From Lutimonas saemankumensis (GTDB lineage Bacteria; Bacteroidota; Bacteroidia; Flavobacteriales; Flavobacteriaceae), in assembly GCF_020171465.1 (NCBI RefSeq), contig NZ_JAIUZR010000004.1, positions 434,001 to 498,000 on the forward strand: DNA of 64,000 bases. Reading direction: 5' to 3'. This document shows positions 1 through 64,000 of this stretch, piece after piece. The notes under the pieces are model-generated. The model had not been told where the DNA came from. It did not search any database and saw nothing but the letters and a program-made list of their open reading frames with translations. Both the position numbers and the translations under genes were made by a program. Each line of letters starts with the position of its first letter. The stretch's first letter is position 1.

Positions 1-212
1 AACGAGAAGGATTGCCAGATGGCTTAGAGGTACACCCCAAGGGATTTGTCTTTGCCACTGGACCCGGAGGGGTGCTGATCTTTAATAAAGAAGGATCTCA
101 TCTGGGTACACTTTTAACAGGCCAGGCTACCTCGAATGTGGCTTTCAACGGAGATCACTCAAGCTTGTTCATGACTGCCAACAGTTATGTACTCCGTTTG
201 AATCTGAAATAA
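1..212 (+). CDS. SMP-30/gluconolactonase-type beta-propeller protein, C-terminal fragment
   Basis: Only the last 70 or so residues are in the window; the frame is open from base 3 to the TAA ending at 212, so the gene begins upstream. The visible part reads GLPDGLEVHPKG followed by a GPGGVLIFNKEG segment and a SNVAFNG segment, the pattern of the last blades of SMP-30/gluconolactonase/LRE-like propellers, where the Asp of the PDG motif helps bind the catalytic divalent metal. Members hydrolyse sugar lactones, but many in Bacteroidetes have no known substrate. The TTG at 12 is an internal Leu codon, not a start. The family call is fairly secure; substrate and location cannot be judged from this fragment. 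Confidence 0.75.
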   Translation, partial: REGLPDGLEVHPKGFVFATGPGGVLIFNKEGSHLGTLLTGQATSNVAFNGDHSSLFMTANSYVLRLNLK

Positions 213-256
213 GCAGCCTGATAAACCAGAATACAAACTGTTTAACCTTAAAAAAA

Positions 257-976
257 GTGAATACTAAAATAGCCTTTATCTGTGACCTTCATCTGGATGA
301 AAAGAATCCGGAAATTTATGGGGTCGATCCAAAACTGAATTGGAAACGTATTCTTACTGACATACGAAAGAGAAATATCGATAAGGTTATATTCGGCGGA
401 GATATCGGTGCTCCAAAGGCATATTCCTGGTTTTTTAAAAGCCTTGAGCCTTTTAATTATGATGTCATCATGGGGAACCATGACGCGTATAGAGAGGCAA
501 GTCAGTTTTACAAAAGAGGGAAAGATAACAGAGAGTTGTATTTCAGTAAAATCCTGGAAAGCTATAAATTCATTTTTCTGGATTCTTCTTCCAAACTGGT
601 GAGTAAAAATCAATTGATCTGGCTGTCAAATGAATTAAAGACAGAACTCAAAATAGTCATTTTTATTCACCATCCTGTTCTTGAGGTTAAAACCCCCATA
701 GACCGCAGGCATCCTCTTCAAAACAGGGCTGAACTTTATGAGGTTCTGGCAGATTCCTCAAAAGATATAGAAATTTTTAGTGGTCATTATCATATGAATG
801 ATGAAAAAAAGGTAGGTAAGATCACACAGGTGATCACTTTAAGCTCAGTTTTTCAGGTAATAAAGGACGCAGAAGAAATTGATATCGATGCCTCTTTCTT
901 TGGCTACCGGATTATCACCCTTAACAAAGAATCAATTACATCTGAAACTGTTTCCATTGCAAAGGATAGTCCATAA
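257..976 (+). CDS. calcineurin-like metallophosphoesterase
   Basis: A 239-residue protein with the metal-ligand motifs of the calcineurin-like phosphoesterase superfamily in order: D10-x-H12 near the N-terminus, GGD49, GNHD at 73-76, a His pair at 138-139, and GHYH at 176-179. These residues build a two-metal centre that cleaves phosphomono- or diesters. There is no signal peptide or membrane segment, so it is likely cytosolic. The start is the GTG at 257, which puts the first motif ten residues in, as usual for this family; no ATG lies upstream in frame close by. It follows the lactonase-like gene by 44 bp and precedes the VanZ-like gene by 21 bp, so it may be co-transcribed with both. Substrate unknown. 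Confidence 0.85.
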   Translation: MNTKIAFICDLHLDEKNPEIYGVDPKLNWKRILTDIRKRNIDKVIFGGDIGAPKAYSWFFKSLEPFNYDVIMGNHDAYREASQFYKRGKDNRELYFSKILESYKFIFLDSSSKLVSKNQLIWLSNELKTELKIVIFIHHPVLEVKTPIDRRHPLQNRAELYEVLADSSKDIEIFSGHYHMNDEKKVGKITQVITLSSVFQVIKDAEEIDIDASFFGYRIITLNKESITSETVSIAKDSP

Positions 977-997
977 TTAATGGCAATATGAATTAAC

Positions 998-1552
998 ATG
1001 AATCTGTTTTCCTCAAAAAAAGAAAAACAATTATGGCTGTATGCCTTGATCTGCTGGATCCTAATTCTTTCCATGTTATTCCTGGGACAACCTCTCCTTC
1101 AATTATTTTCCAATCAGAATATACAGGCCGGATTTTTTATTTTTGGAATGCTTCTGGTCGCTGCGATAATTGCCATTCATGCTTTTCGACAAAATTCCGA
1201 TAAACTAAGCTTGATATTATGGCTGTCGTTACTTACCTTGTTTAGTATGTTTCTGCTCAGGCTTGGGCTCCCAGAAAGAAGTCATCTCATTGAGTACTGT
1301 ATTCTGGCCATTCTAATCCATGAAGCGCTTCTTGAAAAGCAAAAAAAATCAAAGTCGCCTTGGAAGGTACCCCTCCTCGCCATTGGCCTTACTTCGGCCT
1401 TGGGTTTAATTGATGAAACCCTTCAATTACTGGTCCCGAACAGGTTCTTCGATATCAAGGATATCATTTTCAATTCTTTTGCGGCTATTCTTGCCGTGGG
1501 TTCACGGGTTATTGTGGATACGATACGAAGAAAGATCTCAAAAACCGAATAA
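998..1552 (+). CDS. VanZ-like family membrane protein
   Basis: This 184-residue protein has about five hydrophobic segments (roughly residues 13-30, 42-60, 68-88, 94-112 and 150-170). The stretch containing DETLQLLVPNR, then D-I-K-D and an N-S-F-A segment, matches the VanZ-like signature (DE..Q...PGR..d..D...N..G). VanZ itself confers modest teicoplanin resistance, but most bacterial VanZ-like proteins are small membrane proteins of unknown function. A short Lys-rich cytoplasmic loop (EKQKKSKSPWK) separates two segments. It sits 21 bp after the phosphoesterase gene. Family assignment is reasonable; function is not established. Confidence 0.7.
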   Translation: MNLFSSKKEKQLWLYALICWILILSMLFLGQPLLQLFSNQNIQAGFFIFGMLLVAAIIAIHAFRQNSDKLSLILWLSLLTLFSMFLLRLGLPERSHLIEYCILAILIHEALLEKQKKSKSPWKVPLLAIGLTSALGLIDETLQLLVPNRFFDIKDIIFNSFAAILAVGSRVIVDTIRRKISKTE

Positions 1553-1565
1553 AATCATCGCTCCC

Positions 1566-3407
1566 TTAAATATTCTCTGAAAACTCGAGTTTAGGTAAAA
1601 TGGTCACATTACCCTTTTGAATTCTTTGCATCTTACGTAAAACTTTGTCCAGCATCCTTACGGCCTTCACTATATATGGGCCCTTATTAAGCATAACACA
1701 ATCGGCTCGCTGGGCCATGGCAACGTCGGTTATTTCTGCCCTTGTGGGTATACCTTTTTTTGCCAGATTTTCCAATACCTGTGTTGCCCAGATATTTGGT
1801 ACATGAGCAGCATTACACATTTGTAAGATTTCTTCCTGAATGATGGCAAAATTTTTCCAGCCTGTTTCTATGGCCAGGTCACCCCTTGCAATCATGACAC
1901 CAATGGGGAAATTCTCCATTGCCTTTAATAAAATACTTGGTAAATTTCTGTAAGCCTCCTTCGTTTCAATTTTCAGTATGATTCCGAGTTCGGCCTTCAA
2001 TTTCTTTAGTTCATCAAGCAATTCTTCTACGTCCTCTTTGCAATTAACAAATGAAAAATTCACTGCATCAGCGTGTTTCGCAACAAACTTGAGGTCTTCC
2101 TTATCCTTATTGGTCAAACCTCTTAAGCCCAAGGCACTGTTTGGTAAATTAATTCCTTTATCGGCTTTCAATTTGCCTCCTTTCTTTTTCGCTCCCGTGA
2201 TCTCAATGACTAAGTGATCAGAATGAATTTCCCGAACGATCCCCTCTATTTTACCATCATTAAAATAGATCGGATCCTCTGATTTTACATGGTCAAAGAC
2301 CTCTGGCAATGTGCAGGAAATATGAGCCATCTCCAATAAATTGCCTTCATCATCATAAACAGCAGGTTCACCGAGAACAGCTTTCTTATCTAACCTCAGT
2401 GAATCTCCTTCAAATAAAAAGATCACCTCATCTAAAGGCAGCAACTCCTGAAGTGTATGGATCTCTTTTCTTGATTTTTTCTCCAGGAATACGTTTAAAA
2501 CGGTCTCCGAAGTAACAAAAGCAGAATCTTTACAAAAAGCCCAGCGACCTTTATCTTCTTTGGATTCAATATGTATTGTACATTTTTTATTCCGCGAATC
2601 TCTAAAAATAATATACGATCCTTTTTTAGTTTTGCGCAGCCATTTTTTGTTTACTGGAATGGCCACATCAAAATCCACATCTTTGGGAGGCTTAACTCCA
2701 TATGGGGCCAGCCAGATCTTTGCTGGTTCCACTACCTGACCCAAAGAATTTTTTTTGGGCTTGATATGAATCACCTTTGGTCCTGGTTTCATTTTCCCGG
2801 TTCTGATTTTCGGGCCTCCCAAATCCATCATGATTTTACAATCTTTCTCATTGTTTCTGATACGATCAATTATCTGTTTCCAAATAATTTCCTCGTCATG
2901 TGCACAATTTATTCTCGCACAATCCATCCCTTGTTTCAAAAGGATCTTCACAAAATTCTCATCCGTAGCAGCCTCAGTTGGCTGGGTAACCAAAATAGCC
3001 GTTCTTCTTTTTTCATTAATCGAGCCAAAAAGCGCGATGGAATTTTGCTCCTTTAATTCTCTGACCCTTTGATTATCCATTGCTATTTCCTGCTCTTCCG
3101 TGAATCGGTAATCGAGAAGGCTGTAAACAATCGCTCTTAGACTGATTATACTCAATAAAATATTGTCCTGAGATTCTAGGGTAATGGGCAAGCCAAGGTC
3201 TTCCAGTTTTTGCTGAAGGATGTTGATATTAAAGGAACGCAAAGCCAAATAATGGACCAGGTTCCTTGCACTTTGGGCATAGTTGGGATGAACATTTCTG
3301 AGATTAGGTTCGTACTTATCTTCAAATTCATAAACTGTTTCAATTATCGAATTAAGTGCAGTAATAATCTCTTGTAATTTATCCTTGGAGAAACGCATAA
3401 TCAACAA
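1566..3407 (-). CDS. atypical pyruvate kinase-family protein with N-terminal extension
   Basis: At 613 residues this is longer than usual pyruvate kinase (about 470), yet it lacks the C-terminal regulatory domain. Residues 1-115 or so form a helical region outside the family. The barrel then starts: TAILVTQPTEAA, CARINCAH, and MDLGGPKIRTG in place of the usual TKGPEIRTG. A long B-domain region follows (about 205-430). The active-site stretches ILKIETKE (catalytic Lys and metal-binding Glu), MIARGDLAIE (metal-binding Asp) and ATQVLENL are present, so catalysis is plausible. The segment after PTRAEITDVA reads VMLNKGP rather than the usual VMLSGETA. Lys replaces the Glu that marks potassium-dependent enzymes, suggesting potassium independence. 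It is probably not the main glycolytic Pyk. The second Met (MRFSK) is an alternative start. Confidence 0.8.
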   Translation of the reverse strand: MLIMRFSKDKLQEIITALNSIIETVYEFEDKYEPNLRNVHPNYAQSARNLVHYLALRSFNINILQQKLEDLGLPITLESQDNILLSIISLRAIVYSLLDYRFTEEQEIAMDNQRVRELKEQNSIALFGSINEKRRTAILVTQPTEAATDENFVKILLKQGMDCARINCAHDEEIIWKQIIDRIRNNEKDCKIMMDLGGPKIRTGKMKPGPKVIHIKPKKNSLGQVVEPAKIWLAPYGVKPPKDVDFDVAIPVNKKWLRKTKKGSYIIFRDSRNKKCTIHIESKEDKGRWAFCKDSAFVTSETVLNVFLEKKSRKEIHTLQELLPLDEVIFLFEGDSLRLDKKAVLGEPAVYDDEGNLLEMAHISCTLPEVFDHVKSEDPIYFNDGKIEGIVREIHSDHLVIEITGAKKKGGKLKADKGINLPNSALGLRGLTNKDKEDLKFVAKHADAVNFSFVNCKEDVEELLDELKKLKAELGIILKIETKEAYRNLPSILLKAMENFPIGVMIARGDLAIETGWKNFAIIQEEILQMCNAAHVPNIWATQVLENLAKKGIPTRAEITDVAMAQRADCVMLNKGPYIVKAVRMLDKVLRKMQRIQKGNVTILPKLEFSENI

Positions 3408-3509
3408 TTTATGGTACTATAAATTTACTACCCAAATTTTATATTACATAATATTCTCATGATAAATTCCTAGCTTTTGTATCTTTAAAACATCAATAAA
3501 CCAATCAAA

Positions 3510-5111
3510 ATGCAAAAAACCAGCCTTATTACTCAGTTTAAAAACGATTTCCCGGCGAGTGTTGTCGTATTCTTTGTCGCCTTACCCCTCTGTCTGGGAG
3601 TTGCATTGGCAAGCGGAGCTCCTTTGTTTTCAGGTGTTATAGCCGGAATAGTTGGAGGTATACTTGTTGGTGCCCTCAGCGGTTCTAAAATAGGTGTCAG
3701 CGGGCCTGCTGCAGGTTTGGCAGCTATCGTATTAAGTGCCATCAGTACTTTAGGCGGCTTCGAAAACTTTTTAGTTGCTGTTGTCCTGGCCGGTATTTTT
3801 CAAATCGTTCTTGGATTTTTAAAAGCCGGGGTCATTGGATATTATTTTCCGTCTTCTGTAATTAAAGGAATGCTCACTGCAATCGGCATCATTATTGTTT
3901 TAAAACAGATTCCCCACTTTTTTGGCTATGATACGGATTACCAGGGTGATTTGGCTTTTATGGAGGCAGATGGTGAGAATACATTTACGGCCATATTCAA
4001 CACAATTAATCACATCAGACCCGGAAGCGCATTGATAGGTATAATTGGTTTAGCTGTTTTAATTTTTTGGGATAAGGTGCTTTCCAAAAAAGGAAGGTTT
4101 TTTCAATTGGTTCAAGGACCTTTGGTTGCGGTGGTACTTGGAATTGTTTTCTTTATACTAACCAAAGACCACCCTGTATTACAAATTACCGGAAATCATC
4201 TGGTTCAGGTACCGGTTTCAGAAGATTTACAAGCCTTTTTAGGTGTGTTTACAAAACCTAATTTCGGTGCAATTATGGATTCTGAAATATGGATCGTTGC
4301 CTTTACTATTGCATTGGTGGCGAGTTTAGAAACTCTGTTAAGTGTGGAAGCAACTGACAAACTGGATCCGGGTAAAAATGTAACTCCAACAAATCGTGAA
4401 TTATTTGCTCAAGGAGCAGGGAATATAGTTTCAGGTATGATCGGAGGGTTGCCCATTACACAGGTAATTGTGCGTAGTTCGGCTAACATACAATCGGGAG
4501 GTAGCAGTAAGCTTTCAACCATCATGCACGGAATATTATTGTTATTGTGTGTTTTGATCATACCAACGGTTTTAAATATGATTCCTTTATCAGTTTTAGC
4601 TGCAGTACTTTTAGTGGTAGGCTACAAACTGGCACAGCCAGGTACATTTTTGAAAATGTATAAATTAGGCCGGAAGCAGTTTGTTCCCTTTATGATTACG
4701 GTTATAGGAATTGTATTCACAGACCTGTTAGTAGGTATTGGTATGGGGCTTTTTGCAGGAATCATAGTGATCTTGTTCAAAAGCTATAAAAACAGTCATT
4801 TTCTCCACAAAGAGGGAGAGGATATTGATGATGGTGTTATTAAAATGGCACTTGCCGAAGAGGTTACATTTTTTAACAAAGGGGCGATTCTTATGGAATT
4901 GGAGAACCTTCCTGATGACTCACAGTTGGTTTTGGATGTCAGAAACACAGTTTATCTGGACCATGATATTGTAGAAATTCTGGATGATTTTACGGTCAAA
5001 GCAAAAGAAAGAAATATTTCCATCAAATTGGTTTCTGAATCCGGAGAGTTTCTTAATTTAAAAAGCTATCTTGAGTTTTTTGAAGGGAACAAGGCCTATA
5101 AATCCGGCTAA
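3510..5111 (+). CDS. SulP-family inorganic anion transporter with STAS domain
   Basis: A 533-residue inner-membrane protein. Residues 15-400 form the multi-helix SulP transport core, with the typical early segments FFVALPLCLGVALASGAPL and SGPAAGLAAIV and the TNRELFAQGAGNI..GLP segment. A cytoplasmic STAS domain fills the last 100 residues or so. SulP proteins move sulfate, bicarbonate, molybdate or chloride. In Bacteroidetes many lie beside a carbonic anhydrase and are annotated as bicarbonate carriers, but no such neighbour is visible here, so the substrate is open. It is transcribed divergently from the pyruvate kinase-like gene across a 102-bp gap that contains TATCTTTA (about 3480), a possible Bacteroidetes -7 element. 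Confidence 0.9.
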   Translation: MQKTSLITQFKNDFPASVVVFFVALPLCLGVALASGAPLFSGVIAGIVGGILVGALSGSKIGVSGPAAGLAAIVLSAISTLGGFENFLVAVVLAGIFQIVLGFLKAGVIGYYFPSSVIKGMLTAIGIIIVLKQIPHFFGYDTDYQGDLAFMEADGENTFTAIFNTINHIRPGSALIGIIGLAVLIFWDKVLSKKGRFFQLVQGPLVAVVLGIVFFILTKDHPVLQITGNHLVQVPVSEDLQAFLGVFTKPNFGAIMDSEIWIVAFTIALVASLETLLSVEATDKLDPGKNVTPTNRELFAQGAGNIVSGMIGGLPITQVIVRSSANIQSGGSSKLSTIMHGILLLLCVLIIPTVLNMIPLSVLAAVLLVVGYKLAQPGTFLKMYKLGRKQFVPFMITVIGIVFTDLLVGIGMGLFAGIIVILFKSYKNSHFLHKEGEDIDDGVIKMALAEEVTFFNKGAILMELENLPDDSQLVLDVRNTVYLDHDIVEILDDFTVKAKERNISIKLVSESGEFLNLKSYLEFFEGNKAYKSG

Positions 5112-5186
5112 AAACCGGTTTTAAAATTTTCGATTTAGGAAAAGAATAACCAATCCTTGTGATTAACAATCAATTCATGTGATTCG

Positions 5187-6296
5187 ATGGACCTGAGTCT
5201 CATTTCATATCTCTCCTTTCTTATTTCATTTCAGCTTTTGTTTGTCGGTCTATTTTTAATCTCAAACAAAAAAGGAAACCGACGAAATAATCTACTGCTT
5301 GGAAGTATTTTTATTTTGATGGCCTGGAATATGGGGGATCTTACCTTGCAAATGAATGATGTAATTTTGAATTGGGGTTTCCTGCAGGTGATCGACAGCG
5401 GGTTTTTTCTTCTCTACGGCCCAATAATCTATATATATGCACAAGGCGTAATATTTAAGGATTTTAAGTTATCCAAAACACATCTCCTTCACTTGATACC
5501 TTATCTGTTACTTACGCTATTTCTCTTTGTTGCAGGAAATCCCTCACCGAAAACATCAGCTGAATTTATCAGTAGTGATTTACCATGGCAGTTTTACCTG
5601 GGAAGTATTCTGATTTACCTTCATTTCTATGTCTATATGGTTATGACTTATAGGTCATTATGGAAGTACCGACAGGTCATTAAGAATAAATATTCTCAGA
5701 TAGAGAAGATCAATCTGGACTGGCTCAGTTTTGCTTTAAACACTTTTGTCCTGATTACTATTATATCTTTTGTGCACAACTTTATTCCCCTGGCAAATAA
5801 CATGACTGTGTTTTTGATCACCTTGATCCTCCTGCTGATTTTTATCTTTTACTTTGTGAATAAGGTGATTCTTGATGCGTTAAGGCAACCCGAAATTTTT
5901 TCCGGTATAAATCAAAAAGAAACATCCAGATATCAAGGGTCAAAGTTGACCTCCTCACAAATAAAAGAATATAAAGAAAGGTTAATTGAACTGTTCAACA
6001 CGGAGAAAACGTTCCTTGATCCCGAAGTCAGTCTGAAGGATTTATCTGAAAAACTTTCCATATCCAGTAAAAATCTTTCCCAGGTGATCAATCAATCCTT
6101 TGATAAAAGTTTTTTTGATTTTATCAATTCTTACAGGATTAAAGAAGCTCAACATATCTTTAAAGAAGCCAAAGACGATAAGATGACAGTCATGGAAGTC
6201 ATGTTCGACGTGGGATTCAATTCCAAATCTTCCTTCAACACAGCCTTTAAAAAAGAAACAGGACAAACTCCTACCGAGTTTCGAAAAACGATATAA
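5187..6296 (+). CDS. membrane-anchored AraC-family transcriptional regulator
   Basis: The 369-residue protein has six or seven hydrophobic helices in the first 225 residues, then an AraC/XylS-type DNA-binding domain at about 270-369. In that domain the first helix-turn-helix reads LKDLSEKLSISSKNLSQVIN, and the second carries the family's VMFDVGFNSKSSFNTAFKKETGQTPTEFR signature near the C-terminus (quoted in part). Such proteins are common in Flavobacteriia, where they are thought to read a membrane or lipid signal. The upstream 75 bp contains two TGTGATT copies about 20 bp apart. The CPBP protease gene lies 90 bp downstream on the same strand and could be a target; this is inference from position. 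Confidence 0.85.
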   Translation: MDLSLISYLSFLISFQLLFVGLFLISNKKGNRRNNLLLGSIFILMAWNMGDLTLQMNDVILNWGFLQVIDSGFFLLYGPIIYIYAQGVIFKDFKLSKTHLLHLIPYLLLTLFLFVAGNPSPKTSAEFISSDLPWQFYLGSILIYLHFYVYMVMTYRSLWKYRQVIKNKYSQIEKINLDWLSFALNTFVLITIISFVHNFIPLANNMTVFLITLILLLIFIFYFVNKVILDALRQPEIFSGINQKETSRYQGSKLTSSQIKEYKERLIELFNTEKTFLDPEVSLKDLSEKLSISSKNLSQVINQSFDKSFFDFINSYRIKEAQHIFKEAKDDKMTVMEVMFDVGFNSKSSFNTAFKKETGQTPTEFRKTI

Positions 6297-6386
6297 AAAA
6301 TGCGTTCGAGATCATGATATCGGTCCATTTTGATTTAAAAAGTTCAGATACTTGCTGTATAAATATGAATTTTAAATCAAACTCAA

Positions 6387-7121
6387 ATGGAAAAAACAAG
6401 TCACATATCAACCATAGGAAATCTTTTAAACAAAAGTAAGTTAGCCATCATCGGTGAGATACTATTGATTTTTTCTTCAGCTTTTTCATTATTTGTGATT
6501 TTGAAACCTTTAGCCGGAGAAAATGTTTTATTAAAATTGGGAATCATTTGGTGCATAAATGTTTTAATGCTTCTGCTGATCTGGCTGGGCAATACGCTTC
6601 GTGGAAGACAATGGGCCGATTTTGGTCTTACCTTTGGAAGGGTTACTTCCAAAGAAGGAATCCGGGTATTCTCTCGTTCTTTGTTGGTCTTCGTACTGGG
6701 AATCTCAGCCTATATTTTGGGAACTTTTATGATGTCCCAAATATCAGGAATGCCTGAGAGCGCGGATATGAGTAACTATACATACCTAAACAATATTTTT
6801 ATGCTCATCTTGACTCTGTGCGGGGTTTATATCGTTTCCTCATTCGGCGAAGAAGTTATTTATCGTGCATTCCTAATTAACCGTTTCACCGAACTCGGTT
6901 TAGATTCAACATTTGGAAAGATCCTGGCAGTGATATTCAGTTCGATAATTTTCGGGTTAGTTCATTTTGAATGGGGTCCAACAGGAATTGTTTCAACGGC
7001 AATGATGGGACTTGTTATGGGTATATTCTATTTGAAATACAAAAACCTCTGGATCCTGGTACTGGCCCATGCTTATATGGACACTTTATTATTAGTGCCC
7101 TTATTCTTGCAGAATAGTTGA
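6387..7121 (+). CDS. CPBP family intramembrane glutamic protease
   Basis: A 244-residue polytopic membrane protein with about eight hydrophobic segments. The CPBP (CAAX protease and bacteriocin-processing, formerly Abi) motifs are present: EExxxR at residues 155-160 (EEVIYR), FGLVH around 189-193, and a late HAYMD motif near 230. These carry the catalytic Glu and His of the Rce1-like intramembrane endopeptidase fold. Bacterial substrates are mostly unknown; some members protect against self-made bacteriocins. It stands alone after the AraC-type regulator gene and converges with the TonB receptor gene across 57 bp. Confidence 0.85.
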   Translation: MEKTSHISTIGNLLNKSKLAIIGEILLIFSSAFSLFVILKPLAGENVLLKLGIIWCINVLMLLLIWLGNTLRGRQWADFGLTFGRVTSKEGIRVFSRSLLVFVLGISAYILGTFMMSQISGMPESADMSNYTYLNNIFMLILTLCGVYIVSSFGEEVIYRAFLINRFTELGLDSTFGKILAVIFSSIIFGLVHFEWGPTGIVSTAMMGLVMGIFYLKYKNLWILVLAHAYMDTLLLVPLFLQNS

Positions 7122-7178
7122 TTCAAAGGCTAGAAAAAGGAAGGTTTTCAAATGGACATAATTTATTGCCGGATAAGG

Positions 7179-9458
7179 TTAAAATTGATATCGAACACTT
7201 CCTTTTAAATAAAATGGAGTTCCCGGGGTGAAGGTGAGTCCATACTCCGGCTCTGAGGTTTGACTCACCCTGTAGTCGCCTGCGAACTGTGCCTCATTCC
7301 ATTTTGTGTTGAAGAGGTTTTCTGCAGAAATACCAAAGGTCCAATTTCTGTGAGCATAATTTATCTTTGTATCGAAAACGGTATATCCGAACGCGGTAAC
7401 CGAATTAATTTCGTCGGCCGGTCGATCACTCATAAAACGATATCGAACGGAACCAGACCAGTTTCGAATCGAATTGAGAGTGAATCCCCCGGTCGAGGTC
7501 CATTCAGGTGCCAAAGGAATATAATTTGAGCCCTCAGGTTCGTCAACAAAACGACCTAATGAATAATTGATGTCGGTATCAAAAAACAACCAGTCAACAA
7601 CCTGCCAACGCAGGCTAAAATCGATTCCCTCCCGCCTGGTTCGACCACTGGGCTCCCAGGTTCCCGCGTCACCGGACCAAACCATTTCTGACTCAAGATT
7701 CATCTGCCATATCGCGGTATTGAGAATCACACGGGGAGAAGGTTTCCAGATCAAGCCAAAATCGGCTCCCTGAGCTTTTGCCAATGTGGGTAAACTGTCA
7801 TTTCGCGTAACCACCCGAGCATCGTTAGAATGAAAACCCTGACCAAATTTCAAATACAATTGAAAACGATTCGTTGCATTAAAAGCCACATTTAATTTAG
7901 GACTGACTATCGCCTGTGTCTTGGAGCTTTTTATTTTATCCACTTCTGTCTTGTCCAGATATGAAAAACCAAAGGCGTCAAAGCGAAGCCCCAAATTAAC
8001 CATCCACTTCTTCTTTTGCCAAGTGATTTTACCGAATAGATTCAAGTTTTGCTCGTTAATATCCCCATAATTGGTCGTATCAATCACCTCATATCTCTTT
8101 TTGGTATGGAGCAACTGGCTATCATCAATGTCGTCCAATCTGAACCCTGCTCCTATCTCAGTATCTATCTTATTTTCTCCAGCAAAAAGAAATGATTTCT
8201 TGTAGGAAGCGTTATAACCAATTAGATTTCGACTTTCTTTTTGTCTTATTTGATCCCCATTTATCGAATCATTCAAATAGAACGTAAAATTTGAATACAA
8301 ATCAAAATTATATCGGGTGAAATAGATCTGATTAGTCAAGACACCATCATTATCAAATAGGGTTTTTAACTTGGCAGACAAGTTCATTCGCGAGGTCGAA
8401 CCACCTTCGGTAGGATCGAGGGAGCCCCATCTGGATAAGCTGCCGTCCTCAACCAAAGATTGAGGAATCTGACCCGACTGATCCCAACTACTATTGAATA
8501 AAGAGGCCGAGATACTCAGCATATTTGATTGATTGACGGCCTCATTATATCTGGCAAAAAAATTGAATCGGTTTAAATTCTGGGGATCGTCAAAAGGCCC
8601 GTCCGTGGTAAAGTATTCCATGGCCACAAAAGCGTTCCTTTTCTCATTAAGGCTCTCATTCAATAGATTGAACATACCCACGGTTCGCGCAGTGTTGAAC
8701 TGACCTCCTTCTACTTTTATCATGTTTTTATCCAGAAAACCCAAGGTCTTAAACTCGACATAACCAGCTGTGGTAAAATCTCCACGTTCAGCATAATAGG
8801 TCCCTTTTCCGAATTCAATATTATGAACCAATTCAGGGATTACCCAATGCAGATCAGCATAGCCTTGCCCATGTGCCTGAGATACCATGTTTACCGGCAA
8901 TCCATCTACGGAAATATTTACATCCGTTCCATGATCAGCATCAAAGCCCCTTAGAAATATCTGTTCTGATTTCCCTCCGCCTGCATGTTGAGCAATGAAC
9001 AACCCTGGCACTACACGAAGCACATCCTGAGAAGAGTTCACGCTTCTGATGTTAACATCGATCTGTGCAATTGATAAAGGTGTTACATGTGACCCATCGA
9101 TGTATACATCTTCAAGATCTATGGCGTCTGTCTCCATTAGCACATTGATCAAACCTTGATGGGAACTGAAGCTAATTTCCTGTGTCCTGTAACCAAGGAA
9201 TGACACTATAAGAATTCCTTCATCATGTTCAGTGGTTAAAGTAAAACTACCCCACTCATCGGTGATCGTCCCTTCGAAGCTGTCCTTAATTGTAACACTT
9301 GCTCCTGAAAGAGGTGAGTTGTTAACTTTGTCAACTACCTTGCCTTTAATAACATGATGCCCATATACCGATTCTGGAATCCAAGCCAACAGGAGTCCAA
9401 AAAAAGCAAATACAACTAGCTTTTTCCAAGTCAAAGATTCTGGAAGAAAATCATTCAT
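7179..9458 (-). CDS. TonB-dependent outer-membrane receptor with CarboxypepD_reg-like domain
   Basis: The 759-residue protein has an N-terminal export signal (hydrophobic residues 14-32), a carboxypeptidase-regulatory-like beta-sandwich at about 35-110 (IKGKVVDKVNNSPLSGASVTI), a plug domain at about 125-240 (RSVNSSQDVLRVVPG, then IFLRGFDADHGTD), and a 22-strand-type barrel ending in an aromatic residue (VRYQF), the usual BAM recognition end. No SusD partner follows, so it is not a SusC pair; it resembles TonB receptors for metal complexes or small organic ligands, but the substrate cannot be read from the sequence. It is monocistronic, 237 bp from the tRNA-Leu gene. Confidence 0.9.
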   Translation of the reverse strand: MNDFLPESLTWKKLVVFAFFGLLLAWIPESVYGHHVIKGKVVDKVNNSPLSGASVTIKDSFEGTITDEWGSFTLTTEHDEGILIVSFLGYRTQEISFSSHQGLINVLMETDAIDLEDVYIDGSHVTPLSIAQIDVNIRSVNSSQDVLRVVPGLFIAQHAGGGKSEQIFLRGFDADHGTDVNISVDGLPVNMVSQAHGQGYADLHWVIPELVHNIEFGKGTYYAERGDFTTAGYVEFKTLGFLDKNMIKVEGGQFNTARTVGMFNLLNESLNEKRNAFVAMEYFTTDGPFDDPQNLNRFNFFARYNEAVNQSNMLSISASLFNSSWDQSGQIPQSLVEDGSLSRWGSLDPTEGGSTSRMNLSAKLKTLFDNDGVLTNQIYFTRYNFDLYSNFTFYLNDSINGDQIRQKESRNLIGYNASYKKSFLFAGENKIDTEIGAGFRLDDIDDSQLLHTKKRYEVIDTTNYGDINEQNLNLFGKITWQKKKWMVNLGLRFDAFGFSYLDKTEVDKIKSSKTQAIVSPKLNVAFNATNRFQLYLKFGQGFHSNDARVVTRNDSLPTLAKAQGADFGLIWKPSPRVILNTAIWQMNLESEMVWSGDAGTWEPSGRTRREGIDFSLRWQVVDWLFFDTDINYSLGRFVDEPEGSNYIPLAPEWTSTGGFTLNSIRNWSGSVRYRFMSDRPADEINSVTAFGYTVFDTKINYAHRNWTFGISAENLFNTKWNEAQFAGDYRVSQTSEPEYGLTFTPGTPFYLKGSVRYQF

Positions 9459-9644
9459 TAATTCTGAATCACAGTAATTTTACAAACAAAAATAGGGTTC
9501 TATTTTATTATTCCACAAAAAAAGATCTCTATTTCAAGGGATTAATCCGAGAGTCATTTTCCCTTAATCCGTGATTACTCTGCGTTATAAAAAAAAGTAC
9601 AAGAAAAATGAATAGACTGCTCCACTAAGAAACATGTATTTCTT

Positions 9645-9688
9645 AAATGAAAAAATCCGTAATGCCTACTAAGGAGCATTTACGGATT
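9645..9688 (-). terminator. intrinsic terminator downstream of tRNA-Leu
   Basis: Arms 9654-9665 and 9676-9688 (AATCCGTAATGC and its near complement) form a stem of about 12 bp with one bulged base. On the minus strand the stem is followed by a T-run (A-run at 9647-9655 on the plus strand). It begins 8 nt after the tRNA 3' end. Confidence 0.8.
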
Positions 9689-9695
9689 CAATCTG

Positions 9696-9779
9696 TACCT
9701 TGGGTGGGAATCGAACCCACACGATATTGCTATCACTGGATTTTGAATCCAGCGCGTCTACCAATTCCGCCACCAAGGC
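9696..9779 (-). tRNA. tRNA-Leu (anticodon CAA)
   Basis: On the minus strand the RNA opens with GCCTTGG (9779-9773), which pairs with CCAAGGT (9703-9697; the first pair is G-U), and the discriminator A is at 9696. The anticodon arm is CTGGA-TTCAAAA-TCCAG, giving anticodon CAA, which reads UUG leucine codons. The T arm GTGGG-TTCGATT-CCCAC is complete. The variable arm is long enough for a class II tRNA, as expected for Leu, and the total is 84 nt. No CCA is encoded after the discriminator. A terminator lies just downstream, so it is a single-gene unit. Confidence 0.95.
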
Positions 9780-9940
9780 CTCTAGTAGAGTGACCAAAAT
9801 AGTATAATTTTGGGCTTGCAAATATAATCTTTTTGGTCAAAATAAAAACCAATTCATCAAGATATTTCCAAATTAATAAGGTATCCATTACACTCGATTA
9901 AATTCTTTACTTAAAAATTTCAGCAATGGAAATAATTGGT

Positions 9941-9948
9941 TAATTTTG
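9941..9948 (+). promoter_or_regulatory. putative -7 element of the prs promoter
   Basis: TAATTTTG matches the Bacteroidetes housekeeping -7 consensus TAnnTTTG and lies 43 bp upstream of the prs ATG. No strong -33 TTG was seen at the ideal distance, so confidence is moderate. Confidence 0.45.
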
Positions 9949-9991
9949 CAACCATTTTAAACCAGTCCAAACTTCTATAAAACAATTCTTT

Positions 9992-10933
9992 ATGCAATCT
10001 GCTATGTTGTCCCCAAAAATTTTTGCTTGTTCCCAAAGTGTTGAATTAGCGGAAAAAATTGCAAGTTCCTATGGAATGGAACTTGGAAAGGTTCGTAAAA
10101 CCATGTTTAGTGACGGTGAGTACCAGGTCTGCTTTGAAGAATCAATCCGAGGTCGTCGTATTTTTTTGATTGGATCCACTAATCCTCCAAATGACAACTT
10201 GATGGAAATGCTGCTAATGATCGATGCGGCAAAAAGAGCATCGGCAAGGCATATCACAGCCGTAATGCCTTATTTTGGATGGGCAAGACAAGACCGAAAA
10301 GACCAGCCAAGAGTTCCAATTGCAGCTAAGCTGGTAGCAAAAATGCTGCATGCTGCAGGTGCGACAAGAATTATGACAATGGACCTGCATGCCGATCAGA
10401 TTCAGGGATTTTTTGAAGTTCCGGTGGATCATTTATTTGCCTCTACAATTCTTCTTCCACATGTTGAGGCCATGAATCTTGACAATATCACCATAGCATC
10501 TCCGGATATGGGAGGCTCAAAAAGAGCATATGCCTATTCCAAATACCTGAAATGTGAGGTTGTCATATGTTACAAACAGCGAAAAAAAGCAAATGTTATT
10601 GACACCATGGAGGTTATCGGTAATGTTGAAGGGAGAAATATTATCCTTGTTGATGACATGGTAGATACTGCCGGAACCTTAACAAAAGCAGCTGATGTGA
10701 TGATGGAAAGAGGAGCTTTGAGCGTAAGAGCACTTACAACTCATGCAATTCTTTCGGGTCCCGCCTATGAAAGGATCGAACAGTCTGGTTTAAAGGAACT
10801 TATCGTGACAGATACTATTCCTCTTAAAAAGACAAGTTCTAAAATAAAAGTTGTATCTTGCGCCCCTTTATTTGCGGACGTGATGAAGATGGTTCAATCC
10901 AATTCATCCATCAGTGGTAAATTTATAATGTAA
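9992..10933 (+). CDS. prs: ribose-phosphate pyrophosphokinase
   Basis: A 313-residue enzyme that makes PRPP from ribose-5-phosphate and ATP for nucleotide, His and Trp synthesis in the cytoplasm. Visible motifs are FSDGEYQVCFEESIRG early on, the flexible-loop and ATP-site region YFGWARQDRKDQPRVPI (about 90-106), MDLHADQIQGFF (metal and ATP site, about 130-141), and the PRPP-binding loop VDDMVDTAGTL (about 220-230). The length is normal for class I enzymes. It starts the prs-rplY-pth cluster, with 18 bp to rplY, suggesting co-transcription. The N-terminus (MQSAMLSPKIFACSQS) has a second Met at residue 5 that could also start translation. Confidence 0.97.
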   Translation: MQSAMLSPKIFACSQSVELAEKIASSYGMELGKVRKTMFSDGEYQVCFEESIRGRRIFLIGSTNPPNDNLMEMLLMIDAAKRASARHITAVMPYFGWARQDRKDQPRVPIAAKLVAKMLHAAGATRIMTMDLHADQIQGFFEVPVDHLFASTILLPHVEAMNLDNITIASPDMGGSKRAYAYSKYLKCEVVICYKQRKKANVIDTMEVIGNVEGRNIILVDDMVDTAGTLTKAADVMMERGALSVRALTTHAILSGPAYERIEQSGLKELIVTDTIPLKKTSSKIKVVSCAPLFADVMKMVQSNSSISGKFIM

Positions 10934-10951
10934 AATAATTAATATAGAAAA

Positions 10952-11599
10952 ATGAAATCAATTACAATCAAAGGATCTAAAAGAGAAAGCGTGGGCAAGG
11001 CAGCGACCAAAGCCTTACGTAATGCTGGAAAGGTACCTTGCGTATTATACGGAGGAGACCAGGCTTTGCACTTTTCAGCAGAAGAGTTGGCATTCAGCAA
11101 ATTGGTATATACTCCAAATGTATATACGGCAACGATTGAACTTGAAGGTGGTGAAAAGTTTGAAGCTATTTTACAAGACATTCAGTTTCATCCGGTATCG
11201 GATAAAATCTTGCATATCGACTTTTATCAGTTAGATCAGGCAAAAGAAGTTACAATGGAAATCCCTGTAAGACTGATCGGGAATTCTCCTGGTGTTATGG
11301 CAGGTGGAAACCTTCGTAACCCTTACAGAAAATTAAAGGTCAGAGCACTTCCGGCTAATCTTCCGGATTTCATCAATGCTGATATTTCAAAATTGAAAAT
11401 TGGTGACAAATTGTATGTAACAGAACTGGCTTCTGATGAATTTTCTATTCTTCACCCTGAAAATACGGTTGTGGCTCAAGTTAGAGTATCTAGACTGGTG
11501 GTTGCAGCTGAAGGAGAAGATGAAGACGAAGAAGAAGCAGCTGAAGGAGCTGAAGGAGCTGAAGCTTCTGCGGAACAAGGAGCTCCGGCCGCTGAATAA
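10952..11599 (+). CDS. rplY: 50S ribosomal protein L25/general stress protein Ctc
   Basis: The 215-residue protein belongs to the long TL5/Ctc form of L25, which binds 5S rRNA. The N-terminal L25 domain covers about 1-90 ([28 protein letters not shown]), and the C-terminal beta domain about 95-185 (the [14 protein letters not shown] segment). A 30-residue tail made almost only of Glu, Ala, Gly and Asp ends the protein, common in Bacteroidetes L25. It lies 18 bp after prs and is followed by an intrinsic terminator. Confidence 0.96.
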
Positions 11600-11620
11600 T
11601 TTCAGTTAGATCGACTCATA

Positions 11621-11653
11621 AAAAAAGCTTTTCGAAATTCGAAAAGCTTTTTT
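11621..11653. terminator. intrinsic terminator after rplY
   Basis: Arms 11621-11636 and 11638-11653 are complementary around a one-base centre (AAAGCTTTTCGAA and its inverse), with A-runs before and T-runs after, so it can act on either strand. It separates rplY from pth, whose ATG is 14 bp further on. Confidence 0.85.
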
Positions 11654-11666
11654 TTATCTTTAGAAC

Positions 11667-12290
11667 ATGAATTTCATAAAAAATCTTCTCGGCTTTTTTC
11701 GACCGGGAAAACAAGAGGTTGACATGAAAAAATTTCTGATTGTAGGGCTAGGTAATATTGGTGAAAAATATCATAATACCCGACATAATATTGGATTTTC
11801 AATACTTGATCACCTGGCAAAAAAGGAAGATACAACATTTGAGTCCAAAAAACTGGGAGATATAGCAAGGTTTAACTACAAAGGAAGAACCTTTATTCTA
11901 CTGAAGCCAAGCACCTTTATGAATCTAAGCGGAAAGGCTGTTAATTACTGGTTGAGGATCGAAAAAATTCCTTTGGAAAATCTGCTTGTGATAACCGATG
12001 ACCTCAACCTTCCATTTGGGACCATCCGTTTAAAAGGTAAAGGAAGTTCTGGGGGGCATAACGGGCTAACCAATATCAATGAGATCCTTCAAACTCAAAA
12101 TTATGCCCGGCTAAGATTTGGGATAGGCAATGAATATAGTAAAGGACGTCAGGTTGATCACGTTTTGGGAAGCTGGAATGAGGATGAATCCGCTTTAATA
12201 GGAGAAAGGATAGATAAGTCATCAAAGGCCGTTACCTCCTTCGCCCTGGCAGGGCTTGCAAATACCATGAATACCTTTAACGGAAAATAG
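11667..12290 (+). CDS. pth: peptidyl-tRNA hydrolase
   Basis: The 207-residue protein recycles peptidyl-tRNA in the cytoplasm. The Pth core starts at residue 20: MKKFLIVGLGNIGEKYHNTRHNIGF contains the conserved Asn and catalytic His (quoted in overlapping parts), followed by FMNLSGKAV, DDLNLPFG and GGHNGL with further active-site residues. The first 19 residues (MNFIKNLLGFFRPGKQEVD) are a hydrophobic-basic extension seen in many flavobacterial Pth; a start at the second Met (11724) would give the classical length. The longer start is kept because the extension is in frame right after the terminator. Confidence 0.95.
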   Translation: MNFIKNLLGFFRPGKQEVDMKKFLIVGLGNIGEKYHNTRHNIGFSILDHLAKKEDTTFESKKLGDIARFNYKGRTFILLKPSTFMNLSGKAVNYWLRIEKIPLENLLVITDDLNLPFGTIRLKGKGSSGGHNGLTNINEILQTQNYARLRFGIGNEYSKGRQVDHVLGSWNEDESALIGERIDKSSKAVTSFALAGLANTMNTFNGK

Positions 12291-12360
12291 TTACTTCACC
12301 GTGGTATCCTATTCCTCTTTGACAAATAATCTTACCGTGTAAGCAAATAGTCACATAAAA

Positions 12361-14214
12361 TTACTCCACCGTAACTGATTTCGCTAAGTTCCTTGGCTGA
12401 TCAACATTACAATTACGCATAACAGCAATATGGTATGATAGCAACTGTAATGGAATGGTAGTCAGCAGTGGAGTAAAAGCTTCTTCTACCTCTGGTATTT
12501 CAATCACATGATCCGCAATTTCCTTAACTGTTACATCCCCTTCCGTAACGACCGCTATGATCTTACCTTTTCTGGATTTAATCTCCTGAATATTGCTAAC
12601 CACTTTCTCATAATGACCTTTGCTGGTAGCTATCACAACAACAGGCATTCTGTCATCGATCAAAGCAATTGGTCCGTGCTTCATTTCGGCAGCCGGATAT
12701 CCTTCGGCGTGAATATAAGAGATCTCTTTTAATTTCAGTGCTCCTTCAAGAGCCACAGGGAAATTATAACCTCTTCCTAAATAAAGGCAATTACTCGATA
12801 ATAAATATTCTCTTGCTATACCTTTTACCTTATCATCAATTTTTAAGAGCTGTTCAACTTTTTCCGGAATCCGCTCCAGTTCCTGTAAATGCAATCTGTA
12901 ATCTGAACTTGTCATGGTTCCTTTAGCTCGAGCAAGCCTTAGAGCCATCAATAATAAAACCGTGATTTGAGTTGTAAAAGCCTTTGTTGAAGCTACTCCT
13001 ATCTCTGGCCCAGCATGCGTATATGCACCCGAATCATTCTCTCTTGCAATTGAAGATCCCACCACATTACAGATTCCAAAGACAAAAGCTCCCTTGGATC
13101 TGGCAAGTTTAATCGCAGCCAAAGTATCTGCTGTTTCACCTGACTGAGAGATCGCAATGACCACATCTCTTTCTGTTATTACCGGATTTCTGTATCTGAA
13201 CTCGGAGGCATATTCAACCTCCACTGGAATTCTTGCAAATTCCTCAAAAATATATTCTCCAACCAGCCCGGCATGCCATGAAGTTCCACAGGCTACTACA
13301 ATGATCCGGTCAGCATTGAGGAATCTTTTCATGTTATTCTCGAGTCCAGAAAGTTTTATGATCGCTTCATCTACCAGAAGCCTTCCTCTGAACGTATCTG
13401 TAATCGCTCTGGGCTGCTCATGAATCTCTTTTAGCATAAAATGCTCATATCCACCTTTTTCAATTTCCTCCAGATTCAGTTTCAATTGCTGAATATTGGC
13501 ATCGATTAAGCTGTCATCCAGGATTTTTCGAACACGGACTTCTCTACCTCTTTTTATAATGGCCAGTTCTTGATCTTCCAGATAAATCGCGTCCTTGGTA
13601 TATTCTATAAATGGAGATGCATCCGAAGCAATAAAAAATTCCTGGAAATCTTTTCCCACTCCAATAGCAATGGGACTCCCTAATTTTGCTACAACAATTT
13701 CGTCAGGCTTTGCCTTGTCAAACACCGCTATGGCATAGGCACCAATCACTTGATTTAGCGCTATCTGAACTGCCTTGCCCAGCTTAACATTTTCAGTTGT
13801 TTTTATCTCCTCAATAAAGTTAATAAGAACCTCTGTATCTGTGTCGCTTTGAAAAACATATCCTCTGCTTTGAAGTTCCTGTTTAATGGTATCGTAATTT
13901 TCGATAATCCCGTTATGAACAATTACAAGATTTCCCGATTGGGAGGTATGAGGGTGAGAATTTGTATCATTGGGAACTCCATGTGTTGCCCATCTTGTAT
14001 GCCCCACACCTACAAATCCTGACTCCGGGATTTCCTTTTGAACCTTTTCTTCTAGGCTGGAAACTTTTCCTTTGGTTTTAGAAAGATTGATTTCTTTTCC
14101 ATCATAAAGCATCACTCCTGCACTGTCATACCCTCTGTATTCCAATCTCTTTAATCCATTTATAATAATGGGATAAGCTTCACGATAACCAATATAACCT
14201 GTAATTCCACACAT
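12361..14214 (-). CDS. glmS: glutamine--fructose-6-phosphate aminotransferase (isomerizing)
   Basis: The 617-residue enzyme makes glucosamine-6-phosphate for peptidoglycan and lipopolysaccharide. Cys2 is the glutaminase nucleophile (MCGITGYIGYR). The class II glutamine amidotransferase domain spans about 2-220 (GHTRWATHG, HNGIIENY), and two SIS sugar-isomerase domains span about 290-430 (ACGTSWHAGLV, SQSGETADTL) and 460-605 (GRGYNFPVALEGALKLKE). The C-terminus NLAKSVTVE carries the conserved active-site tail. No glmS ribozyme was seen in the 108 bp upstream, as expected outside Firmicutes. DUF4270 and GT5-like genes follow the same strand upstream of it. Confidence 0.98.
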   Translation of the reverse strand: MCGITGYIGYREAYPIIINGLKRLEYRGYDSAGVMLYDGKEINLSKTKGKVSSLEEKVQKEIPESGFVGVGHTRWATHGVPNDTNSHPHTSQSGNLVIVHNGIIENYDTIKQELQSRGYVFQSDTDTEVLINFIEEIKTTENVKLGKAVQIALNQVIGAYAIAVFDKAKPDEIVVAKLGSPIAIGVGKDFQEFFIASDASPFIEYTKDAIYLEDQELAIIKRGREVRVRKILDDSLIDANIQQLKLNLEEIEKGGYEHFMLKEIHEQPRAITDTFRGRLLVDEAIIKLSGLENNMKRFLNADRIIVVACGTSWHAGLVGEYIFEEFARIPVEVEYASEFRYRNPVITERDVVIAISQSGETADTLAAIKLARSKGAFVFGICNVVGSSIARENDSGAYTHAGPEIGVASTKAFTTQITVLLLMALRLARAKGTMTSSDYRLHLQELERIPEKVEQLLKIDDKVKGIAREYLLSSNCLYLGRGYNFPVALEGALKLKEISYIHAEGYPAAEMKHGPIALIDDRMPVVVIATSKGHYEKVVSNIQEIKSRKGKIIAVVTEGDVTVKEIADHVIEIPEVEEAFTPLLTTIPLQLLSYHIAVMRNCNVDQPRNLAKSVTVE

Positions 14215-14322
14215 TTTATTTGAGTATTAAGTTCATCTAAAAAACGAAAAACCTGACAATCTATTGCAAAGGTTGAGAACTCCTTTAAACTGTCAGGAAT
14301 ATTATTTGACGAAAATATGGAT

Positions 14323-15948
14323 TTATTTTGAAAAAAACATTTCCAATTTTATCCGTTTTTGATTGTCTTTTGGTTTATTGCCGTGTAGTATAACACCTTT
14401 TGGGATCCAGTTCCAGTCGCTAACCGTAGTATCACGAACAGCTCCCTGGGGAAAATCGGTATTCACCAGGTTTCTTAAAGCAAGTCTTGACATGGCAATA
14501 GGTTCGTCTCCTTTGAGTACCCTGTTGATGTATTCCGTAATCCTGAATTTATATTTCTCAGGATTACCTTCATCATCATATTCCAGCTCTCCGCCAAACA
14601 CGTCAGCCCCATATCTAAAACTGTAGAAATCATCCACGAATGAATTAAAATCATACTTATATAAAAGTAATCGGGATGGGATTTCATTCTGATCCCCGTC
14701 TAAATAGAAAACAAGGTTGGCCTCATTGATCAAAAAGTTCTGTTGTCTGAGATAATCAACCGTCTCTTCATCAAATACCTCAAGAATGATCTCAGATCCG
14801 GCCGCTCCCTGAAGATATAAATTTATTTCTCCTGTTTCGGTATCAGGATTCGTCAACGGTCGTTCTATTTCTGAACCTGTGTAATTTCTATTATACTTTG
14901 AGGTTCGAACCCCTCCTAAATTATATCGTTGACCTTGTTTGGTTTTTACCACTACATCTTCTTCCCCGTTTATCCCATTACCATTTAAATCCTCATCGTC
15001 GGGCTCATCAGTCACTACATCATTGGTGTAATAAATGGTCATACTTGCATTGGAAACCTGAAGATTCAAAAGAGACCCGTCAAAGCCTTCCGCATCAACG
15101 TACAGTCCTCTGAAGTATCTAACAAAGTTTCCGTTATTTTCAAAATCGAAAGGGTTGTCATGATCTACGAACCTTTCTTTAAAAAATTGTTCATCCAGAT
15201 CAAACTTAATGGATGGGGCAGCCGTCTCTGTTTTAATGGTGTCAATGTCATCTACTGTTGTGGGATCCCCATCCAGGTGACGTCTTTCAACATATAAGAC
15301 AGTATCATTTCGATTCGGTTTGAACCCTCCGGAAAATAGCTCATCCCTCAATTCATACTCCTTATCCGAATAGTAAGATTTTGGTTTGGTAGGGTCCTCC
15401 GGATCAAGTGAATTCAAAAAGGTCCCCAATTCAAATACTGCGATCTGATACTCTAAATCCTTATTTCCGTAGATTGAATCCAAGATGAAATTGGGTACTT
15501 TAAGTGTATCTCCGCCTTCATTTATAATAGGTAATCCCGTTGCAGGGTCAACAGCGCTTTGGTCGCCATCCCTTGTAGAAAAATAGGGGATGTCCAAAAC
15601 GACACGGTCAATAATGGCATTATCTCCAAAATCAGCACCTGTCAAAGGAAGTAAAACCTGAGAGATTAAATCACTGTTCATAGCACCAAAGGTCATATCT
15701 GAATTGACTCCTAAAAGGCCTAATGGAGCATTCAGCTGGGCATTGTCCGGTTCGTTATTATCCACTCGGTTGGAATCAACATTTCGATGGTAAGCAATAA
15801 CCTCAAAAATCGAATCTCCTACCTCAAAGGGTCTCTGTCCCGTGAGATCAACGGCAATATCTTCAAGATCCTTTTCACACGAAACGATTCCGAATAAAAA
15901 TATCAATCCTATACCAATATTTTTAAAAATGGCTATTCTTTTAGACAT
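14323..15948 (-). CDS. DUF4270 family outer-membrane lipoprotein
   Basis: A 541-residue protein with a lipoprotein signal (FGIVSC, lipidated Cys24). It opens with EKDLEDIAVDLTGQ and the FEVGDSIFEVIAYHRNVDS segment typical of DUF4270 proteins of Flavobacteriia, which are predicted secreted beta-rich lipoproteins without known function. The second half has repeated strand patterns and Asp/Asn/Glu-rich loops (DEPDDEDLNGNGINGEEDV), which may bind calcium. It lies between glmS (108 bp) and the GT5-like gene (29 bp), the usual family order, suggesting co-transcription with the GT5-like gene. Confidence 0.85.
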   Translation of the reverse strand: MSKRIAIFKNIGIGLIFLFGIVSCEKDLEDIAVDLTGQRPFEVGDSIFEVIAYHRNVDSNRVDNNEPDNAQLNAPLGLLGVNSDMTFGAMNSDLISQVLLPLTGADFGDNAIIDRVVLDIPYFSTRDGDQSAVDPATGLPIINEGGDTLKVPNFILDSIYGNKDLEYQIAVFELGTFLNSLDPEDPTKPKSYYSDKEYELRDELFSGGFKPNRNDTVLYVERRHLDGDPTTVDDIDTIKTETAAPSIKFDLDEQFFKERFVDHDNPFDFENNGNFVRYFRGLYVDAEGFDGSLLNLQVSNASMTIYYTNDVVTDEPDDEDLNGNGINGEEDVVVKTKQGQRYNLGGVRTSKYNRNYTGSEIERPLTNPDTETGEINLYLQGAAGSEIILEVFDEETVDYLRQQNFLINEANLVFYLDGDQNEIPSRLLLYKYDFNSFVDDFYSFRYGADVFGGELEYDDEGNPEKYKFRITEYINRVLKGDEPIAMSRLALRNLVNTDFPQGAVRDTTVSDWNWIPKGVILHGNKPKDNQKRIKLEMFFSK

Positions 15949-15977
15949 AAACTATTCTTGGATGTTAAAGCAATTTA

Positions 15978-16787
15978 TTATAAAACTTTGTTGAGATAAA
16001 AGTCGGAATATGCGTCTGAAAACTCTTCGATGGGCTGGTACCCAAGGACAGGTATTTCAAGATTCTCAATTACTTCAGAAATTTCTTCGCTTAACTCCTC
16101 ACTTCCCATAATTACCGCATCCGAATTCTCAATGGCAACTTTAACGAAACTATTACCATTTCCTTTGGAAAAAGATTCCAGTTTCTCTTCAGCTATTTGA
16201 TCGAACTTGATTTTATCAATAAGCTTATCACCACTTAAAACCCCTGAATTTTGGTAATTAAACGCCGAAGTAACAATTTTACTGTCAGCAAAAAGAGGAT
16301 CATTTTTGTAGTATTCTCTTAAATATAACGGCAAAAGGGACGCCATCCAGCCATGTATATGAATGATGTCTGGTGACCAGTTTAGTTTTTTGACAGTTTC
16401 TACCACACCTTTTGCGAAAAAGATAGCTCTCTCATCGTTATCAGCAAACAGGTTCCCTTCTTCATCCGTAAACACGGCCTTTCTTCTGAAATATTCTTCA
16501 TTATCAATAAAATAAACCTGCATACGTTCTTTAGGCAAAGAGGCCACCTTGATAATCAATGGCATATCCATGTCATTGATGATCAGATTCATACCAGATA
16601 ATCTGATAACTTCATGCAACTGATGTCTTCTCTCATTGATCACTCCAAATCTCGGCATAAACATCCTAATCTGCGCACCTTGGCTGTGCATCTCCTTTGG
16701 AACCTCAAAAGCCATTTTTGACACTTCAGTTTCAGGTAAATAGGGGGTTAATTCTGACGAAATATAAAGGATTCTCTTATCTTTCAT
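15978..16787 (-). CDS. glycogen/starch synthase-like protein, GT5 N-terminal domain only
   Basis: The 269-residue protein matches only the N-terminal Rossmann domain of GT5 glycogen synthases (about 475 residues): ILYISSELTPYLPETEVSKMA, then GAQIRMFMPRFG, then DIIHIHGWMASLLPLYLREYY (each quoted in part). The ADP-glucose-binding KxGGL motif is replaced by ETEVSK, and the whole C-terminal nucleotide-sugar domain is missing. Similar short proteins are constant in Flavobacteriia beside DUF4270 and panC, so this is a family form rather than a fresh truncation. It is unlikely to be a working glycogen synthase by itself; its real role is unknown. It is divergent from panC. Confidence 0.8.
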   Translation of the reverse strand: MKDKRILYISSELTPYLPETEVSKMAFEVPKEMHSQGAQIRMFMPRFGVINERRHQLHEVIRLSGMNLIINDMDMPLIIKVASLPKERMQVYFIDNEEYFRRKAVFTDEEGNLFADNDERAIFFAKGVVETVKKLNWSPDIIHIHGWMASLLPLYLREYYKNDPLFADSKIVTSAFNYQNSGVLSGDKLIDKIKFDQIAEEKLESFSKGNGNSFVKVAIENSDAVIMGSEELSEEISEVIENLEIPVLGYQPIEEFSDAYSDFYLNKVL

Positions 16788-16889
16788 TTATCAATCTGTT
16801 TTGGATCGGTGCAAAATTACGAAAATATATGCGAAATTCGAATTAAAATCTTAAGTTTGAAGCGGTAATTAACAATATTTAACGTCTCA

Positions 16890-17732
16890 ATGGAGGTTTT
16901 TAAAACCATAAAATCTCTTCAGCAAAGTCTGACGGAAGACAGCCAAAATAAAACTGTTGGTCTGGTTCCGACCATGGGCGCACTTCACGAAGGTCATCTT
17001 TCCATTATTGACAAGGCTAAAAAAGAGAATGATATTGTCATTGCCAGTATTTTTGTGAATCCTACCCAGTTTGATAAAAAAGAAGATCTTATCAATTATC
17101 CAAGTACGCTGGAATCAGACCTTGATGCCTTGGAAAAAAGAGGCTGTGATTTTGTTTTCACGCCTACTATCGAAGAAATCTACGGGGGAGCCACCAAATC
17201 AGAATCTTTCGATTTCAAGGGACTCGACAAAGAAATGGAAGGGAAATTCAGAACAGGCCATTTTGATGGTGTGGCCACCATTGTGAAGAAGCTTTTTATC
17301 ATCACTTCACCCGATAATGCCTATTTTGGAGAGAAGGATTTTCAGCAACTTCAAATCATCAGGCAAATGGTTAAAACGGAAGGACTGACTGTAAAGATTA
17401 TTCCGGTAGAAATCTATAGAGAATCAGATGGTCTTGCCATGAGTTCCAGAAACACCCGTCTTAATGAGGCCCAGCGCAAAGCGGCTCCTGAGATCTATCA
17501 AACCCTGCTCAAAGGCAAAAAACTGTTTCAGCAGGGAGACCTGGAAAAAGTTAAAAGTTTTGTTAAAAATGAACTCATCCAGAACAAAGAACTTGTTCTG
17601 GAGTATTTTGAAATTGCTGATAATGAGAGTCTTAAACCTGTATCTAAACTCGATCCAACAATGAGTTACCGGGCCTTTATTGCCGTTTTTGCCGGTGATG
17701 TAAGATTAATTGACAACATAGCCCTAAATTGA
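16890..17732 (+). CDS. panC: pantoate--beta-alanine ligase
   Basis: A 280-residue cytosolic enzyme that condenses pantoate and beta-alanine with ATP to give pantothenate. The HxGH motif is H33-E-G-H36 (PTMGALHEGHLSI). FVNPTQF, the FRTGHFDGVATIVKKLF segment, YFGEKDFQQL and MSSRNTRL (the KMSKS-like loop) follow in normal order. It is 33 bp ahead of panD, which supplies its beta-alanine, so the two form a vitamin B5 operon. Confidence 0.97.
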   Translation: MEVFKTIKSLQQSLTEDSQNKTVGLVPTMGALHEGHLSIIDKAKKENDIVIASIFVNPTQFDKKEDLINYPSTLESDLDALEKRGCDFVFTPTIEEIYGGATKSESFDFKGLDKEMEGKFRTGHFDGVATIVKKLFIITSPDNAYFGEKDFQQLQIIRQMVKTEGLTVKIIPVEIYRESDGLAMSSRNTRLNEAQRKAAPEIYQTLLKGKKLFQQGDLEKVKSFVKNELIQNKELVLEYFEIADNESLKPVSKLDPTMSYRAFIAVFAGDVRLIDNIALN

Positions 17733-17765
17733 GTAACTTTGCACCGTTAATTTTTTAAGTGAATA

Positions 17766-18116
17766 ATGAATATTGAAGTTGTAAAATCAAAAATACATCG
17801 CGTTAGGATAACGGGGTCTGATTTGAACTATATCGGAAGTATTACCATTGATGAAGATCTGATGGACGCGGCCAATATAATTGAGGGTGAGAAAGTTCAC
17901 ATTGTTAACATCAACAATGGAGAAAGATTTATAACATATGCCATAAGAGGGGAAAGAAAAAGCGGTGATATTGTGCTTAACGGGCCGGCTGCAAGGAAAG
18001 TTGCCAAAGATGACATCATCATCATTATTGCTTATGCAACCTTGGAGTTTGAAGAGGCGAAAGCATTCAAACCTGCTATTGTATTCCCCAATGAAAATGA
18101 TAATTCACTGACCTAG
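17766..18116 (+). CDS. panD: aspartate 1-decarboxylase
   Basis: This 116-residue proenzyme self-cleaves between Gly24 and Ser25 (YIGSITID) to form the pyruvoyl cofactor that decarboxylates aspartate to beta-alanine. The [10 protein letters not shown] and [12 protein letters not shown] segments match the bacterial PanD fold. It follows panC closely and precedes the flippase-like gene by only 3 bp, so the three are probably one transcript. Confidence 0.97.
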
Positions 18117-18119
18117 TTT

Positions 18120-19091
18120 TTGAAATTTAGCTCTAAAAAAATCATTTTTACCACACTCCCAATAGCTTTAGGGGTGTTTCTTATTTGGTATTCCCTGGCC
18201 AAATTAAAACCTGAAGATATTGAATCGATCAAGAATTCGTTTAAAACGGCGAACTATTGGTGGGTGGCCTGTTCATTGTTACTGGGTGTCCTCAGCCATT
18301 TATCCCGTGCTTATCGATGGCAGTTTATGCTGGACCCGTTGGGGTATAAACCAAAATTTGCCAATAATGTGATGGCGGTTTTGGTGGCCTATCTTGTTAA
18401 TCTGATTGTTCCCCGGGCAGGTGAAATTGCGAGGGCCACAACTATTTCAAAATACGAGAATATCCCTTTTGAAAAGGCTTTTGGAACCATTGTGTCAGAA
18501 AGAGTTGCTGATGCTGTTATGTTGCTCGGAATAATTGGTTTGGCCTTTGTATTTCAGACAGAACTTCTCTCTTCCTACCTATTCCCTGAAGATGATGGCA
18601 GTACAGGTTATACCTATTATATTTTGGGAGGGTTAGGGTTAATCGGAGTGATATTCACCTGGCTGATCCGGAAATCAAAGCACCCGTTTGCCATTAGAAT
18701 ACAGAACTTTGTTACTGGCCTTATTCAGGGTATTGTGAGCATTTTCAGAATGAAGAAGAAATGGGCCTTTATCTTTCATACTTTTTTTATCTGGATCATG
18801 TATGTGCTCATGTTCTATGTTGTAACATTTGCCTTACCTGAAACAACCCATCTCGCGTTTGGAGCGATCATTGTAGGGTTTGTTGTAGGCGGATTGAGTA
18901 TGGCGCTGACCAACGGTGGCCTGGGTTCATATCCCATTTTTGTTGCCAGTGCCCTTACCCTTTACGGGATTGATGAAAATCCGGCCCTGGCCTTTGGATG
19001 GATCATGTGGACGGCACAGACCGTTATGGTCCTGTTTTTTGGCGGCCTCTCTTTTTTGGTCCTTCCAATTTATAACAAAGAAGAAGATTAA
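18120..19091 (+). CDS. lysylphosphatidylglycerol synthase TM-region/flippase-like membrane protein
   Basis: A 323-residue protein with about eight transmembrane helices and no catalytic transferase domain. It matches the UPF0104/YbhN-type family, with the recognisable segments LSHLSRAYRWQFML, YLVNLIVPRAGEIARA and GLSMALTNGGLGSYP. Related proteins are proposed to flip lipids or lipid-linked intermediates; no substrate can be read here. The start is a TTG three bases after the panD stop; no in-frame ATG is near, and the first residues KFSSKKIIF are followed at once by the first helix, so this start fits best. Confidence 0.8.
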   Translation: MKFSSKKIIFTTLPIALGVFLIWYSLAKLKPEDIESIKNSFKTANYWWVACSLLLGVLSHLSRAYRWQFMLDPLGYKPKFANNVMAVLVAYLVNLIVPRAGEIARATTISKYENIPFEKAFGTIVSERVADAVMLLGIIGLAFVFQTELLSSYLFPEDDGSTGYTYYILGGLGLIGVIFTWLIRKSKHPFAIRIQNFVTGLIQGIVSIFRMKKKWAFIFHTFFIWIMYVLMFYVVTFALPETTHLAFGAIIVGFVVGGLSMALTNGGLGSYPIFVASALTLYGIDENPALAFGWIMWTAQTVMVLFFGGLSFLVLPIYNKEED

Positions 19092-19125
19092 GTATTTTTA
19101 ATACCTGATCGAGAAGAATTTCAAC

Positions 19126-20037
19126 ATGCAAAATTTTTACAGCAGCGGAAAACTACTTTTAAGCGGTGAATACCTGGTTTTGGACGGAGCCCTCTCTTTG
19201 GCCTTGCCCACCCGGCTGGGACAGGAAACGATGGTCCGGCCCATTGAAACAAAAAATAAGTTGCAATGGATCAGTAAAAATTATAAAGATGAAATTTGGT
19301 TCAGGACAGAGTTAACCCTTCCGGATCTGGAAGTCATCTCTTATCAAGGAGAAAAAAAAGTAGCCCTTACCCTGGTTAAAATCCTTGGCCATGCCAGGCT
19401 GATGAATTCTGACTTTCTTTCCGGCTCTCAAGGATTCCAGATTATCAATAAACTTGGATTTCCAAGGGACTGGGGATTGGGAAGCTCTTCAACACTGATC
19501 AATAACATTGCATCATGGGCCGAGGTGGATGCTTTTGAACTTTTGTTCCGAAGTTTTGGAGGAAGCGGATACGATATCGCATGTGCAGGTTCAGAGTCCT
19601 CGATCCTTTATCAGCTTGATCAAAACAAACCCAAGGTCCAGCCTGTTGATTTTAACCCGCCGTTTAAAAACAATCTTTACTTTGTTCATCTCAATAAAAA
19701 GCAAATCAGCAGTGACAGTATAAAACTATACAAGAGCAAAAAAGTCACTCAGAAAAATATCGATGATATCTCATCAATATCCCAGTCATTGTTAAATACT
19801 GCTGAACTGGATGATTTTAAAAATTTGATGCAAAAACATGAAAATATCATCTCTGAAGTTCTTGAAATCCTGCCAATTCAAAAAAGGCTATTTGAAGACT
19901 ATAGTGGCCAGATTAAGAGCTTAGGTGGATGGGGAGGAGATTTTATTCTGGCTGCGGGAAATGATCTTAGTCCTGATTATTTTAAATCAAAAGGATTCCA
20001 AACGGTTATTTCTTTTGAGAATATGATAAAAAGCTGA
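19126..20037 (+). CDS. GYDIA family GHMP kinase
   Basis: The 303-residue protein has the GHMP-kinase opening SSGKLLLSGEYLVLDG, the ATP-binding loop RDWGLGSSSTLINN (about 105-118), and the family-defining GGSGYDIACAGS (about 145-156). It belongs to a Bacteroidetes group named after the GYDIA motif, whose members accompany mevalonate-pathway genes and may phosphorylate mevalonate or phosphomevalonate. mvaD and mevalonate kinase lie 7-9 kb away, which supports a role in isoprenoid synthesis, but the substrate is inferred. Its TGA overlaps the ATG of the flavoprotein gene by one base. Confidence 0.85.
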   Translation: MQNFYSSGKLLLSGEYLVLDGALSLALPTRLGQETMVRPIETKNKLQWISKNYKDEIWFRTELTLPDLEVISYQGEKKVALTLVKILGHARLMNSDFLSGSQGFQIINKLGFPRDWGLGSSSTLINNIASWAEVDAFELLFRSFGGSGYDIACAGSESSILYQLDQNKPKVQPVDFNPPFKNNLYFVHLNKKQISSDSIKLYKSKKVTQKNIDDISSISQSLLNTAELDDFKNLMQKHENIISEVLEILPIQKRLFEDYSGQIKSLGGWGGDFILAAGNDLSPDYFKSKGFQTVISFENMIKS

Positions 20038-21254
20038 TGGATCATAAAGATGTCATAATCATTGGTGGCGGGGCAGCTGGTTTTTTTGCTGCGATCAATA
20101 TCGCAGAATCTAATCCGGACCTTCAGGTATCTATTCTTGAAAAAAGCAGCAAGGTTCTGCAAAAAGTAAAAGTGTCAGGTGGTGGAAGGTGTAATGTGAC
20201 CCATGCCTGTTTTGACCCTAAAGACCTTGTTTCCTACTATCCCAGAGGGGAAAAAGAGCTTTTGGGCCCCTTTCATTCTTTTATGACAGGTGATACAATT
20301 GAATGGTTTGAAAAAAAGGGAATCGAATTGAAAGTGGAAGAAGATCTGCGAATGTTCCCCGTAACCAATAGCTCTCAGACGATCATAGACTGCTTTCAAA
20401 GCAGTGCAGAAAAAGCCGGAGTAGAAATCTTATTAAACCAAAATGTTCATCATATCAAAATTGCTGAAAAGGGCTTTGAAATAGAAACTAAAACCGGTAG
20501 GTTCAGATCTGAAAAGCTTCTTATAACCACCGGGGGAAACAGTAAAATGTGGGAATTGATAAAAGGTTTGAATCACACCATTGTAGATCCGGTGCCTTCA
20601 CTTTTTACGTTTAAAATCAAGGATGAGCTACTCCAGAATATTCCTGGAATTTCGGTTCCGAATGCCTTGATCTCGATAAAAAATTCAAAATATTCTGCCC
20701 AGGGGCCTGTTCTTGTTACACATTGGGGCCTAAGCGGTCCTGCGGTATTAAAACTATCTTCTCTTGCGGCTCTTGAGCTTGCAGATAAAGACTATGATTT
20801 CGAAATAGCCCTTAACTGGATAAATTCGACCAAAGAGGAAACTGATGAAAGGCTCTGGCAGTATAAAAAACAAAATCCAAAAAAAAAGGTAGGGATACGT
20901 TCTCCCTACTCAGAAATTTCGAGAAGGCTTTGGGAAAATATGTTAACCCGTGCCCATGTAGATCGGGACCAAAACTGGTCCGATCTTTCAAAAAAACACA
21001 TAGAATCTTTGAGCCTCGTTCTTACTGAAACCTCTTTATCAGTAAAAGGCAAAACGACATTCAAGGAAGAGTTTGTTACAGCAGGTGGTGTTGATCTAAA
21101 AGAAATCAATTTTAAACGCTTTGAGAGCAGGCTTCATTCCAATTTGTATTTTGCGGGCGAGGTCCTGAATATTGACGGGTTAACCGGAGGTTTTAATTTT
21201 CAAAATGCCTGGACCGGAGGGTATATCGCAGCCCGGGCAATTTCAACCATCTAG
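20037..21254 (+). CDS. HI0933-like NAD(P)/FAD-dependent oxidoreductase
   Basis: A 405-residue flavoprotein. The Rossmann FAD motif is at the N-terminus (VIIIGGGAAGFFAAI), followed by KVSGGGRCNVTHA, KLLITTGGNS, and the C-terminal FAD closure LYFAGEVLNIDGLTGGFN followed by an AWTGGYIAARA segment. It belongs to the HI0933/YhiN/BaiN group, whose members reduce C=C bonds in steroids or have unknown substrates. Translation is probably coupled to the GYDIA kinase (one-base overlap). Its 3' end overlaps the convergent arsC gene by 4 bp. Confidence 0.9.
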   Translation: MDHKDVIIIGGGAAGFFAAINIAESNPDLQVSILEKSSKVLQKVKVSGGGRCNVTHACFDPKDLVSYYPRGEKELLGPFHSFMTGDTIEWFEKKGIELKVEEDLRMFPVTNSSQTIIDCFQSSAEKAGVEILLNQNVHHIKIAEKGFEIETKTGRFRSEKLLITTGGNSKMWELIKGLNHTIVDPVPSLFTFKIKDELLQNIPGISVPNALISIKNSKYSAQGPVLVTHWGLSGPAVLKLSSLAALELADKDYDFEIALNWINSTKEETDERLWQYKKQNPKKKVGIRSPYSEISRRLWENMLTRAHVDRDQNWSDLSKKHIESLSLVLTETSLSVKGKTTFKEEFVTAGGVDLKEINFKRFESRLHSNLYFAGEVLNIDGLTGGFNFQNAWTGGYIAARAISTI

Positions 21255-21679
21255 TTCGATCTCACTTTCTCGACATAAAACTTATAAAAGTCCTCTTTGA
21301 TTTCATCTCTTATAGATCGAAATTCTTTGAGTATCTCTTCTTCTGTTCCTGTAGCATCTGCCGGATCTTCAAATCCTATATGCAAATGATGCTTTACATC
21401 ACCCAAAAATCTTGGGCAGGTTTCCTTTGCTCCACCGCATACAGTAATGACATAGTCAAAGGATTTATCCAGGTACTTATCCACATTTTCCGGGCTGTGT
21501 CCACCGAGGTCGATCCCTAATTCCTTCATAACCTGAACCGCCTTTGGATGAACTTCGTGCGAAGGGTTTGTACCCGCGGAAAAAACCTGTAGTTCATGAT
21601 CAAATTCCTTAAGAAACCCTTCTGCCATTTGACTTCTGCAAGAATTTCCTGTACATAATATGAGTATCTTATCTTTCAT
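21251..21679 (-). CDS. arsC: thioredoxin-coupled arsenate reductase
   Basis: The 142-residue protein has the low-molecular-weight phosphatase P-loop C9-TGNSC-R15 and two further cysteines, C81 and C88 (VCGGAKETC). This spacing matches the three-cysteine relay of the thioredoxin-linked arsenate reductase family (Cys10/82/89 in the staphylococcal enzyme). It reduces arsenate to arsenite, the substrate of the ACR3 pump encoded 38 bp upstream. It is the last gene of the arsenic operon, and its 3' end overlaps the convergent flavoprotein gene by 4 bp. Confidence 0.92.
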   Translation of the reverse strand: MKDKILILCTGNSCRSQMAEGFLKEFDHELQVFSAGTNPSHEVHPKAVQVMKELGIDLGGHSPENVDKYLDKSFDYVITVCGGAKETCPRFLGDVKHHLHIGFEDPADATGTEEEILKEFRSIRDEIKEDFYKFYVEKVRSN

Positions 21680-21717
21680 TTTTTAAATTTTTATTTTTTA
21701 ATATCAATTGCTACAGA

Positions 21718-22749
21718 TCACGAATAATATTTCTTCTTAAGTTTCAGCGAAATATTAACCAGTAAAATCAGAACGGGTACTTCAATAAGCGGGCCTATAA
21801 CTCCTGTAAAAGCCTGTGGGGAATTAATTCCAAAAACAGCAATGGCAACAGCTATTGCCAATTCAAAATTATTTCCTGTGGCGGTAAATGCCACGGAAGC
21901 ATTTCTTTTATAGTCGACCCCTCTTTTCTGAGCAATAAAGAAACTGATAAAAAACATCAGGGCAAAATACAGGATAAGTGGGACAGCTATCCTTACAACA
22001 TCCATGGGTAGTTCCATGATCATGTCACCCTTTAAACTAAACATCAATACGATCGTTGCCAGAAGGGCTATCAAGGTTATGGGGGATATAAATGGAATAA
22101 ACTTTCTGTTGTACCAGTTTATTCCTTTCGCCTTAACAAGATACTTTCTTGATAAGAAACCTGCAGCAAACGGAATTCCCAGATAGATCAAAACACTTTG
22201 AGAAACTTCCCAAATAGAAATATTTACATCATAGCCTTTAATGCCGAAATAAGGTGGTAAAACGGTTATAAATAACCAGGCGTAGAAACTATATGTAAAT
22301 ACCTGAAACAGGCTGTTTAAAGCTATTAATGTGGCTCCATACTCCCTGCTCCCTCCTGCCAGATCATTCCAAACGATAACCATGGCAATGCACCTTGCAA
22401 GGCCAATTAAAATCAAACCTGTCATATAACCAGGATGGTCACGGAGAAAAATAATGGCCAGAAAGAACATTAAAATCGGACCAATGATCCAGTTCAAAAA
22501 TAAAGAAAGACGCATTAGTTTTGCGTCTTTAAATATAGAAGGAATCAAGTTATAGTCAACTTTGGCCAATGGTGGGTACATCATTAATATCAGGCCAATG
22601 GCCAGAGGAATATTTGTTGTTCCAACCGACAGCTTTTCATTCAGTGAGGCAAACCCCGGATAGAGAACACCCAGGGACACCCCTAAAGCCATAGCCAAAA
22701 ATATCCATAACGTTAAATAACGGTCCAGTAACTTGAGTCTTTTCTTCAT
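21718..22749 (-). CDS. arsB: ACR3 family arsenite efflux transporter
   Basis: A 343-residue protein with ten predicted membrane helices. It contains the ACR3 segment [16 protein letters not shown], whose Cys is essential in studied ACR3 pumps, and [20 protein letters not shown] in a later helix. It exports arsenite from the cytoplasm, driven by the membrane potential. It lies between the DUF6428 gene (49 bp) and arsC (38 bp). ACR3 is unrelated to the ArsB protein, although it is often given the arsB symbol. Confidence 0.93.
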
Positions 22750-22798
22750 TCCTTAAAATTTCAGCTAAAGTAATCTTTATTATAGAAATTACAGGCTT

Positions 22799-23281
22799 TT
22801 AACAACAATTTGAGGTTGTGCAACAAGCTTCTTCCTCCTTCACGTTTTCAGCTATAGTGCATTCATCTTGAGCCTTGCATCTTGTTTTCTCTGAAAACAA
22901 TTCTATATACAGTCGGTTTTCATCCCATTGTAAGTCCCCAACCGGCATAACCGCTGTGGTAAATTCCTCATTTCCATATTCAAGTTTTAATTCTGTGTCC
23001 ATTTTTATGGCTTTAATACCATCTACCCTTTTTAGAATGGACAGAATTTTATCTGTTGTCATGTAAGTTCTCTTATTCAGTTCCTCTGGGCTTTCCCATA
23101 ACTGAAAATGGGTTTCCTCCCAAAAATTGGTTTTCCCCCCACAATCCGTAGTATCGAATTGTACATTTTTCACTTCGGTTAAGTGATAATTTGCACCAAC
23201 TAATTTTTCTGGCTGATATGAAAACAGCAACTCTTTCCCTTGATGCTGATTCAGCACATTAATAAATTCATTTACTTTCAT
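22799..23281 (-). CDS. DUF6428 family protein in the arsenic operon
   Basis: This 160-residue soluble protein has no signal peptide. Its middle holds VQFDTTDCGGKTNFWEETHF, and it ends with a Cys-rich stretch (CKAQDECTIAENV, then ACCTTSNCC), thiol-rich in the way of an arsenite- or metal-binding tail. I recognise it as the DUF6428 type repeatedly found in flavobacterial ars operons between arsR and acr3. Function is unknown; the thiols and position suggest binding or sensing of trivalent arsenic, which is inference. Confidence 0.7.
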   Translation of the reverse strand: MKVNEFINVLNQHQGKELLFSYQPEKLVGANYHLTEVKNVQFDTTDCGGKTNFWEETHFQLWESPEELNKRTYMTTDKILSILKRVDGIKAIKMDTELKLEYGNEEFTTAVMPVGDLQWDENRLYIELFSEKTRCKAQDECTIAENVKEEEACCTTSNCC

Positions 23282-23340
23282 TTTTATCGATTTAATAATT
23301 TATACATTCTAACTATTTCTTCCTGCAGTCTCAATAGTAG

Positions 23341-23832
23341 TCAAAGCCCAATTTTAGAGCTTCTCCTCTCGAGTAATACATTATCTTTCCAAACACCATC
23401 CAATAGTCCAATTCTCTCTCTGAAACCAATAATTCTGAATCCTGACTTTTCATGTAATCGAATACTATTTTTGTTTTCCGGAAATATTCCCGCCTGTAAG
23501 GTCCAGAAACCCTCAGATTCACTTTCAGTGATCAGCCTGTTCATCAGAATTTTTCCGATTCCTTTTCCTCTTGCATTTGCGGCAACATAAACGCTGACCT
23601 CAGCAACCCCACCGTAAACACATCTTGAGGAAACAGGCGACAGAGCCGCCCAGCCTAGCACCTCCTCATTGTTTCTGGCAATGATCCTGCAAGATTTCAA
23701 GTGATTGGCATCCCATGCTTCCCAAGAGGGAATTTCTTTCTCAAAAGTTGCCATGCCCGTGGCTATCCCTTCTTCATAAATACGGGAGACTTCCGGCCAA
23801 TGAGAATAATTTATTGCTTCAGTTCGTATCAT
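23341..23832 (-). CDS. GNAT N-acetyltransferase, phosphinothricin-acetyltransferase-like (ArsN type)
   Basis: The 163-residue protein has the Pat/Bar-type GNAT layout: a YSHWPEVSRIYEEGIATGMATFE opening (quoted in part), VYGGVAEVSVYVAANARGKGIGK with the acetyl-CoA loop RGKGIG, and HEKSGFRIIGF near the end. Paralogues in ars operons are called ArsN and can acetylate phosphinothricin or its arsenic analogue arsinothricin. Its place between arsR (12 bp) and the DUF6428 gene supports such a role, though it is unproven here. Confidence 0.85.
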   Translation of the reverse strand: MIRTEAINYSHWPEVSRIYEEGIATGMATFEKEIPSWEAWDANHLKSCRIIARNNEEVLGWAALSPVSSRCVYGGVAEVSVYVAANARGKGIGKILMNRLITESESEGFWTLQAGIFPENKNSIRLHEKSGFRIIGFRERIGLLDGVWKDNVLLERRSSKIGL

Positions 23833-23844
23833 AGCCTACCTGAT

Positions 23845-24177
23845 TTAGCAACAACTGATCTTTGAGAAATCTTCTTTGAACAGGTCCGCAAACAAACCCT
23901 TTGCCAGTTGCCAGTTTTCTGAGTGAATACAGTATTTCACTTTTGGAGGATTTACTTCCCCTTCGATGAGACCAGCTTCTTTTAATTCTTTAAGGTGTTG
24001 TGAAACCGTTGATTGAGCCAACGGAAGAACTTCCAGAAGGTCTCCAGTGAAACAACAACTCTGGTTACTCAAATGCTTTAAAATAATTATCCTTGCCGGA
24101 TGGCCCAGAGCCTTGGCAAATTTGGAAATCGTTAACGTGTCCTGTGAATACTCAATATCTTGTGCGGTACGTTTCAT
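23845..24177 (-). CDS. arsR: ArsR-family arsenic-responsive repressor
   Basis: A 110-residue winged-helix protein. The recognition region is LPLAQSTVSQHLKELKEAGLI (about 51-71). Candidate As(III)-binding thiols are Cys41-Cys42, Cys83 and the C-terminal Cys109-Cys110; no classical ELCVCDL motif is present, so the sensor site differs from the E. coli type. It is first in the operon arsR-GNAT-DUF6428-acr3-arsC, and a palindrome at 24195-24214 just upstream probably is its operator, giving autoregulation. Confidence 0.92.
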   Translation of the reverse strand: MKRTAQDIEYSQDTLTISKFAKALGHPARIIILKHLSNQSCCFTGDLLEVLPLAQSTVSQHLKELKEAGLIEGEVNPPKVKYCIHSENWQLAKGLFADLFKEDFSKISCC

Positions 24178-24194
24178 CTCTTTGATTTAATTGT

Positions 24195-24214
24195 TCATCG
24201 CAAATGTACGATGA
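24195..24214 (-). promoter_or_regulatory. ars promoter -7 element inside a putative ArsR operator
   Basis: TCATCG (24195-24200) and CGATGA (24209-24214) are perfect inverted repeats flanking 8 bases that read TACATTTG on the minus strand, a match to the Bacteroidetes -7 consensus TAnnTTTG. A repressor bound here would cover the -7 element. The predicted start is about 24196, 19 nt before arsR. Confidence 0.7.
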
Positions 24215-24245
24215 TTATTTTTATAAAAAAAAGATTTTGCAAATT

Positions 24246-24482
24246 TTATTTGGCAACCTCTCCTCGATGGGGTTTTAAAGCATCTCTGTATACGATCATA
24301 TCTTTCTCTGGCACAGTGATATAGGCCAAGCAATACATCTCATTTATATCCTGAATATCTGCTTGAAAAAAATCCAGGTTCTCTTTGATCGCAAATTCCT
24401 CCAAATGAACCACATGGTGTTTGGCGATTTCTTTGGCTTCCGGTCCCCGAAAATCCCATATCAGTTTTATTTTCCTCTCCAT
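24246..24482 (-). CDS. conserved small protein of unknown function
   Basis: A 78-residue soluble protein with a well-formed N-terminus (MERKIKLIWDFRGPEA) and a repeated His pattern (AKHHVVHLEEF). I recall similar short proteins as conserved in Flavobacteriia, but no function is known to me. It ends 68 bp upstream of arsR; the ars promoter lies in that gap, so it is probably not part of the arsenic operon. Confidence 0.6.
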   Translation of the reverse strand: MERKIKLIWDFRGPEAKEIAKHHVVHLEEFAIKENLDFFQADIQDINEMYCLAYITVPEKDMIVYRDALKPHRGEVAK

Positions 24483-24551
24483 GGCTTAAATTTTGACAAA
24501 GATATTCATTCTTTAATCAAAACATCAAACAGATCATTACTTAAGGACAAT

Positions 24552-24582
24552 AAAAATATCCATTTAAAAAATGGATATTTTT
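24552..24582. terminator. intrinsic terminator between the ExbB-like and small conserved genes
   Basis: Arms 24552-24565 (AAAAATATCCATTT) and 24569-24582 are perfectly complementary around a 3-nt loop, with A/T tails on both sides. On the minus strand it lies 18 bp after the stop of the ExbB-like gene. Confidence 0.75.
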
Positions 24583-24600
24583 ATAACATTGAAGATAGCG

Positions 24601-24951
24601 TTATTCCTTTCTGATCCAGGTTATAATGATCAAACCCAATCTCCCGATAAGAAAAATAAACATGCCAAACACAGGTGGAAGAAAAGCTACCTTTAAACCA
24701 GCCGCCATGACCTCAGCTGACACATTCCCGTAAGATTCAATGGCATCAAACGCGCCAATCAATCCAATAATCTGACCAAGAAAACCCCATACTATAGCAA
24801 AAAGTGTAATTGAACTGATCAGTTCATTCGTTTTTTTATCCCGTCCCCTGCTTAATAAACCTTTTACGATTAGTATCATGACAAGTATGAATATAATAGC
24901 CAACGGGTACATAAAAAATGGTCCTCCTTCTTGTAAACGATCGAATAACAT
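24601..24951 (-). CDS. short MotA/TolQ/ExbB-like membrane protein
   Basis: The 116-residue protein has three hydrophobic helices (about 12-30, 47-68 and 88-110). The segment FLGQIIGLIGAFDAIESYG and then AAGLKVAF resembles the core of ExbB/TolQ proton-channel subunits (GLLGTVxGxIxAF..AxGIxxAL). It lacks the larger cytoplasmic loop and has no ExbD/TolR partner nearby. It is either a minimal ExbB relative or a convergent membrane protein. It is divergent from the sensor kinase gene across 209 bp. Confidence 0.6.
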   Translation of the reverse strand: MLFDRLQEGGPFFMYPLAIIFILVMILIVKGLLSRGRDKKTNELISSITLFAIVWGFLGQIIGLIGAFDAIESYGNVSAEVMAAGLKVAFLPPVFGMFIFLIGRLGLIIITWIRKE

Positions 24952-25037
24952 AATATTAAGATTTTAAATTAATGAGATCAAACCTAACTGAATCCAATCA
25001 ATTGAAATTAAAAATGCGACAAATGACATATAAGGTC

Positions 25038-25077
25038 ATCGATTTAACGAAAATAACGAGTTATTTGTTAAATCGAT
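25038..25077. repeat. 40-bp interrupted palindrome between divergent genes
   Basis: Left arm 25038-25048 (ATCGATTTAAC) plus 25051-25057 pairs with right arm 25060-25066 plus 25067-25077 (GTTAAATCGAT), with a 2-nt bulge at 25049-25050 and a 2-nt centre. That is 18 paired positions. No T-run follows on either strand, so it is not a standard terminator; an operator or a structured leader of the ExbB-like or kinase gene is more likely. Confidence 0.6.
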
Positions 25078-25160
25078 TCCAAATCCGGTAGAAACCCTTT
25101 TTAAACCGGCAGTCCAACCGAAAAAAGTTTACATTTAAAATAAATTCTGCAACTTGCAGC

Positions 25161-26213
25161 ATGGACCTTATTAAATTGATCAATTCAAGATTCATTTCCC
25201 TGCACCTGATATTCTGGGTGGGAGTATGGTTCTTTTTTGTTTATTTCTTCAGTTATAATTCTACAGATTCAAATTATGTGACCTGGTTTTCGACTTTTCT
25301 GCTGCCGGTAACGATGATCACCACATACTTTGTTGTTTATTTTCTGATTCCAAAATACCTTCTCAGGAAAAAGTACTTATTATTCACACTGTATAGCGTT
25401 TATACAGTTGTTATTTCAACCTGGTTGATCCTGATGACTATTTTCGCCAGCCTTATTTTCCTTTCAAATCTGAAAATAGAGAAAATGCCACCCATGAGTA
25501 AGAACTATATTTTTGTTCTTATCCTTGTATATCTGGTTGTTTTACTCGTCAGTTTCGTCAACCTCCTGAGCCATAATTTCAAGACTGAATCAAAAAACAA
25601 AGAATTGGAGAACAAGATCCTTTCAACCCAATTACAGATTAAGGACCAGGAACTGCAATATCTCAAAAAACAGATCCATCCTCATTTTCTTTTCAATACC
25701 TTGAATACGATTTATGGGTTTGCTTTAAAAGGGTCAAAAAACACCCCTGATATTATATTAAAATTATCTAATCTCCTGGATTATATTCTGTATCAGGTGA
25801 ATAAGCCTAAAGTCAGCCTCAGGGAAGAGATTCTGCATCTTCAGGAATATATTGACCTTGAGCGTATCAGGTTTCAGGATACTTTAAAAATTTCATTTGA
25901 CTCGGAAATAGGGAATGGTGAGAAGTTCATTCCACCAATGCTCCTGATCCCGTTTGTTGAAAATGCTTTTAAACATGGAGATCTCATAGAGGGTTTTCTT
26001 CATATTTTTATTGAAATCAGACTTATAGATGAATCTTTGAATTTTTCAATTAAAAACAGTGTAAAAAAGGCCACCAAGAAACAAAAAGAATCTGGTATAG
26101 GCCTTGAAAACATTAAGAAACGCCTTGGGCTGATCTATCCGGATAATCATTTTCTTAAGATCAGATCTGAGGGAGAATGGTATGAAGTTGAATTGAAAAT
26201 CCACAAAATCTAA
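25161..26213 (+). CDS. LytS/YehU-type sensor histidine kinase
   Basis: This 350-residue inner-membrane kinase has four hydrophobic helices in residues 10-140, a short coiled coil (about 145-170), then the His_kinase domain with the phosphoacceptor in LKKQIHPHFLFNTLNTI (about 172-188). The C-terminal ATPase domain has FVENAFKHGD (N box) and GIGLENIKKRL (G box). It lacks a periplasmic sensor domain, so the signal is probably sensed within the membrane. The partner LytTR regulator starts 10 bp downstream. Confidence 0.92.
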   Translation: MDLIKLINSRFISLHLIFWVGVWFFFVYFFSYNSTDSNYVTWFSTFLLPVTMITTYFVVYFLIPKYLLRKKYLLFTLYSVYTVVISTWLILMTIFASLIFLSNLKIEKMPPMSKNYIFVLILVYLVVLLVSFVNLLSHNFKTESKNKELENKILSTQLQIKDQELQYLKKQIHPHFLFNTLNTIYGFALKGSKNTPDIILKLSNLLDYILYQVNKPKVSLREEILHLQEYIDLERIRFQDTLKISFDSEIGNGEKFIPPMLLIPFVENAFKHGDLIEGFLHIFIEIRLIDESLNFSIKNSVKKATKKQKESGIGLENIKKRLGLIYPDNHFLKIRSEGEWYEVELKIHKI

Positions 26214-26223
26214 ACTGTTTAAA

Positions 26224-26940
26224 ATGGCTAAAAATATTAAATGTATAATTGTTGATGATGAGCCCATGGCTCGGGAAATTTTGGAAAATCATTTAAACAG
26301 GATCGATTCCATTGAGATTTTAGGGCTTTGTAAAAATGCTGTAGAAGCCTTTAATCTATTGAACTCACATGCTGTTGACCTGATATTTCTTGATATAAAT
26401 ATGCCTGAAATATCCGGTTTGTCCTTTGCCAGATCCATTAATAAAGATATCAAGGTTATATTTACTACGGCCTACAGAGAATACGCTGTTGACGGTTTTG
26501 ATTTAAAAGCTGTGGACTACTTACTCAAGCCTATTTCATTTGACAGGTTGATTCAGTCCATTGAAAAATACAAAAACGAAAGTCTCGTATTCAAGGAAGA
26601 AAGCTCTCCTGACCAATCATTTGAAAAATCCGATTTCTTTTTTGTACGATCCAACAGGAAAATGATTAAAATAAAATTTTCTGATCTTCAATACATTGAA
26701 AGCCTGTCTGACTACGTAAAACTATTCGTCAACGGCAAGGCAATCATAACCCGGGAAACCATATCAAGTATTGAAGCCAAACTTCCTGCAAAAGACTTCC
26801 TGAGAGTGCACCGGTCATTTATTGTGTCTCTTAACAAGATAGATTCTTTTACTCAGGAATTTGTAGAAATAGAAAATAAGGCAATCCCAATAAGCAGAAG
26901 TTATAAAAACGATGTAAAACAGAGATTAGATAATGTTTAG
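26224..26940 (+). CDS. LytTR family response regulator
   Basis: The 238-residue regulator has a receiver domain (1-120; acidic pair D11-D12, phosphorylated D57 in FLDINMPE, Lys in YLLKPI) and a LytTR DNA-binding domain at about 140-235 (FFVRSNRKMIKIKFSDLQYI in part, and FLRVHRSFIVSLNKI). It pairs with the kinase just upstream. LytTR regulators bind short direct repeats; targets here are unknown, and the large palindrome at 25038-25077 ahead of the pair could be relevant. Confidence 0.93.
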   Translation: MAKNIKCIIVDDEPMAREILENHLNRIDSIEILGLCKNAVEAFNLLNSHAVDLIFLDINMPEISGLSFARSINKDIKVIFTTAYREYAVDGFDLKAVDYLLKPISFDRLIQSIEKYKNESLVFKEESSPDQSFEKSDFFFVRSNRKMIKIKFSDLQYIESLSDYVKLFVNGKAIITRETISSIEAKLPAKDFLRVHRSFIVSLNKIDSFTQEFVEIENKAIPISRSYKNDVKQRLDNV

Positions 26941-26974
26941 CTAAAGATTTATCTTTGCCGAAACCTTAGAAACT

Positions 26975-28060
26975 GTGATAGAGAAAAACTTTATTTTTAA
27001 TTTGAACACAAAGGATACAGGGGCCTCCGGAAGTGTCACCTGGCAAAGCCCGAGTAACATTGCCTTAATAAAATACTGGGGTAAAACAGATCCTCAGATA
27101 CCAAAGAATGTCTCTATAAGTTTTACGCTTTCTAACTGTAATACTCAAACCACGGTAAAATACAGGCCCAAATCGAGCATTTCAGAGGACTTTGATTTCA
27201 AGATTTTTTTTGACCAAAAGGAAAATCAAAGTTTCCGGCGAAAAATTGAACAGTTTTTTGAGAGAGTAGTGCCTTATATTCCTTTTATCAGGAACTATGA
27301 ATTTGAAATCCATACTGGGAATTCTTTTCCACACAGCAGTGGTATAGCCTCCAGCGCAAGCGGTATGAGTGCCCTGGCGCTGTGTCTGATGAGCATTCAA
27401 AAATCTATGGATCCTCATCTAAGTGAAATTGATTTTAATCAGAAAGCCTCCTTCCTGGCACGATTGGGTTCAGGTAGTGCGGCGAGGAGCATTGAAGGTC
27501 CACTGGTCGTTTGGGGACAACATCACTCCATATTCAAAAGCAGTAACCTTTACGGAACAAAATACTCTGGTGAAATTCACGATGTTTTTACTTCCTTTCA
27601 GGATACGATTCTGCTGGTGGACAAAGGAGAAAAAAAAGTTTCATCAACTTTGGGGCATAAATTAATGCTGGGTCATCCTTTTGCCGAATCAAGATTTGAG
27701 CAGGCAAAGGACAATATGAATCGTTTGATAGCTATTTTAAAAAACGGAGAACTGGACTCGTTTATTGATATCATTGAACGTGAAGCCTTATCACTTCACG
27801 CAATGATGATGACTTCCGACCCCTATTTTATTTTAATGAAACCTAATACCCTTGAAATAATAAACCGTATTTGGAATTTCAGAGAATTATCAGGATGTCA
27901 TATCTGTTTTACCTTGGATGCCGGGGCAAATGTACACGTACTTTATCCGGATAAAGACAAAAAAGCAGTAAGAGACTTTATTGACAAGGAACTGGTTCAG
28001 TTTTGCCAAAATGGCCAGTTTATTCATGATAACGTTGGCAACGGAGCGAAACTCCTGTGA
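26975..28060 (+). CDS. mvaD: diphosphomevalonate decarboxylase
   Basis: The 361-residue GHMP-superfamily enzyme converts diphosphomevalonate to isopentenyl diphosphate. It shows WQSPSNIALIKYWGK, the family's N-terminal active-site segment, and the ATP loop PHSSGIASSASGMSALALCL (about 112-131), followed by SGSAARSI with the catalytic-region Arg. The start is GTG at 26975, 34 bp after the LytTR gene. Mevalonate kinase follows 144 bp later behind its own promoter. Confidence 0.93.
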   Translation: MIEKNFIFNLNTKDTGASGSVTWQSPSNIALIKYWGKTDPQIPKNVSISFTLSNCNTQTTVKYRPKSSISEDFDFKIFFDQKENQSFRRKIEQFFERVVPYIPFIRNYEFEIHTGNSFPHSSGIASSASGMSALALCLMSIQKSMDPHLSEIDFNQKASFLARLGSGSAARSIEGPLVVWGQHHSIFKSSNLYGTKYSGEIHDVFTSFQDTILLVDKGEKKVSSTLGHKLMLGHPFAESRFEQAKDNMNRLIAILKNGELDSFIDIIEREALSLHAMMMTSDPYFILMKPNTLEIINRIWNFRELSGCHICFTLDAGANVHVLYPDKDKKAVRDFIDKELVQFCQNGQFIHDNVGNGAKLL

Positions 28061-28173
28061 TGTACTGGGGTAAAATCCATTATGGAGCTTAATTTTTTCT
28101 TTTAAGTGAATAAGTTTTAAGAATTTAATTCGTTTAATGAGAAGTCAAAATCAGATCAAATCTAATTTTGTCT

Positions 28174-28181
28174 TATATTTG
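28174..28181 (+). promoter_or_regulatory. putative -7 element of the mevalonate kinase promoter
   Basis: TATATTTG fits TAnnTTTG, 23 bp upstream of the ATG at 28205. The 144-bp gap after mvaD otherwise holds nothing recognised. Confidence 0.45.
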
Positions 28182-28204
28182 TAGCAAATTTTTAAACAGA
28201 GATA

Positions 28205-29131
28205 ATGAAAGGTCCTCTTTTTTACGCTAAAATCCTTCTGTTTGGAGAATATGGCATTATTAAAGATTCCAAAGGTTTGGCTATCCCTTACAATTCGTAT
28301 CAGGGAGCTTTGATTATTTCGGATGACACCGATGAAAAGGCGAAAGATTCCAATGACAAACTTCGAGAATTTTATCATTATCTCCTAAATCTAAAAGACC
28401 CTGAAATCGAATTGCGATTAGAGGAATTCAAGAGAGACATTGAAAAAAATATGCATTTTGACTCGAGCATCCCCCAGGGATACGGAGTTGGAAGTTCCGG
28501 AGCACTTGTTGCTGCCATTTATGATAAATACGCGGACAATAAAATTACTGTTCTTGAAAACCTGACCAGAGATAAACTGTTAAAACTGAAATCTGTTTTT
28601 TCAAAAATGGAGTCCTTTTTTCACGGCAAAAGTTCAGGTCTTGACCCGTTGAATTCCTATTTGAGTTTACCGATCCTTATCAACTCAAAAGACAATCTCG
28701 AGGCAACAGGGATCCCTTCCCAAAAAGAGGGAAAAGGCGCCGTGTTTCTTCTCGATTCAGAAATGATCGGTGAAACCCAACCCATGGTGAACATCTTTAT
28801 GAATAAAATGAAGAATGAAGGATTCAGAAAAATGATCGACAGGGACTTTGCGCGTTATACGGATGACTGCATCGATGATTTTCTACATGGAAACGTTAAA
28901 TCTTTGTTCGGAAATGTGAAAAAGCTGTCAAAAGTCGTTTTGAAACATTTCAAGCCTATGATTCCCGATTCATTCCATCAGTTATGGCAAACGGGAATTG
29001 AGACAAACGATTATTATTTAAAACTTTGTGGTTCCGGAGGAGGAGGTTATATCTTAGGCTTTACCGAGGATTATGAAAAGGCCAAAAAATTGCTTGATTC
29101 CTACAAACTGGAACTCGTTTATCGATTCTAA
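28205..29131 (+). CDS. mevalonate kinase (GHMP family)
   Basis: A 308-residue kinase with the opening FYAKILLFGEYGII, the ATP-binding loop IPQGYGVGSSGALVAAIYDKY (in part, about 91-104), FFHGKSSGLDPLNSYL with the substrate-binding Asp, and the third GHMP motif KLCGSGGGGYILGF. It is placed as mevalonate kinase by these motifs and by the prenyltransferase gene 12 bp downstream. Together with mvaD and the GYDIA kinase it covers the lower mevalonate pathway. The exact step assigned to each GHMP kinase is inferred. Confidence 0.85.
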   Translation: MKGPLFYAKILLFGEYGIIKDSKGLAIPYNSYQGALIISDDTDEKAKDSNDKLREFYHYLLNLKDPEIELRLEEFKRDIEKNMHFDSSIPQGYGVGSSGALVAAIYDKYADNKITVLENLTRDKLLKLKSVFSKMESFFHGKSSGLDPLNSYLSLPILINSKDNLEATGIPSQKEGKGAVFLLDSEMIGETQPMVNIFMNKMKNEGFRKMIDRDFARYTDDCIDDFLHGNVKSLFGNVKKLSKVVLKHFKPMIPDSFHQLWQTGIETNDYYLKLCGSGGGGYILGFTEDYEKAKKLLDSYKLELVYRF

Positions 29132-29143
29132 ACATCCTGGATT

Positions 29144-30088
29144 ATGGATGCCTCCGACAAAGGGTTGAGTAAAAAACCCAAATCAAAGAAATCATATTCT
29201 TTATTTTTCAAATTTCTAAGTTTGCTATCTGTTGTGCGGGGTTATAACATCGCACTGATCGTCCTTGCCCAATACCTGGCCGCTATTTTCATTTTTTCTC
29301 CGGATCTGCCTTTAAAATCAATTATTTTTAATCTGGACCTCTATTTCCTGGTATTGGCTACGATCTGTGTAATCGCTTCCGGCTATATAATCAACAATTT
29401 TTATGACAGTAAAAAGGACAGGATCAATAAACCCATAAAATCCAAAATAGATAGTCTAGTAAGTCAGAAAATAAAATTACAGATCTATTTTTTTCTGAAT
29501 TTTGTAGGTGTGCTATTTGGATTGCTGGTTTCATGGAGAGCCGCACTCTTTTTTGCGGTTTATATTTTTCTGATATGGCTCTACTCACATAAGTTGAAAA
29601 AGTACCCTTTAACAGGTCTTTTCTCTGCTTCTATATTATCCATTCTTCCATTTTTCGCCATCTTCATTTATTATAAGAATTTCTCAGAGGTTATTTTTAT
29701 TCATGCAGCTTTTTTGTTTTTCGTACTTATGATCAGGGAACTTCTCAAGGATCTCGAGAATATTAAAGGAGATATAGTTCAGGATTACCAGACAATTCCG
29801 ATCAAATACGGAGAGTACTTTACCAAAGCTCTCATTACCCTTTTGGTTTTGCTTACCATGAATCCCGTATATTTTTTATGGGGATATCCGGAAATAGGAA
29901 TGATGAAGTATTACTTCTACCTGGTAGGAATCATATTCGTTTTTTTCCTGTTCTTTTTATGGAAGGCCAATTCAAAACGTGACTATGTCATTTTGCACAA
30001 CGTGATCAAGCTGGTGATTCTGGTAGGAGTGCTTAGTATTCTCTTGATTGATACCTCCGTAATTATAAAAAGGATCATTAATGTATAA
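29144..30088 (+). CDS. UbiA prenyltransferase, geranylgeranylglycerol-phosphate geranylgeranyltransferase-like
   Basis: The 314-residue membrane enzyme has about eight helices and the two Asp-rich UbiA motifs: NNFYDSKKDRINKP (about 86-99) and, in the second loop, LLKDLENIKGDIVQDYQTIPIKYG in part. UbiA enzymes join a polyprenyl diphosphate to an acceptor. This subgroup is commonly annotated as digeranylgeranylglyceryl-phosphate synthase-like; in Bacteroidetes the real acceptor is unclear. It lies 12 bp after mevalonate kinase, so prenyl supply and use are co-transcribed. Confidence 0.82.
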   Translation: MDASDKGLSKKPKSKKSYSLFFKFLSLLSVVRGYNIALIVLAQYLAAIFIFSPDLPLKSIIFNLDLYFLVLATICVIASGYIINNFYDSKKDRINKPIKSKIDSLVSQKIKLQIYFFLNFVGVLFGLLVSWRAALFFAVYIFLIWLYSHKLKKYPLTGLFSASILSILPFFAIFIYYKNFSEVIFIHAAFLFFVLMIRELLKDLENIKGDIVQDYQTIPIKYGEYFTKALITLLVLLTMNPVYFLWGYPEIGMMKYYFYLVGIIFVFFLFFLWKANSKRDYVILHNVIKLVILVGVLSILLIDTSVIIKRIINV

Positions 30089-30137
30089 GTTCACTTCATT
30101 ATTGAAATGATTTCGTATTTTTGCAAAAAATTTAAAA

Positions 30138-31040
30138 ATGACCGCAAAAAATAACTCGTCGAGAGGACGACAAGAGCGTCGAAAAGAAAGTGATTTTTCA
30201 AAAAAGGCAGCTTCAAGATCGACTTCCGGAAAATTCAAAGGAAAAGGAAAGGATAAAAACTTCAGGCCTCACCCCGAAAAACTAAAAGCATTTAAAAAAG
30301 GGCCTTCAGCTCCCACTAAAAAATCAGATTCGGGAGAAATTAGATTGAACAAATACATAGCAAATTCAGGGATCTGCTCAAGACGTGAAGCTGATACTTT
30401 TATCGCCACCGGAAGCGCCAAAGTAAACGGTAAGATCATTACCGAAATGGGATATAAGGTAAAACCCGGTGATGAAGTCCGATTTGATGATGCTTTGATT
30501 TCACCGGAGGCAAAAAGATATGTTCTATTGAATAAACCCAAGAACTATATCACTACGATGAATGATGAAAGAGAAAGAAAGACGGTAATGGAATTGATTC
30601 ATAAGGCATCAAAAGAAAGAATCTATCCGGTAGGAAGGCTCGATCGACAAACGACGGGACTGCTTCTTTTTACAAACGATGGCGAAATGGCTAAAAAACT
30701 TACACATCCCAAACATCAGGTAAAAAAGCTCTATCACGTGACTTTGGACAAAAAACTGGCAATGAGTGATCTGAAAAAGATCTCAGAAAATTTCGTGCTG
30801 GACGGAAAAATGGTTTTCGTAGACGATATTTCCTATATCGAAAACAAGCCAAAATTTGAAGTCGGAATTGAAATTCATTCTGGCAGAAACAGGATCGTAA
30901 GACGTATCTTTGAGCATTTTGGATACCATGTAATCAAACTGGACCGTGTAATCTTTGCAGGTCTTACAAAGAAGAATCTGGGAAGAGGTGTGTGGAGGCA
31001 TCTAACGGAACAAGAGGTTAACAACCTAAAAATGATATAG
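30138..31040 (+). CDS. RsuA/RluB-family pseudouridine synthase
   Basis: This 300-residue protein has a basic, low-complexity extension of about 70 residues (Ser/Lys/Arg/Gly-rich), then an S4 RNA-binding domain (IRLNKYIANSGICSRREAD, about 68-86) and the catalytic domain with YPVGRLDRQTTGLLLFTNDG in part (catalytic Asp about residue 175) and GRNRIVRRIFEHFGYHV. It makes pseudouridine in rRNA, probably 23S (RluB type), though RluB, RluE, RluF and RsuA cannot be told apart by eye. A terminator follows. Confidence 0.9.
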   Translation: MTAKNNSSRGRQERRKESDFSKKAASRSTSGKFKGKGKDKNFRPHPEKLKAFKKGPSAPTKKSDSGEIRLNKYIANSGICSRREADTFIATGSAKVNGKIITEMGYKVKPGDEVRFDDALISPEAKRYVLLNKPKNYITTMNDERERKTVMELIHKASKERIYPVGRLDRQTTGLLLFTNDGEMAKKLTHPKHQVKKLYHVTLDKKLAMSDLKKISENFVLDGKMVFVDDISYIENKPKFEVGIEIHSGRNRIVRRIFEHFGYHVIKLDRVIFAGLTKKNLGRGVWRHLTEQEVNNLKMI

Positions 31041-31104
31041 AAAGTAAGACTTCTTTCGGAGCAAATTAGACCTCGGAATTGATATATGAGGTTTTATATA
31101 AAAC

Positions 31105-31134
31105 AAAAAAGACTGCAAATATGCAGTCTTTTTT
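31105..31134. terminator. bidirectional terminator between convergent genes
   Basis: Arms 31105-31117 (AAAAAAGACTGCA) and 31122-31134 are perfectly complementary with a 4-nt loop. It serves the pseudouridine synthase gene (plus) and the amylase gene at the end of the sus operon (minus). Confidence 0.9.
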
Positions 31135-31152
31135 TATCGAAAAACAATCCAT

Positions 31153-33711
31153 TTACTCAATAATTAATCTTCTGGAACTGCTTCCTTCTTCAGAACTGAT
31201 TCTTAAAAAGTAGATCGAAGGTTCTAAAAATGATGCATCGTATTCCTGATCCGGATAAAAATCACCCTTAAAATTACTTACCAGGCGTCCTGTATGATCA
31301 AAAATTTCAACTTTCTGAACATTCTTATTTATCCTGAAAGTATTCTTTGCGGGATTAGGGTAAATGATCAAATCAGCCAAAGGGTCGAATTCCATCACTG
31401 GCAAAGCCACCTGGGAACTTCCATAGACCCTGAATTCTCCTGGCTCAAGTGAGATCAATTGATTTACATTAGTCACGTTCAACTCTGAATTATCATTCAG
31501 CAGATCATACCAGATACCGGTTTCCTGGAACTCAGGGTTAATGTTTTGCACAGTAACTCCAAAGTTTCCAATAACATTAATATATTTTAGTACGTCTCCC
31601 TGATCAACGTTATTGAGCTGAATCTTTTTTAACCCGGTGGATTTGTTCGCATCAACTTCAAAATCAGAGGTCTCAAAAATATTCTCCTTTAATTTAAGTT
31701 CTATCAGTTTCGCCCAGGTATCGTAAACTTCCTTCCTGTCAGGATCCTGAAGATAATCCCACCGTATGGGTTTGGGATCAACTTTGCACTGGTCATTCCC
31801 ATAAGGAGTTGGAACAGTACCATTTGGACAGGTAAAGATACTGTAATCGTATCCCAGCTCACCAAATTGCCAGATCATCTTGGGTCCCGGTACGGTAAAA
31901 TAAAAAGCACCCGCAAGCATCTCTCTTTCCAAGGCAGTTGACAATTCTGTTACATCATAAGAACCGTCTGCATTGCCAAATTCAACATTCTTATACATGA
32001 GTCTTTCCTCATCATGGCTTTCCATGTAGGCAACATTGGCAGGCACCGACCAGTTTCTGTTCTTGTAATCGATCCAGGAAAAGTCAGACTTGCCATTCTC
32101 ATTATAGCCCATTGTTCCTTCATTATAAGGTCCGGTAAGTTTACTCCACATCATGATCCCTTTCCCTTCATTGAGCCTGTAATTCACCCATTCTGTTTCT
32201 TCCGCATTGGTGCCCAGATGTTCAAAAATGATATAAAAATCACTGTCAACGGCCCATTGATAATCTGCATACTCCTTAAGTACGGCTATTCTGTCTTCTT
32301 GCTTTGAATCTGTGCAACTGTCACTTCCGGTACAATTCTGAGTAAACCCTTTGGTGAGGTCCCAACGAAAACCATCAATGCGATATTCTTCGATCCAGTA
32401 TTCAACGGTTCTCTTTACATAATCCTTTGTGGCCTGTTTACTATGGTTAAAGTCATTAAAAACACTGTAGGAATGTGTTGCCACCTGATTGAAAAAAGGG
32501 CTGTCTTCACTGGCCTGTCCTCCGTAACCTCCTGCACTTGTGTTCCACATTCTGTAAAAAGGATTCTGACCCGTTGCATGGTTGTAAACAACATCCAAAA
32601 TTACTGCCATGTTTCTTTTATGGCATTCATCAATTAATTCTTTAAAAGCCTCAGGTGTACCATAATATTTATCCAGAGCCATATGAAAAGAAGGGTTATA
32701 ACCCCATGACTGGTTCCCGTCAAATTCGTTTACAGGCATAAGTTCGATGGCATTAACTCCCAGTTCCTGTAAATAATCCAGCCTGGCCTTTACGGCGTCA
32801 AAGCTGTGCAGGTTATCAAAATCACGGATCAATAATTCATAGATCACCAGATCGGTCTTTTTTGGAAGTTCATAATTATTGGTCTGCCAGTTAAATTCAG
32901 GGTCACCTGTCCTTAAAAGAGTTACCGCATGATTGGTTTTCCCCTCGGGATAATCCGGAAGATTAGGATAGGTAACCTCGTCAATGAACTGATCATTGAA
33001 TTCGTCAAGAATTGTGGTTGAATAAGGGTCCGCAATGCGTATAAAGCCATCGACCAGATATTGAAAAGTGTGATCAAATTGAGGGGTTAATCCGGTCAAC
33101 TCAATCCAGAAACGATTTTTAGCACTGTCTTTCTTTAAAAGATAGGCTTCCTGCTTTTCCCAGTTATTGAAATCCCCAAGAACATAAACATACTGTTTTA
33201 AAGGGGCATAAAGTACAAGGGTTGCCTTTGTATTATCTTCAGGATCAAGATTGATACCGTCGAGCAATCCATTGGGTACAGGTGCTTCGGTAACAGGAGG
33301 AACCGTACTTCCTCCTACTACCACAACATTATCCTGTGATTTTTTGTCGCCAGTTCCATTTTTTGCCTTGACCAGAAAACCAATTGTTTCCAGTCCGGTT
33401 CGCTGATAAAAATCCTTTGGAACAAAGGAAATCGAATAGGTTCCATCCCCGTTATCTGTCATTTTCTGAGCCTCATTTGAGTTGGTCCATTCCCCGTTGG
33501 TAGGTGAATCCTCCTGTATTCCGTTTGCCGAAGCCCAGGCCCACAGATATACATCGGTTACTCCCCAAACTGCCGGGCTAAAATCAGAGGCCGTTATCAT
33601 AATAAGATCGTCTTCAGAGAATGATTCCGGTACAATGTCAAAAGTAACATTTTGTTGCTGGGCATTTGCCAGAGTGGATAAAATCAAAAAAAATAGTAAA
33701 AGTTTTTTCAT
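31153..33711 (-). CDS. GH13 alpha-amylase-family enzyme with T9SS sorting domain
   Basis: The 852-residue secreted enzyme has a signal peptide (1-17), two N-terminal beta-sandwich domains (about 20-130 and a CBM48-like unit at about 150-240 with YVLGDFNNWE), the GH13 barrel from about 285, and a C-terminal type IX sorting domain (about 775-852, IYPNPAKNTFRIN to RRLIIE). Catalytic residues are the Asp in RIDGFRWDLTKGF, the Glu in IIFEHLG, and the Asp in MESHDEERL. The NATGQNPFYRMWN loop and domain order are close to pullulanase/isoamylase-like GH13. T9SS targeting means surface attachment or release. It ends the susC-susD-susE operon, behind an internal terminator-like hairpin. Confidence 0.93.
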   Translation of the reverse strand: MKKLLLFFLILSTLANAQQQNVTFDIVPESFSEDDLIMITASDFSPAVWGVTDVYLWAWASANGIQEDSPTNGEWTNSNEAQKMTDNGDGTYSISFVPKDFYQRTGLETIGFLVKAKNGTGDKKSQDNVVVVGGSTVPPVTEAPVPNGLLDGINLDPEDNTKATLVLYAPLKQYVYVLGDFNNWEKQEAYLLKKDSAKNRFWIELTGLTPQFDHTFQYLVDGFIRIADPYSTTILDEFNDQFIDEVTYPNLPDYPEGKTNHAVTLLRTGDPEFNWQTNNYELPKKTDLVIYELLIRDFDNLHSFDAVKARLDYLQELGVNAIELMPVNEFDGNQSWGYNPSFHMALDKYYGTPEAFKELIDECHKRNMAVILDVVYNHATGQNPFYRMWNTSAGGYGGQASEDSPFFNQVATHSYSVFNDFNHSKQATKDYVKRTVEYWIEEYRIDGFRWDLTKGFTQNCTGSDSCTDSKQEDRIAVLKEYADYQWAVDSDFYIIFEHLGTNAEETEWVNYRLNEGKGIMMWSKLTGPYNEGTMGYNENGKSDFSWIDYKNRNWSVPANVAYMESHDEERLMYKNVEFGNADGSYDVTELSTALEREMLAGAFYFTVPGPKMIWQFGELGYDYSIFTCPNGTVPTPYGNDQCKVDPKPIRWDYLQDPDRKEVYDTWAKLIELKLKENIFETSDFEVDANKSTGLKKIQLNNVDQGDVLKYINVIGNFGVTVQNINPEFQETGIWYDLLNDNSELNVTNVNQLISLEPGEFRVYGSSQVALPVMEFDPLADLIIYPNPAKNTFRINKNVQKVEIFDHTGRLVSNFKGDFYPDQEYDASFLEPSIYFLRISSEEGSSSRRLIIE

Positions 33712-33730
33712 ATGAGTTGATTAAATGGGA

Positions 33731-33759
33731 AAAAGGGCTGTTCAAAAAACAGCCCTTTT
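33731..33759 (-). terminator. intrinsic terminator or attenuator between susE and the GH13 gene
   Basis: Arms 33731-33742 (AAAAGGGCTGTT) and 33748-33759 are complementary around a 5-nt loop; a T-run follows on the minus strand. It lies 19 bp after the SusE stop and 19 bp before the amylase start, so it could reduce amylase expression relative to the binding proteins. Confidence 0.8.
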
Positions 33760-33778
33760 ATCTTACTAACAATCAAAA

Positions 33779-35092
33779 TTATTTGGCAGTGATCGTATAA
33801 GTTGGAACACTTGGGTTGGTGAAGTCCAGCATAATATCGTAAGTACCTTCAGTACTTGGAATATTTGCTCCATCCAGCTCCAAAATTCCATCTAATCCGT
33901 TGTCACCATAATTTACACCCCAATCGTTATTGACCCTGAATTTGATCTCACCATCCAATAATGGTACATCATTGGCATAGTAAATCCCCTCATTGCAATA
34001 GTCAGGAGTGAATGGGAAATCCGGTGTTGCTCCCCAATCGTTATATCCAGATCCAACAACGCCATAAACACTTGTTTTCTCAATGCTATAGGTCAAATTA
34101 TTAAAATCAACAATAACTTCATAATAACCTAAGGTAACCGGAATATTTCCTCCACCTGACTGCAAAGTACCATCCGCAGCATCAGATCCGTAATTCACAG
34201 TCCACTCATTGTTTTGACGGATTTTCCATTCTCCATCATTCAATTTAACAACGGCTCGCCAGGTATCTGAACAAGAGTCATACATTAGTGGTACGTCAGG
34301 ACCATCCCAACCGCCTGGGGTTGCACTTCCTACCAATCCCCAAGAATATTTCTCAATGGCATAAGTAAGATTATTTTCATCGAACGTGATCTTGTAAGAT
34401 CCGGCCTCAGCAACAGGAATGTTACCTCCATTAGGTTGTAAAGTTCCGTCATTATTGTCTGAACCGTAATTTACATCCCAGTTATTATCCCTTCTGATCT
34501 TCCATTCACCAACAATCATATCGATGTAGGCAACATAAACTCCTGATTCAGCAGTTTTATAGAATGGCGTGTCTGGTCCTTCTCCCCAGCCGCCTGGAGT
34601 TGCGCTACCCACAACACCCCATGGGGTCGTCAGGTCAAGAACACCAGAATAAGCAGTGGCCGTTAAACTTGTTGGATCAGTTGCTTTACTGTATTGTTTG
34701 GATAAAATAATATCAACCATTACATCCAGATTCGTTGCAGTTCCCGGTTCCGCACCGAGGTTTAAAAGAACTTTGTTAAGATCTTCTGTCATAAATACTT
34801 TTTCCAAAGCAGATCCTGCGGCTACTGATTCAACAGGTGAATCTTCAACGCCAGCTAAAGAGAAAAGAATGTTATATTCGGCTGCAGCCTCATATCCAAA
34901 ATCAGGTTTGGCCCATGATACAGTAAGTACGGGAACCCCTTCATTTGCCTCTTCCAAAACAATATTGTCATTATTCAGGTTGACCGTAGTGGTAAAATCT
35001 TCGTTGATCACAACCACATCATCGTCCGAACAGCCAACAAATACTGTTGTAAAGGCTAATAAGAATAATATTTTGTTTATATATTTTTTCAT
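33779..35092 (-). CDS. SusE/SusF-type starch-binding outer-membrane lipoprotein
   Basis: A 437-residue lipoprotein (VFVGCSDDD, lipidated Cys21) with an N-terminal Ig-like SusE domain (about 25-145) and three tandem starch-binding modules of about 90 residues each. The modules start with WGVVGSATPGGW, WGLVGSATPGGW and YGVVGSGYNDWG, and each contains a GE(W/I)K(I/F)R..N.W.VNYG core and a D/N-G-(T/I)-L segment. SusE/F proteins sit on the cell surface and hold starch for SusC/D. The same module type occurs inside the SusD protein next door. It starts 20 bp after the susD stop. Confidence 0.9.
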   Translation of the reverse strand: MKKYINKILFLLAFTTVFVGCSDDDVVVINEDFTTTVNLNNDNIVLEEANEGVPVLTVSWAKPDFGYEAAAEYNILFSLAGVEDSPVESVAAGSALEKVFMTEDLNKVLLNLGAEPGTATNLDVMVDIILSKQYSKATDPTSLTATAYSGVLDLTTPWGVVGSATPGGWGEGPDTPFYKTAESGVYVAYIDMIVGEWKIRRDNNWDVNYGSDNNDGTLQPNGGNIPVAEAGSYKITFDENNLTYAIEKYSWGLVGSATPGGWDGPDVPLMYDSCSDTWRAVVKLNDGEWKIRQNNEWTVNYGSDAADGTLQSGGGNIPVTLGYYEVIVDFNNLTYSIEKTSVYGVVGSGYNDWGATPDFPFTPDYCNEGIYYANDVPLLDGEIKFRVNNDWGVNYGDNGLDGILELDGANIPSTEGTYDIMLDFTNPSVPTYTITAK

Positions 35093-35112
35093 GATATATG
35101 TCTGTTTATTAA

Positions 35113-37026
35113 TTAATAACCTTCGTTTTGTTCAAGGCCAGGATTTGCGATGATATCTGCTGAAGGAATAGGATAAACATCTCTCCATTTTTCCGTTGTT
35201 TTTCCTTCCATGATACCGCCTTTCCAAGGCCAAACTCCATTTTCAGTAAACTGATTAAAACGAACAAGGTCAGTTCTCCTGTGTCCTTCCCAGTGCAATT
35301 CCCTTGATCTTTCATCAAGAATAAATTCAAGAGTCAAATCAGTGGCATCAATATTTCCGGCAGAACTTCCGTAAGCTCTTTCTCTAAGCATATTAATATA
35401 TACTGCTGCTTCAGAGGCACTTCCTCCTCCACCTCTTAAAAAGGCTTCCGCATACATCAAATAAGCATCTGCTAATCTGAACATTGGAAAATCAACATCA
35501 ACAAAATCCCCTGATCCATCTGATCCCTGGTTTCCGTTTACGTCCACATTTTTAAATTTCTCAACGGCATAGCCATTAGAAAAATTGAAAGGATCTTCGA
35601 TCTCAAGGGTTTGATCTTCTGTAAAGAAGTTGGCCCTTCCGTCTCCTGTTTCCGTAATGGTATAGGTATTATTTGTTCTGTCCAGGGTGATATAATACGC
35701 TCCATCATTGGCAATGGCAATATTTGCACCTCCTTCTTCCAAAGTACCATCGGCACCATTATCGCCTAGGTTAAGGCCCCAGTCATTGTCAAATCTGAAT
35801 TTGATCTCGCCGGCAACCAAATTAGCGTAGATGGCATATTGATCCGTGGCAGATTCATGCATTACCATATCAGGTCCAGACCATTCATTTGGAGTGGAAC
35901 TTCCTACCAAGCCCCATTTTGATTCAGGTCCTATGGCCTCATTCAAAGCATCAGTATCCAAATCTCCAAATTGGAACACAAAATTCTTGGTGGTTCTGAT
36001 ACCACCCCAGCCTCCGTTGATTCCAAAGTCTGCAGCATTCATCTTTCCTCCTACAGGGGCATGTGTCAAGAACGTTGTTCCTCCGTATCCGGTAGTATTG
36101 ATTCCGTCAAATCGGATCGGGAAGATGATTTCATTTTGAGAACCGTTGACATCGTTGTCTGCAAGGAAAAGCTCTGTGTAGGTGTCGTGCAAGGTATACC
36201 CGGCATTAATTACCTTAGTGATATTCGCCATGGCCTCTGAAGCTTTCGATTCATTTATGTAAACATCTGCATTCAAATACAATTTTGCCAAAAGCATCCA
36301 AACCGTTGCCTGGTCCGCCCTTCCGTATTCGTTCTGACGAGCTCCTACCATTGATGGCTCAATCTCATTTAATTCTGATATTAACCAGTCAAAAACAAAC
36401 TCTCGGCTTTTTTGTTCAGGGAAGAAGTTTCCTACAGCATCCTCTTCAGTTACAAAGGGGATGTTTCCATAAAAATCAATAGCGTGCCAGTAACTCAAGG
36501 CTCTCATAAATCGAGCCTCAGCTCTGAATATCTGAATCTCCGCTTTTAATGCACCGTCTACGCCTCTTCCGTCCAGTTTTTCATCCGTAGTTTCTCTTAA
36601 AAACTGGTTTGCAATCCCGATCTGGAAATAAATCCGGTCATACATTGCACGGATAAATTCGTTAGAAGGGGTCCATACATGGTTATGAAGATCATGAATG
36701 GTTCCGTCATTCCATGCAATAATTGCTTCATCCGTATTTAACTCCTGGTGCTTCCAGAACTGTCTTAAATAGTTCGAAAACCCTTCGTCAATTCCTTGGA
36801 TATCCGGATTACCGGCCGGACCTTCTTGTCCACTCACGGCAATACCAGCATATACCCTTGCAAGAAACTCTGTATAAGCTTCGGGATCAGCAAAAGCCTG
36901 ACCCTCGGTAAGTTCAGTAACAGGTTGTTTGTCTAATTCACTTTCACAGGATACAAATCCAAATGCAAGCACTAAAGCGACAATACCTACTTTTAATTTT
37001 ATATTATTAAATATTTTCATCATCAA
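35113..37026 (-). CDS. SusD/RagB-type starch-binding lipoprotein with inserted SusE-like module
   Basis: The 637-residue lipoprotein (FGFVSCESELDKQPVTELT in part, lipidated Cys27) has the TPR-rich SusD core, including FRAEARFMRALSYWHAIDFYG and the C-terminal ERSRELHWEGHRRTDLVRF segment. At about residues 370-462 (plus-strand 35919 down to about 35643) it carries an extra domain, starting KWGLVGSSTPNEW and with GEIKFRFDNDWGLNLG, plainly the same type as the SusE repeats. Without the insert the length would be about 545, normal for SusD. It pairs with SusC, whose stop is 5 bp upstream, as the lid of the glucan importer. Confidence 0.93.
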   Translation of the reverse strand: MMMKIFNNIKLKVGIVALVLAFGFVSCESELDKQPVTELTEGQAFADPEAYTEFLARVYAGIAVSGQEGPAGNPDIQGIDEGFSNYLRQFWKHQELNTDEAIIAWNDGTIHDLHNHVWTPSNEFIRAMYDRIYFQIGIANQFLRETTDEKLDGRGVDGALKAEIQIFRAEARFMRALSYWHAIDFYGNIPFVTEEDAVGNFFPEQKSREFVFDWLISELNEIEPSMVGARQNEYGRADQATVWMLLAKLYLNADVYINESKASEAMANITKVINAGYTLHDTYTELFLADNDVNGSQNEIIFPIRFDGINTTGYGGTTFLTHAPVGGKMNAADFGINGGWGGIRTTKNFVFQFGDLDTDALNEAIGPESKWGLVGSSTPNEWSGPDMVMHESATDQYAIYANLVAGEIKFRFDNDWGLNLGDNGADGTLEEGGANIAIANDGAYYITLDRTNNTYTITETGDGRANFFTEDQTLEIEDPFNFSNGYAVEKFKNVDVNGNQGSDGSGDFVDVDFPMFRLADAYLMYAEAFLRGGGGSASEAAVYINMLRERAYGSSAGNIDATDLTLEFILDERSRELHWEGHRRTDLVRFNQFTENGVWPWKGGIMEGKTTEKWRDVYPIPSADIIANPGLEQNEGY

Positions 37027-37031
37027 TGCTT

Positions 37032-39968
37032 TTAAAAGTTAATGTTAAATCCAAGTAAGAATGTCTGTGGTCTTGGATAAAAATTATTGTCAATTCCTCC
37101 ACTAATTTCAGGATCTAAACCTTTATATCCTGTAATGGTAAATACATTCTGAACAGTTGTATATAATCTTAATCCAACTTCTCCTTCTTTAAGGTCATCA
37201 AAGGTATAACCCAGAGAAAGGTTATCCATTTTCAAGAAAGATGCATCCTGAATATAGTAGTCAGACCAGAACTGTTGTGTTTTAAAATCCGTATCCAGAT
37301 AATCTGAATGAACATTCCTTAGAGTTCCTAACTCATATAAGGCCCCTTCATAACCTCTTGAAGAAGCAACGTTATTGTAGGCATAGTTTCCAAGTGTGGC
37401 CCTAAGTGTAAATGATAAATCAAAATTATGGAAATTCATATAAGATGAAAAACCGAATAAATAATCAGGATTTGGATTTTTATAGATTCTCTTGTCACTG
37501 TCATTGATTACCCCGTCTCTGGCATCAGCAATCCCGTCACCATTGGTGTCAACGGTTAATTGATCCACATAAACTCCTTCTAAAGGATTACCGCTTTCAT
37601 CATAAACCTGTTCAAACACCAGGTATGAGAATTGTGGATGTCCTACTTTATGCGTTTGAATGGTATTACCTACACCTCCGCTAATACCACCTTGGGCAAT
37701 ACCCGGTGATAAAGGATCATCAACATTATTCAATTTCTTGATCTCATTGCTTAACCAGGTAGCATTAAAGTTCACGTTCCACGTAAAATTTTCTCTCTGG
37801 AAAATATCAGCGTTCAGTGTAAATTCAACACCCTGACTTGATAAATCACCAATATTCGTATATAGGTTATTGGTAAGGTTGGATCCGGCCGGAGGAGCAA
37901 TCGTACTTAGGATATCAGAAGACTCTCTTTTAAAGTATTCTATCGAACCTGTGATAACATCATTCATAAAACCATAATCCAAACCAATGTTGTAGGTGTC
38001 AGATTCTTCCCACTTGATATTCTTGTCATATCCCTCCGGACGTAATGTGTAATGGTAACTGCCTCCAAATGGATATCTCACCCCGTTATCTCCTGGAGTG
38101 TAAATAGGCAAATAACCAAAATCTTTATCAATTTCCTGTTGTCCTGTTTGTCCAAATCCGAGTCTTAATTTCAAATTTGATATGGTTTCAGAATCCTGAA
38201 GAAAAGCTTCTTCAGAAATGTTCCAGGCAAGAGCACCAGAGAAGAAATTCGCCCATCTGTTTTCAGGGGCAAATCTTGACGAACCATCACGACGATACGT
38301 AAATGTTACCAGGTACTTATCATTAAAGGTATAATTCAGACGTGCAAAATAAGATTCCAAGGCATTTAAAGAAACAATTCGTGGACGCCCTGTAACATTA
38401 CCTAAACCTGTTTCTGTAACATTTGAATTCTCACGATAAAAATCCTGGAAGGAATGTCCGAGCATTACATCAACTTTATGCTTGTCCGCAAAAGTGTTCA
38501 GGTAGTTCAGGTAAACATCTGCAAGCGTGTTCCTTTTCAATTCAGAATAATCTCTAACTGATCCCAGAGAGTTATATCCACTGGCAGATTCTGCAGGAAC
38601 AATGAATTGCCCCTGAACTTCTGAATAATCAAAACCAAGGTTCAAAACCACACTAAGACCTTCCAAGAAGTTGAATTTATAATCAAACTTCGCATTTCCC
38701 AAATACCTTTGTGTATTTGCATTATCATAATTCTGCATCAATTGGCCAACGGGGTTTCTTGGAGCCAGGTTATTCGGGCTGCCATCATTGTTCAGCCATT
38801 CCCAGTATCCGCCATATTCAGGGCTTCCGCTGTAAATTGGTTTCGTAGGGTCAAAACTCACTGAATTTCCAATGGCTCCCTGATCAGCAAATCGATCCTG
38901 AACCCAGGATCCGCGCAGATTGAAATCCATCTTCAACGAATTGTCAAACAAATTTTGTCTGAAATTCATGGCAATACTTGGCCTTGAAAATTTCCCTGTT
39001 TTTAAAATTCCCTCCTGATACATGTATCCAACTGAAACTCTATAAGAACTGTTGTCAAAACCTTCTGATAAGGTAATATTGTTGTCCGTTCCAAATGCGG
39101 TTTGGTAGATATTGTCTTGCCAGTTGGTAGTATCATTGGTTAGTAATGCAGAAGCGTCAGGGTTCTCAAGAGAATTGATCGCCTTTCTGAATTGGCTTGG
39201 TTTTAGCACGTCAACCGTGTTCGATTTTACACCGGCAGATACGTAACTTCCAATCTCAACCCGGAAGTCTGAATTCATTCTTCCTGACTTTGTTGTAATG
39301 ATGATAACCCCGTTTGTCGCTCTCGATCCATAGATCGCTGTTGCAGAAGCATCTTTTAGAATGTTAAAACTTTCAATATCATTCGGGTTAATCGAATTTA
39401 GTGCAGGACCCTTCTGGTCAATCGGCACCCCATCAATTACATATAGCGGGCTGTTATTGCTCAACGATGAAATACCACCCCTGATCTTAACGTCTCCTGT
39501 TTCACCCGGTCTACCACTGGGAGGTGTAACATTCACACCTGCGGTTTTACCCGTGATCAATTGTTCAGGTGAAGCGATAACACCAACGTTGAACTCTTTT
39601 TCGCTTACTTTTTCTACCGCACCGGTTGCATCTTTTTTGGTTGTTTGTCCATAACCAATCAATACAACTTCATCTAAACTCTCCGCAGATTCCATCAGTA
39701 CAACCTGCATATTATCCGTTGCAGGTAACTCTGTACCGGTATATCCAACATAAGAGAATACTAATATCGCATTTTCCTCAACCTCGAGTTCAAAATTCCC
39801 GTCGAAGTCTGTGGCTGTTCCCTGAGTTGTACCTTGTATCATTACAGATACACCGGGAAGGTCAATTCCTTGGTCATCTTTTACATTACCTGTGATAAGT
39901 TCCTGAGCGGAAATCATCATTGGCAATAAAAATAAAATCGCAAAGACTAATTGTCTAATTTTTTTCAT
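37032..39968 (-). CDS. SusC/RagA-type TonB-linked outer-membrane protein
   Basis: The 978-residue importer has a signal peptide (1-21), a CarboxypepD_reg-like domain (about 22-95, ITGNVKDDQGIDLPGVSVMI), a TonB-box/plug region (about 105-230, with SLDEVVLIGYGQTTKKDATG in part and DASATAIYGSRATNGVIIITT in part), and a 22-strand barrel ending in FNINF. It imports oligosaccharides with its SusD partner using TonB energy. The content of the locus predicts malto-oligosaccharides. It is first in the minus-strand operon; its promoter lies under a LacI-type operator. Confidence 0.95.
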   Translation of the reverse strand: MKKIRQLVFAILFLLPMMISAQELITGNVKDDQGIDLPGVSVMIQGTTQGTATDFDGNFELEVEENAILVFSYVGYTGTELPATDNMQVVLMESAESLDEVVLIGYGQTTKKDATGAVEKVSEKEFNVGVIASPEQLITGKTAGVNVTPPSGRPGETGDVKIRGGISSLSNNSPLYVIDGVPIDQKGPALNSINPNDIESFNILKDASATAIYGSRATNGVIIITTKSGRMNSDFRVEIGSYVSAGVKSNTVDVLKPSQFRKAINSLENPDASALLTNDTTNWQDNIYQTAFGTDNNITLSEGFDNSSYRVSVGYMYQEGILKTGKFSRPSIAMNFRQNLFDNSLKMDFNLRGSWVQDRFADQGAIGNSVSFDPTKPIYSGSPEYGGYWEWLNNDGSPNNLAPRNPVGQLMQNYDNANTQRYLGNAKFDYKFNFLEGLSVVLNLGFDYSEVQGQFIVPAESASGYNSLGSVRDYSELKRNTLADVYLNYLNTFADKHKVDVMLGHSFQDFYRENSNVTETGLGNVTGRPRIVSLNALESYFARLNYTFNDKYLVTFTYRRDGSSRFAPENRWANFFSGALAWNISEEAFLQDSETISNLKLRLGFGQTGQQEIDKDFGYLPIYTPGDNGVRYPFGGSYHYTLRPEGYDKNIKWEESDTYNIGLDYGFMNDVITGSIEYFKRESSDILSTIAPPAGSNLTNNLYTNIGDLSSQGVEFTLNADIFQRENFTWNVNFNATWLSNEIKKLNNVDDPLSPGIAQGGISGGVGNTIQTHKVGHPQFSYLVFEQVYDESGNPLEGVYVDQLTVDTNGDGIADARDGVINDSDKRIYKNPNPDYLFGFSSYMNFHNFDLSFTLRATLGNYAYNNVASSRGYEGALYELGTLRNVHSDYLDTDFKTQQFWSDYYIQDASFLKMDNLSLGYTFDDLKEGEVGLRLYTTVQNVFTITGYKGLDPEISGGIDNNFYPRPQTFLLGFNINF

Positions 39969-40036
39969 AAAAATGAATTTAGTTATTAAGCACTATGATT
40001 TGTAATTAAACTTGCTGTTATTGAATATTTCACGTT

Positions 40037-40051
40037 ACGAATTTAATTCGT
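40037..40051 (-). repeat. palindrome in the susC leader
   Basis: ACGAATT-T-AATTCGT is a perfect 7-1-7 palindrome lying between the predicted susC start of transcription (about 40063) and the ATG at 39968. It could be a second operator or a leader hairpin. The rest of the 95-nt leader shows nothing further. Confidence 0.5.
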
Positions 40052-40067
40052 TAACAGGGATTTAACA

Positions 40068-40106
40068 CAAAATTAATACATGAAAAAAATTGCGAAAACG
40101 TTTTCG
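40068..40106 (-). promoter_or_regulatory. susC promoter with overlapping LacI-type operator
   Basis: On the minus strand TAATTTTG (40075-40068) matches the -7 consensus TAnnTTTG. The perfect palindrome CGAAAACGTTTTCG (40093-40106), typical of LacI-family operators with a central CG, covers the place of the -33 element. A weaker related site (GCAAACGTTAG) is centred 32 bp further at 40131. In the 438-bp gap between susC and the LacI gene (39969-40406), nothing else was recognised beyond these and the leader palindrome. Confidence 0.7.
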
Positions 40107-40406
40107 TGTTGATAAGTTTTATTACGCAAACGTTAGAGTAAATTTTCGACCCAAGTTAAAGATGTTAATAAATTCCAAATTTAAGAGGGGAATATTCACA
40201 AATTCTTAAAATATAGGGCTCAAATTATATACTTGACATTGGTAGAATTATTTGATTTTTTTCACCGATTAAATTTTCCTATTTTTATGAACATAAACCG
40301 GAGTTGATTGTGACAATTTAATTTGGTTTTATTGCTTGGGTGTTACAGGAAGAAAAATATTGATTTAAACCTGTACATTTTTTTAGAATTAGAGGGCGAA
40401 TAAAGT

Positions 40407-41444
40407 ATGAAACAAAAAATTACATTAAAAAAAATAGCGAAGGAATTTGGTGTTTCAATTTCGACAGTTTCAAAGGCTCTAAAAGATAGTCACGAGATAA
40501 GTTCTGAAGTAAAGGAAAAGATTCAGGCTTTCGCCAAATATTATCATTACAAACCCAATAGCCTTGCCCTAAACCTGCGTAATCAAAAAACGAAAACCAT
40601 TGGTGTCATCATTCCTGAGATCGTACACCATTTCTTTACCAAAGTCATTACGGGAATTGAAAAACTCGCTAACGAAAAAGGTTACAACGTTATGATCTGC
40701 CTTTCGAACGAATCATACGAAAAGGAGGTACTAAACCTTGATATGCTGGCAAATGGAGTGGTTGATGGCATTATTGCTTCAGTGGCCAAAGAAACAGAAG
40801 CAAAAGAAGATTACAGACACTTTACAGAGTTGATCGATAATGGAATCCCACTGGTCATGTTTGACAGGGTGGTCGATGAAATTGAATGTAATAAAGTTAT
40901 AGCAGACGATAAAGGTGGAGCTTTCCTCGCAACGGAACAATTGATCAAAAATGGTTGCAGCAATATTGCACTTATTACAACTCCTGACTATGTAACTGTA
41001 GGGCATGAAAGAAAGGAAGGATATCTTAAGGCCCTGAACGAATACAATGTCCCGACTAATGAAGATCTCGTGATCACAATTGATGATCAAAAATCAATTG
41101 ATGATCAGCTGAATGATTTATTTGAGGGAAATACAATTCCGGACGGTATATTTGCCGTAAACGAGATTTACGCCGCCACTGTGATGAAAGTAGCAAGAAA
41201 ATTTGGTCACTCGGTACCGGACGATATTGAAGTTATTGGCTTTACCGATGGTCTCATTTCTGAATTTACATCTCCTTCATTGACTACTGTGGCTCAACAT
41301 GGGAGAACAATGGGTCAAAAAGCTTTGGAACTTCTTCTCGATGAAATTGACTCGCAAGACCTTCAGTATCATCACAAAACACATTTAATACAGACTGATC
41401 TCAAAGTTAGAAACTCAACAAAAAAGGTTCAACTTCAGAATTAA
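40407..41444 (+). CDS. LacI-family regulator of the maltodextrin locus
   Basis: The 345-residue regulator has the LacI helix-turn-helix (TLKKIAKEFGVSISTVSKAL, residues 4-23, and the hinge helix NSLALNLRNQKTKTIGV in part) and a periplasmic-binding-protein-like effector domain (about 60-340; VIIPEIVHHFF, GFTDGLISEF). It is divergent from susC and sits ahead of the maltose operon, so it most likely senses a maltodextrin-derived sugar. By operator position it should repress susC, though some LacI members in this phylum activate. Confidence 0.93.
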   Translation: MKQKITLKKIAKEFGVSISTVSKALKDSHEISSEVKEKIQAFAKYYHYKPNSLALNLRNQKTKTIGVIIPEIVHHFFTKVITGIEKLANEKGYNVMICLSNESYEKEVLNLDMLANGVVDGIIASVAKETEAKEDYRHFTELIDNGIPLVMFDRVVDEIECNKVIADDKGGAFLATEQLIKNGCSNIALITTPDYVTVGHERKEGYLKALNEYNVPTNEDLVITIDDQKSIDDQLNDLFEGNTIPDGIFAVNEIYAATVMKVARKFGHSVPDDIEVIGFTDGLISEFTSPSLTTVAQHGRTMGQKALELLLDEIDSQDLQYHHKTHLIQTDLKVRNSTKKVQLQN

Positions 41445-41645
41445 GAAATAAATTTTATATATTTGACCCTTATTAGTAAATATTTCACGACTTGCTAATT
41501 ATTTAATACTTCACTAACGGACTTGGCCATGTGCTGAATCCCAACCTATTTATTTGATGTTCGACAACTTGCAAGAGGAGGTTTTCTTTTGTGTTCTTGA
41601 CGTAACATGTAATAAATAAAATTTCACTTTAATTCTAAATCGATT
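41445..41645 (+). promoter_or_regulatory. leader region of the maltose phosphorylase operon
   Basis: A 201-bp gap between the LacI gene and the transporter gene. TATATTTG at 41458-41465 fits the -7 consensus but has no clear -33 TTG. No copy of the CGAAAACGTTTTCG operator was found here, so how the operon is controlled is not clear from the sequence. Two ACTTGC(A/T)A-type words (about 41490 and 41568) are present; their meaning is unknown. Confidence 0.35.
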
Positions 41646-42995
41646 ATGGAAAAAAGACGTCTTAGTTTTTGGGAGATATGGAACCTTAGTTTCGGATTTC
41701 TTGGAATTCAAATGGGTTTTGCCCTTCAAAATGCAAATGCCTCTAGAGTATTACAAATATTTGGAGCTGATGTACATGAACTGTCTTGGTTCTGGATTGT
41801 GGCCCCGTTAACTGGGTTAATTGTTCAACCTATAATCGGCTATTACAGTGATCGCACATGGACAAAATTAGGAAGAAGGAGACCCTTTTTTCTTACAGGT
41901 GCTTTATTGGCATCAATTGGATTGATCCTGATGCCAAATGCTGATATGTTTACTGCATTTATGCCTGCCCTTTGGGTGGGAGCAGGAATGCTCATGATCA
42001 TGGATGCTTCTTTTAATGTAGCCATGGAACCATTCAGAGCTTTGGTTGCCGATGTTTTACCAAGTGATCAGAGGACCTTAGGTTTTAGTGTTCAGACCGT
42101 GCTGATTGGAATCGGTGCTGTTCTGGGTTCTTGGTTACCTTATGTTTTGACCAACTGGATTGGCATTGAAAATACGGCGGAACCCGGCAAGGTTCCTCTG
42201 AGTTTAATGCTATCATTTATTATTGGTGCTGCCGTACTCATAACAAGTATATTGATAACGGTCATTACCACAAAAGAATATTCTCCCGAGGAAATGGCGC
42301 TGATCAACGGAGCTGAAGAAGATGAGGCGATAGAGGAATCAAGTTTACTCAACATCTTTACAGATTTCAAAAATATGCCATTGACCATGAGACAATTGAG
42401 CTGGGTTCAGTTCTTTTCCTGGTTTGGTCTGTTTGGAATGTGGGTTTTTTCAACTCCGGCAATAGCACATCATGTCTATGGACTTCCACTAGACGATTCT
42501 CATAGTACTGATTATCAAAATGCCGGTGACTGGGTTGGAATTCTTTTTGGGGTATATAATCTGATATCTGCAATATATGCCTTTTTTCTGCCTGCAATTG
42601 CGGAAAAAGTGGGGAGAAAAAGAACTCATGCGATATCACTTATCATTGGTGGGTTAGGCTTAATCTCAATTTATTTTGCTCCTGACAAAAACTGGTTGAT
42701 ACTTTCGATGGTGGCCATAGGCGTGTCCTGGGCTAGTATACTGGCCATGCCCTACGCAATTTTAGCAGGATCCATCCCACCAAAGAAAATGGGAGTCTAC
42801 ATGGGTATTTTCAACTTTTTTATCGTTATCCCACAAATCATAAATGCCTTGATCGGAGGGCCTATCGTAAAATATGTTTATGACGGGAATCCAATTTACG
42901 CATTGGTGATAAGTGGTGTTTCCTTTTTGATCGCCGCAGCTCTGGTCTCAAAAGTAAAAGATGTTGATGATCATGTTTCATTAAAAACAGAATAA
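41646..42995 (+). CDS. MFS sugar transporter, SLC45/maltose type
   Basis: A 449-residue protein with 12 predicted helices. The N-terminal NLSFGFLGIQMGFALQNANASR and the SDRTWTKLGRRRPF loop (R/K-rich MFS motif between helices 2 and 3) are typical of the sucrose/maltose proton-symporter group. It carries maltose or short maltodextrins across the inner membrane. Six bp separate it from the phosphoglucomutase gene, and the maltose phosphorylase gene follows, which sets the likely substrate as maltose. Confidence 0.9.
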   Translation: MEKRRLSFWEIWNLSFGFLGIQMGFALQNANASRVLQIFGADVHELSWFWIVAPLTGLIVQPIIGYYSDRTWTKLGRRRPFFLTGALLASIGLILMPNADMFTAFMPALWVGAGMLMIMDASFNVAMEPFRALVADVLPSDQRTLGFSVQTVLIGIGAVLGSWLPYVLTNWIGIENTAEPGKVPLSLMLSFIIGAAVLITSILITVITTKEYSPEEMALINGAEEDEAIEESSLLNIFTDFKNMPLTMRQLSWVQFFSWFGLFGMWVFSTPAIAHHVYGLPLDDSHSTDYQNAGDWVGILFGVYNLISAIYAFFLPAIAEKVGRKRTHAISLIIGGLGLISIYFAPDKNWLILSMVAIGVSWASILAMPYAILAGSIPPKKMGVYMGIFNFFIVIPQIINALIGGPIVKYVYDGNPIYALVISGVSFLIAAALVSKVKDVDDHVSLKTE

Positions 42996-43001
42996 TCAGA
43001 A

Positions 43002-43655
43002 ATGAAAAATAAGGCCTTTATATTTGACCTTGACGGCGTAATCGTGGATACGGCAAAGTATCACTATCTGGCTTGGCGTGAACTGGCAAATCAGTTAGGG
43101 TTTGATTTCAGTCATGAACAAAATGAACTTCTTAAGGGCGTGAGCCGGGTTAGATCTCTCGAAATTCTCCTGGATATAGGAAATGTAAAGCTCGATCAGG
43201 ATGAAAAAGAAAAATATCTTCATGAAAAAAATGAACAATACCTAAAATATATAGCCAAGATGGACCATTCTGAAATCTTGCCTGGTATTGACGAGGTATT
43301 ACATTATTTAAAACGTAACCAAATTCCTTTTGCCTTGGGATCTGCAAGTAAGAATGCCCGGCTTATTCTCAAAACCCTTAATCTTCTTGATCTTTTTGAT
43401 GCCATCGTTGACGGAAATGACGTCAGTACAGCGAAACCTGATCCTGAAGTGTTTTTAATAGGTGCAGATAAACTCGGTGTACCGGCCAAAGAATGTATTG
43501 TGGTTGAAGATGCCAAAGCGGGTATAGACGCCGCTGCCAGGGCGGGAATGACGAGTATAGGGATCGGCGACCCCGACGTTTTGGAAAACGCCGATTACAA
43601 TCTGATAAATACAAATGAATTAACTGTTGATTTCGTGCAGAAATTAATCGCTTAA
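43002..43655 (+). CDS. pgmB: beta-phosphoglucomutase
   Basis: A 217-residue HAD-family enzyme that turns beta-glucose-1-phosphate into glucose-6-phosphate. The nucleophile Asp8 and acid/base Asp10 are in FDLDGVIVDTAKYHYLAWREL in part; GVSRVRSLEILL is the cap-domain signature, GSASKNA the Thr/Ser motif, and KPDPEVFL plus VVEDAKAGIDAA the Lys and metal-binding motifs. It lies directly before the maltose phosphorylase gene (10 bp), whose product it consumes. Confidence 0.95.
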   Translation: MKNKAFIFDLDGVIVDTAKYHYLAWRELANQLGFDFSHEQNELLKGVSRVRSLEILLDIGNVKLDQDEKEKYLHEKNEQYLKYIAKMDHSEILPGIDEVLHYLKRNQIPFALGSASKNARLILKTLNLLDLFDAIVDGNDVSTAKPDPEVFLIGADKLGVPAKECIVVEDAKAGIDAAARAGMTSIGIGDPDVLENADYNLINTNELTVDFVQKLIA

Positions 43656-43665
43656 ATACAAGACC

Positions 43666-45969
43666 ATGAATTTAGATTATATCAAACCAGATGACTGGAA
43701 AATAATTGAGGAAGGATTCAACAAAGAACATGTTACTGCTTCAGAAAGTATCTTTAGCATTGGAAATGGCGCTATGGGACAGCGTGCCAATTTTGAAGAA
43801 GATTATAGCGGTGACACTTTTCAGGGAAGTTATATCGGTGGGATTTATTATCCTGACAAGACACGTGTTGGTTGGTGGAAAAACGGATATCCTGAATATT
43901 TTGCCAAGGTACTAAATGCTCCGAACTGGATAGGAATAGGAGTTAAGATCAACGGAAAAACCCTTGACTTAAATAGCTGCAAGGTTATCGATTTTAGCCG
44001 TGAACTCGACATGAGAAATGGTGTCCTGACAAGGTCTTTTATTGCAGAATTTGAAGACGGAGATATGGTAAAAATTCTGGCCACGAGGTTTCTGAGTATG
44101 GATCTGCAGGAGGTTGGAGTGATCAAATACAGTGTTACCCCGATCAATTTTCAGGGAACTATTGAATTTGACCCGTATTTAGATGCCGGCATCATGAATG
44201 AAGACAGTAATTACGATGAATTTTTCTGGGAGATTCTTGATAAAAAACAAGAAGATAACGAAGCTTTTATCATCTCGAAAACCTTGAAAACAGGATTTCA
44301 AGTGTGTACTGGAATGAAGATAGAGTTAATTCTCAACGATTACATCATTGACATTGAAAAAGAATCGTCTTCTACAGACAAAAGTATCAAATACGCCTAT
44401 AAAACGCTGGTAAACAGTGGAGACACTTTTACAATTGTAAAATACGGAGGATACACACAATCGATGAATCATCCAAATTCTGAGCTATATAATGTTTCTA
44501 AAAATACTTTGAATGCTGCAGCCGAACAAGGATTTGATCAACTGTTCGAAAAACAGCAAAAGGCCTGGGATAAAATATGGGATACTGCCGACATCACGAT
44601 CACCGGTGATATGAAGGCTCAACAGGCTATCCGATTTAATATTTTCCAGCTTAATCAAACCTATTCTGGAGATGATTCAAGATTGAATATTGGTCCAAAA
44701 GGGTTTACAGGTGAAAAGTACGGAGGTAGCACCTATTGGGATACCGAAGCATACTGTATACCTTTTTACATGAGTACCAAGGATAAGGACGTGGCCAGAA
44801 ATTTGCTTTTGTACAGATATAATCAATTGGACAAAGCCATTGAAAATGCCGAAAAATTAGGATTTACAAATGGCGCTGCCCTTTATCCAATGGTAACAAT
44901 GAATGGTGAGGAATGCCATAACGAATGGGAAATTACTTTTGAGGAAATTCACCGTAATGGAGCCATGGTGTATGCCATTTATAATTATGTGAATTACAGT
45001 GGAGACTACGAGTACGTGGTAACGCATGGAATGGAAGTAATTTTGGCCATTGCACGGTTTTGGAGTCAAAGAGCCACCTTATCCGGCGACAAGGACCAAT
45101 ATGTAATTCTGGGTGTAACCGGGCCCAATGAATACGAAAATAACATCAACAATAACTGGTATACAAATTATCTGGCCAAATGGTGCCTTGAATATGCGCT
45201 TGAAAATCTGGAGGAGATTAAGGATAAATACCCTGAAGATTATGTCCGCATCATTCAAAAAGTGGCATTGGACGAGTCCGAAATAGCCAACTGGACGGAA
45301 GTGGCTGATCGAATGTATTTCCCTTACAGTGAAAAATATGAAGTTTTTCTTCAGCAGGACGGGTTTCTGGATAAAGAACTTGTTCCGGCCGATCAATTAT
45401 CTAAAGCTGACAGGCCTATCAATCAAAACTGGTCCTGGGACAGAATATTGAGATCCCCTTATATCAAACAAGCTGATGTTCTTCAAGGATTTTATTTCTT
45501 TGAGAACCTTTTTGAACTGGAGGCTCTGGTAAAACATTTTGATTTTTATGAGCCCCTAACGGTCCATGAATCTTCCTTATCCCCATGTGTACATTCCATA
45601 CTGGCAGCCAAAATTGGAAGAATTGAAAAGGCCTATGAAATGTACCTGAGAACCTCAAGGCTGGATCTTGATGATTATAATCATGAAGTTCACGAAGGTT
45701 TGCATATCACGTCGATGGCGGGAACCTGGCTGTCCATCGTCCAAGGATTTGGAGGAATGCGAAACTTTAATGATCAGCTTTCATTTGACCCTGTTATTCC
45801 TAAAAACTGGAAATCTTACTCATTTAAAATCAAATACAGAGATCATACGATAAAAGTTTTCAAAAACCATGAAGGCTGTAAATTTTACAACGAATCCGAT
45901 ACACCTGTAAATATTATCGTCTCCGGAAAGGAGGTCACCATATTTAACCAGGATCTGGTCATATTATAA
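43666..45969 (+). CDS. GH65 maltose phosphorylase
   Basis: The 767-residue cytosolic enzyme phosphorolyses maltose to glucose and beta-glucose-1-phosphate. It shows SIGNGAMGQRANFEEDYSG at the N-terminus, a central (alpha/alpha)6 barrel with GSTYWDTEAYCIPFY and GEECHNEWEITFEEIHRNGA (about 410-430, holding the catalytic Glu), and ESSLSPCVHSILAAKIGR late on. GH65 also includes trehalose and kojibiose phosphorylases; the maltodextrin context favours maltose. Neighbouring pgmB completes the pathway. Confidence 0.9.
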   Translation: MNLDYIKPDDWKIIEEGFNKEHVTASESIFSIGNGAMGQRANFEEDYSGDTFQGSYIGGIYYPDKTRVGWWKNGYPEYFAKVLNAPNWIGIGVKINGKTLDLNSCKVIDFSRELDMRNGVLTRSFIAEFEDGDMVKILATRFLSMDLQEVGVIKYSVTPINFQGTIEFDPYLDAGIMNEDSNYDEFFWEILDKKQEDNEAFIISKTLKTGFQVCTGMKIELILNDYIIDIEKESSSTDKSIKYAYKTLVNSGDTFTIVKYGGYTQSMNHPNSELYNVSKNTLNAAAEQGFDQLFEKQQKAWDKIWDTADITITGDMKAQQAIRFNIFQLNQTYSGDDSRLNIGPKGFTGEKYGGSTYWDTEAYCIPFYMSTKDKDVARNLLLYRYNQLDKAIENAEKLGFTNGAALYPMVTMNGEECHNEWEITFEEIHRNGAMVYAIYNYVNYSGDYEYVVTHGMEVILAIARFWSQRATLSGDKDQYVILGVTGPNEYENNINNNWYTNYLAKWCLEYALENLEEIKDKYPEDYVRIIQKVALDESEIANWTEVADRMYFPYSEKYEVFLQQDGFLDKELVPADQLSKADRPINQNWSWDRILRSPYIKQADVLQGFYFFENLFELEALVKHFDFYEPLTVHESSLSPCVHSILAAKIGRIEKAYEMYLRTSRLDLDDYNHEVHEGLHITSMAGTWLSIVQGFGGMRNFNDQLSFDPVIPKNWKSYSFKIKYRDHTIKVFKNHEGCKFYNESDTPVNIIVSGKEVTIFNQDLVIL

Positions 45970-45986
45970 ACCTAAATTCAATACCT

Positions 45987-47846
45987 ATGAAACGTCTTGC
46001 ATTGTTCTTTATCAGCTTTATCTGTATTAGTGCCTTTGGTCAGATTGAAAGAGTCGAACCGCCAAACTGGTGGGTTGGCTTTAAAAATCAAGATCTTCAA
46101 TTGCTAATTAAGGGTGAGAATATCTCTGATTACACCCCAAATATTGAATATGCAGGAGTAAGTATTGTAAAAACTAACAAGGCGAAAAGCCCGAATTACC
46201 TTTTTCTCGATCTGAGTATTTCAACAGATACAAAGCCGGGAACAATGCAAATTGTTTTCGAGCGTAAAGGAAAGAAAAAACTCAAGTATGAATACGAGTT
46301 AAAAAAACGTTCAAGACCTTCAGAGGAATTTCTAGGTTTTGACAGTTCCGATGTAGTTTATTTAATTACCCCGGACCGTTTTGCGAATGCCCTGACTGAA
46401 AATGACATTGTTAAGGGATTAAAAGAAGCTGCTATAGACAGAAACGATGACTATGCAAGGCATGGAGGTGATATTAAAGGCATTTCAAACCATCTTGATT
46501 ACATCGATGAGATGGGGTTTACCGCAATCTGGTCTTGCCCTGTGCTTACCAATGACATGCCTCAGGCCTCTTATCACGGTTATGCCATTACGGATCTTTA
46601 CCAGATTGACCCAAGATTCGGCACCCTGGAAGAATATATTGAATTATCGCAAAAAGCAAAAGCCAAGGGGATTAAGTTAATTATGGATCAGGTAGCGAAT
46701 CATTGTGGGATAGGACACTGGTGGATAAAAGATCTGCCTTTTGAAGATTGGCTTAATTATCAGGCAGCCTATGAAGCTGGTGAGAAAACAACTTATTCAA
46801 ATCATAAAAGGACCACAAATCAGGACATCTATGCTTCCAAAATTGATGCCATTGGAATGACAAATGGATGGTTTACTGATAGTATGCCGGATTTGAATCA
46901 GAACAATCCGTTTATGGCAACCTACCTCATTCAAAATTCAATTTGGTGGATCGAAACAGCCCAACTTGGTGGAATCAGGCAGGATACCTATCCCTACCCG
47001 GACAAAATATTTATGTCAGAATGGGCAGGAGCCATTATGAAGGAGTATCCTAACTTTAGCATCGTTGGCGAAGAATGGAGTTATAATCCGTTACTTGTTG
47101 CTTATTGGCAGCAGGGTGCCGAGAACCATGACGGATACCATTCAAATCTGACCTCGTCAATGGATTTTCCAATGCAGAAGACAATTTCAGATGCACTTAA
47201 AGAGAAAGAACAATGGAATTCGGGGCTAATCAAAATTTATGAAGGCCTTGCCAATGATTTCCATTATCCGAACCCTGAGAAAATCATGATTTTTCCTGAC
47301 AATCATGATATGGACAGGATACATACCCAACTCAATGAGGATCCGGTACTTACCAAAATGGCTCTGGCTTATCATTTAACCTTGCCCAGAATTCCTCAAA
47401 TTTACTATGGCACCGAGATATTAATGCAGAATACGGCTAAACCCGGGGATCATGGACTGATCAGGACCGATTTTCCCGGAGGCTGGGAAGGAGATGAGGT
47501 GAATGCTTTTACCGGAGAGGGCCTCAAAGCGGATCAAAAAGACATGCAGGCCTATGTAAAGACACTTTTGCGATTCAGAAAAAACTCCAAAGCTATACAC
47601 AAAGGGAAAACTGTACACTTTGCACCAAAGGATGGGGTCTATGTCATGTTCAGAGTTTTAAATGAAGAAACCGTGGTGTTGATTCTAAATAAAAATGATG
47701 ACCCCGTTGAACTGGATTTATTACGATTTAAGGAAATGATTCTTGACAACAGAGATCTAAAGGATGTAATCACGGGGGAGAATCTGATTTGGAAGGATAA
47801 ATTAGTTCTAAAGGAAAAAGGAGCCAGGGTATTGTCCACAAAATAG
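45987..47846 (+). CDS. GH13 neopullulanase/cyclomaltodextrinase-like enzyme (SusA type)
   Basis: A 619-residue exported enzyme (signal 1-18, SAFGQ) without lipoprotein Cys, so periplasmic. An N-terminal cyclomaltodextrinase-type beta domain (about 20-110, VEPPNWWVGFKNQDLQLLI) precedes the GH13 barrel. Catalytic residues: Asp in GGIRQDTYPYPD (about 333), Glu in SIVGEEWSY (about 361), Asp in FPDNHDMDR. It degrades imported malto-oligosaccharides to maltose and glucose, like B. thetaiotaomicron SusA. Confidence 0.92.
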   Translation: MKRLALFFISFICISAFGQIERVEPPNWWVGFKNQDLQLLIKGENISDYTPNIEYAGVSIVKTNKAKSPNYLFLDLSISTDTKPGTMQIVFERKGKKKLKYEYELKKRSRPSEEFLGFDSSDVVYLITPDRFANALTENDIVKGLKEAAIDRNDDYARHGGDIKGISNHLDYIDEMGFTAIWSCPVLTNDMPQASYHGYAITDLYQIDPRFGTLEEYIELSQKAKAKGIKLIMDQVANHCGIGHWWIKDLPFEDWLNYQAAYEAGEKTTYSNHKRTTNQDIYASKIDAIGMTNGWFTDSMPDLNQNNPFMATYLIQNSIWWIETAQLGGIRQDTYPYPDKIFMSEWAGAIMKEYPNFSIVGEEWSYNPLLVAYWQQGAENHDGYHSNLTSSMDFPMQKTISDALKEKEQWNSGLIKIYEGLANDFHYPNPEKIMIFPDNHDMDRIHTQLNEDPVLTKMALAYHLTLPRIPQIYYGTEILMQNTAKPGDHGLIRTDFPGGWEGDEVNAFTGEGLKADQKDMQAYVKTLLRFRKNSKAIHKGKTVHFAPKDGVYVMFRVLNEETVVLILNKNDDPVELDLLRFKEMILDNRDLKDVITGENLIWKDKLVLKEKGARVLSTK

Positions 47847-47850
47847 ATCT

Positions 47851-49008
47851 ATGCGCAGAATCAGTTGTTCATATCATTATGTTTATCTGTTTTTCTTTGC
47901 TATCTGTTCAAATTTAGTGTCTGCGCAGGTAACTTTTGTGATTGATGAAATCCCTGAGAACACCCCGGTAGGTGAGAAGATATTCATTTCCGGCAATTTT
48001 GAAGGATGGACAGGCGGGCAAGACAAATATAAAATGAAATCCATGCAAGGAAAGTATGTATATACCTTCAATGAAATGGATGAGAGGCCGATCGAATTTA
48101 AGTTTACAAGAGGTAGCTGGGCTACCGTGGAGGTAGATCATGAAGGGCTACAGATGGAGAACAGAACCTATTCGTTTAAACGGGAAAATGACACCGTGAA
48201 CCTTAGCATTTCGCGATGGCACGATTTCAGCCCGGCAAAAAGCACTGCCTCAAAAAATGTCCGTGTTCTTGATGAAAACTTTGATATGCTTCCTTTGAAC
48301 AAAAAAAGAAGAATCTGGATCTATCTTCCTGAGGAATATGAAAATGATCAAAAAAAATATCCTGTTTTGTACATGCATGACGGACAGAATTTGTTTGATG
48401 CAACTACTTCCTTCAGTGGTGAATGGCAAGTGGATGAGACGCTGGACAAACTGAAAGATTCAATCGGCCTGGAACTTATCGTAGTTGCAATTGATCATGG
48501 AGGAGCTGAAAGAATTGATGAATATTCGCCCTGGAACCTTGAAAATTATCCAACAAATGCAGAAGGAGATCAATATGTAAGATTCATTTCTGAGAATTTA
48601 AAGCCCTATGTGGATGAGAATTACCGTACACTTAAAGAAGCTGAAAATACGGGTATAATGGGAAGCTCCCTGGGCGGCCTGATCTCATTTTATACAGCCA
48701 TCGAATACCCTGAAGTATTTGGTATAGCAGGTATCTTTTCACCTTCTTTTCCACTGGTGGATGAAGAGATAGAAATTTCTCAGAGAAACCCTGAACTACA
48801 AAAACTTAGAATTTATTTCATGTCGGGAGGTCGTGAAGGCCACAATGTCGTTAAGGAAATGAAACTTATGTCTGAAAAAATGATTCAATCAGGCATACCC
48901 GTTGAAAATATTTATACCAGGGTAAACCCCGTCGGAGAACACAATGAAAAGCTTTGGAAAGCTGAATTTGAAAGGGCTGTAATCTGGTTATTCGAACCTA
49001 AAACTTGA
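47851..49008 (+). CDS. exported esterase-like alpha/beta hydrolase with N-terminal carbohydrate-binding-like domain
   Basis: The 385-residue protein has a signal peptide (about 1-25), a beta-sandwich of CBM20/48 type (about 27-120; FISGNFEGWTGGQDKYKM), and an esterase D/Fes-like domain (about 140-385) with VLYMHDGQNLFDA, the nucleophile elbow MGSSLGGLISFY and a late GEHNEKLW His. Similar proteins are found in glucan loci; the substrate could be an acylated sugar or it may be inactive. It lies 4 bp after the SusA-type gene and 18 bp before the next GH13 gene. Confidence 0.8.
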   Translation: MRRISCSYHYVYLFFFAICSNLVSAQVTFVIDEIPENTPVGEKIFISGNFEGWTGGQDKYKMKSMQGKYVYTFNEMDERPIEFKFTRGSWATVEVDHEGLQMENRTYSFKRENDTVNLSISRWHDFSPAKSTASKNVRVLDENFDMLPLNKKRRIWIYLPEEYENDQKKYPVLYMHDGQNLFDATTSFSGEWQVDETLDKLKDSIGLELIVVAIDHGGAERIDEYSPWNLENYPTNAEGDQYVRFISENLKPYVDENYRTLKEAENTGIMGSSLGGLISFYTAIEYPEVFGIAGIFSPSFPLVDEEIEISQRNPELQKLRIYFMSGGREGHNVVKEMKLMSEKMIQSGIPVENIYTRVNPVGEHNEKLWKAEFERAVIWLFEPKT

Positions 49009-49026
49009 ATCAAAAATTATTGAAAT

Positions 49027-50727
49027 ATGAACACAATGTTTAAGAACCTCTTGCTTGTCAGTATAGTGATATTGATCTCTTCATGCGGAAGAGATACTCA
49101 AAAAGCTTCGGAATCGGCCGGGGAAAGGTCAAATGCTGAAACTTTGACGGAAGAAACACCTTTTCTTTGGGAAAATGCCAATTTATACTTCCTTCTTACC
49201 GACAGGTTCAATAATGCAGATCCGGAAAATGACATGAACTTTGACAGGAATTTACCAACTGCTCCCATGAGGGGATTCCAGGGTGGTGATATTAAAGGAA
49301 TAACCGCAAAAATCAAAGATGGTTATTTTACAGATTTGGGAATCAATGCCATATGGTTCACGCCCGTCGTTGAACAAATTCATGGAGGTACAGATGAGGG
49401 AACAGGATTTACATACGGCTTTCACGGTTATTGGGCAAAGGACTGGACGGCACTGGATCCAAACTTTGGAACCTTGGAAGATCTCGCTGAACTTGTAAAA
49501 GTAGCTCATGAGAATAAAATTAGAATCGTAATGGATGCCGTGATCAATCACACGGGCCCTGTTACTGAAAAAGACCCTGTCTGGCCATCGGATTGGGTTA
49601 GAACCAGTCCTAAATGCGAATTTGATTCCTACGAAACAGCTGTGACCTGCACTCTAGTTGAAAATCTTCCGGACATATTAACCGAATCGGATGATAATGT
49701 TGAACTTCCTGAGGCACTTATTAAAAAATGGAAGGCAGAAGGAAGATATGAAAAGGAAATGGCAGAGCTTGATTCCTTCTTTGAAAGGACGGGATACCCG
49801 AGGGCTCCCAGGTTCTACATTATTAAATGGCTTACGGATTTTGTGAGAGATTTTGGTATTGACGGATTCAGAGCAGATACTGTAAGGCACATAGAAGAAC
49901 AAGTATGGGCTGAGTTCAAAAACGAATGTGATGAGGCATTTTTATCATGGAAAAAAAATAATCCTGGATTGGTATTGGATGACAACGATTTTTACATGGT
50001 TGGAGAGGTTTATGGATACTATATTATTTCAACAGGAAAAAGTTTTGATTTCGGAGATGTTAAGGTGAATTATTACGACCATGGCTTTGACAGTATGATC
50101 AATTTTGAATTCAAACAGAGTGCAGAACAGGATTATGAAAGTATTTTCTCAACCTACAGCAATATGCTCAATAATGACAGCTCTGGATTTCAGGTACTCA
50201 ACTATCTGACCTCTCATGATGATTCCACTCCTTTTGATAAAGAAAGAGCTAAACCTTATGAATCAGCAACGAAATTGCTGTTATCACCTGGAACGGCCCA
50301 GGTATATTACGGAGATGAATCTGCACGAAACCTTATTATCGAAGGAACCCAGGGGGATGCAACTTTGAGATCCTTTATGAACTGGGAAGATATCAGTACA
50401 AATCCGGAAACCCAGTCTTTGCTGGAACACTGGCAAAAATTAGGTAAATTCAGAATTGCACATCCATCTATTGGTGCAGGAAAGCACAAAATGATCAGTG
50501 AATCTCCTTATGTTTTCCAGAGACAATTTAAAAAGGGTGATTTTGAAGATACCGTAGTCGTAGGGCTTAATCTTGGTGAGGGCAGCCAAACCATATCTGT
50601 TGGTAATAATTTTAAAGAAGGAGCAGCCTTACATGACGCCTATTCTGGGATTAAAACTGTTGTAAAAAATGGTGCGGTAGAAATCAATAGTCCTCACTCA
50701 ATTATTTTATTGGAAGAAGTTAGATAA
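49027..50727 (+). CDS. GH13 alpha-amylase-family lipoprotein
   Basis: A 566-residue lipoprotein (LISSCGRDT, lipidated Cys20). The GH13 barrel includes the first conserved region MDAVINHTG, the nucleophile Asp in IDGFRADTVRH (about 284), the acid/base Glu in MVGEVYGYY (about 327), and the Asp in LTSHDDST (about 398). It is probably anchored in the outer membrane and acts on starch at the surface or in the periplasm, like SusG/SusB partners, though the exact specificity is not readable. Ends 8 bp before the next GH13 gene. Confidence 0.92.
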   Translation: MNTMFKNLLLVSIVILISSCGRDTQKASESAGERSNAETLTEETPFLWENANLYFLLTDRFNNADPENDMNFDRNLPTAPMRGFQGGDIKGITAKIKDGYFTDLGINAIWFTPVVEQIHGGTDEGTGFTYGFHGYWAKDWTALDPNFGTLEDLAELVKVAHENKIRIVMDAVINHTGPVTEKDPVWPSDWVRTSPKCEFDSYETAVTCTLVENLPDILTESDDNVELPEALIKKWKAEGRYEKEMAELDSFFERTGYPRAPRFYIIKWLTDFVRDFGIDGFRADTVRHIEEQVWAEFKNECDEAFLSWKKNNPGLVLDDNDFYMVGEVYGYYIISTGKSFDFGDVKVNYYDHGFDSMINFEFKQSAEQDYESIFSTYSNMLNNDSSGFQVLNYLTSHDDSTPFDKERAKPYESATKLLLSPGTAQVYYGDESARNLIIEGTQGDATLRSFMNWEDISTNPETQSLLEHWQKLGKFRIAHPSIGAGKHKMISESPYVFQRQFKKGDFEDTVVVGLNLGEGSQTISVGNNFKEGAALHDAYSGIKTVVKNGAVEINSPHSIILLEEVR

Positions 50728-50735
50728 AGTTTCTT

Positions 50736-52619
50736 ATGAAAAAACCAGCTATTCTTTTTATAATTTCATTAATCGGCTTATTTTTCGGCTGTTCAAAGAA
50801 TAATGATCAAAATATTCCTGAGATGAAGGATGACAAACATAAAAAAGTAATCTATCAGGTTTTCACACGCCTTTTTGGTAATGAAAACAGGACCAACAAA
50901 CCCTGGGGTACGATTGAAGAAAACGGAGTAGGAAAATTCAATGATTTTAGTGATAGTGCTTTAAAAGGTATACGTGAACTTGGAGTTACTCATATTTGGT
51001 ACACGGGGGTATTACATCATGCCATGGTAACAGACTATACGGCTTACGGAATCTCAAATGACGATCCGGATGTAGTAAAAGGCAGGGCAGGATCACCCTA
51101 TGCCGTAAAAGACTATTACAGTGTAGATCCTGATCTTGCAGAAGACCCAGCCCGGCGAATGGAGGAGTTCGAGGCGCTTATAGAGAGGACACATAATCAG
51201 GGTATGAAAGTAATCATCGATATAGTTCCCAATCATATAGCCAGAAAATACGAAGGCTTAAATAATCCTGAAGGTGTTGTGGACTTCGGGGAAAATGATG
51301 ATAATTCAGTTACCTATAAAAGGGATAACAATTTTTATTATATCAATGGGGAATCCTTTCAGGTCCCGGAATGGAGAGATAATTACAAGCCTCTGGGAGG
51401 GGAAACACATCCTCTTGCCGATGGTAAATTTGAAGAAAATCCGGCAAAATGGACCGGAAATGGCTCGCGTTTATCTCGGCCGGATCAAAATGACTGGTAT
51501 GAAACAGTAAAAATCAACTATGGAATTGCTCCAGACGGAACGAAGGATTTTGAAAGCCTCCCGCAAGGTTACGATCAGATGGATTTTAACGCCCATTATG
51601 AATTCTGGAAGGATAAGAACGTTCCTGATTCCTGGATCAAATTCCGGGATATTGCACTTTTCTGGCTGTCCAAGGGAGTTGACGGCCTGAGGTATGATAT
51701 GGCCGAAATGGTTCCCGTTGAATTTTGGAGTTACATGAATTCCTCCATTAAAGTCAAATACCCGGAGGCCTTATTACTGGCAGAAGTTTATAATCCAAGC
51801 TTATATAGGGATTATATACGCTTGGGGAAAATGGATTATTTGTACGATAAAGTTGGTTTTTATGATAGCATAAAACATATCGTACAGGGCCATGGCTGGA
51901 CGGATCATATTCCAAAGGTTCAGGAGGAAGTCCAGGATATTGAACATCAGATGCTTCATTTTCTTGAAAATCATGATGAACAAAGAATTGCTAGTCCCGA
52001 TTTTGCGGGGTCTGCGGAAAAAGGAAAGCCCGCTATGGTAGTTTCAACTACCATCAGCACTTCTCCTACCCTTGTGTATTTTGCTCAGGAATTTGGAGAA
52101 CCAGGGGCCGAAAATGCCGGATTTGGCTCCCCGACTCGTACTTCAATTTTCGATTATATAGGGGTTCCTTCTTTACAACGCTGGACAAATCATAAAAAAT
52201 TCGACGGAGGATCGCTTAAGCCTGAAGAACAACAACTACGTTCATTCTATAAAAAGCTTCTGTCTTTCACTATTGGAAGCGGGGCCCTGATGGGAAAATA
52301 TCGAGAAATTCACTATTTCAATAAAGACCGTAACCCTGCTTACGATCATCGTATTTTCTCTTTTGTGCGATGGAGTCAGAATGAACACTTGGTTATTGTT
52401 TCCAATTTTGACGAAAACAACCATTATAAAACTGACCTTATTATTCCCGAAGATCTTATTAAAGAGTGGGGGCTTCAAGATGGCACCACCTACCAGGTGA
52501 AAGATGAGCTTTCGGATAACTCAATAAGCGAACTGACAATTGTTCAGGGAGAGGGGAAAATAAGTATTGATCTCGCTCCCCTTGATTCGAATATTTTTCG
52601 TTTACAAAAAAATAAATAG
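50736..52619 (+). CDS. GH13 alpha-amylase-family lipoprotein
   Basis: A 627-residue lipoprotein (GLFFGCSKN, lipidated Cys19). GH13 motifs: VIIDIVPNHIAR, Asp nucleophile in VDGLRYDMAEM (about 321), Glu in LLAEVYNP (about 350), Asp in LENHDEQR (about 413). The loop after the first motif (EGVVDFGENDDNSVTYKRD) is longer than usual and is typical of a subfamily of Bacteroidetes GH13 enzymes. A C-terminal beta domain ends the protein. It is the last gene of the plus-strand operon and is followed by a hairpin. Confidence 0.92.
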   Translation: MKKPAILFIISLIGLFFGCSKNNDQNIPEMKDDKHKKVIYQVFTRLFGNENRTNKPWGTIEENGVGKFNDFSDSALKGIRELGVTHIWYTGVLHHAMVTDYTAYGISNDDPDVVKGRAGSPYAVKDYYSVDPDLAEDPARRMEEFEALIERTHNQGMKVIIDIVPNHIARKYEGLNNPEGVVDFGENDDNSVTYKRDNNFYYINGESFQVPEWRDNYKPLGGETHPLADGKFEENPAKWTGNGSRLSRPDQNDWYETVKINYGIAPDGTKDFESLPQGYDQMDFNAHYEFWKDKNVPDSWIKFRDIALFWLSKGVDGLRYDMAEMVPVEFWSYMNSSIKVKYPEALLLAEVYNPSLYRDYIRLGKMDYLYDKVGFYDSIKHIVQGHGWTDHIPKVQEEVQDIEHQMLHFLENHDEQRIASPDFAGSAEKGKPAMVVSTTISTSPTLVYFAQEFGEPGAENAGFGSPTRTSIFDYIGVPSLQRWTNHKKFDGGSLKPEEQQLRSFYKKLLSFTIGSGALMGKYREIHYFNKDRNPAYDHRIFSFVRWSQNEHLVIVSNFDENNHYKTDLIIPEDLIKEWGLQDGTTYQVKDELSDNSISELTIVQGEGKISIDLAPLDSNIFRLQKNK

Positions 52620-52649
52620 GCTACACCCTCGAGTGTGAACCTATTTATT
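52611..52649 (+). terminator. hairpin at the end of the maltose operon
   Basis: Arms 52611-52620 (AATAAATAGG) and 52640-52649 are complementary and enclose a second short stem (ACAC/GTGT). The stop codon is inside the left arm, and a short T-rich stretch follows. Confidence 0.6.
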
Positions 52650-52680
52650 CTTCATGAAGGGGGAAAAATTTGATTAATTA

Positions 52681-53112
52681 TCAGGTTTTGTTAATGAGTA
52701 ATTTTTGTTTGTGCTGGATCATAATTTCTTTGATCAAAGCAAATATCTTTTTCTTAACATATCTGAACTTCAGGGTATAATTGTCATATTCTATTTTGAT
52801 CTTTTCATGTTCCGTCAACAACTTTGAAGTTCTTGATGCTTGTATATTTTCAAGCATTATTCCGGTATTTTCATCATGTTTCCGGGTTCTGTCGACCAAT
52901 TCCGTACCCAACGATTCAACCTCTTTTAACCTTTTTATCAACTTTCGGGTTGGTTCGTAAAGTTTGGTGGAACTTAAATCCAAAAAATGCGTACTCAATA
53001 AGTGCTCAAGAAATAGCTGTTCATCTTTCATAAACTCCATTTCACTCAACCAATTGGACGTCTCTTCATGTAAATGGTACAATTCTTTTTCTCCGGCTTC
53101 CATAATATTCAA
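52681..53112 (-). CDS. helical coiled-coil protein of unknown function
   Basis: The 143-residue protein is charged and almost wholly helical, with heptad-like stretches (about 55-110, LIKRLKEVESLGTELVDRTRKH). There is no signal peptide, membrane segment or cysteine. An HLHEETSNWLSEMEFMKDEQLFLEHLLS opening (quoted loosely) is rich in acidic and aromatic residues. I do not recognise a named family. It follows the hsp20 gene by 53 bp, across a weak hairpin, and may be partly co-expressed with it as a stress protein. Confidence 0.65.
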   Translation of the reverse strand: MNIMEAGEKELYHLHEETSNWLSEMEFMKDEQLFLEHLLSTHFLDLSSTKLYEPTRKLIKRLKEVESLGTELVDRTRKHDENTGIMLENIQASRTSKLLTEHEKIKIEYDNYTLKFRYVKKKIFALIKEIMIQHKQKLLINKT

Positions 53113-53133
53113 TTTAAAAGTTTTATTAATTTA

Positions 53134-53159
53134 AAATAGGGAGCCTAAACTCCCTATTT
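53134..53159 (-). terminator. weak terminator after hsp20
   Basis: Arms 53134-53143 (AAATAGGGAG) and 53150-53159 are complementary around a 6-nt loop. Only four T follow on the minus strand, so read-through into the coiled-coil gene is likely. Confidence 0.55.
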
Positions 53160-53165
53160 CAAAGA

Positions 53166-53609
53166 TCAATGAACCTCAATCATTTGTTTTGGAGTAGTTT
53201 CCACTACAGGAACTTTGTTCAAAACTAATTTCAAGATACCACGTTTGTAGGTCGCATCGATTTTTTCATCTTCATTTACATTTTCTGGCAAAGTAAATGA
53301 TCTGTAAAAAGAATTGTAGTTAAACTCTCGGCGAGTGTAGTCTTTTTTCTCTTTTTTCTTCTCTTCGCTGTTTTCAGCTTCGATTTTTAACATTCCATTC
53401 TCAATACATACTTCAAAATCTTTTTTATTAAAACCTGGAGCTGCAATTTCGATATCATAAGAATCTTCAGTTTCTTTGATATTCATTGCAGGTATCCATC
53501 TGTCCTCCATAAAAAAGTCATTGGTAAGCAACCTGTCCGATCCTAAAAGATCTGAAAACATGTTGTCGTACCAAGGTAATCTGGGTCTTTTAAATTTTAC
53601 AAGAGTCAT
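53166..53609 (-). CDS. Hsp20/alpha-crystallin small heat-shock protein
   Basis: From the ATG at 53609 the protein has 147 residues: an N-terminal region with WYDNMFSDLLG, the alpha-crystallin domain (about 40-135; MNIKETEDSYDIEIAAPGF, NYNSFYRSFTLPENV, YKRGILKLVLNKV) and a short tail without a clear IxI motif. It is an ATP-independent holdase that keeps unfolding proteins soluble. A longer reading frame from 53669 exists but would run over the promoter and operator; the 53609 start (MTLVKFKRPRLPW) is preferred. Its promoter carries the tandem FNR-like sites described at 53639-53704. Confidence 0.93.
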   Translation of the reverse strand: MTLVKFKRPRLPWYDNMFSDLLGSDRLLTNDFFMEDRWIPAMNIKETEDSYDIEIAAPGFNKKDFEVCIENGMLKIEAENSEEKKKEKKDYTRREFNYNSFYRSFTLPENVNEDEKIDATYKRGILKLVLNKVPVVETTPKQMIEVH

Positions 53610-53638
53610 GACAAAACATTTTATAATTAATAACGTAT

Positions 53639-53704
53639 CAAAGCTAATCCTGAAGTTTGATTTTTGCAATGATCCAAATCAACAGGCCAAATGATTGTCG
53701 TCAA
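53639..53704 (-). promoter_or_regulatory. hsp20 promoter with tandem FNR-like operators
   Basis: Minus-strand -7 element TAGCTTTG (53646-53639) and -33 TTG (53669-53667) are separated by 20 nt. Proximal palindrome TGATccaaATCA (53670-53681, centre 53675.5) and distal TGATtgtcgTCA, i.e. TGA-N6-TCA (53692-53703, centre 53697.5), are 22 bp apart. The proximal centre lies 36.5 bp from the -7 edge at 53639, near -41.5 from a predicted start about 53634. The same layout recurs at three other promoters nearby. Confidence 0.8.
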
Positions 53705-53707
53705 AAA

Positions 53708-53735
53708 AAAAAGTTGCCCCGGAAGGCAACTTTTT
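53708..53735 (-). terminator. intrinsic terminator after the PepSY-like gene
   Basis: Arms 53708-53718 (AAAAAGTTGCC) and 53725-53735 are complementary with a 6-nt loop, and a run of about ten T follows on the minus strand. It lies 18 bp after the stop codon and abuts the distal operator of the hsp20 promoter. Confidence 0.9.
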
Positions 53736-53753
53736 CAGGTTGATAGAATCAGC

Positions 53754-54260
53754 CTATAGAAAAACACCATCTTCATCAACTTTAACTCTTATGGTTTTTT
53801 TGCCATTTTTAAGAACTAATTTGTACCGCTTATTTGTTCCTAAATCTACATCGTAATTTACCCTGTAGACATCCTTGTCGATGGACCAGCCGGGGAACCT
53901 TTCTGCCACGGCAGAGGCAACGTTGTCAGGTAAAGCCACATTCTTAAACTTTTCAATGGTATAAAGAATCTTTCCATCTCGATCATAAGCAGCAACTATT
54001 TTTCCCTCAGGGATATAGAAATAAACTCTGTAGAAATCATTGCCATCTTCGTAAAACTCTGAACTTTTTACATCAAATTTGGCAACCATATCCTCAAGAA
54101 GTTTAACCGGCACGGCTGCTTCAGTGTTGTCAACGCTGTTCAGATATTTATAATTTGTGGCACGGACCTCAACTTCCGGTAGCATGCCATCATTAACTAC
54201 CTGAGCAGATAATTGGGCGGTTAACCCAAGTGCTAATAAACCTAAAAATACTTTTTTCAT
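53754..54260 (-). CDS. exported PepSY-like domain protein
   Basis: A 168-residue protein with a signal peptide (MKKVFLGLLALGLTAQLSAQ, cleaved near residue 20), so periplasmic or secreted. Two beta-alpha-type half repeats follow, each with a Y-x-V-x-F/Y strand pattern: DFYRVYFYIPEGKIVAAYDR and then YKLVLKNGKKTIRVKVDEDG, and a VASAVAERFPGW helix between them. This resembles the PepSY-like/BLIP fold family common in Bacteroidetes, of unknown function. It has its own promoter with tandem FNR-like sites and its own terminator. Confidence 0.7.
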   Translation of the reverse strand: MKKVFLGLLALGLTAQLSAQVVNDGMLPEVEVRATNYKYLNSVDNTEAAVPVKLLEDMVAKFDVKSSEFYEDGNDFYRVYFYIPEGKIVAAYDRDGKILYTIEKFKNVALPDNVASAVAERFPGWSIDKDVYRVNYDVDLGTNKRYKLVLKNGKKTIRVKVDEDGVFL

Positions 54261-54307
54261 GATGCTTTTGGTTTTAATTAATAAATACTGTTACTCATTG
54301 CTTGAAA

Positions 54308-54373
54308 TAAAATTAATTAATGGAAGCTCCGCCCACAATGACCCCGCTCATAAGAAAGAATGATCCTAATCAG
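54308..54373 (-). promoter_or_regulatory. PepSY-like gene promoter with tandem FNR-like operators
   Basis: Minus-strand -7 element TAATTTTA (54315-54308) and -33 TTG (54338-54336), spacer 20 nt. Proximal palindrome TGAccccgcTCA (54339-54350, centre 54344.5) and distal TGATcctaATCA (54361-54372, centre 54366.5) are 22 bp apart; the proximal centre is 36.5 bp from the -7 edge. Spacing is identical to the hsp20 promoter. The predicted start is about 54303, giving a leader of about 43 nt. Confidence 0.8.
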
Positions 54374-54390
54374 TAAAATTCAAAAAAACT

Positions 54391-54428
54391 AAAAAAAAAG
54401 GAACAGGAAGTTTTTAATTTCCTGTTCC
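54391..54428 (-). terminator. strong intrinsic terminator with no gene directly upstream
   Basis: Arms 54400-54409 (GGAACAGGAA) and 54419-54428 are perfectly complementary with a 9-nt loop; nine T follow on the minus strand (A-run 54391-54399). The nearest upstream coding stop is 284 bp away, which is one reason to suspect a short non-coding transcript. Confidence 0.92.
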
Positions 54429-54626
54429 CTTAAATCAAAAATAACTTTTATACTTAAGTATACCTACGTTAAATTCCTTAGCAGATCTTAATCATCAGTT
54501 AGGTACATGTTAATCTATAAAAACCATCTTCGATTCAGAGGCTTTGTATGCCGGAACATACTCTGCCTTTTAATGCTTCATAGAATTTGTTTATAAATTA
54601 AACCCTTGATGGAATTTTAATTTAAT
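54391..54626 (-). ncRNA. predicted small RNA under tandem FNR-like control
   Basis: A transcript of about 235 nt is predicted from the promoter at 54631-54638 (start about 54626) to the terminator at 54391-54428. No reading frame above 14 codons was found. The RNA can form a hairpin at 54568-54539 (AGGC-AGA-GUAUG, loop UUCCGG, CAUAC-AAA-GCCU) besides the terminator stem. A perfect 14-bp palindrome TATACTTAAGTATA lies at 54449-54462. A 14-codon frame (54559-54515, starting MFRHTKPLNRR) overlaps the hairpin. Existence is inferred from signals; no RNA family is recognised. Confidence 0.6.
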
Positions 54627-54630
54627 AGTT

Positions 54631-54696
54631 CAAATTTAGAATCAAATCAAATACAAAACAATGATCAGAATCAATACTTTGATTGATTCTGATCAA
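54631..54696 (-). promoter_or_regulatory. promoter of the predicted small RNA with tandem FNR-like operators
   Basis: Minus-strand -7 element TAAATTTG (54638-54631) and -33 TTG (54661-54659), spacer 20 nt. Proximal palindrome TGATcagaATCA (54662-54673, centre 54667.5) and distal TTGATtctgATCAA (54683-54696, centre 54689.5) are 22 bp apart. The distal site is a perfect match to the FNR consensus TTGAT-N4-ATCAA. The proximal centre is 36.5 bp from the -7 edge. It starts 16 bp after the stop of the membrane-protein gene. Confidence 0.82.
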
Positions 54697-54711
54697 TACG
54701 GGAGTGTTTTT

Positions 54712-55101
54712 TTAATAAAGAACCCATTGATAGGCCTGATTTAGCAAAATCAATCCTACCAAAAACAATAAGAACAAAATAAATTGAAACCACTTATAAT
54801 CAATATTATTTACCCATTTAGTTGCGAATCCCGGAAAAGCAAACTGACTTATGCCTTTCATCAAACTGAACCATCCGAAAAGCGTAATAATTATCCTCCA
54901 GTCCGTTACCCAAATATTATGGGCCAAAATGTGCAGAAGCCCTATGATGATTCCCAGAATTGACAATATGATCATAAACTGGTCCTCCCTGGCAAACAGG
55001 AACATTTGCTTTATCCTTTTCGGATAAACCATGAAAAGGACAAAAAAGAGCATAAAATACCAACCCCAGAATTTTGCAAGAAATATCGATATATCCATCA
55101 T
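54712..55101 (-). CDS. four-helix membrane protein of unknown function
   Basis: The 129-residue protein is mostly hydrophobic with four predicted helices (about 12-30, 38-58, 68-86 and 103-125) and a WVTDWRIIITLFGWFSLMKG segment (in part) in the middle. It resembles small integral membrane proteins that appear beside universal stress proteins, but I cannot name a family. Its ATG directly abuts the stop of the universal stress protein gene, so the two are translated together from the promoter at 55970-56035. Confidence 0.75.
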   Translation of the reverse strand: MMDISIFLAKFWGWYFMLFFVLFMVYPKRIKQMFLFAREDQFMIILSILGIIIGLLHILAHNIWVTDWRIIITLFGWFSLMKGISQFAFPGFATKWVNNIDYKWFQFILFLLFLVGLILLNQAYQWVLY

Positions 55102-55947
55102 CTATTCTTTTTTATGATGCACCACAAATAAAGGTACCTTTGTATGAAAACTCAAGGTCCTTACTTTCGGCTTCAAAAACAGCCTTTCAAAAAATCCGTA
55201 ATGACGGCCTATGATCATGATCAAATCAATATTGGCTCTGCTCTGAACAAAGCAATTGATACCCTCTTCGAAATCATCATTAGACAGCGTGTAATACTGG
55301 TGATTAACATTTTTGAGAAAGGAATCCAGAACTCTTTTATTCTCGATCTGATCCTCTTCCAGTATATCACTTTCACTAAAATGAACAACCCGAACCGAAG
55401 ACTCAAATTTGTTGGCCAGATCCAATAAGGGTTCCAGGTCCTCTGGACTGTATCTGATCATAAAATCGGTTGGAAAAACTATTTCCTTTGGAAACTTAAA
55501 CGAATGATTTTCTGGAATTGCAATCACATTACATGCGTTTCTCATAATAACATCGCTGGTATTACTTCCTATGAATATTTCCTTGGCACCGGTAGCTCCC
55601 TTCGTCCCCATAATAATCAGCTCAATCTCTTTTTCCGAAACAACTTGATGAACCGCCAGACTAAACAAATTATAATCACTGATGGTTTCATAATTATGCT
55701 TTGGATTTTCAGGAATTTTTTCCAGAAGCCTATTCATTTCTTCAATGGAATGATCGTACATTTCTTCTTCCAGAGCCGCCAATTGGGTGGCGTTGTGCTC
55801 CATCAATTCCTCATTTGCCAAATACGGAATTTTGAAGACATTCAATACATAGAATTTACAGGGTATGTCCTTAAATAATTCTGTGGCATATTCAATCGCA
55901 TTTATAGAATTCTCAGAGAAGTCCGTAGGTAAAAGAATCTTTTTCAT
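55102..55947 (-). CDS. tandem-domain universal stress protein
   Basis: A 281-residue protein with two UspA domains: residues 1-145 (ILLPTDFSENSINAIEYATELF and the nucleotide-loop-like IMGTKGATGAKEIFIGSNTSDVI, each in part) and about 150-281 (EIVFPTDFMIRY, DLIMIIGRHYGF). The first domain retains a G-x(2)-G-x(9)-G(S/T)-type ATP-binding pattern; the second is degenerate. Such proteins rise under stationary, oxidative or low-oxygen stress. The upstream tandem FNR-like sites support control by redox or a similar signal. Confidence 0.92.
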   Translation of the reverse strand: MKKILLPTDFSENSINAIEYATELFKDIPCKFYVLNVFKIPYLANEELMEHNATQLAALEEEMYDHSIEEMNRLLEKIPENPKHNYETISDYNLFSLAVHQVVSEKEIELIIMGTKGATGAKEIFIGSNTSDVIMRNACNVIAIPENHSFKFPKEIVFPTDFMIRYSPEDLEPLLDLANKFESSVRVVHFSESDILEEDQIENKRVLDSFLKNVNHQYYTLSNDDFEEGINCFVQSRANIDLIMIIGRHYGFFERLFLKPKVRTLSFHTKVPLFVVHHKKE

Positions 55948-55969
55948 GATAATAAGTTTTAGTATGTTT

Positions 55970-56035
55970 TAAATCTATAAAAATCATGGATGCCAGTCAT
56001 TGACCCCGGTCAGCCTCAACGTTGATTTTGATCAG
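55970..56035 (-). promoter_or_regulatory. universal stress protein operon promoter with tandem FNR-like operators
   Basis: Minus-strand -7 element TAGATTTA (55977-55970); the -33 triplet at 56000-55998 reads ATG rather than TTG. Proximal palindrome TGACcccgGTCA (56001-56012, centre 56006.5) and distal TTGATtttgATCA (56022-56034, centre of the palindrome 56028.5) are 22 bp apart; the proximal centre is 36.5 bp from the -7 edge. The predicted start is about 55965, 18 nt before the ATG. Confidence 0.78.
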
Positions 56036-56058
56036 TGTTTTTAGAAATTTAACGCTGA

Positions 56059-57093
56059 TTACTGAATTTTTTGGAGTCTTTCCCTGTCTTTAATTTGAAT
56101 CTCGTTTTTTTGAGTGTATATCAGGTTTTCCTCTTTAAAATCGGTCAGGGTCCTGGTCAAAGTTTCCTTGGCAATTCCCAGAAAACTGGCCAGATCGGAC
56201 CTGGAAATTTCTATCGGGCTTTGCCCTCCCCTTTTATCATGCAATTGAATAATTGCATCGGCTGTCTTTCTACGTACTGAATCATATACCAAATGCATTA
56301 GATGGTCTTTTATGAATTCCAGATCATGCGACAGCATATCAATAAAATTCAGACCTAATTCCGGATTATCCTTTATGATTTGATAGAATTCATTCTTTTG
56401 AATTTTCAATATTTTAGTGTCCTTGATGGACTCTGCGTTTTCAACATAAGGAGAACTTTCCAACAATGAAGTAAATCCGAAAAAACTTTTATCCGAATAT
56501 ATTTCAGTAATTAATTCCTTACCATCCTGATTGACCTTAAATGTTTTTACCTCCCCTTTGACAATAAAAAATATATGGTTACTTACGTTGCCTTCGCAAT
56601 AAATGGTTGATCCGGCCTTATATTCAACCGATTCCTTAAACTTAAACGCTCTTTCTATTTCATCAATCTTAAGTTTACGTGGAATCCTGTTTTCCTCATT
56701 AATATTTCTTTCATAAATCTCCTTTCTCTTCAATCGAGTGGCTACCGCGCTCAATAGTTCTGATTCTTCAAAAGGTTTTGTTATATAGTCACTTGCTCCC
56801 AGGTCCATCCCCCTTCTTATGTCTTCATGCTTGGTTTTGGCAGACATAAAAACCACCGGAATTTTTTGCAGGGACTTATTTCGCATAAGGATCTGAAGTA
56901 CACCGTAACCATCAAGGTCCGGCATTAATATATCGCAAATAATTAGATCAGGCTTAAAAAAGGAAGCCTTTTCAATACCAATCTTTCCGTTTTCAGCTGA
57001 TATGACTTCATAATTTGCCAATTGCAATATTTCAGTTGTATTTTCTCTTACAATTGTATCATCTTCAATGATTAATATCTTCTTTTTCATCAT
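56059..57093 (-). CDS. response regulator fused to a CRP/FNR-type DNA-binding protein
   Basis: The 344-residue protein has a receiver domain (1-125; D11-D12, phosphorylated D54 in CDILMPD, Lys in YITKPF), a cNMP-binding-type beta barrel (about 145-240; YKAGSTIYCEGNVSNHIFFI in part), a dimer helix, and a CRP-type helix-turn-helix (about 292-325; LASFLGIAKETLTRTL). In the recognition helix, Glu310 and Arg314 correspond to the E and R that contact G in CRP/FNR sites, and Thr313 stands where FNR has Ser212. Only two cysteines are present, so there is no FNR iron-sulfur cluster. It follows the PAS kinase gene by 25 bp and is the best candidate for binding the tandem sites nearby. Confidence 0.92.
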   Translation of the reverse strand: MMKKKILIIEDDTIVRENTTEILQLANYEVISAENGKIGIEKASFFKPDLIICDILMPDLDGYGVLQILMRNKSLQKIPVVFMSAKTKHEDIRRGMDLGASDYITKPFEESELLSAVATRLKRKEIYERNINEENRIPRKLKIDEIERAFKFKESVEYKAGSTIYCEGNVSNHIFFIVKGEVKTFKVNQDGKELITEIYSDKSFFGFTSLLESSPYVENAESIKDTKILKIQKNEFYQIIKDNPELGLNFIDMLSHDLEFIKDHLMHLVYDSVRRKTADAIIQLHDKRGGQSPIEISRSDLASFLGIAKETLTRTLTDFKEENLIYTQKNEIQIKDRERLQKIQ

Positions 57094-57118
57094 ATTAAAA
57101 TTTTACAATGTTAACTGA

Positions 57119-58360
57119 TTAGTCCTTAACAGTCAAAGGAAGGTTAATGAACACCTTAGTACCCTCTTTCTCTTCACTTTCAACATATATTGAGCCTTTT
57201 ACCTGTTGCAAATGCCTTTGTACAATATTGAGGCCTATTCCTGTTCCTTGAATTGGCAAAGCATTTTTTGCTCTGTAAAACCGGTCAAAAATATGCTCTT
57301 TAGCTTCGCTGGGTATTCCAATTCCCTGATCTTCGATAACAATTTTCAAATCTTTTCCCGTATTTATATTTATACTCACGATCGAGTTTTTTCCCGAATA
57401 TTTTATCGCATTAAATAGAACATTTCTTATGATGATGTCAATAACTCTTCTGTCGTGCCGAATTTCTGTATTCAGGTCGTAGGGAGAGATTACTATGCGT
57501 TGCCCTTCTTTTAATATGGCGGTAGCATCTTCAACAAGCATTTTTATTATTTCACCCAACTTGAATCTTGACAAATTCATTGGATACCCTTTTCTTTCAG
57601 AGTTTTCCAGGAATAGAAAATCGTCCAGCACATTATTTAGTTGTCCCACCAGCGACTTGATCGTATTTGTATGTTTTGAGATACGGGGGTTGGCCTGAAC
57701 CTCATTATACTTTTGAATCAGGGAAGCTGAAGTTAGTATTCCACTTAAGGGTGTTTTAAACTCATGAGAAGCAAGAGAAATAAACTTTGTTTGCATGATA
57801 TTAAGTTCCTTTTCTTTCTCCAGTGCTAATTTGGCACGATGCTCAGCAAACGATCTTTCTTTAATTTCCTCCTTGAGTTTTATATTGGAAAATTCAAGTT
57901 CAGAGATGAGGTCCATCAATTGACCTTCTTGTTCCTCTACCTCTATCTCCAGATTTTTATTCTTCTCCTTAATACGAAGTTCCTTGCGCTTTCTTATACC
58001 TATTTCAGAAATTAATGCTTTTGCATAAAATTTTCCTTCGTGTGTAAAGTAATTTAGTCCTATTTCCAAATCAAGAATATTCCCACTTTTGTGAAGACCC
58101 CTGAATTCTCTACCTTTTCCCTTTTTATATTTTCTGGGATGGTCAATAAAATTTTGAAAATAACTGAGATGAATTTTTCGTTGTTCCTCAGGAATTAAAA
58201 CGCTGATCTCTTTTCCAACTAACTCACCTTTTTCATAACCAAACATCTCCTCCACGGCAGAATTATTCATGATAATTCTCCCTTCATGATTTGCAATACA
58301 AATTCCCTCTAACAGGGAATCAAAGCAAATTTTGTAAAAAACCTCATTACTCTTTTTCAT
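57119..58360 (-). CDS. cytosolic PAS-domain sensor histidine kinase
   Basis: A 413-residue kinase without membrane segments. The PAS domain spans about 8-130 (EGICIANHEGRIIMNNSAVEEMFGYEKGELVG in part), a coiled coil about 135-190, then HisKA with His199 (SLASHEFKTPLSG) and the ATPase domain (NVLFNAIKYSG, DQGIGIPSE, GTGIGLNIV). A soluble PAS sensor suggests an intracellular signal such as redox state, a gas or a small molecule. It is first in the operon with the receiver-CRP/FNR regulator. The upstream 107 bp has no tandem FNR-like site. Confidence 0.93.
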   Translation of the reverse strand: MKKSNEVFYKICFDSLLEGICIANHEGRIIMNNSAVEEMFGYEKGELVGKEISVLIPEEQRKIHLSYFQNFIDHPRKYKKGKGREFRGLHKSGNILDLEIGLNYFTHEGKFYAKALISEIGIRKRKELRIKEKNKNLEIEVEEQEGQLMDLISELEFSNIKLKEEIKERSFAEHRAKLALEKEKELNIMQTKFISLASHEFKTPLSGILTSASLIQKYNEVQANPRISKHTNTIKSLVGQLNNVLDDFLFLENSERKGYPMNLSRFKLGEIIKMLVEDATAILKEGQRIVISPYDLNTEIRHDRRVIDIIIRNVLFNAIKYSGKNSIVSININTGKDLKIVIEDQGIGIPSEAKEHIFDRFYRAKNALPIQGTGIGLNIVQRHLQQVKGSIYVESEEKEGTKVFINLPLTVKD

Positions 58361-58467
58361 GAGTCAAGATTTTTAAAAATTCACTTTATGAAGTTACGAA
58401 ATTATCCCCTGTTTTTCAAGCCCTTGAGAAGATTAATGGCAATTAAAGAATCGTTCTAATTAAGGTT

Positions 58468-59340
58468 CTAGTGAACATATCCTATAACCTGGCCATTACG
58501 GTAAGTCATTTTATTTACGAGCCGCCCTTTTTCATCGTAGCTTTCAAATTCTCCACTCAACTTTCCGTCCTTGAAGTATCCTTTCCTTTTGAGTTTTCCG
58601 TTATCGTGGTAAATTTCAAACGGACCGTTTTCCTTCCCCTTTGAGTAATATCCCTTTCTTTTCAGATAACCGTTTTCATAATACATATGGAAGACCCCTT
58701 CCTTCTCTCCTTCATAGTACTCGGTCTTTACATAGAGCATCATATTTTCATAATAATTCTCGTAACTTCCATTTAACTGATCATCCTTGTAAAAGGCAGT
58801 TTCTTTTAAATCTCCATTCTCGTAATACTTCAATGATTCTCCCTGTCTTGAACCATTAACATATATTGACTTTGATTTTAAATTTCCATTCTGATAATAC
58901 TTCTTCTGAACTCCGTCAAACTGACCTTCCAGATGATTCCCTGTTGCTTCGATTTGCCCGTTTTTATAATACATGATAAGAGGGCCGTGGTATTTGCCCA
59001 TTTTGAAGCTTGTTTTTATTTTCAATTGGCCATTGTCATAAAACTCCTCATATTGACCGTTATATTTTCCCGCTTCGAAAGAGGTTTTTCTTCTAAGTTG
59101 TCCGTTCTCAAAATACAAAGCATAGCTGCCGTCCTTAACCCCTTCCTTTACTGAATATCTTAATTTGGGGGCCACATAATTTTCATAGACAATCCCGGTA
59201 AAAGGTTTTTCATTCGCAATTAAGATATTTTTTCCATTGACATTTCTCTCCTCTATTTCAGAAACATCTACTTTCGCTTGTCCAAATGTTATTTTTCCAT
59301 ACATTAAAACAAGTGAAAGGACAATGATTTTTCCTTTCAT
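58468..59340 (-). CDS. exported MORN-variant (YwqK-like) repeat protein
   Basis: A 290-residue protein with a signal peptide (about 1-20) and about ten tandem repeats of 22-23 residues of the form (Y/F)Y-x-N-G-x-L-x-x-K-x-x-(Y/F)-x-x-G-x-x-x-G from about residue 60 to the end. This is the MORN_2 type. YwqK-type proteins are sometimes labelled antitoxins, but in Bacteroidetes they are mostly periplasmic or surface proteins of unknown role. It has no paired small toxin gene here. Confidence 0.85.
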   Translation of the reverse strand: MKGKIIVLSLVLMYGKITFGQAKVDVSEIEERNVNGKNILIANEKPFTGIVYENYVAPKLRYSVKEGVKDGSYALYFENGQLRRKTSFEAGKYNGQYEEFYDNGQLKIKTSFKMGKYHGPLIMYYKNGQIEATGNHLEGQFDGVQKKYYQNGNLKSKSIYVNGSRQGESLKYYENGDLKETAFYKDDQLNGSYENYYENMMLYVKTEYYEGEKEGVFHMYYENGYLKRKGYYSKGKENGPFEIYHDNGKLKRKGYFKDGKLSGEFESYDEKGRLVNKMTYRNGQVIGYVH

Positions 59341-59518
59341 GATTTCCAGATTAAATTCACCAAACCGCTCAAAAATAGAAATTTAAATTCAATTCTGAAA
59401 CTACTCAGGGTTTATAGTTATTATTCTTTGTAAACAAAAACCTTGAAAATGAGTGTCTTGTGACCGCTCTGGATTGTGCAGGGCAATTTGTATTGTAGCG
59501 GATTTTGAATCGTTAAGG

Positions 59519-59716
59519 CTATCTTTTGAAAGTCAGGTCAAATACCGATTTTGAGATGATGGAAATTCCCAAAATCATTGTAATGATGGCAATTCCCTTT
59601 AATACTGACACGAAAGGATTTAATTGAGGAACAAAAAGTTGAACAGCAATTTCCACAACCAGGAACAAGGTTATGATGACGATCATCCCAATGATACTTT
59701 TGAATATTTCCTTCAT
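59519..59716 (-). CDS. small membrane protein, two predicted helices
   Basis: A 65-residue protein with two hydrophobic stretches (about 9-29 and 37-57), positive ends (MKEIFK and LTFKR) and a Pro-containing turn between them. The flanking gaps are empty, and codon use looks like that of neighbouring genes. No family is recognised; the call rests on its membrane pattern and isolation. In the 178 bp before it (59341-59518), nothing was recognised. Confidence 0.5.
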   Translation of the reverse strand: MKEIFKSIIGMIVIITLFLVVEIAVQLFVPQLNPFVSVLKGIAIITMILGISIISKSVFDLTFKR

Positions 59717-59811
59717 GACATCGATTTTAATGCTGTAAATTTAGATTCAACACATTAGAATCCAGACGACATGGCATGTCAATAAGAAAAAGAAACCCTT
59801 TTTGAAGTGAG

Positions 59812-60261
59812 TTAAATCAAATCCTTTTCCATACAGACACTATTCTCAATACCCTTATATTGCCCGTAATTAGGTGTTTTTTTATATCCTGCCTTTAGGT
59901 ACAGTGAAATTGCTTCAGGCTGCCTTTTCCCTGTTTCCAAAACACATTTCTCAGCGCCAAGTTCAATGCTCCATGACTCCAGTTCTTTAAGGACCAATCC
60001 TGCTATACCCTTTGATCGGTACTCCTTTTTAACGAACATTCTTTTTACCTCCATCATATCCCTTTCAAATAATTTAATAGCCCCACACGCGATTGCAACT
60101 TCTCCTTCCTTAACTAAAATGACATGGTCTAAATTTTCTATACCGTTAAACTGGTGATAAAAATCGTGCAGCGGCCCGTCGCGTTCGGCAAGTTCTTCAT
60201 CTAAAAGAAGAACTAAAAATTGAAATTCTTTATTCTTTGAACTGGTTTTGATAATTTCCAT
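59812..60261 (-). CDS. GNAT family N-acetyltransferase
   Basis: The 149-residue enzyme has the GNAT core: VAIACGAIKLFERDMMEVKRMFVKKEYRSKGIAGLVLKEL (in part), whose Y-R-S-K-G-I-A loop binds acetyl-CoA pyrophosphate, and LETGKRQPEAISLYLKAGYK near the end. Substrate unknown. It precedes the photolyase gene on the same strand by 54 bp in coordinates and could be separately transcribed. Confidence 0.88.
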   Translation of the reverse strand: MEIIKTSSKNKEFQFLVLLLDEELAERDGPLHDFYHQFNGIENLDHVILVKEGEVAIACGAIKLFERDMMEVKRMFVKKEYRSKGIAGLVLKELESWSIELGAEKCVLETGKRQPEAISLYLKAGYKKTPNYGQYKGIENSVCMEKDLI

Positions 60262-60315
60262 TACTGTATGTTTCGATAGGTGTGAGCTAAGGATTTTAAA
60301 AATTAACTGCTCCGA

Positions 60316-61596
60316 TTAGCTAAATTCCAAACCGGCATTATAGACTTTCAGCGCTCTTTCGCGAGCCATTTTATGTTCAACCATAGGCGACGGATAATCA
60401 AAAGTTTCATATTCTGGAATCCATTTTCTAACATAGAGCAGGTCATTATCAAATTTTTTCAGTTGTGAAGACGGATTGAAAATCCTGAAATAGGGAGCGG
60501 CGTCACAACCGGTGCCTGCCGCCCACTGCCAGTTTCCATTGTTCGAAGATAGTTCGTAGTCCAGAAGCTTTGAAGCAAAATAAGCCTCTCCCCATCTCCA
60601 ATCAATTAACAAGTGTTTACATAAAAAACCAGCAGTTATCATCCTGGTTCGGTTATGCATATAACCTGTTGTATTTAATTCCCGCATACCTGCATCAACC
60701 ATCGGGTAACCTGTCATTCCATTGCACCATTTTTCAAAATCCTCCTGATTGTTTCTCCAAATAATTCCGTTATACCTGGATTTGAAATTTTCATGAACCA
60801 CCTTTGGATAATGATATAGGATCTGCATAAAAAATTCTCTCCAGATCAATTCACTTAACAGTACGTCACTTTTTTTCTCAATTTTTTCAACAAGCCTGCG
60901 AATACTAATCGTTCCGAATCTTAAGTGTGGCCCTAAACGGGTCCCCCCATCCTTAAAAGGATAATCTCGATCTTCTTCATACTTTTTAGCTTTGCTCAAA
61001 TCAAAGGGTTGAACCACTATCCCTGAACGCTTAAACTGAAGTTCTTCTATTTCCGGAAATGGTATTTTTTGCCGGATCAATCGTTCTAAATTAGCCTTTT
61101 TAAACGGTCCTCCCTTTTGATAAAGACTCAGCCATTTATTTTTATAGGGTGTAAAGACTTGATAGGGCTTCATATCCCCTTTGACAACCTCATCCTCCTC
61201 AAAAATAACCTGATCTTTAAAAGATCTGCACTCAACAGATGCCTGCTTTAACAGAAGTTCGATCTCTTGATCTCTTTCTCTGGCATAGGGTTCATAATCT
61301 TTGTTGTAATAAAGTGTTGATATATCGTATTCTCGCAGCAACTCCTTCCAGGCCCCTAAAGGATCTCCCTTTAGAATCTTCAGGCTACTTCCATATTGGG
61401 AAAACTCCTGGTTAATGTTCCTGAGTGAGTCATATATAAAAGTGATACGTGGATCATCGGTTTCCAGTTCCCTGGTGATCAATTCGTCAAATATGAATAC
61501 CGGCAAAACCTGTTCATTTTCTTCAAGTGCAGAAAAAAAACCAATATTATCGTCAATTCTCAGATCTCGTCGAAACCAAAATACAGCAGTCTTCAT
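60316..61596 (-). CDS. phrB: deoxyribodipyrimidine photolyase/cryptochrome
   Basis: A 426-residue flavoprotein with the N-terminal photolyase alpha/beta domain (WFRRDLRIDDNIGF, about 1-130) and the FAD-binding helical domain (about 200-426). Key segments are TRLGPHLRFGTIS, LIWREFFMQILYHYP, GYPMVDAGMRELNTTGYMHNR in part, and NNGNWQWAAGTGCDAAPYFRIFNP in part. The Trp residues of the electron-transfer chain and the active-site region fit class I CPD photolyases, which repair UV dimers using blue light. It is 25 bp downstream of the SDR gene in transcription order and probably shares its transcript. Confidence 0.94.
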   Translation of the reverse strand: MKTAVFWFRRDLRIDDNIGFFSALEENEQVLPVFIFDELITRELETDDPRITFIYDSLRNINQEFSQYGSSLKILKGDPLGAWKELLREYDISTLYYNKDYEPYARERDQEIELLLKQASVECRSFKDQVIFEEDEVVKGDMKPYQVFTPYKNKWLSLYQKGGPFKKANLERLIRQKIPFPEIEELQFKRSGIVVQPFDLSKAKKYEEDRDYPFKDGGTRLGPHLRFGTISIRRLVEKIEKKSDVLLSELIWREFFMQILYHYPKVVHENFKSRYNGIIWRNNQEDFEKWCNGMTGYPMVDAGMRELNTTGYMHNRTRMITAGFLCKHLLIDWRWGEAYFASKLLDYELSSNNGNWQWAAGTGCDAAPYFRIFNPSSQLKKFDNDLLYVRKWIPEYETFDYPSPMVEHKMARERALKVYNAGLEFS

Positions 61597-61621
61597 TTAT
61601 CTATTAGATTTATTAGAGATC

Positions 61622-63043
61622 CTATTCAGCACCTACTAAATTCTTGAGCATTCCTCTAAAAATAAGTCCGTGAAACGGATAAACCAGATACCAGTAAATT
61701 CTTCCCATAATTCCCACAGGCCTGAACGTTGCGGTTTGCACAAGCATCCCGTTCTTTATTCTGAATTCCAGCCAGGCCTCTCCGGGAAGTTTCATTTCTG
61801 CAAATAACAGGAGCCTTCCCTCTTTTTTATCAGCAAATAATACCCGCCAGAAATCAACAGCATCTCCTGAATTCAGTTCAACCTGGCTGGTCCTTCCTCT
61901 TCGTAATCCAACTCCTCCTGCCAGCTTATCCAGAAATCCTCGAAACTTCCAAAGGATATTCCCATAATACCATCCATTCTCACCACCTATCCTCCAAATC
62001 CTGTCCACTGTAGCTTCAAAATCATCATACTTCATTTCTCTTTGATCCCTGAAACAGCCAAAAGAAGGAACGTTAATGAAATCAGAAATATCCATTTCCA
62101 ATGTGCCACTGCTCATTGCATCTTTCCAGCTTGATATGATCTCATTACTTTGTATCTTACTAAATGCTCTTCGAAGTGATTCCTCATAGCTGACAGGTTT
62201 AATACCCAAGGTCTCGGCCCAGTTATTATCCCTGCAAATCACTTCTATCTTCATGCTGTTCACAAGAGCGATCGCAAGATTATAAGAAGTGGAGGTAACA
62301 AAATATAGCCAGTAGGAAGAAAGCCTGGGGGTCATAACAGGGACAATATAGATATAGCGTTTCAAATTTCTTATTCTCGCGAATTCCAGTAACATTTCTT
62401 TATAGCTCAAAATATCCGGCCCTCCAATATCAAAATCTTTATCGTAGCCTTTTTCATTCAACATGGTTTTGATAAGAAAACTTATCACATCCTTAACTCC
62501 AATTGGCTGACATCTTGTATTTAACCATCTGGGTGTTACCATAACAGGCAATTTTTCCACCAGGTCCCTGATAATCTCAAAAGACGCACTTCCTGAGCCA
62601 ATGATGATACCGGCCCTCAGGGTTGTAAGTTTATACTTTCCCCGGGAAAGTTCTTCTTCTACATTCTTTCTGGAAGAAAGGTGCTTTGACAGGGCTTCTT
62701 CGTTGATAATGCCACTGAGATAAACCACATGCTTCACTTTCGTTAAGTTCATAGCTTCTCTGAAATTACTCGCAGATTGACTCTCCAGTGTTACATAGTT
62801 TTTGGAATTAGACATGGAATGCACAAGATAATAAGCCCCGTCAATATTTTTCGGAATTTTTTGAAGGGAAGATTTATCAAGGAGATCGATTTCGATGACT
62901 TCGATTTTAGAAGCCATAGAAGTAGGAGGGTTAAATCGCTTTTTATCCCTTACGCAACAAATCACCTCATACCCATTGCTAACAAGTGCCGGCAGTAATC
63001 TCTTCCCAATATAACCGGTTGCTCCGGTAAGCAATATCCTCAT
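61622..63043 (-). CDS. SDR-family NAD(P)-binding protein fused to DUF2867
   Basis: The 473-residue protein has an N-terminal extended-SDR Rossmann fold (ILLTGATGYIGKRLLPAL, glycine-rich cofactor loop; YLVHSM and the VVYLSGI strand) spanning about 1-290, then a DUF2867 domain (about 330-473; the VDRIWRIGGENGWYYGNILWKFRG segment in part, and LFAEMKLPGEAWLEF). This fusion is common next to photolyase genes, as here. Enzymatic activity is not known; membrane-lipid or pigment roles have been suggested only by context. Its start is 57 bp from the 3' end of the PH-domain gene. Confidence 0.9.
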   Translation of the reverse strand: MRILLTGATGYIGKRLLPALVSNGYEVICCVRDKKRFNPPTSMASKIEVIEIDLLDKSSLQKIPKNIDGAYYLVHSMSNSKNYVTLESQSASNFREAMNLTKVKHVVYLSGIINEEALSKHLSSRKNVEEELSRGKYKLTTLRAGIIIGSGSASFEIIRDLVEKLPVMVTPRWLNTRCQPIGVKDVISFLIKTMLNEKGYDKDFDIGGPDILSYKEMLLEFARIRNLKRYIYIVPVMTPRLSSYWLYFVTSTSYNLAIALVNSMKIEVICRDNNWAETLGIKPVSYEESLRRAFSKIQSNEIISSWKDAMSSGTLEMDISDFINVPSFGCFRDQREMKYDDFEATVDRIWRIGGENGWYYGNILWKFRGFLDKLAGGVGLRRGRTSQVELNSGDAVDFWRVLFADKKEGRLLLFAEMKLPGEAWLEFRIKNGMLVQTATFRPVGIMGRIYWYLVYPFHGLIFRGMLKNLVGAE

Positions 63044-63100
63044 GGTATTTTAAAATATCTCTTTATGAAAACTGTTCCATTTCAATAAAGGAAACTCATT

Positions 63101-63628
63101 CTATTTACTCTTTTGCAAATCTTTTAGAAGATCTCTTATTTCTCTTAATACAGTCAATGTTTCCAAATCCTTATCCTGGGTTTCTTCGGTTTTAGGTTTA
63201 CGAACCAATACTTCTCTCTCTTCAAGAACCATTCTTTTGAATTCTTCAGACCCTACAATTCCAATCAACTTCATATCGCTGCCATCCGGGTTGCTGCCGC
63301 CTGCTGTTTCAATTTTAAGTATTTTTAATTCCAACAAATTTAGAATCGGATTCTGAAGAAATGTAAGATCCTGTATATTTTCAAGAGGTATGGTTTTTTC
63401 CACCTTAAAAAATGCACCTTTACTAAAGATTAAATGACGATCCGTTAGTGTACATTTCAAATTCTCATAATACCTCCTGCTTACATATTGTCCAAGACCC
63501 AGTAACCAGATGATCAATATTGGAATTCCTATAATTGTGATCAGCAGAAAAAAGGACACGGTTAGTAAAATATAGGTTTTGATCTTTAAACTGAATTCTG
63601 CTTCCTTAATAATTTGGCCCTGATTCAT
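63101..63628 (-). CDS. bacterial PH-domain membrane protein
   Basis: A 175-residue protein with two adjacent hydrophobic helices at about 20-48 and then a bPH2-type domain (about 52-125; RRYYENLKCTLTDRHLIFSKGAFFKVEKTIPLENIQDLTF in part), the YdbT/YdbS-like pattern. The final 45 residues are charged and helical. Related proteins sit at the membrane, and function is not known. A palindrome ACTGAAAATTTCAGT lies about 45 bp upstream of the start. Confidence 0.82.
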   Translation of the reverse strand: MNQGQIIKEAEFSLKIKTYILLTVSFFLLITIIGIPILIIWLLGLGQYVSRRYYENLKCTLTDRHLIFSKGAFFKVEKTIPLENIQDLTFLQNPILNLLELKILKIETAGGSNPDGSDMKLIGIVGSEEFKRMVLEEREVLVRKPKTEETQDKDLETLTVLREIRDLLKDLQKSK

Positions 63629-63761
63629 TCTTAAAATAAGATTTACAATTATGCTAAGTCTAGATTAAAAATACTGAAAATTTCAGTAAAGTCAGGATTA
63701 AGGGCTTTGTATTATGAAATAAACAGCGCTCTAAAATAGGAAAATAGGGCGTTAAAAAACT

Positions 63762-63769
63762 TATATTTG
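63762..63769 (+). promoter_or_regulatory. putative -7 element for the acylase gene
   Basis: TATATTTG fits TAnnTTTG and lies 31 bp before the ATG at 63800. Confidence 0.45.
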
Positions 63770-63799
63770 GGGACCTGTTCCATTAAATCTGCTTCTTAC

Positions 63800-64000
63800 A
63801 TGAAATATTTTGTTCCCTTTTTACTTTTCATTTTTTTAAGCTGCTCCCCTTCCGCTTCGGAGAATTCCTCTAATCCGGATCTTAAACGATGGCAGGAGCA
63901 CGCCAAAAATGTCGAAATCATCAGGGATGATTTTGGAGTTCCACATATTTACGGGAAAACAGATGCGGATGCCGTTTTTGGGATGTTATATGCTCAGTGT
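63800..64000 (+). CDS. penicillin acylase-family lipoprotein, N-terminal fragment
   Basis: The gene runs off the window: 67 codons are visible from the ATG at 63800. A lipoprotein signal (FIFLSCSPS, lipidated Cys15) is followed by KNVEIIRDDFGVPHIYGKTDADAVFGMLYAQ (quoted in part), which is the opening of the Ntn-hydrolase penicillin/acyl-homoserine-lactone acylase family, where the RDxxGVPHI segment is constant. Such enzymes cleave amide bonds of N-acyl compounds after self-processing; the nucleophile Ser of the beta chain lies beyond the window. Substrate unknown. Confidence 0.85.
   Translation, partial: MKYFVPFLLFIFLSCSPSASENSSNPDLKRWQEHAKNVEIIRDDFGVPHIYGKTDADAVFGMLYAQC

Follow-up and report, generated by a model that had tools for sequence, protein, structure and literature searches.

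Paired FNR-like operators mark a genome-wide, probably oxygen-responsive regulon in Lutimonas saemankumensis

We identified a paired operator, TGA-N6-TCA-N10-TGA-N6-TCA, that recurs at 26 positions across the 3.58-Mb genome of Lutimonas saemankumensis (GCF_020171465.1); the reversed control gives 0 matches. We consider it likely that these operators define a two-component regulon which probably responds to oxygen and in which paired dimers of a Crp/Fnr-type regulator cooperatively activate class II promoters. The oxygen-responsive regulons of environmental Bacteroidota are, to our knowledge, little charted. Because the paired operator yields almost no false positives, this regulon can be read from sequence alone, and its members can therefore be listed in any Lutimonas genome.

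Four of the operators lie in the window (the whole 64-kb stretch of contig NZ_JAIUZR010000004.1 that was analysed) and are the only palindrome pairs in it that are spaced less than 60 bp apart. All are on the minus strand, with palindrome centres 22 bp apart in every case and a TAnnTTTR element exactly 23 nt from the proximal palindrome (4/4), at the coordinates and spacings given by the original prediction. TTG abuts the palindrome in three of the four promoters and is replaced by ATG in that of the universal stress protein operon. Operator 1 (53670-53703) precedes the gene for an Hsp20 small heat shock protein (53166-53609, minus strand, 147 aa, PF00011), with the predicted -7 element TAGCTTTG (53639-53646, minus strand) 23 nt past the proximal palindrome and the start codon 29 nt past this element. 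Operator 2 (54339-54372) and the -7 element TAATTTTA (54308-54315, minus strand) serve the gene for an exported protein of 168 aa (53754-54260, minus strand), which has no Pfam match and was named PepSY-like in the original prediction. Operator 3 (54662-54695) and TAAATTTG (54631-54638, minus strand) form the predicted promoter of a small RNA. Operator 4 (56001-56034) and TAGATTTA (55970-55977, minus strand) precede an operon for a universal stress protein (55102-55947, minus strand, 281 aa, PF00582) and a predicted membrane protein of 129 aa (54712-55101, minus strand), an ORF with no Pfam match. For operators 1 to 4, transcription is predicted to begin at 53634, 54303, 54626 and 55965, respectively.

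The same geometry recurs across the genome. The TAnnTTTR element, exactly 23 nt downstream, has at least 5/6 matches at 21 of the 26 places and 6/6 at 15, usually with a start codon 4-120 nt beyond it; these 21 have the arrangement of an activator site near the predicted -41.5 and a -33 TTG / -7 TAnnTTTG promoter, in keeping with the earlier proposal that paired Crp/Fnr-type operators occupy an unvarying class II location. When the gap between palindromes was varied from 0 to 30, the other 30 lengths added only 36 places (mean 1.2 each), so that the 26 observed at N10, against 1.2 expected, have a Poisson P of ~ 9e-26. The 22-bp spacing is specific, and the genome-wide enrichment that had been proposed as a check is clear. 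The sites read TGAY..RTCA; their inner half-sites, ATCAA and TTGAT, are more conserved than the looser outer ones. About 40 single-site promoters share the spacing of the tandem ones and carry a different motif (TGAYAWWTRTCA); the double site is not general to class II promoters of this genome. Most single-palindrome promoters were rejected as members of the regulon on account of their different motif and missing distal site, the exceptions being two (L206 and L209) with a degenerate distal outer half-site.

The original prediction described a local stress regulon. A shared regulon that includes hsp20 and universal stress protein genes is indeed supported, but it is not local, as about 21-24 promoters are scattered across the whole genome, and the genome-wide target list rules out a reading of stress genes only. 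Besides Hsp20 and universal stress proteins, the genes behind tandem sites encode a dodecin, surface proteins (LRR, InlB-like and others), a molybdopterin oxidoreductase, an esterase and an AMP-ligase. Several members of the regulon have no obvious tie to low oxygen.

Both the palindromes and the 22-bp spacing are kept in orthologous promoters of 9-14 species, and also in other genera, as the original prediction required. Across the four promoters the half-site columns are 99-100% identical, compared with 50-73% at other columns. All 12 key columns are invariant at hsp20 (9 species) and at the universal stress protein operon (14 species); operator 2 is kept in 12 species, one of another genus among them, and operator 3 in 14, one of which has a single half-site change. 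In genus g165 and in other members of Lutimonas, too, orthologs of the PepSY-like gene lie behind tandem operators. Where tandem sites are enriched in other genera, a regulator homolog (46-56%) is mostly present, and the sites are again at hsp20, PepSY-like and LRR genes. The tandem operator is not a general feature of Flavobacteriaceae, most genomes of which have 0-2 matches, and the matches in G220 and G259 resemble recurring coding sequence and were not accepted as operators.

The likely reader of the tandem operators is the neighbouring regulator that had already been singled out (56059-57093, minus strand, 344 aa), the gene for which adjoins the most conserved tandem-site cluster. The protein comprises a receiver domain (PF00072, 4e-29), a cNMP-binding-type domain (PF00027, 2e-20) and a Crp helix-turn-helix (PF13545, 7e-15), which places it in the Crp/Fnr superfamily. 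In the receiver, the phosphoacceptor Asp54 and the switch residue Lys106 are kept except in G003, where the receiver domain looks degenerate and tandem sites are kept nonetheless. An N-terminal [4Fe-4S] cysteine cluster was not identified in the regulator sequence or alignment, where Cys residues are isolated, and the protein is not an FNR in the strict sense. The label FNR-like appears to hold for DNA recognition but not for the regulator itself, a receiver-domain response regulator for which sensing is assigned to an adjacent FixL-like kinase. Tandem sites number at least 3 in each of the 15 Lutimonas genomes that carry a full-length ortholog, and 5 of the 7 without one have none (Fisher p = 8e-4). 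The regulator was not detected, despite tandem sites, in the fragmented assemblies G007, G020, G159, G413 and G247 (61-96% estimated completeness), and no kinase was found beside it in G017 and G003, both of which retain tandem sites. No exact tandem operator of the kinase-regulator operon itself was identified in the window.

The adjacent gene (57119-58360, minus strand) encodes a histidine kinase of 413 aa that is probably a haem-based, FixL-like oxygen sensor for the regulator. Its PAS domain, which precedes the histidine kinase region, has as best PDB sequence matches the oxygen sensors DosP (1e-11) and FixL (4e-8), and each of the 21 best structure matches of a PAS model is a haem PAS domain (the model, from a four-sequence alignment, is of moderate confidence, pLDDT 79.5, and good for fold ranking only). 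17/18 kinases retain the proximal haem-ligand His, and 13/13 Lutimonas kinases the distal Arg. In FixL and DosP, this distal Arg stabilises bound O2. Haem PAS domains are also able to sense NO or CO. The system could, though this is unlikely, work as proposed with a signal other than oxygen, whether NO, CO, the redox state or a further haem PAS ligand; CO and NO are bound by FixL- and DosP-type haem pockets in PDB entries, and Hsp20 and universal stress proteins are generic for respiratory inhibition. Oxygen is favoured by the genus-wide retention of the O2-stabilising Arg, by a homologous kinase-regulator pair in Hymenobacter that adjoins truncated haemoglobins and a high-affinity cbb3 oxidase, and by the mention of Lutimonas in marine sediment studies, one of a hypoxic zone (PMC4831476).

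We infer the following sequence of events. The kinase would hold haem in its PAS domain and, as oxygen falls, would phosphorylate the neighbouring regulator on its receiver domain. Two dimers of the Crp/Fnr module would then bind side by side and cooperatively on palindromes two helical turns (22 bp) apart. From about -41.5, the proximal dimer would touch RNA polymerase as a class II activator on a Bacteroidota-type promoter (-33 TTG / -7 TAnnTTTG), and the distal dimer would steady it and sharpen the response. About two dozen promoters would be turned on jointly, including those for Hsp20, universal stress proteins, dodecin, the PepSY-like protein, LRR/InlB-like proteins, the molybdopterin oxidoreductase and the small RNA, which may prolong the response post-transcriptionally.

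An improbable variant of this mechanism gives the two palindromes opposite roles, one activating and the other tuning or repressing, as in the dual anaerobox of rhizobial fnrN (PMC7888657). The better conservation of the inner half-sites and the degenerate distal outer half-sites of L206 and L209 could be read in this way. However, the repressing proximal site of fnrN is thought to act as a steric block, whereas the proximal centre of the Lutimonas operators falls on the predicted -41.5, from which activation usually occurs, and the same spacing at every promoter favours one common architecture. Cooperative activation by the receiver-fused regulator is also to be preferred to reading of the tandem sites by another Crp/Fnr protein of the cell, which we regard as very improbable. 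About four more proteins with a Crp-type helix-turn-helix are encoded in the genome, and single-site promoters of the same geometry exist, but those sites carry the different motif noted above. Genomes G008 and G010 carry the commonest paralog (L122) at 73-80% identity yet have no tandem sites, and it is the gene for the receiver-fused regulator that co-occurs with such sites and lies beside their most conserved cluster. Chance, low-complexity sequence or recent duplication as the origin of the pattern is refuted by the absence of the pattern from 100 dinucleotide-shuffled copies of the window and from the reversed controls and by conservation limited to half-sites in 9-14 species, although some copies around C4:70-86 kb were duplicated together with their LRR genes and 2/26 places are inside ORFs and lack a promoter element.

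By analogy, the proposed mechanism resembles FixL-FixK and the regulon resembles that of mycobacterial DosR. The rhizobial FixL-FixJ-FixK cascade (and hFixL-FxkR-FixK) likewise has a haem-type PAS kinase with the conserved His and Arg and a Crp/Fnr-type final DNA-binding module, which recognizes TTGAT-N4-ATCAA-like palindromes (PMC7888657) as the Lutimonas module is predicted to; a distant homolog of the Lutimonas pair adjoins cbb3 oxidase genes. It differs in that the receiver and FNR-type module of Lutimonas form one protein, with no separate FixJ and therefore no separate FixJ-to-FixK transcription step, and in that the Lutimonas operators are paired and directed to genes for stress and surface proteins instead of fixNOQP. 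In E. coli, FNR recognizes the same palindrome type at about -41.5, the position in most FNR-activated promoters (PMC3688515) and the one predicted in Lutimonas. However, 89% of peaks in its direct regulon have one site (PMC3688515), whereas a pair of sites at 22 bp is standard in the Lutimonas regulon, the regulator of which has a receiver domain and lacks the FNR-type cysteine cluster, with sensing placed in the kinase.

In mycobacteria, oxygen-sensing kinases and the response regulator DosR/DevR control genes for universal stress proteins and for a heat shock protein from closely packed, cooperatively bound sites, of which the proximal one overlaps the -35 element (PMC3029386, PMC5069765). 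The targets, the sensor-kinase logic and the close-packed sites are alike, as far as sequence allows for Lutimonas. Unlike the Crp-type Lutimonas regulator, DevR is of the NarL type (NarL/LuxR) and binds an unrelated DNA motif, and DosS/DosT hold haem in GAF domains; the likeness would be convergent and not by descent. In Lutimonas, unrelated proteins would in this case reproduce the combination known from the tuberculosis dormancy regulon, in which an oxygen-sensing kinase and paired sites go together with a small heat shock protein and universal stress proteins. In a literature search that covered few subscription journals, we found no account of the paired operator in Bacteroidota, nor of a FixL-like partner for a receiver-Crp/Fnr protein.

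The homologous islands of the more distant relatives G022, G028, G032 and G034 use single sites, and the tandem operator therefore looks derived. The broader proposition, on which we are evenly balanced, is that a regulon-wide code, in which every promoter requires two Crp/Fnr dimers exactly two helical turns apart, evolved from single-site ancestors in one part of the Flavobacteriaceae, has a FixL-like kinase and a receiver-FNR fusion as its readers, includes a conserved small RNA, and arose independently of the mycobacterial dormancy regulon as its counterpart. The single-site relatives and the paired-site genera could provide a natural before/after series for how, and why, a regulon gains a second operator.

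The original prediction included a transcript without an ORF from the third promoter, and an alignment of 14 sequences with covariation now supports a structured RNA of ~235 nt (54391-54627, minus strand), conserved beside the regulator gene, which is predicted to start near 54626 and to end in the poly-T after a terminator hairpin (about 54400-54429). FnrS of enterobacteria is a small RNA turned on by an FNR-type activator (PMC3688515), as is proposed for the Lutimonas RNA. The Lutimonas RNA is set apart from it by its description, namely its length, its place in the regulator's own cluster and the absence of an Rfam family, the one weak match in Rfam being a chance match on the operator palindrome. 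It would represent a new and testable family, the covariance model of which also finds the RNA in species left out of model building.

In each of the four minus-strand promoters (hsp20, PepSY-like, small RNA and usp), the centres of a pair of TGA-N6-TCA palindromes are separated by 22 bp, and a TAnnTTTR element follows 23 nt past the proximal palindrome, just as the original prediction had it. The tandem pattern never occurs in shuffles of the window. Genome-wide (3.58 Mb, 11 contigs) it was found at 26 places, and the reversed pattern at none. Varying the gap from 0 to 30 gave 62 places in all, 26 with a gap of 10; the other gaps average 1.2 places each (Poisson P ~ 1e-25 for the surplus at 22-bp spacing). 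TAnnTTTR is perfect at its fixed position in 15 of the 26 places, has at least 5 of 6 letters in 21, and is absent from the two ORF-internal places. The aligned consensus is TGAY-N-A-N-(A)ATCAA, 8 variable bases, TTGATY-N3-RTCA, TT(G/T), 20 nt, TAAYTTTA. Because the inner half-sites are stronger than the outer ones, the whole 34 bp forms an approximate dyad, almost perfect in the best cases (e.g., the 54662 operator). The coding region usually begins 4-120 nt beyond the -7 element.

The pattern also occurs at promoter positions in G012 (23 places) and G004 (21 places; matches L. halocynthiae CECT 8444), and most Lutimonas genomes in which the region is present keep the usp, small RNA, PepSY-like and hsp20 promoters together. 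Across 9-14 species per promoter, identity is 99-100% in the twelve half-site columns and 50-73% in the remaining columns of the 34-mer, the spacer and the flanks. By footprinting, this is evidence for selection on the half-sites and their spacing. Most of the 397 genomes surveyed in the family have 0-2 matches; outside Lutimonas, enrichment is seen in a few genera (g66, g135, g165, g200 and g233), with sites again at hsp20, PepSY-like and LRR genes.

Genes behind the tandem sites in the source genome encode Hsp20, two universal stress proteins, dodecin, a PepSY-like exported protein, LRR and InlB-like surface proteins, an esterase, an AMP-ligase and a molybdopterin oxidoreductase. This target set resembles the mycobacterial DosR regulon, in which binding to neighbouring sites is cooperative and the proximal site overlaps the -35 element (PMC3029386). 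One cluster of LRR and InlB-like lipoproteins (G000:C4:66000-96000, L045-L046) has eight tandem operators within 16 kb, and some copies are duplicated along with their promoters.

No ORF is under the 54662 operator; the predicted transcript is ~235 nt and ends at an intrinsic terminator. An alignment of 14 homologs supports a 16-pair long-range helix and a terminator, 95% paired, with ten pairs altered on both sides, exceeding all 500 shuffles. The covariance model recovered copies outside its training set in G006, G396, G354, G311 and G028, each on one contig with the regulator homolog and no more than a few kilobases from it, and none in Lutimonas genomes lacking the regulator and tandem sites. 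It also found a second copy in G009 (L291:3402-4145), whose tandem operator has one half-site change. Elsewhere (L056:4974-5110, L179:2491), the predicted transcript behind a tandem operator with a perfect -7 element is just ~60 nt long; it ends in a hairpin and T run and is kept in G012. Genus g200 (G224 L253:6332; G396 L255:6120) has another predicted ORF-less transcript, with a tandem operator of its own, in the interval from the small RNA to hsp20.

The proposed reader (56059-57093) combines receiver, cNMP-binding-type and Crp helix-turn-helix domains. At least three tandem sites are present in every one of the 15 Lutimonas genomes that encode a full-length ortholog, and five of the seven without one have none (Fisher p = 8e-4), the two exceptions (G007, G020) being incomplete assemblies. 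Homologs in paired-site genera share 46-56% identity; none was found in the paired-site genomes G159, G413 and G247. We infer that the regulator would act on these sites through binding, cooperativity, activation and phosphorylation. No adjoining kinase was found in G017 or G003. The G003 receiver (L074, L297) is degenerate: neither the acidic pocket nor the switch Lys remains. G003 keeps three tandem sites, and its regulator is possibly a phosphorylation-independent derivative.

Regulator homologs in G022, G028, G032 and G034 (41-48% identity) accompany island genes (universal stress proteins, Hsp20 and others) with single palindromes at the identical 23-nt distance. The small RNA homolog of G028, between regulator and hsp20, also has a single site. 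Since these more distant islands carry single sites, the second palindrome looks like a later addition; its loss in these genera, instead of a gain, is possible.

Upstream of the regulator gene is a PAS histidine kinase gene (57119-58360), itself immediately preceded by a MORN-repeat-variant protein (PF07661; 58468-59340). In sequence, the PAS domain matches two haem oxygen sensors, DosP (1e-11) and FixL (4e-8). A His, which from DosP and FixL we take to be the haem ligand, is conserved in 17 of 18 aligned kinases, and the presumed oxygen-holding Arg in 13 of 13 from Lutimonas. Against the PDB, the top 21 places for the predicted PAS structure are all haem PAS domains, with LOV and other PAS domains behind. 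A distant homologous kinase-regulator pair on Hymenobacter swuensis plasmid pHsw1 (L306) keeps both residues and adjoins truncated haemoglobins and a cbb3 oxidase operon. On the PAS matches, residue conservation, structure ranking and Hymenobacter neighbourhood, haem binding and oxygen as the signal are well-founded predictions, not facts; NO or CO could be the signal instead.

The main Crp/Fnr paralog (L122, G000:C3:1091967) is an unlikely tandem-site reader, since it is present in G008 and G010, where no tandem sites were found. About 40 single-site promoters in the source genome (L193-L222) read TGAYAWWTRTCA, 23 nt, TAnnTTTR; their -7 distance equals that of the tandem ones and their motif differs. 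They point to a further Crp/Fnr regulon that shares this class II geometry, probably read by L122 or another Crp/Fnr paralog. L122, itself a conserved protein, has a CEKC motif at its very N-terminus and more cysteines beyond it; it may be an Fe-S FNR and the reader of these sites.
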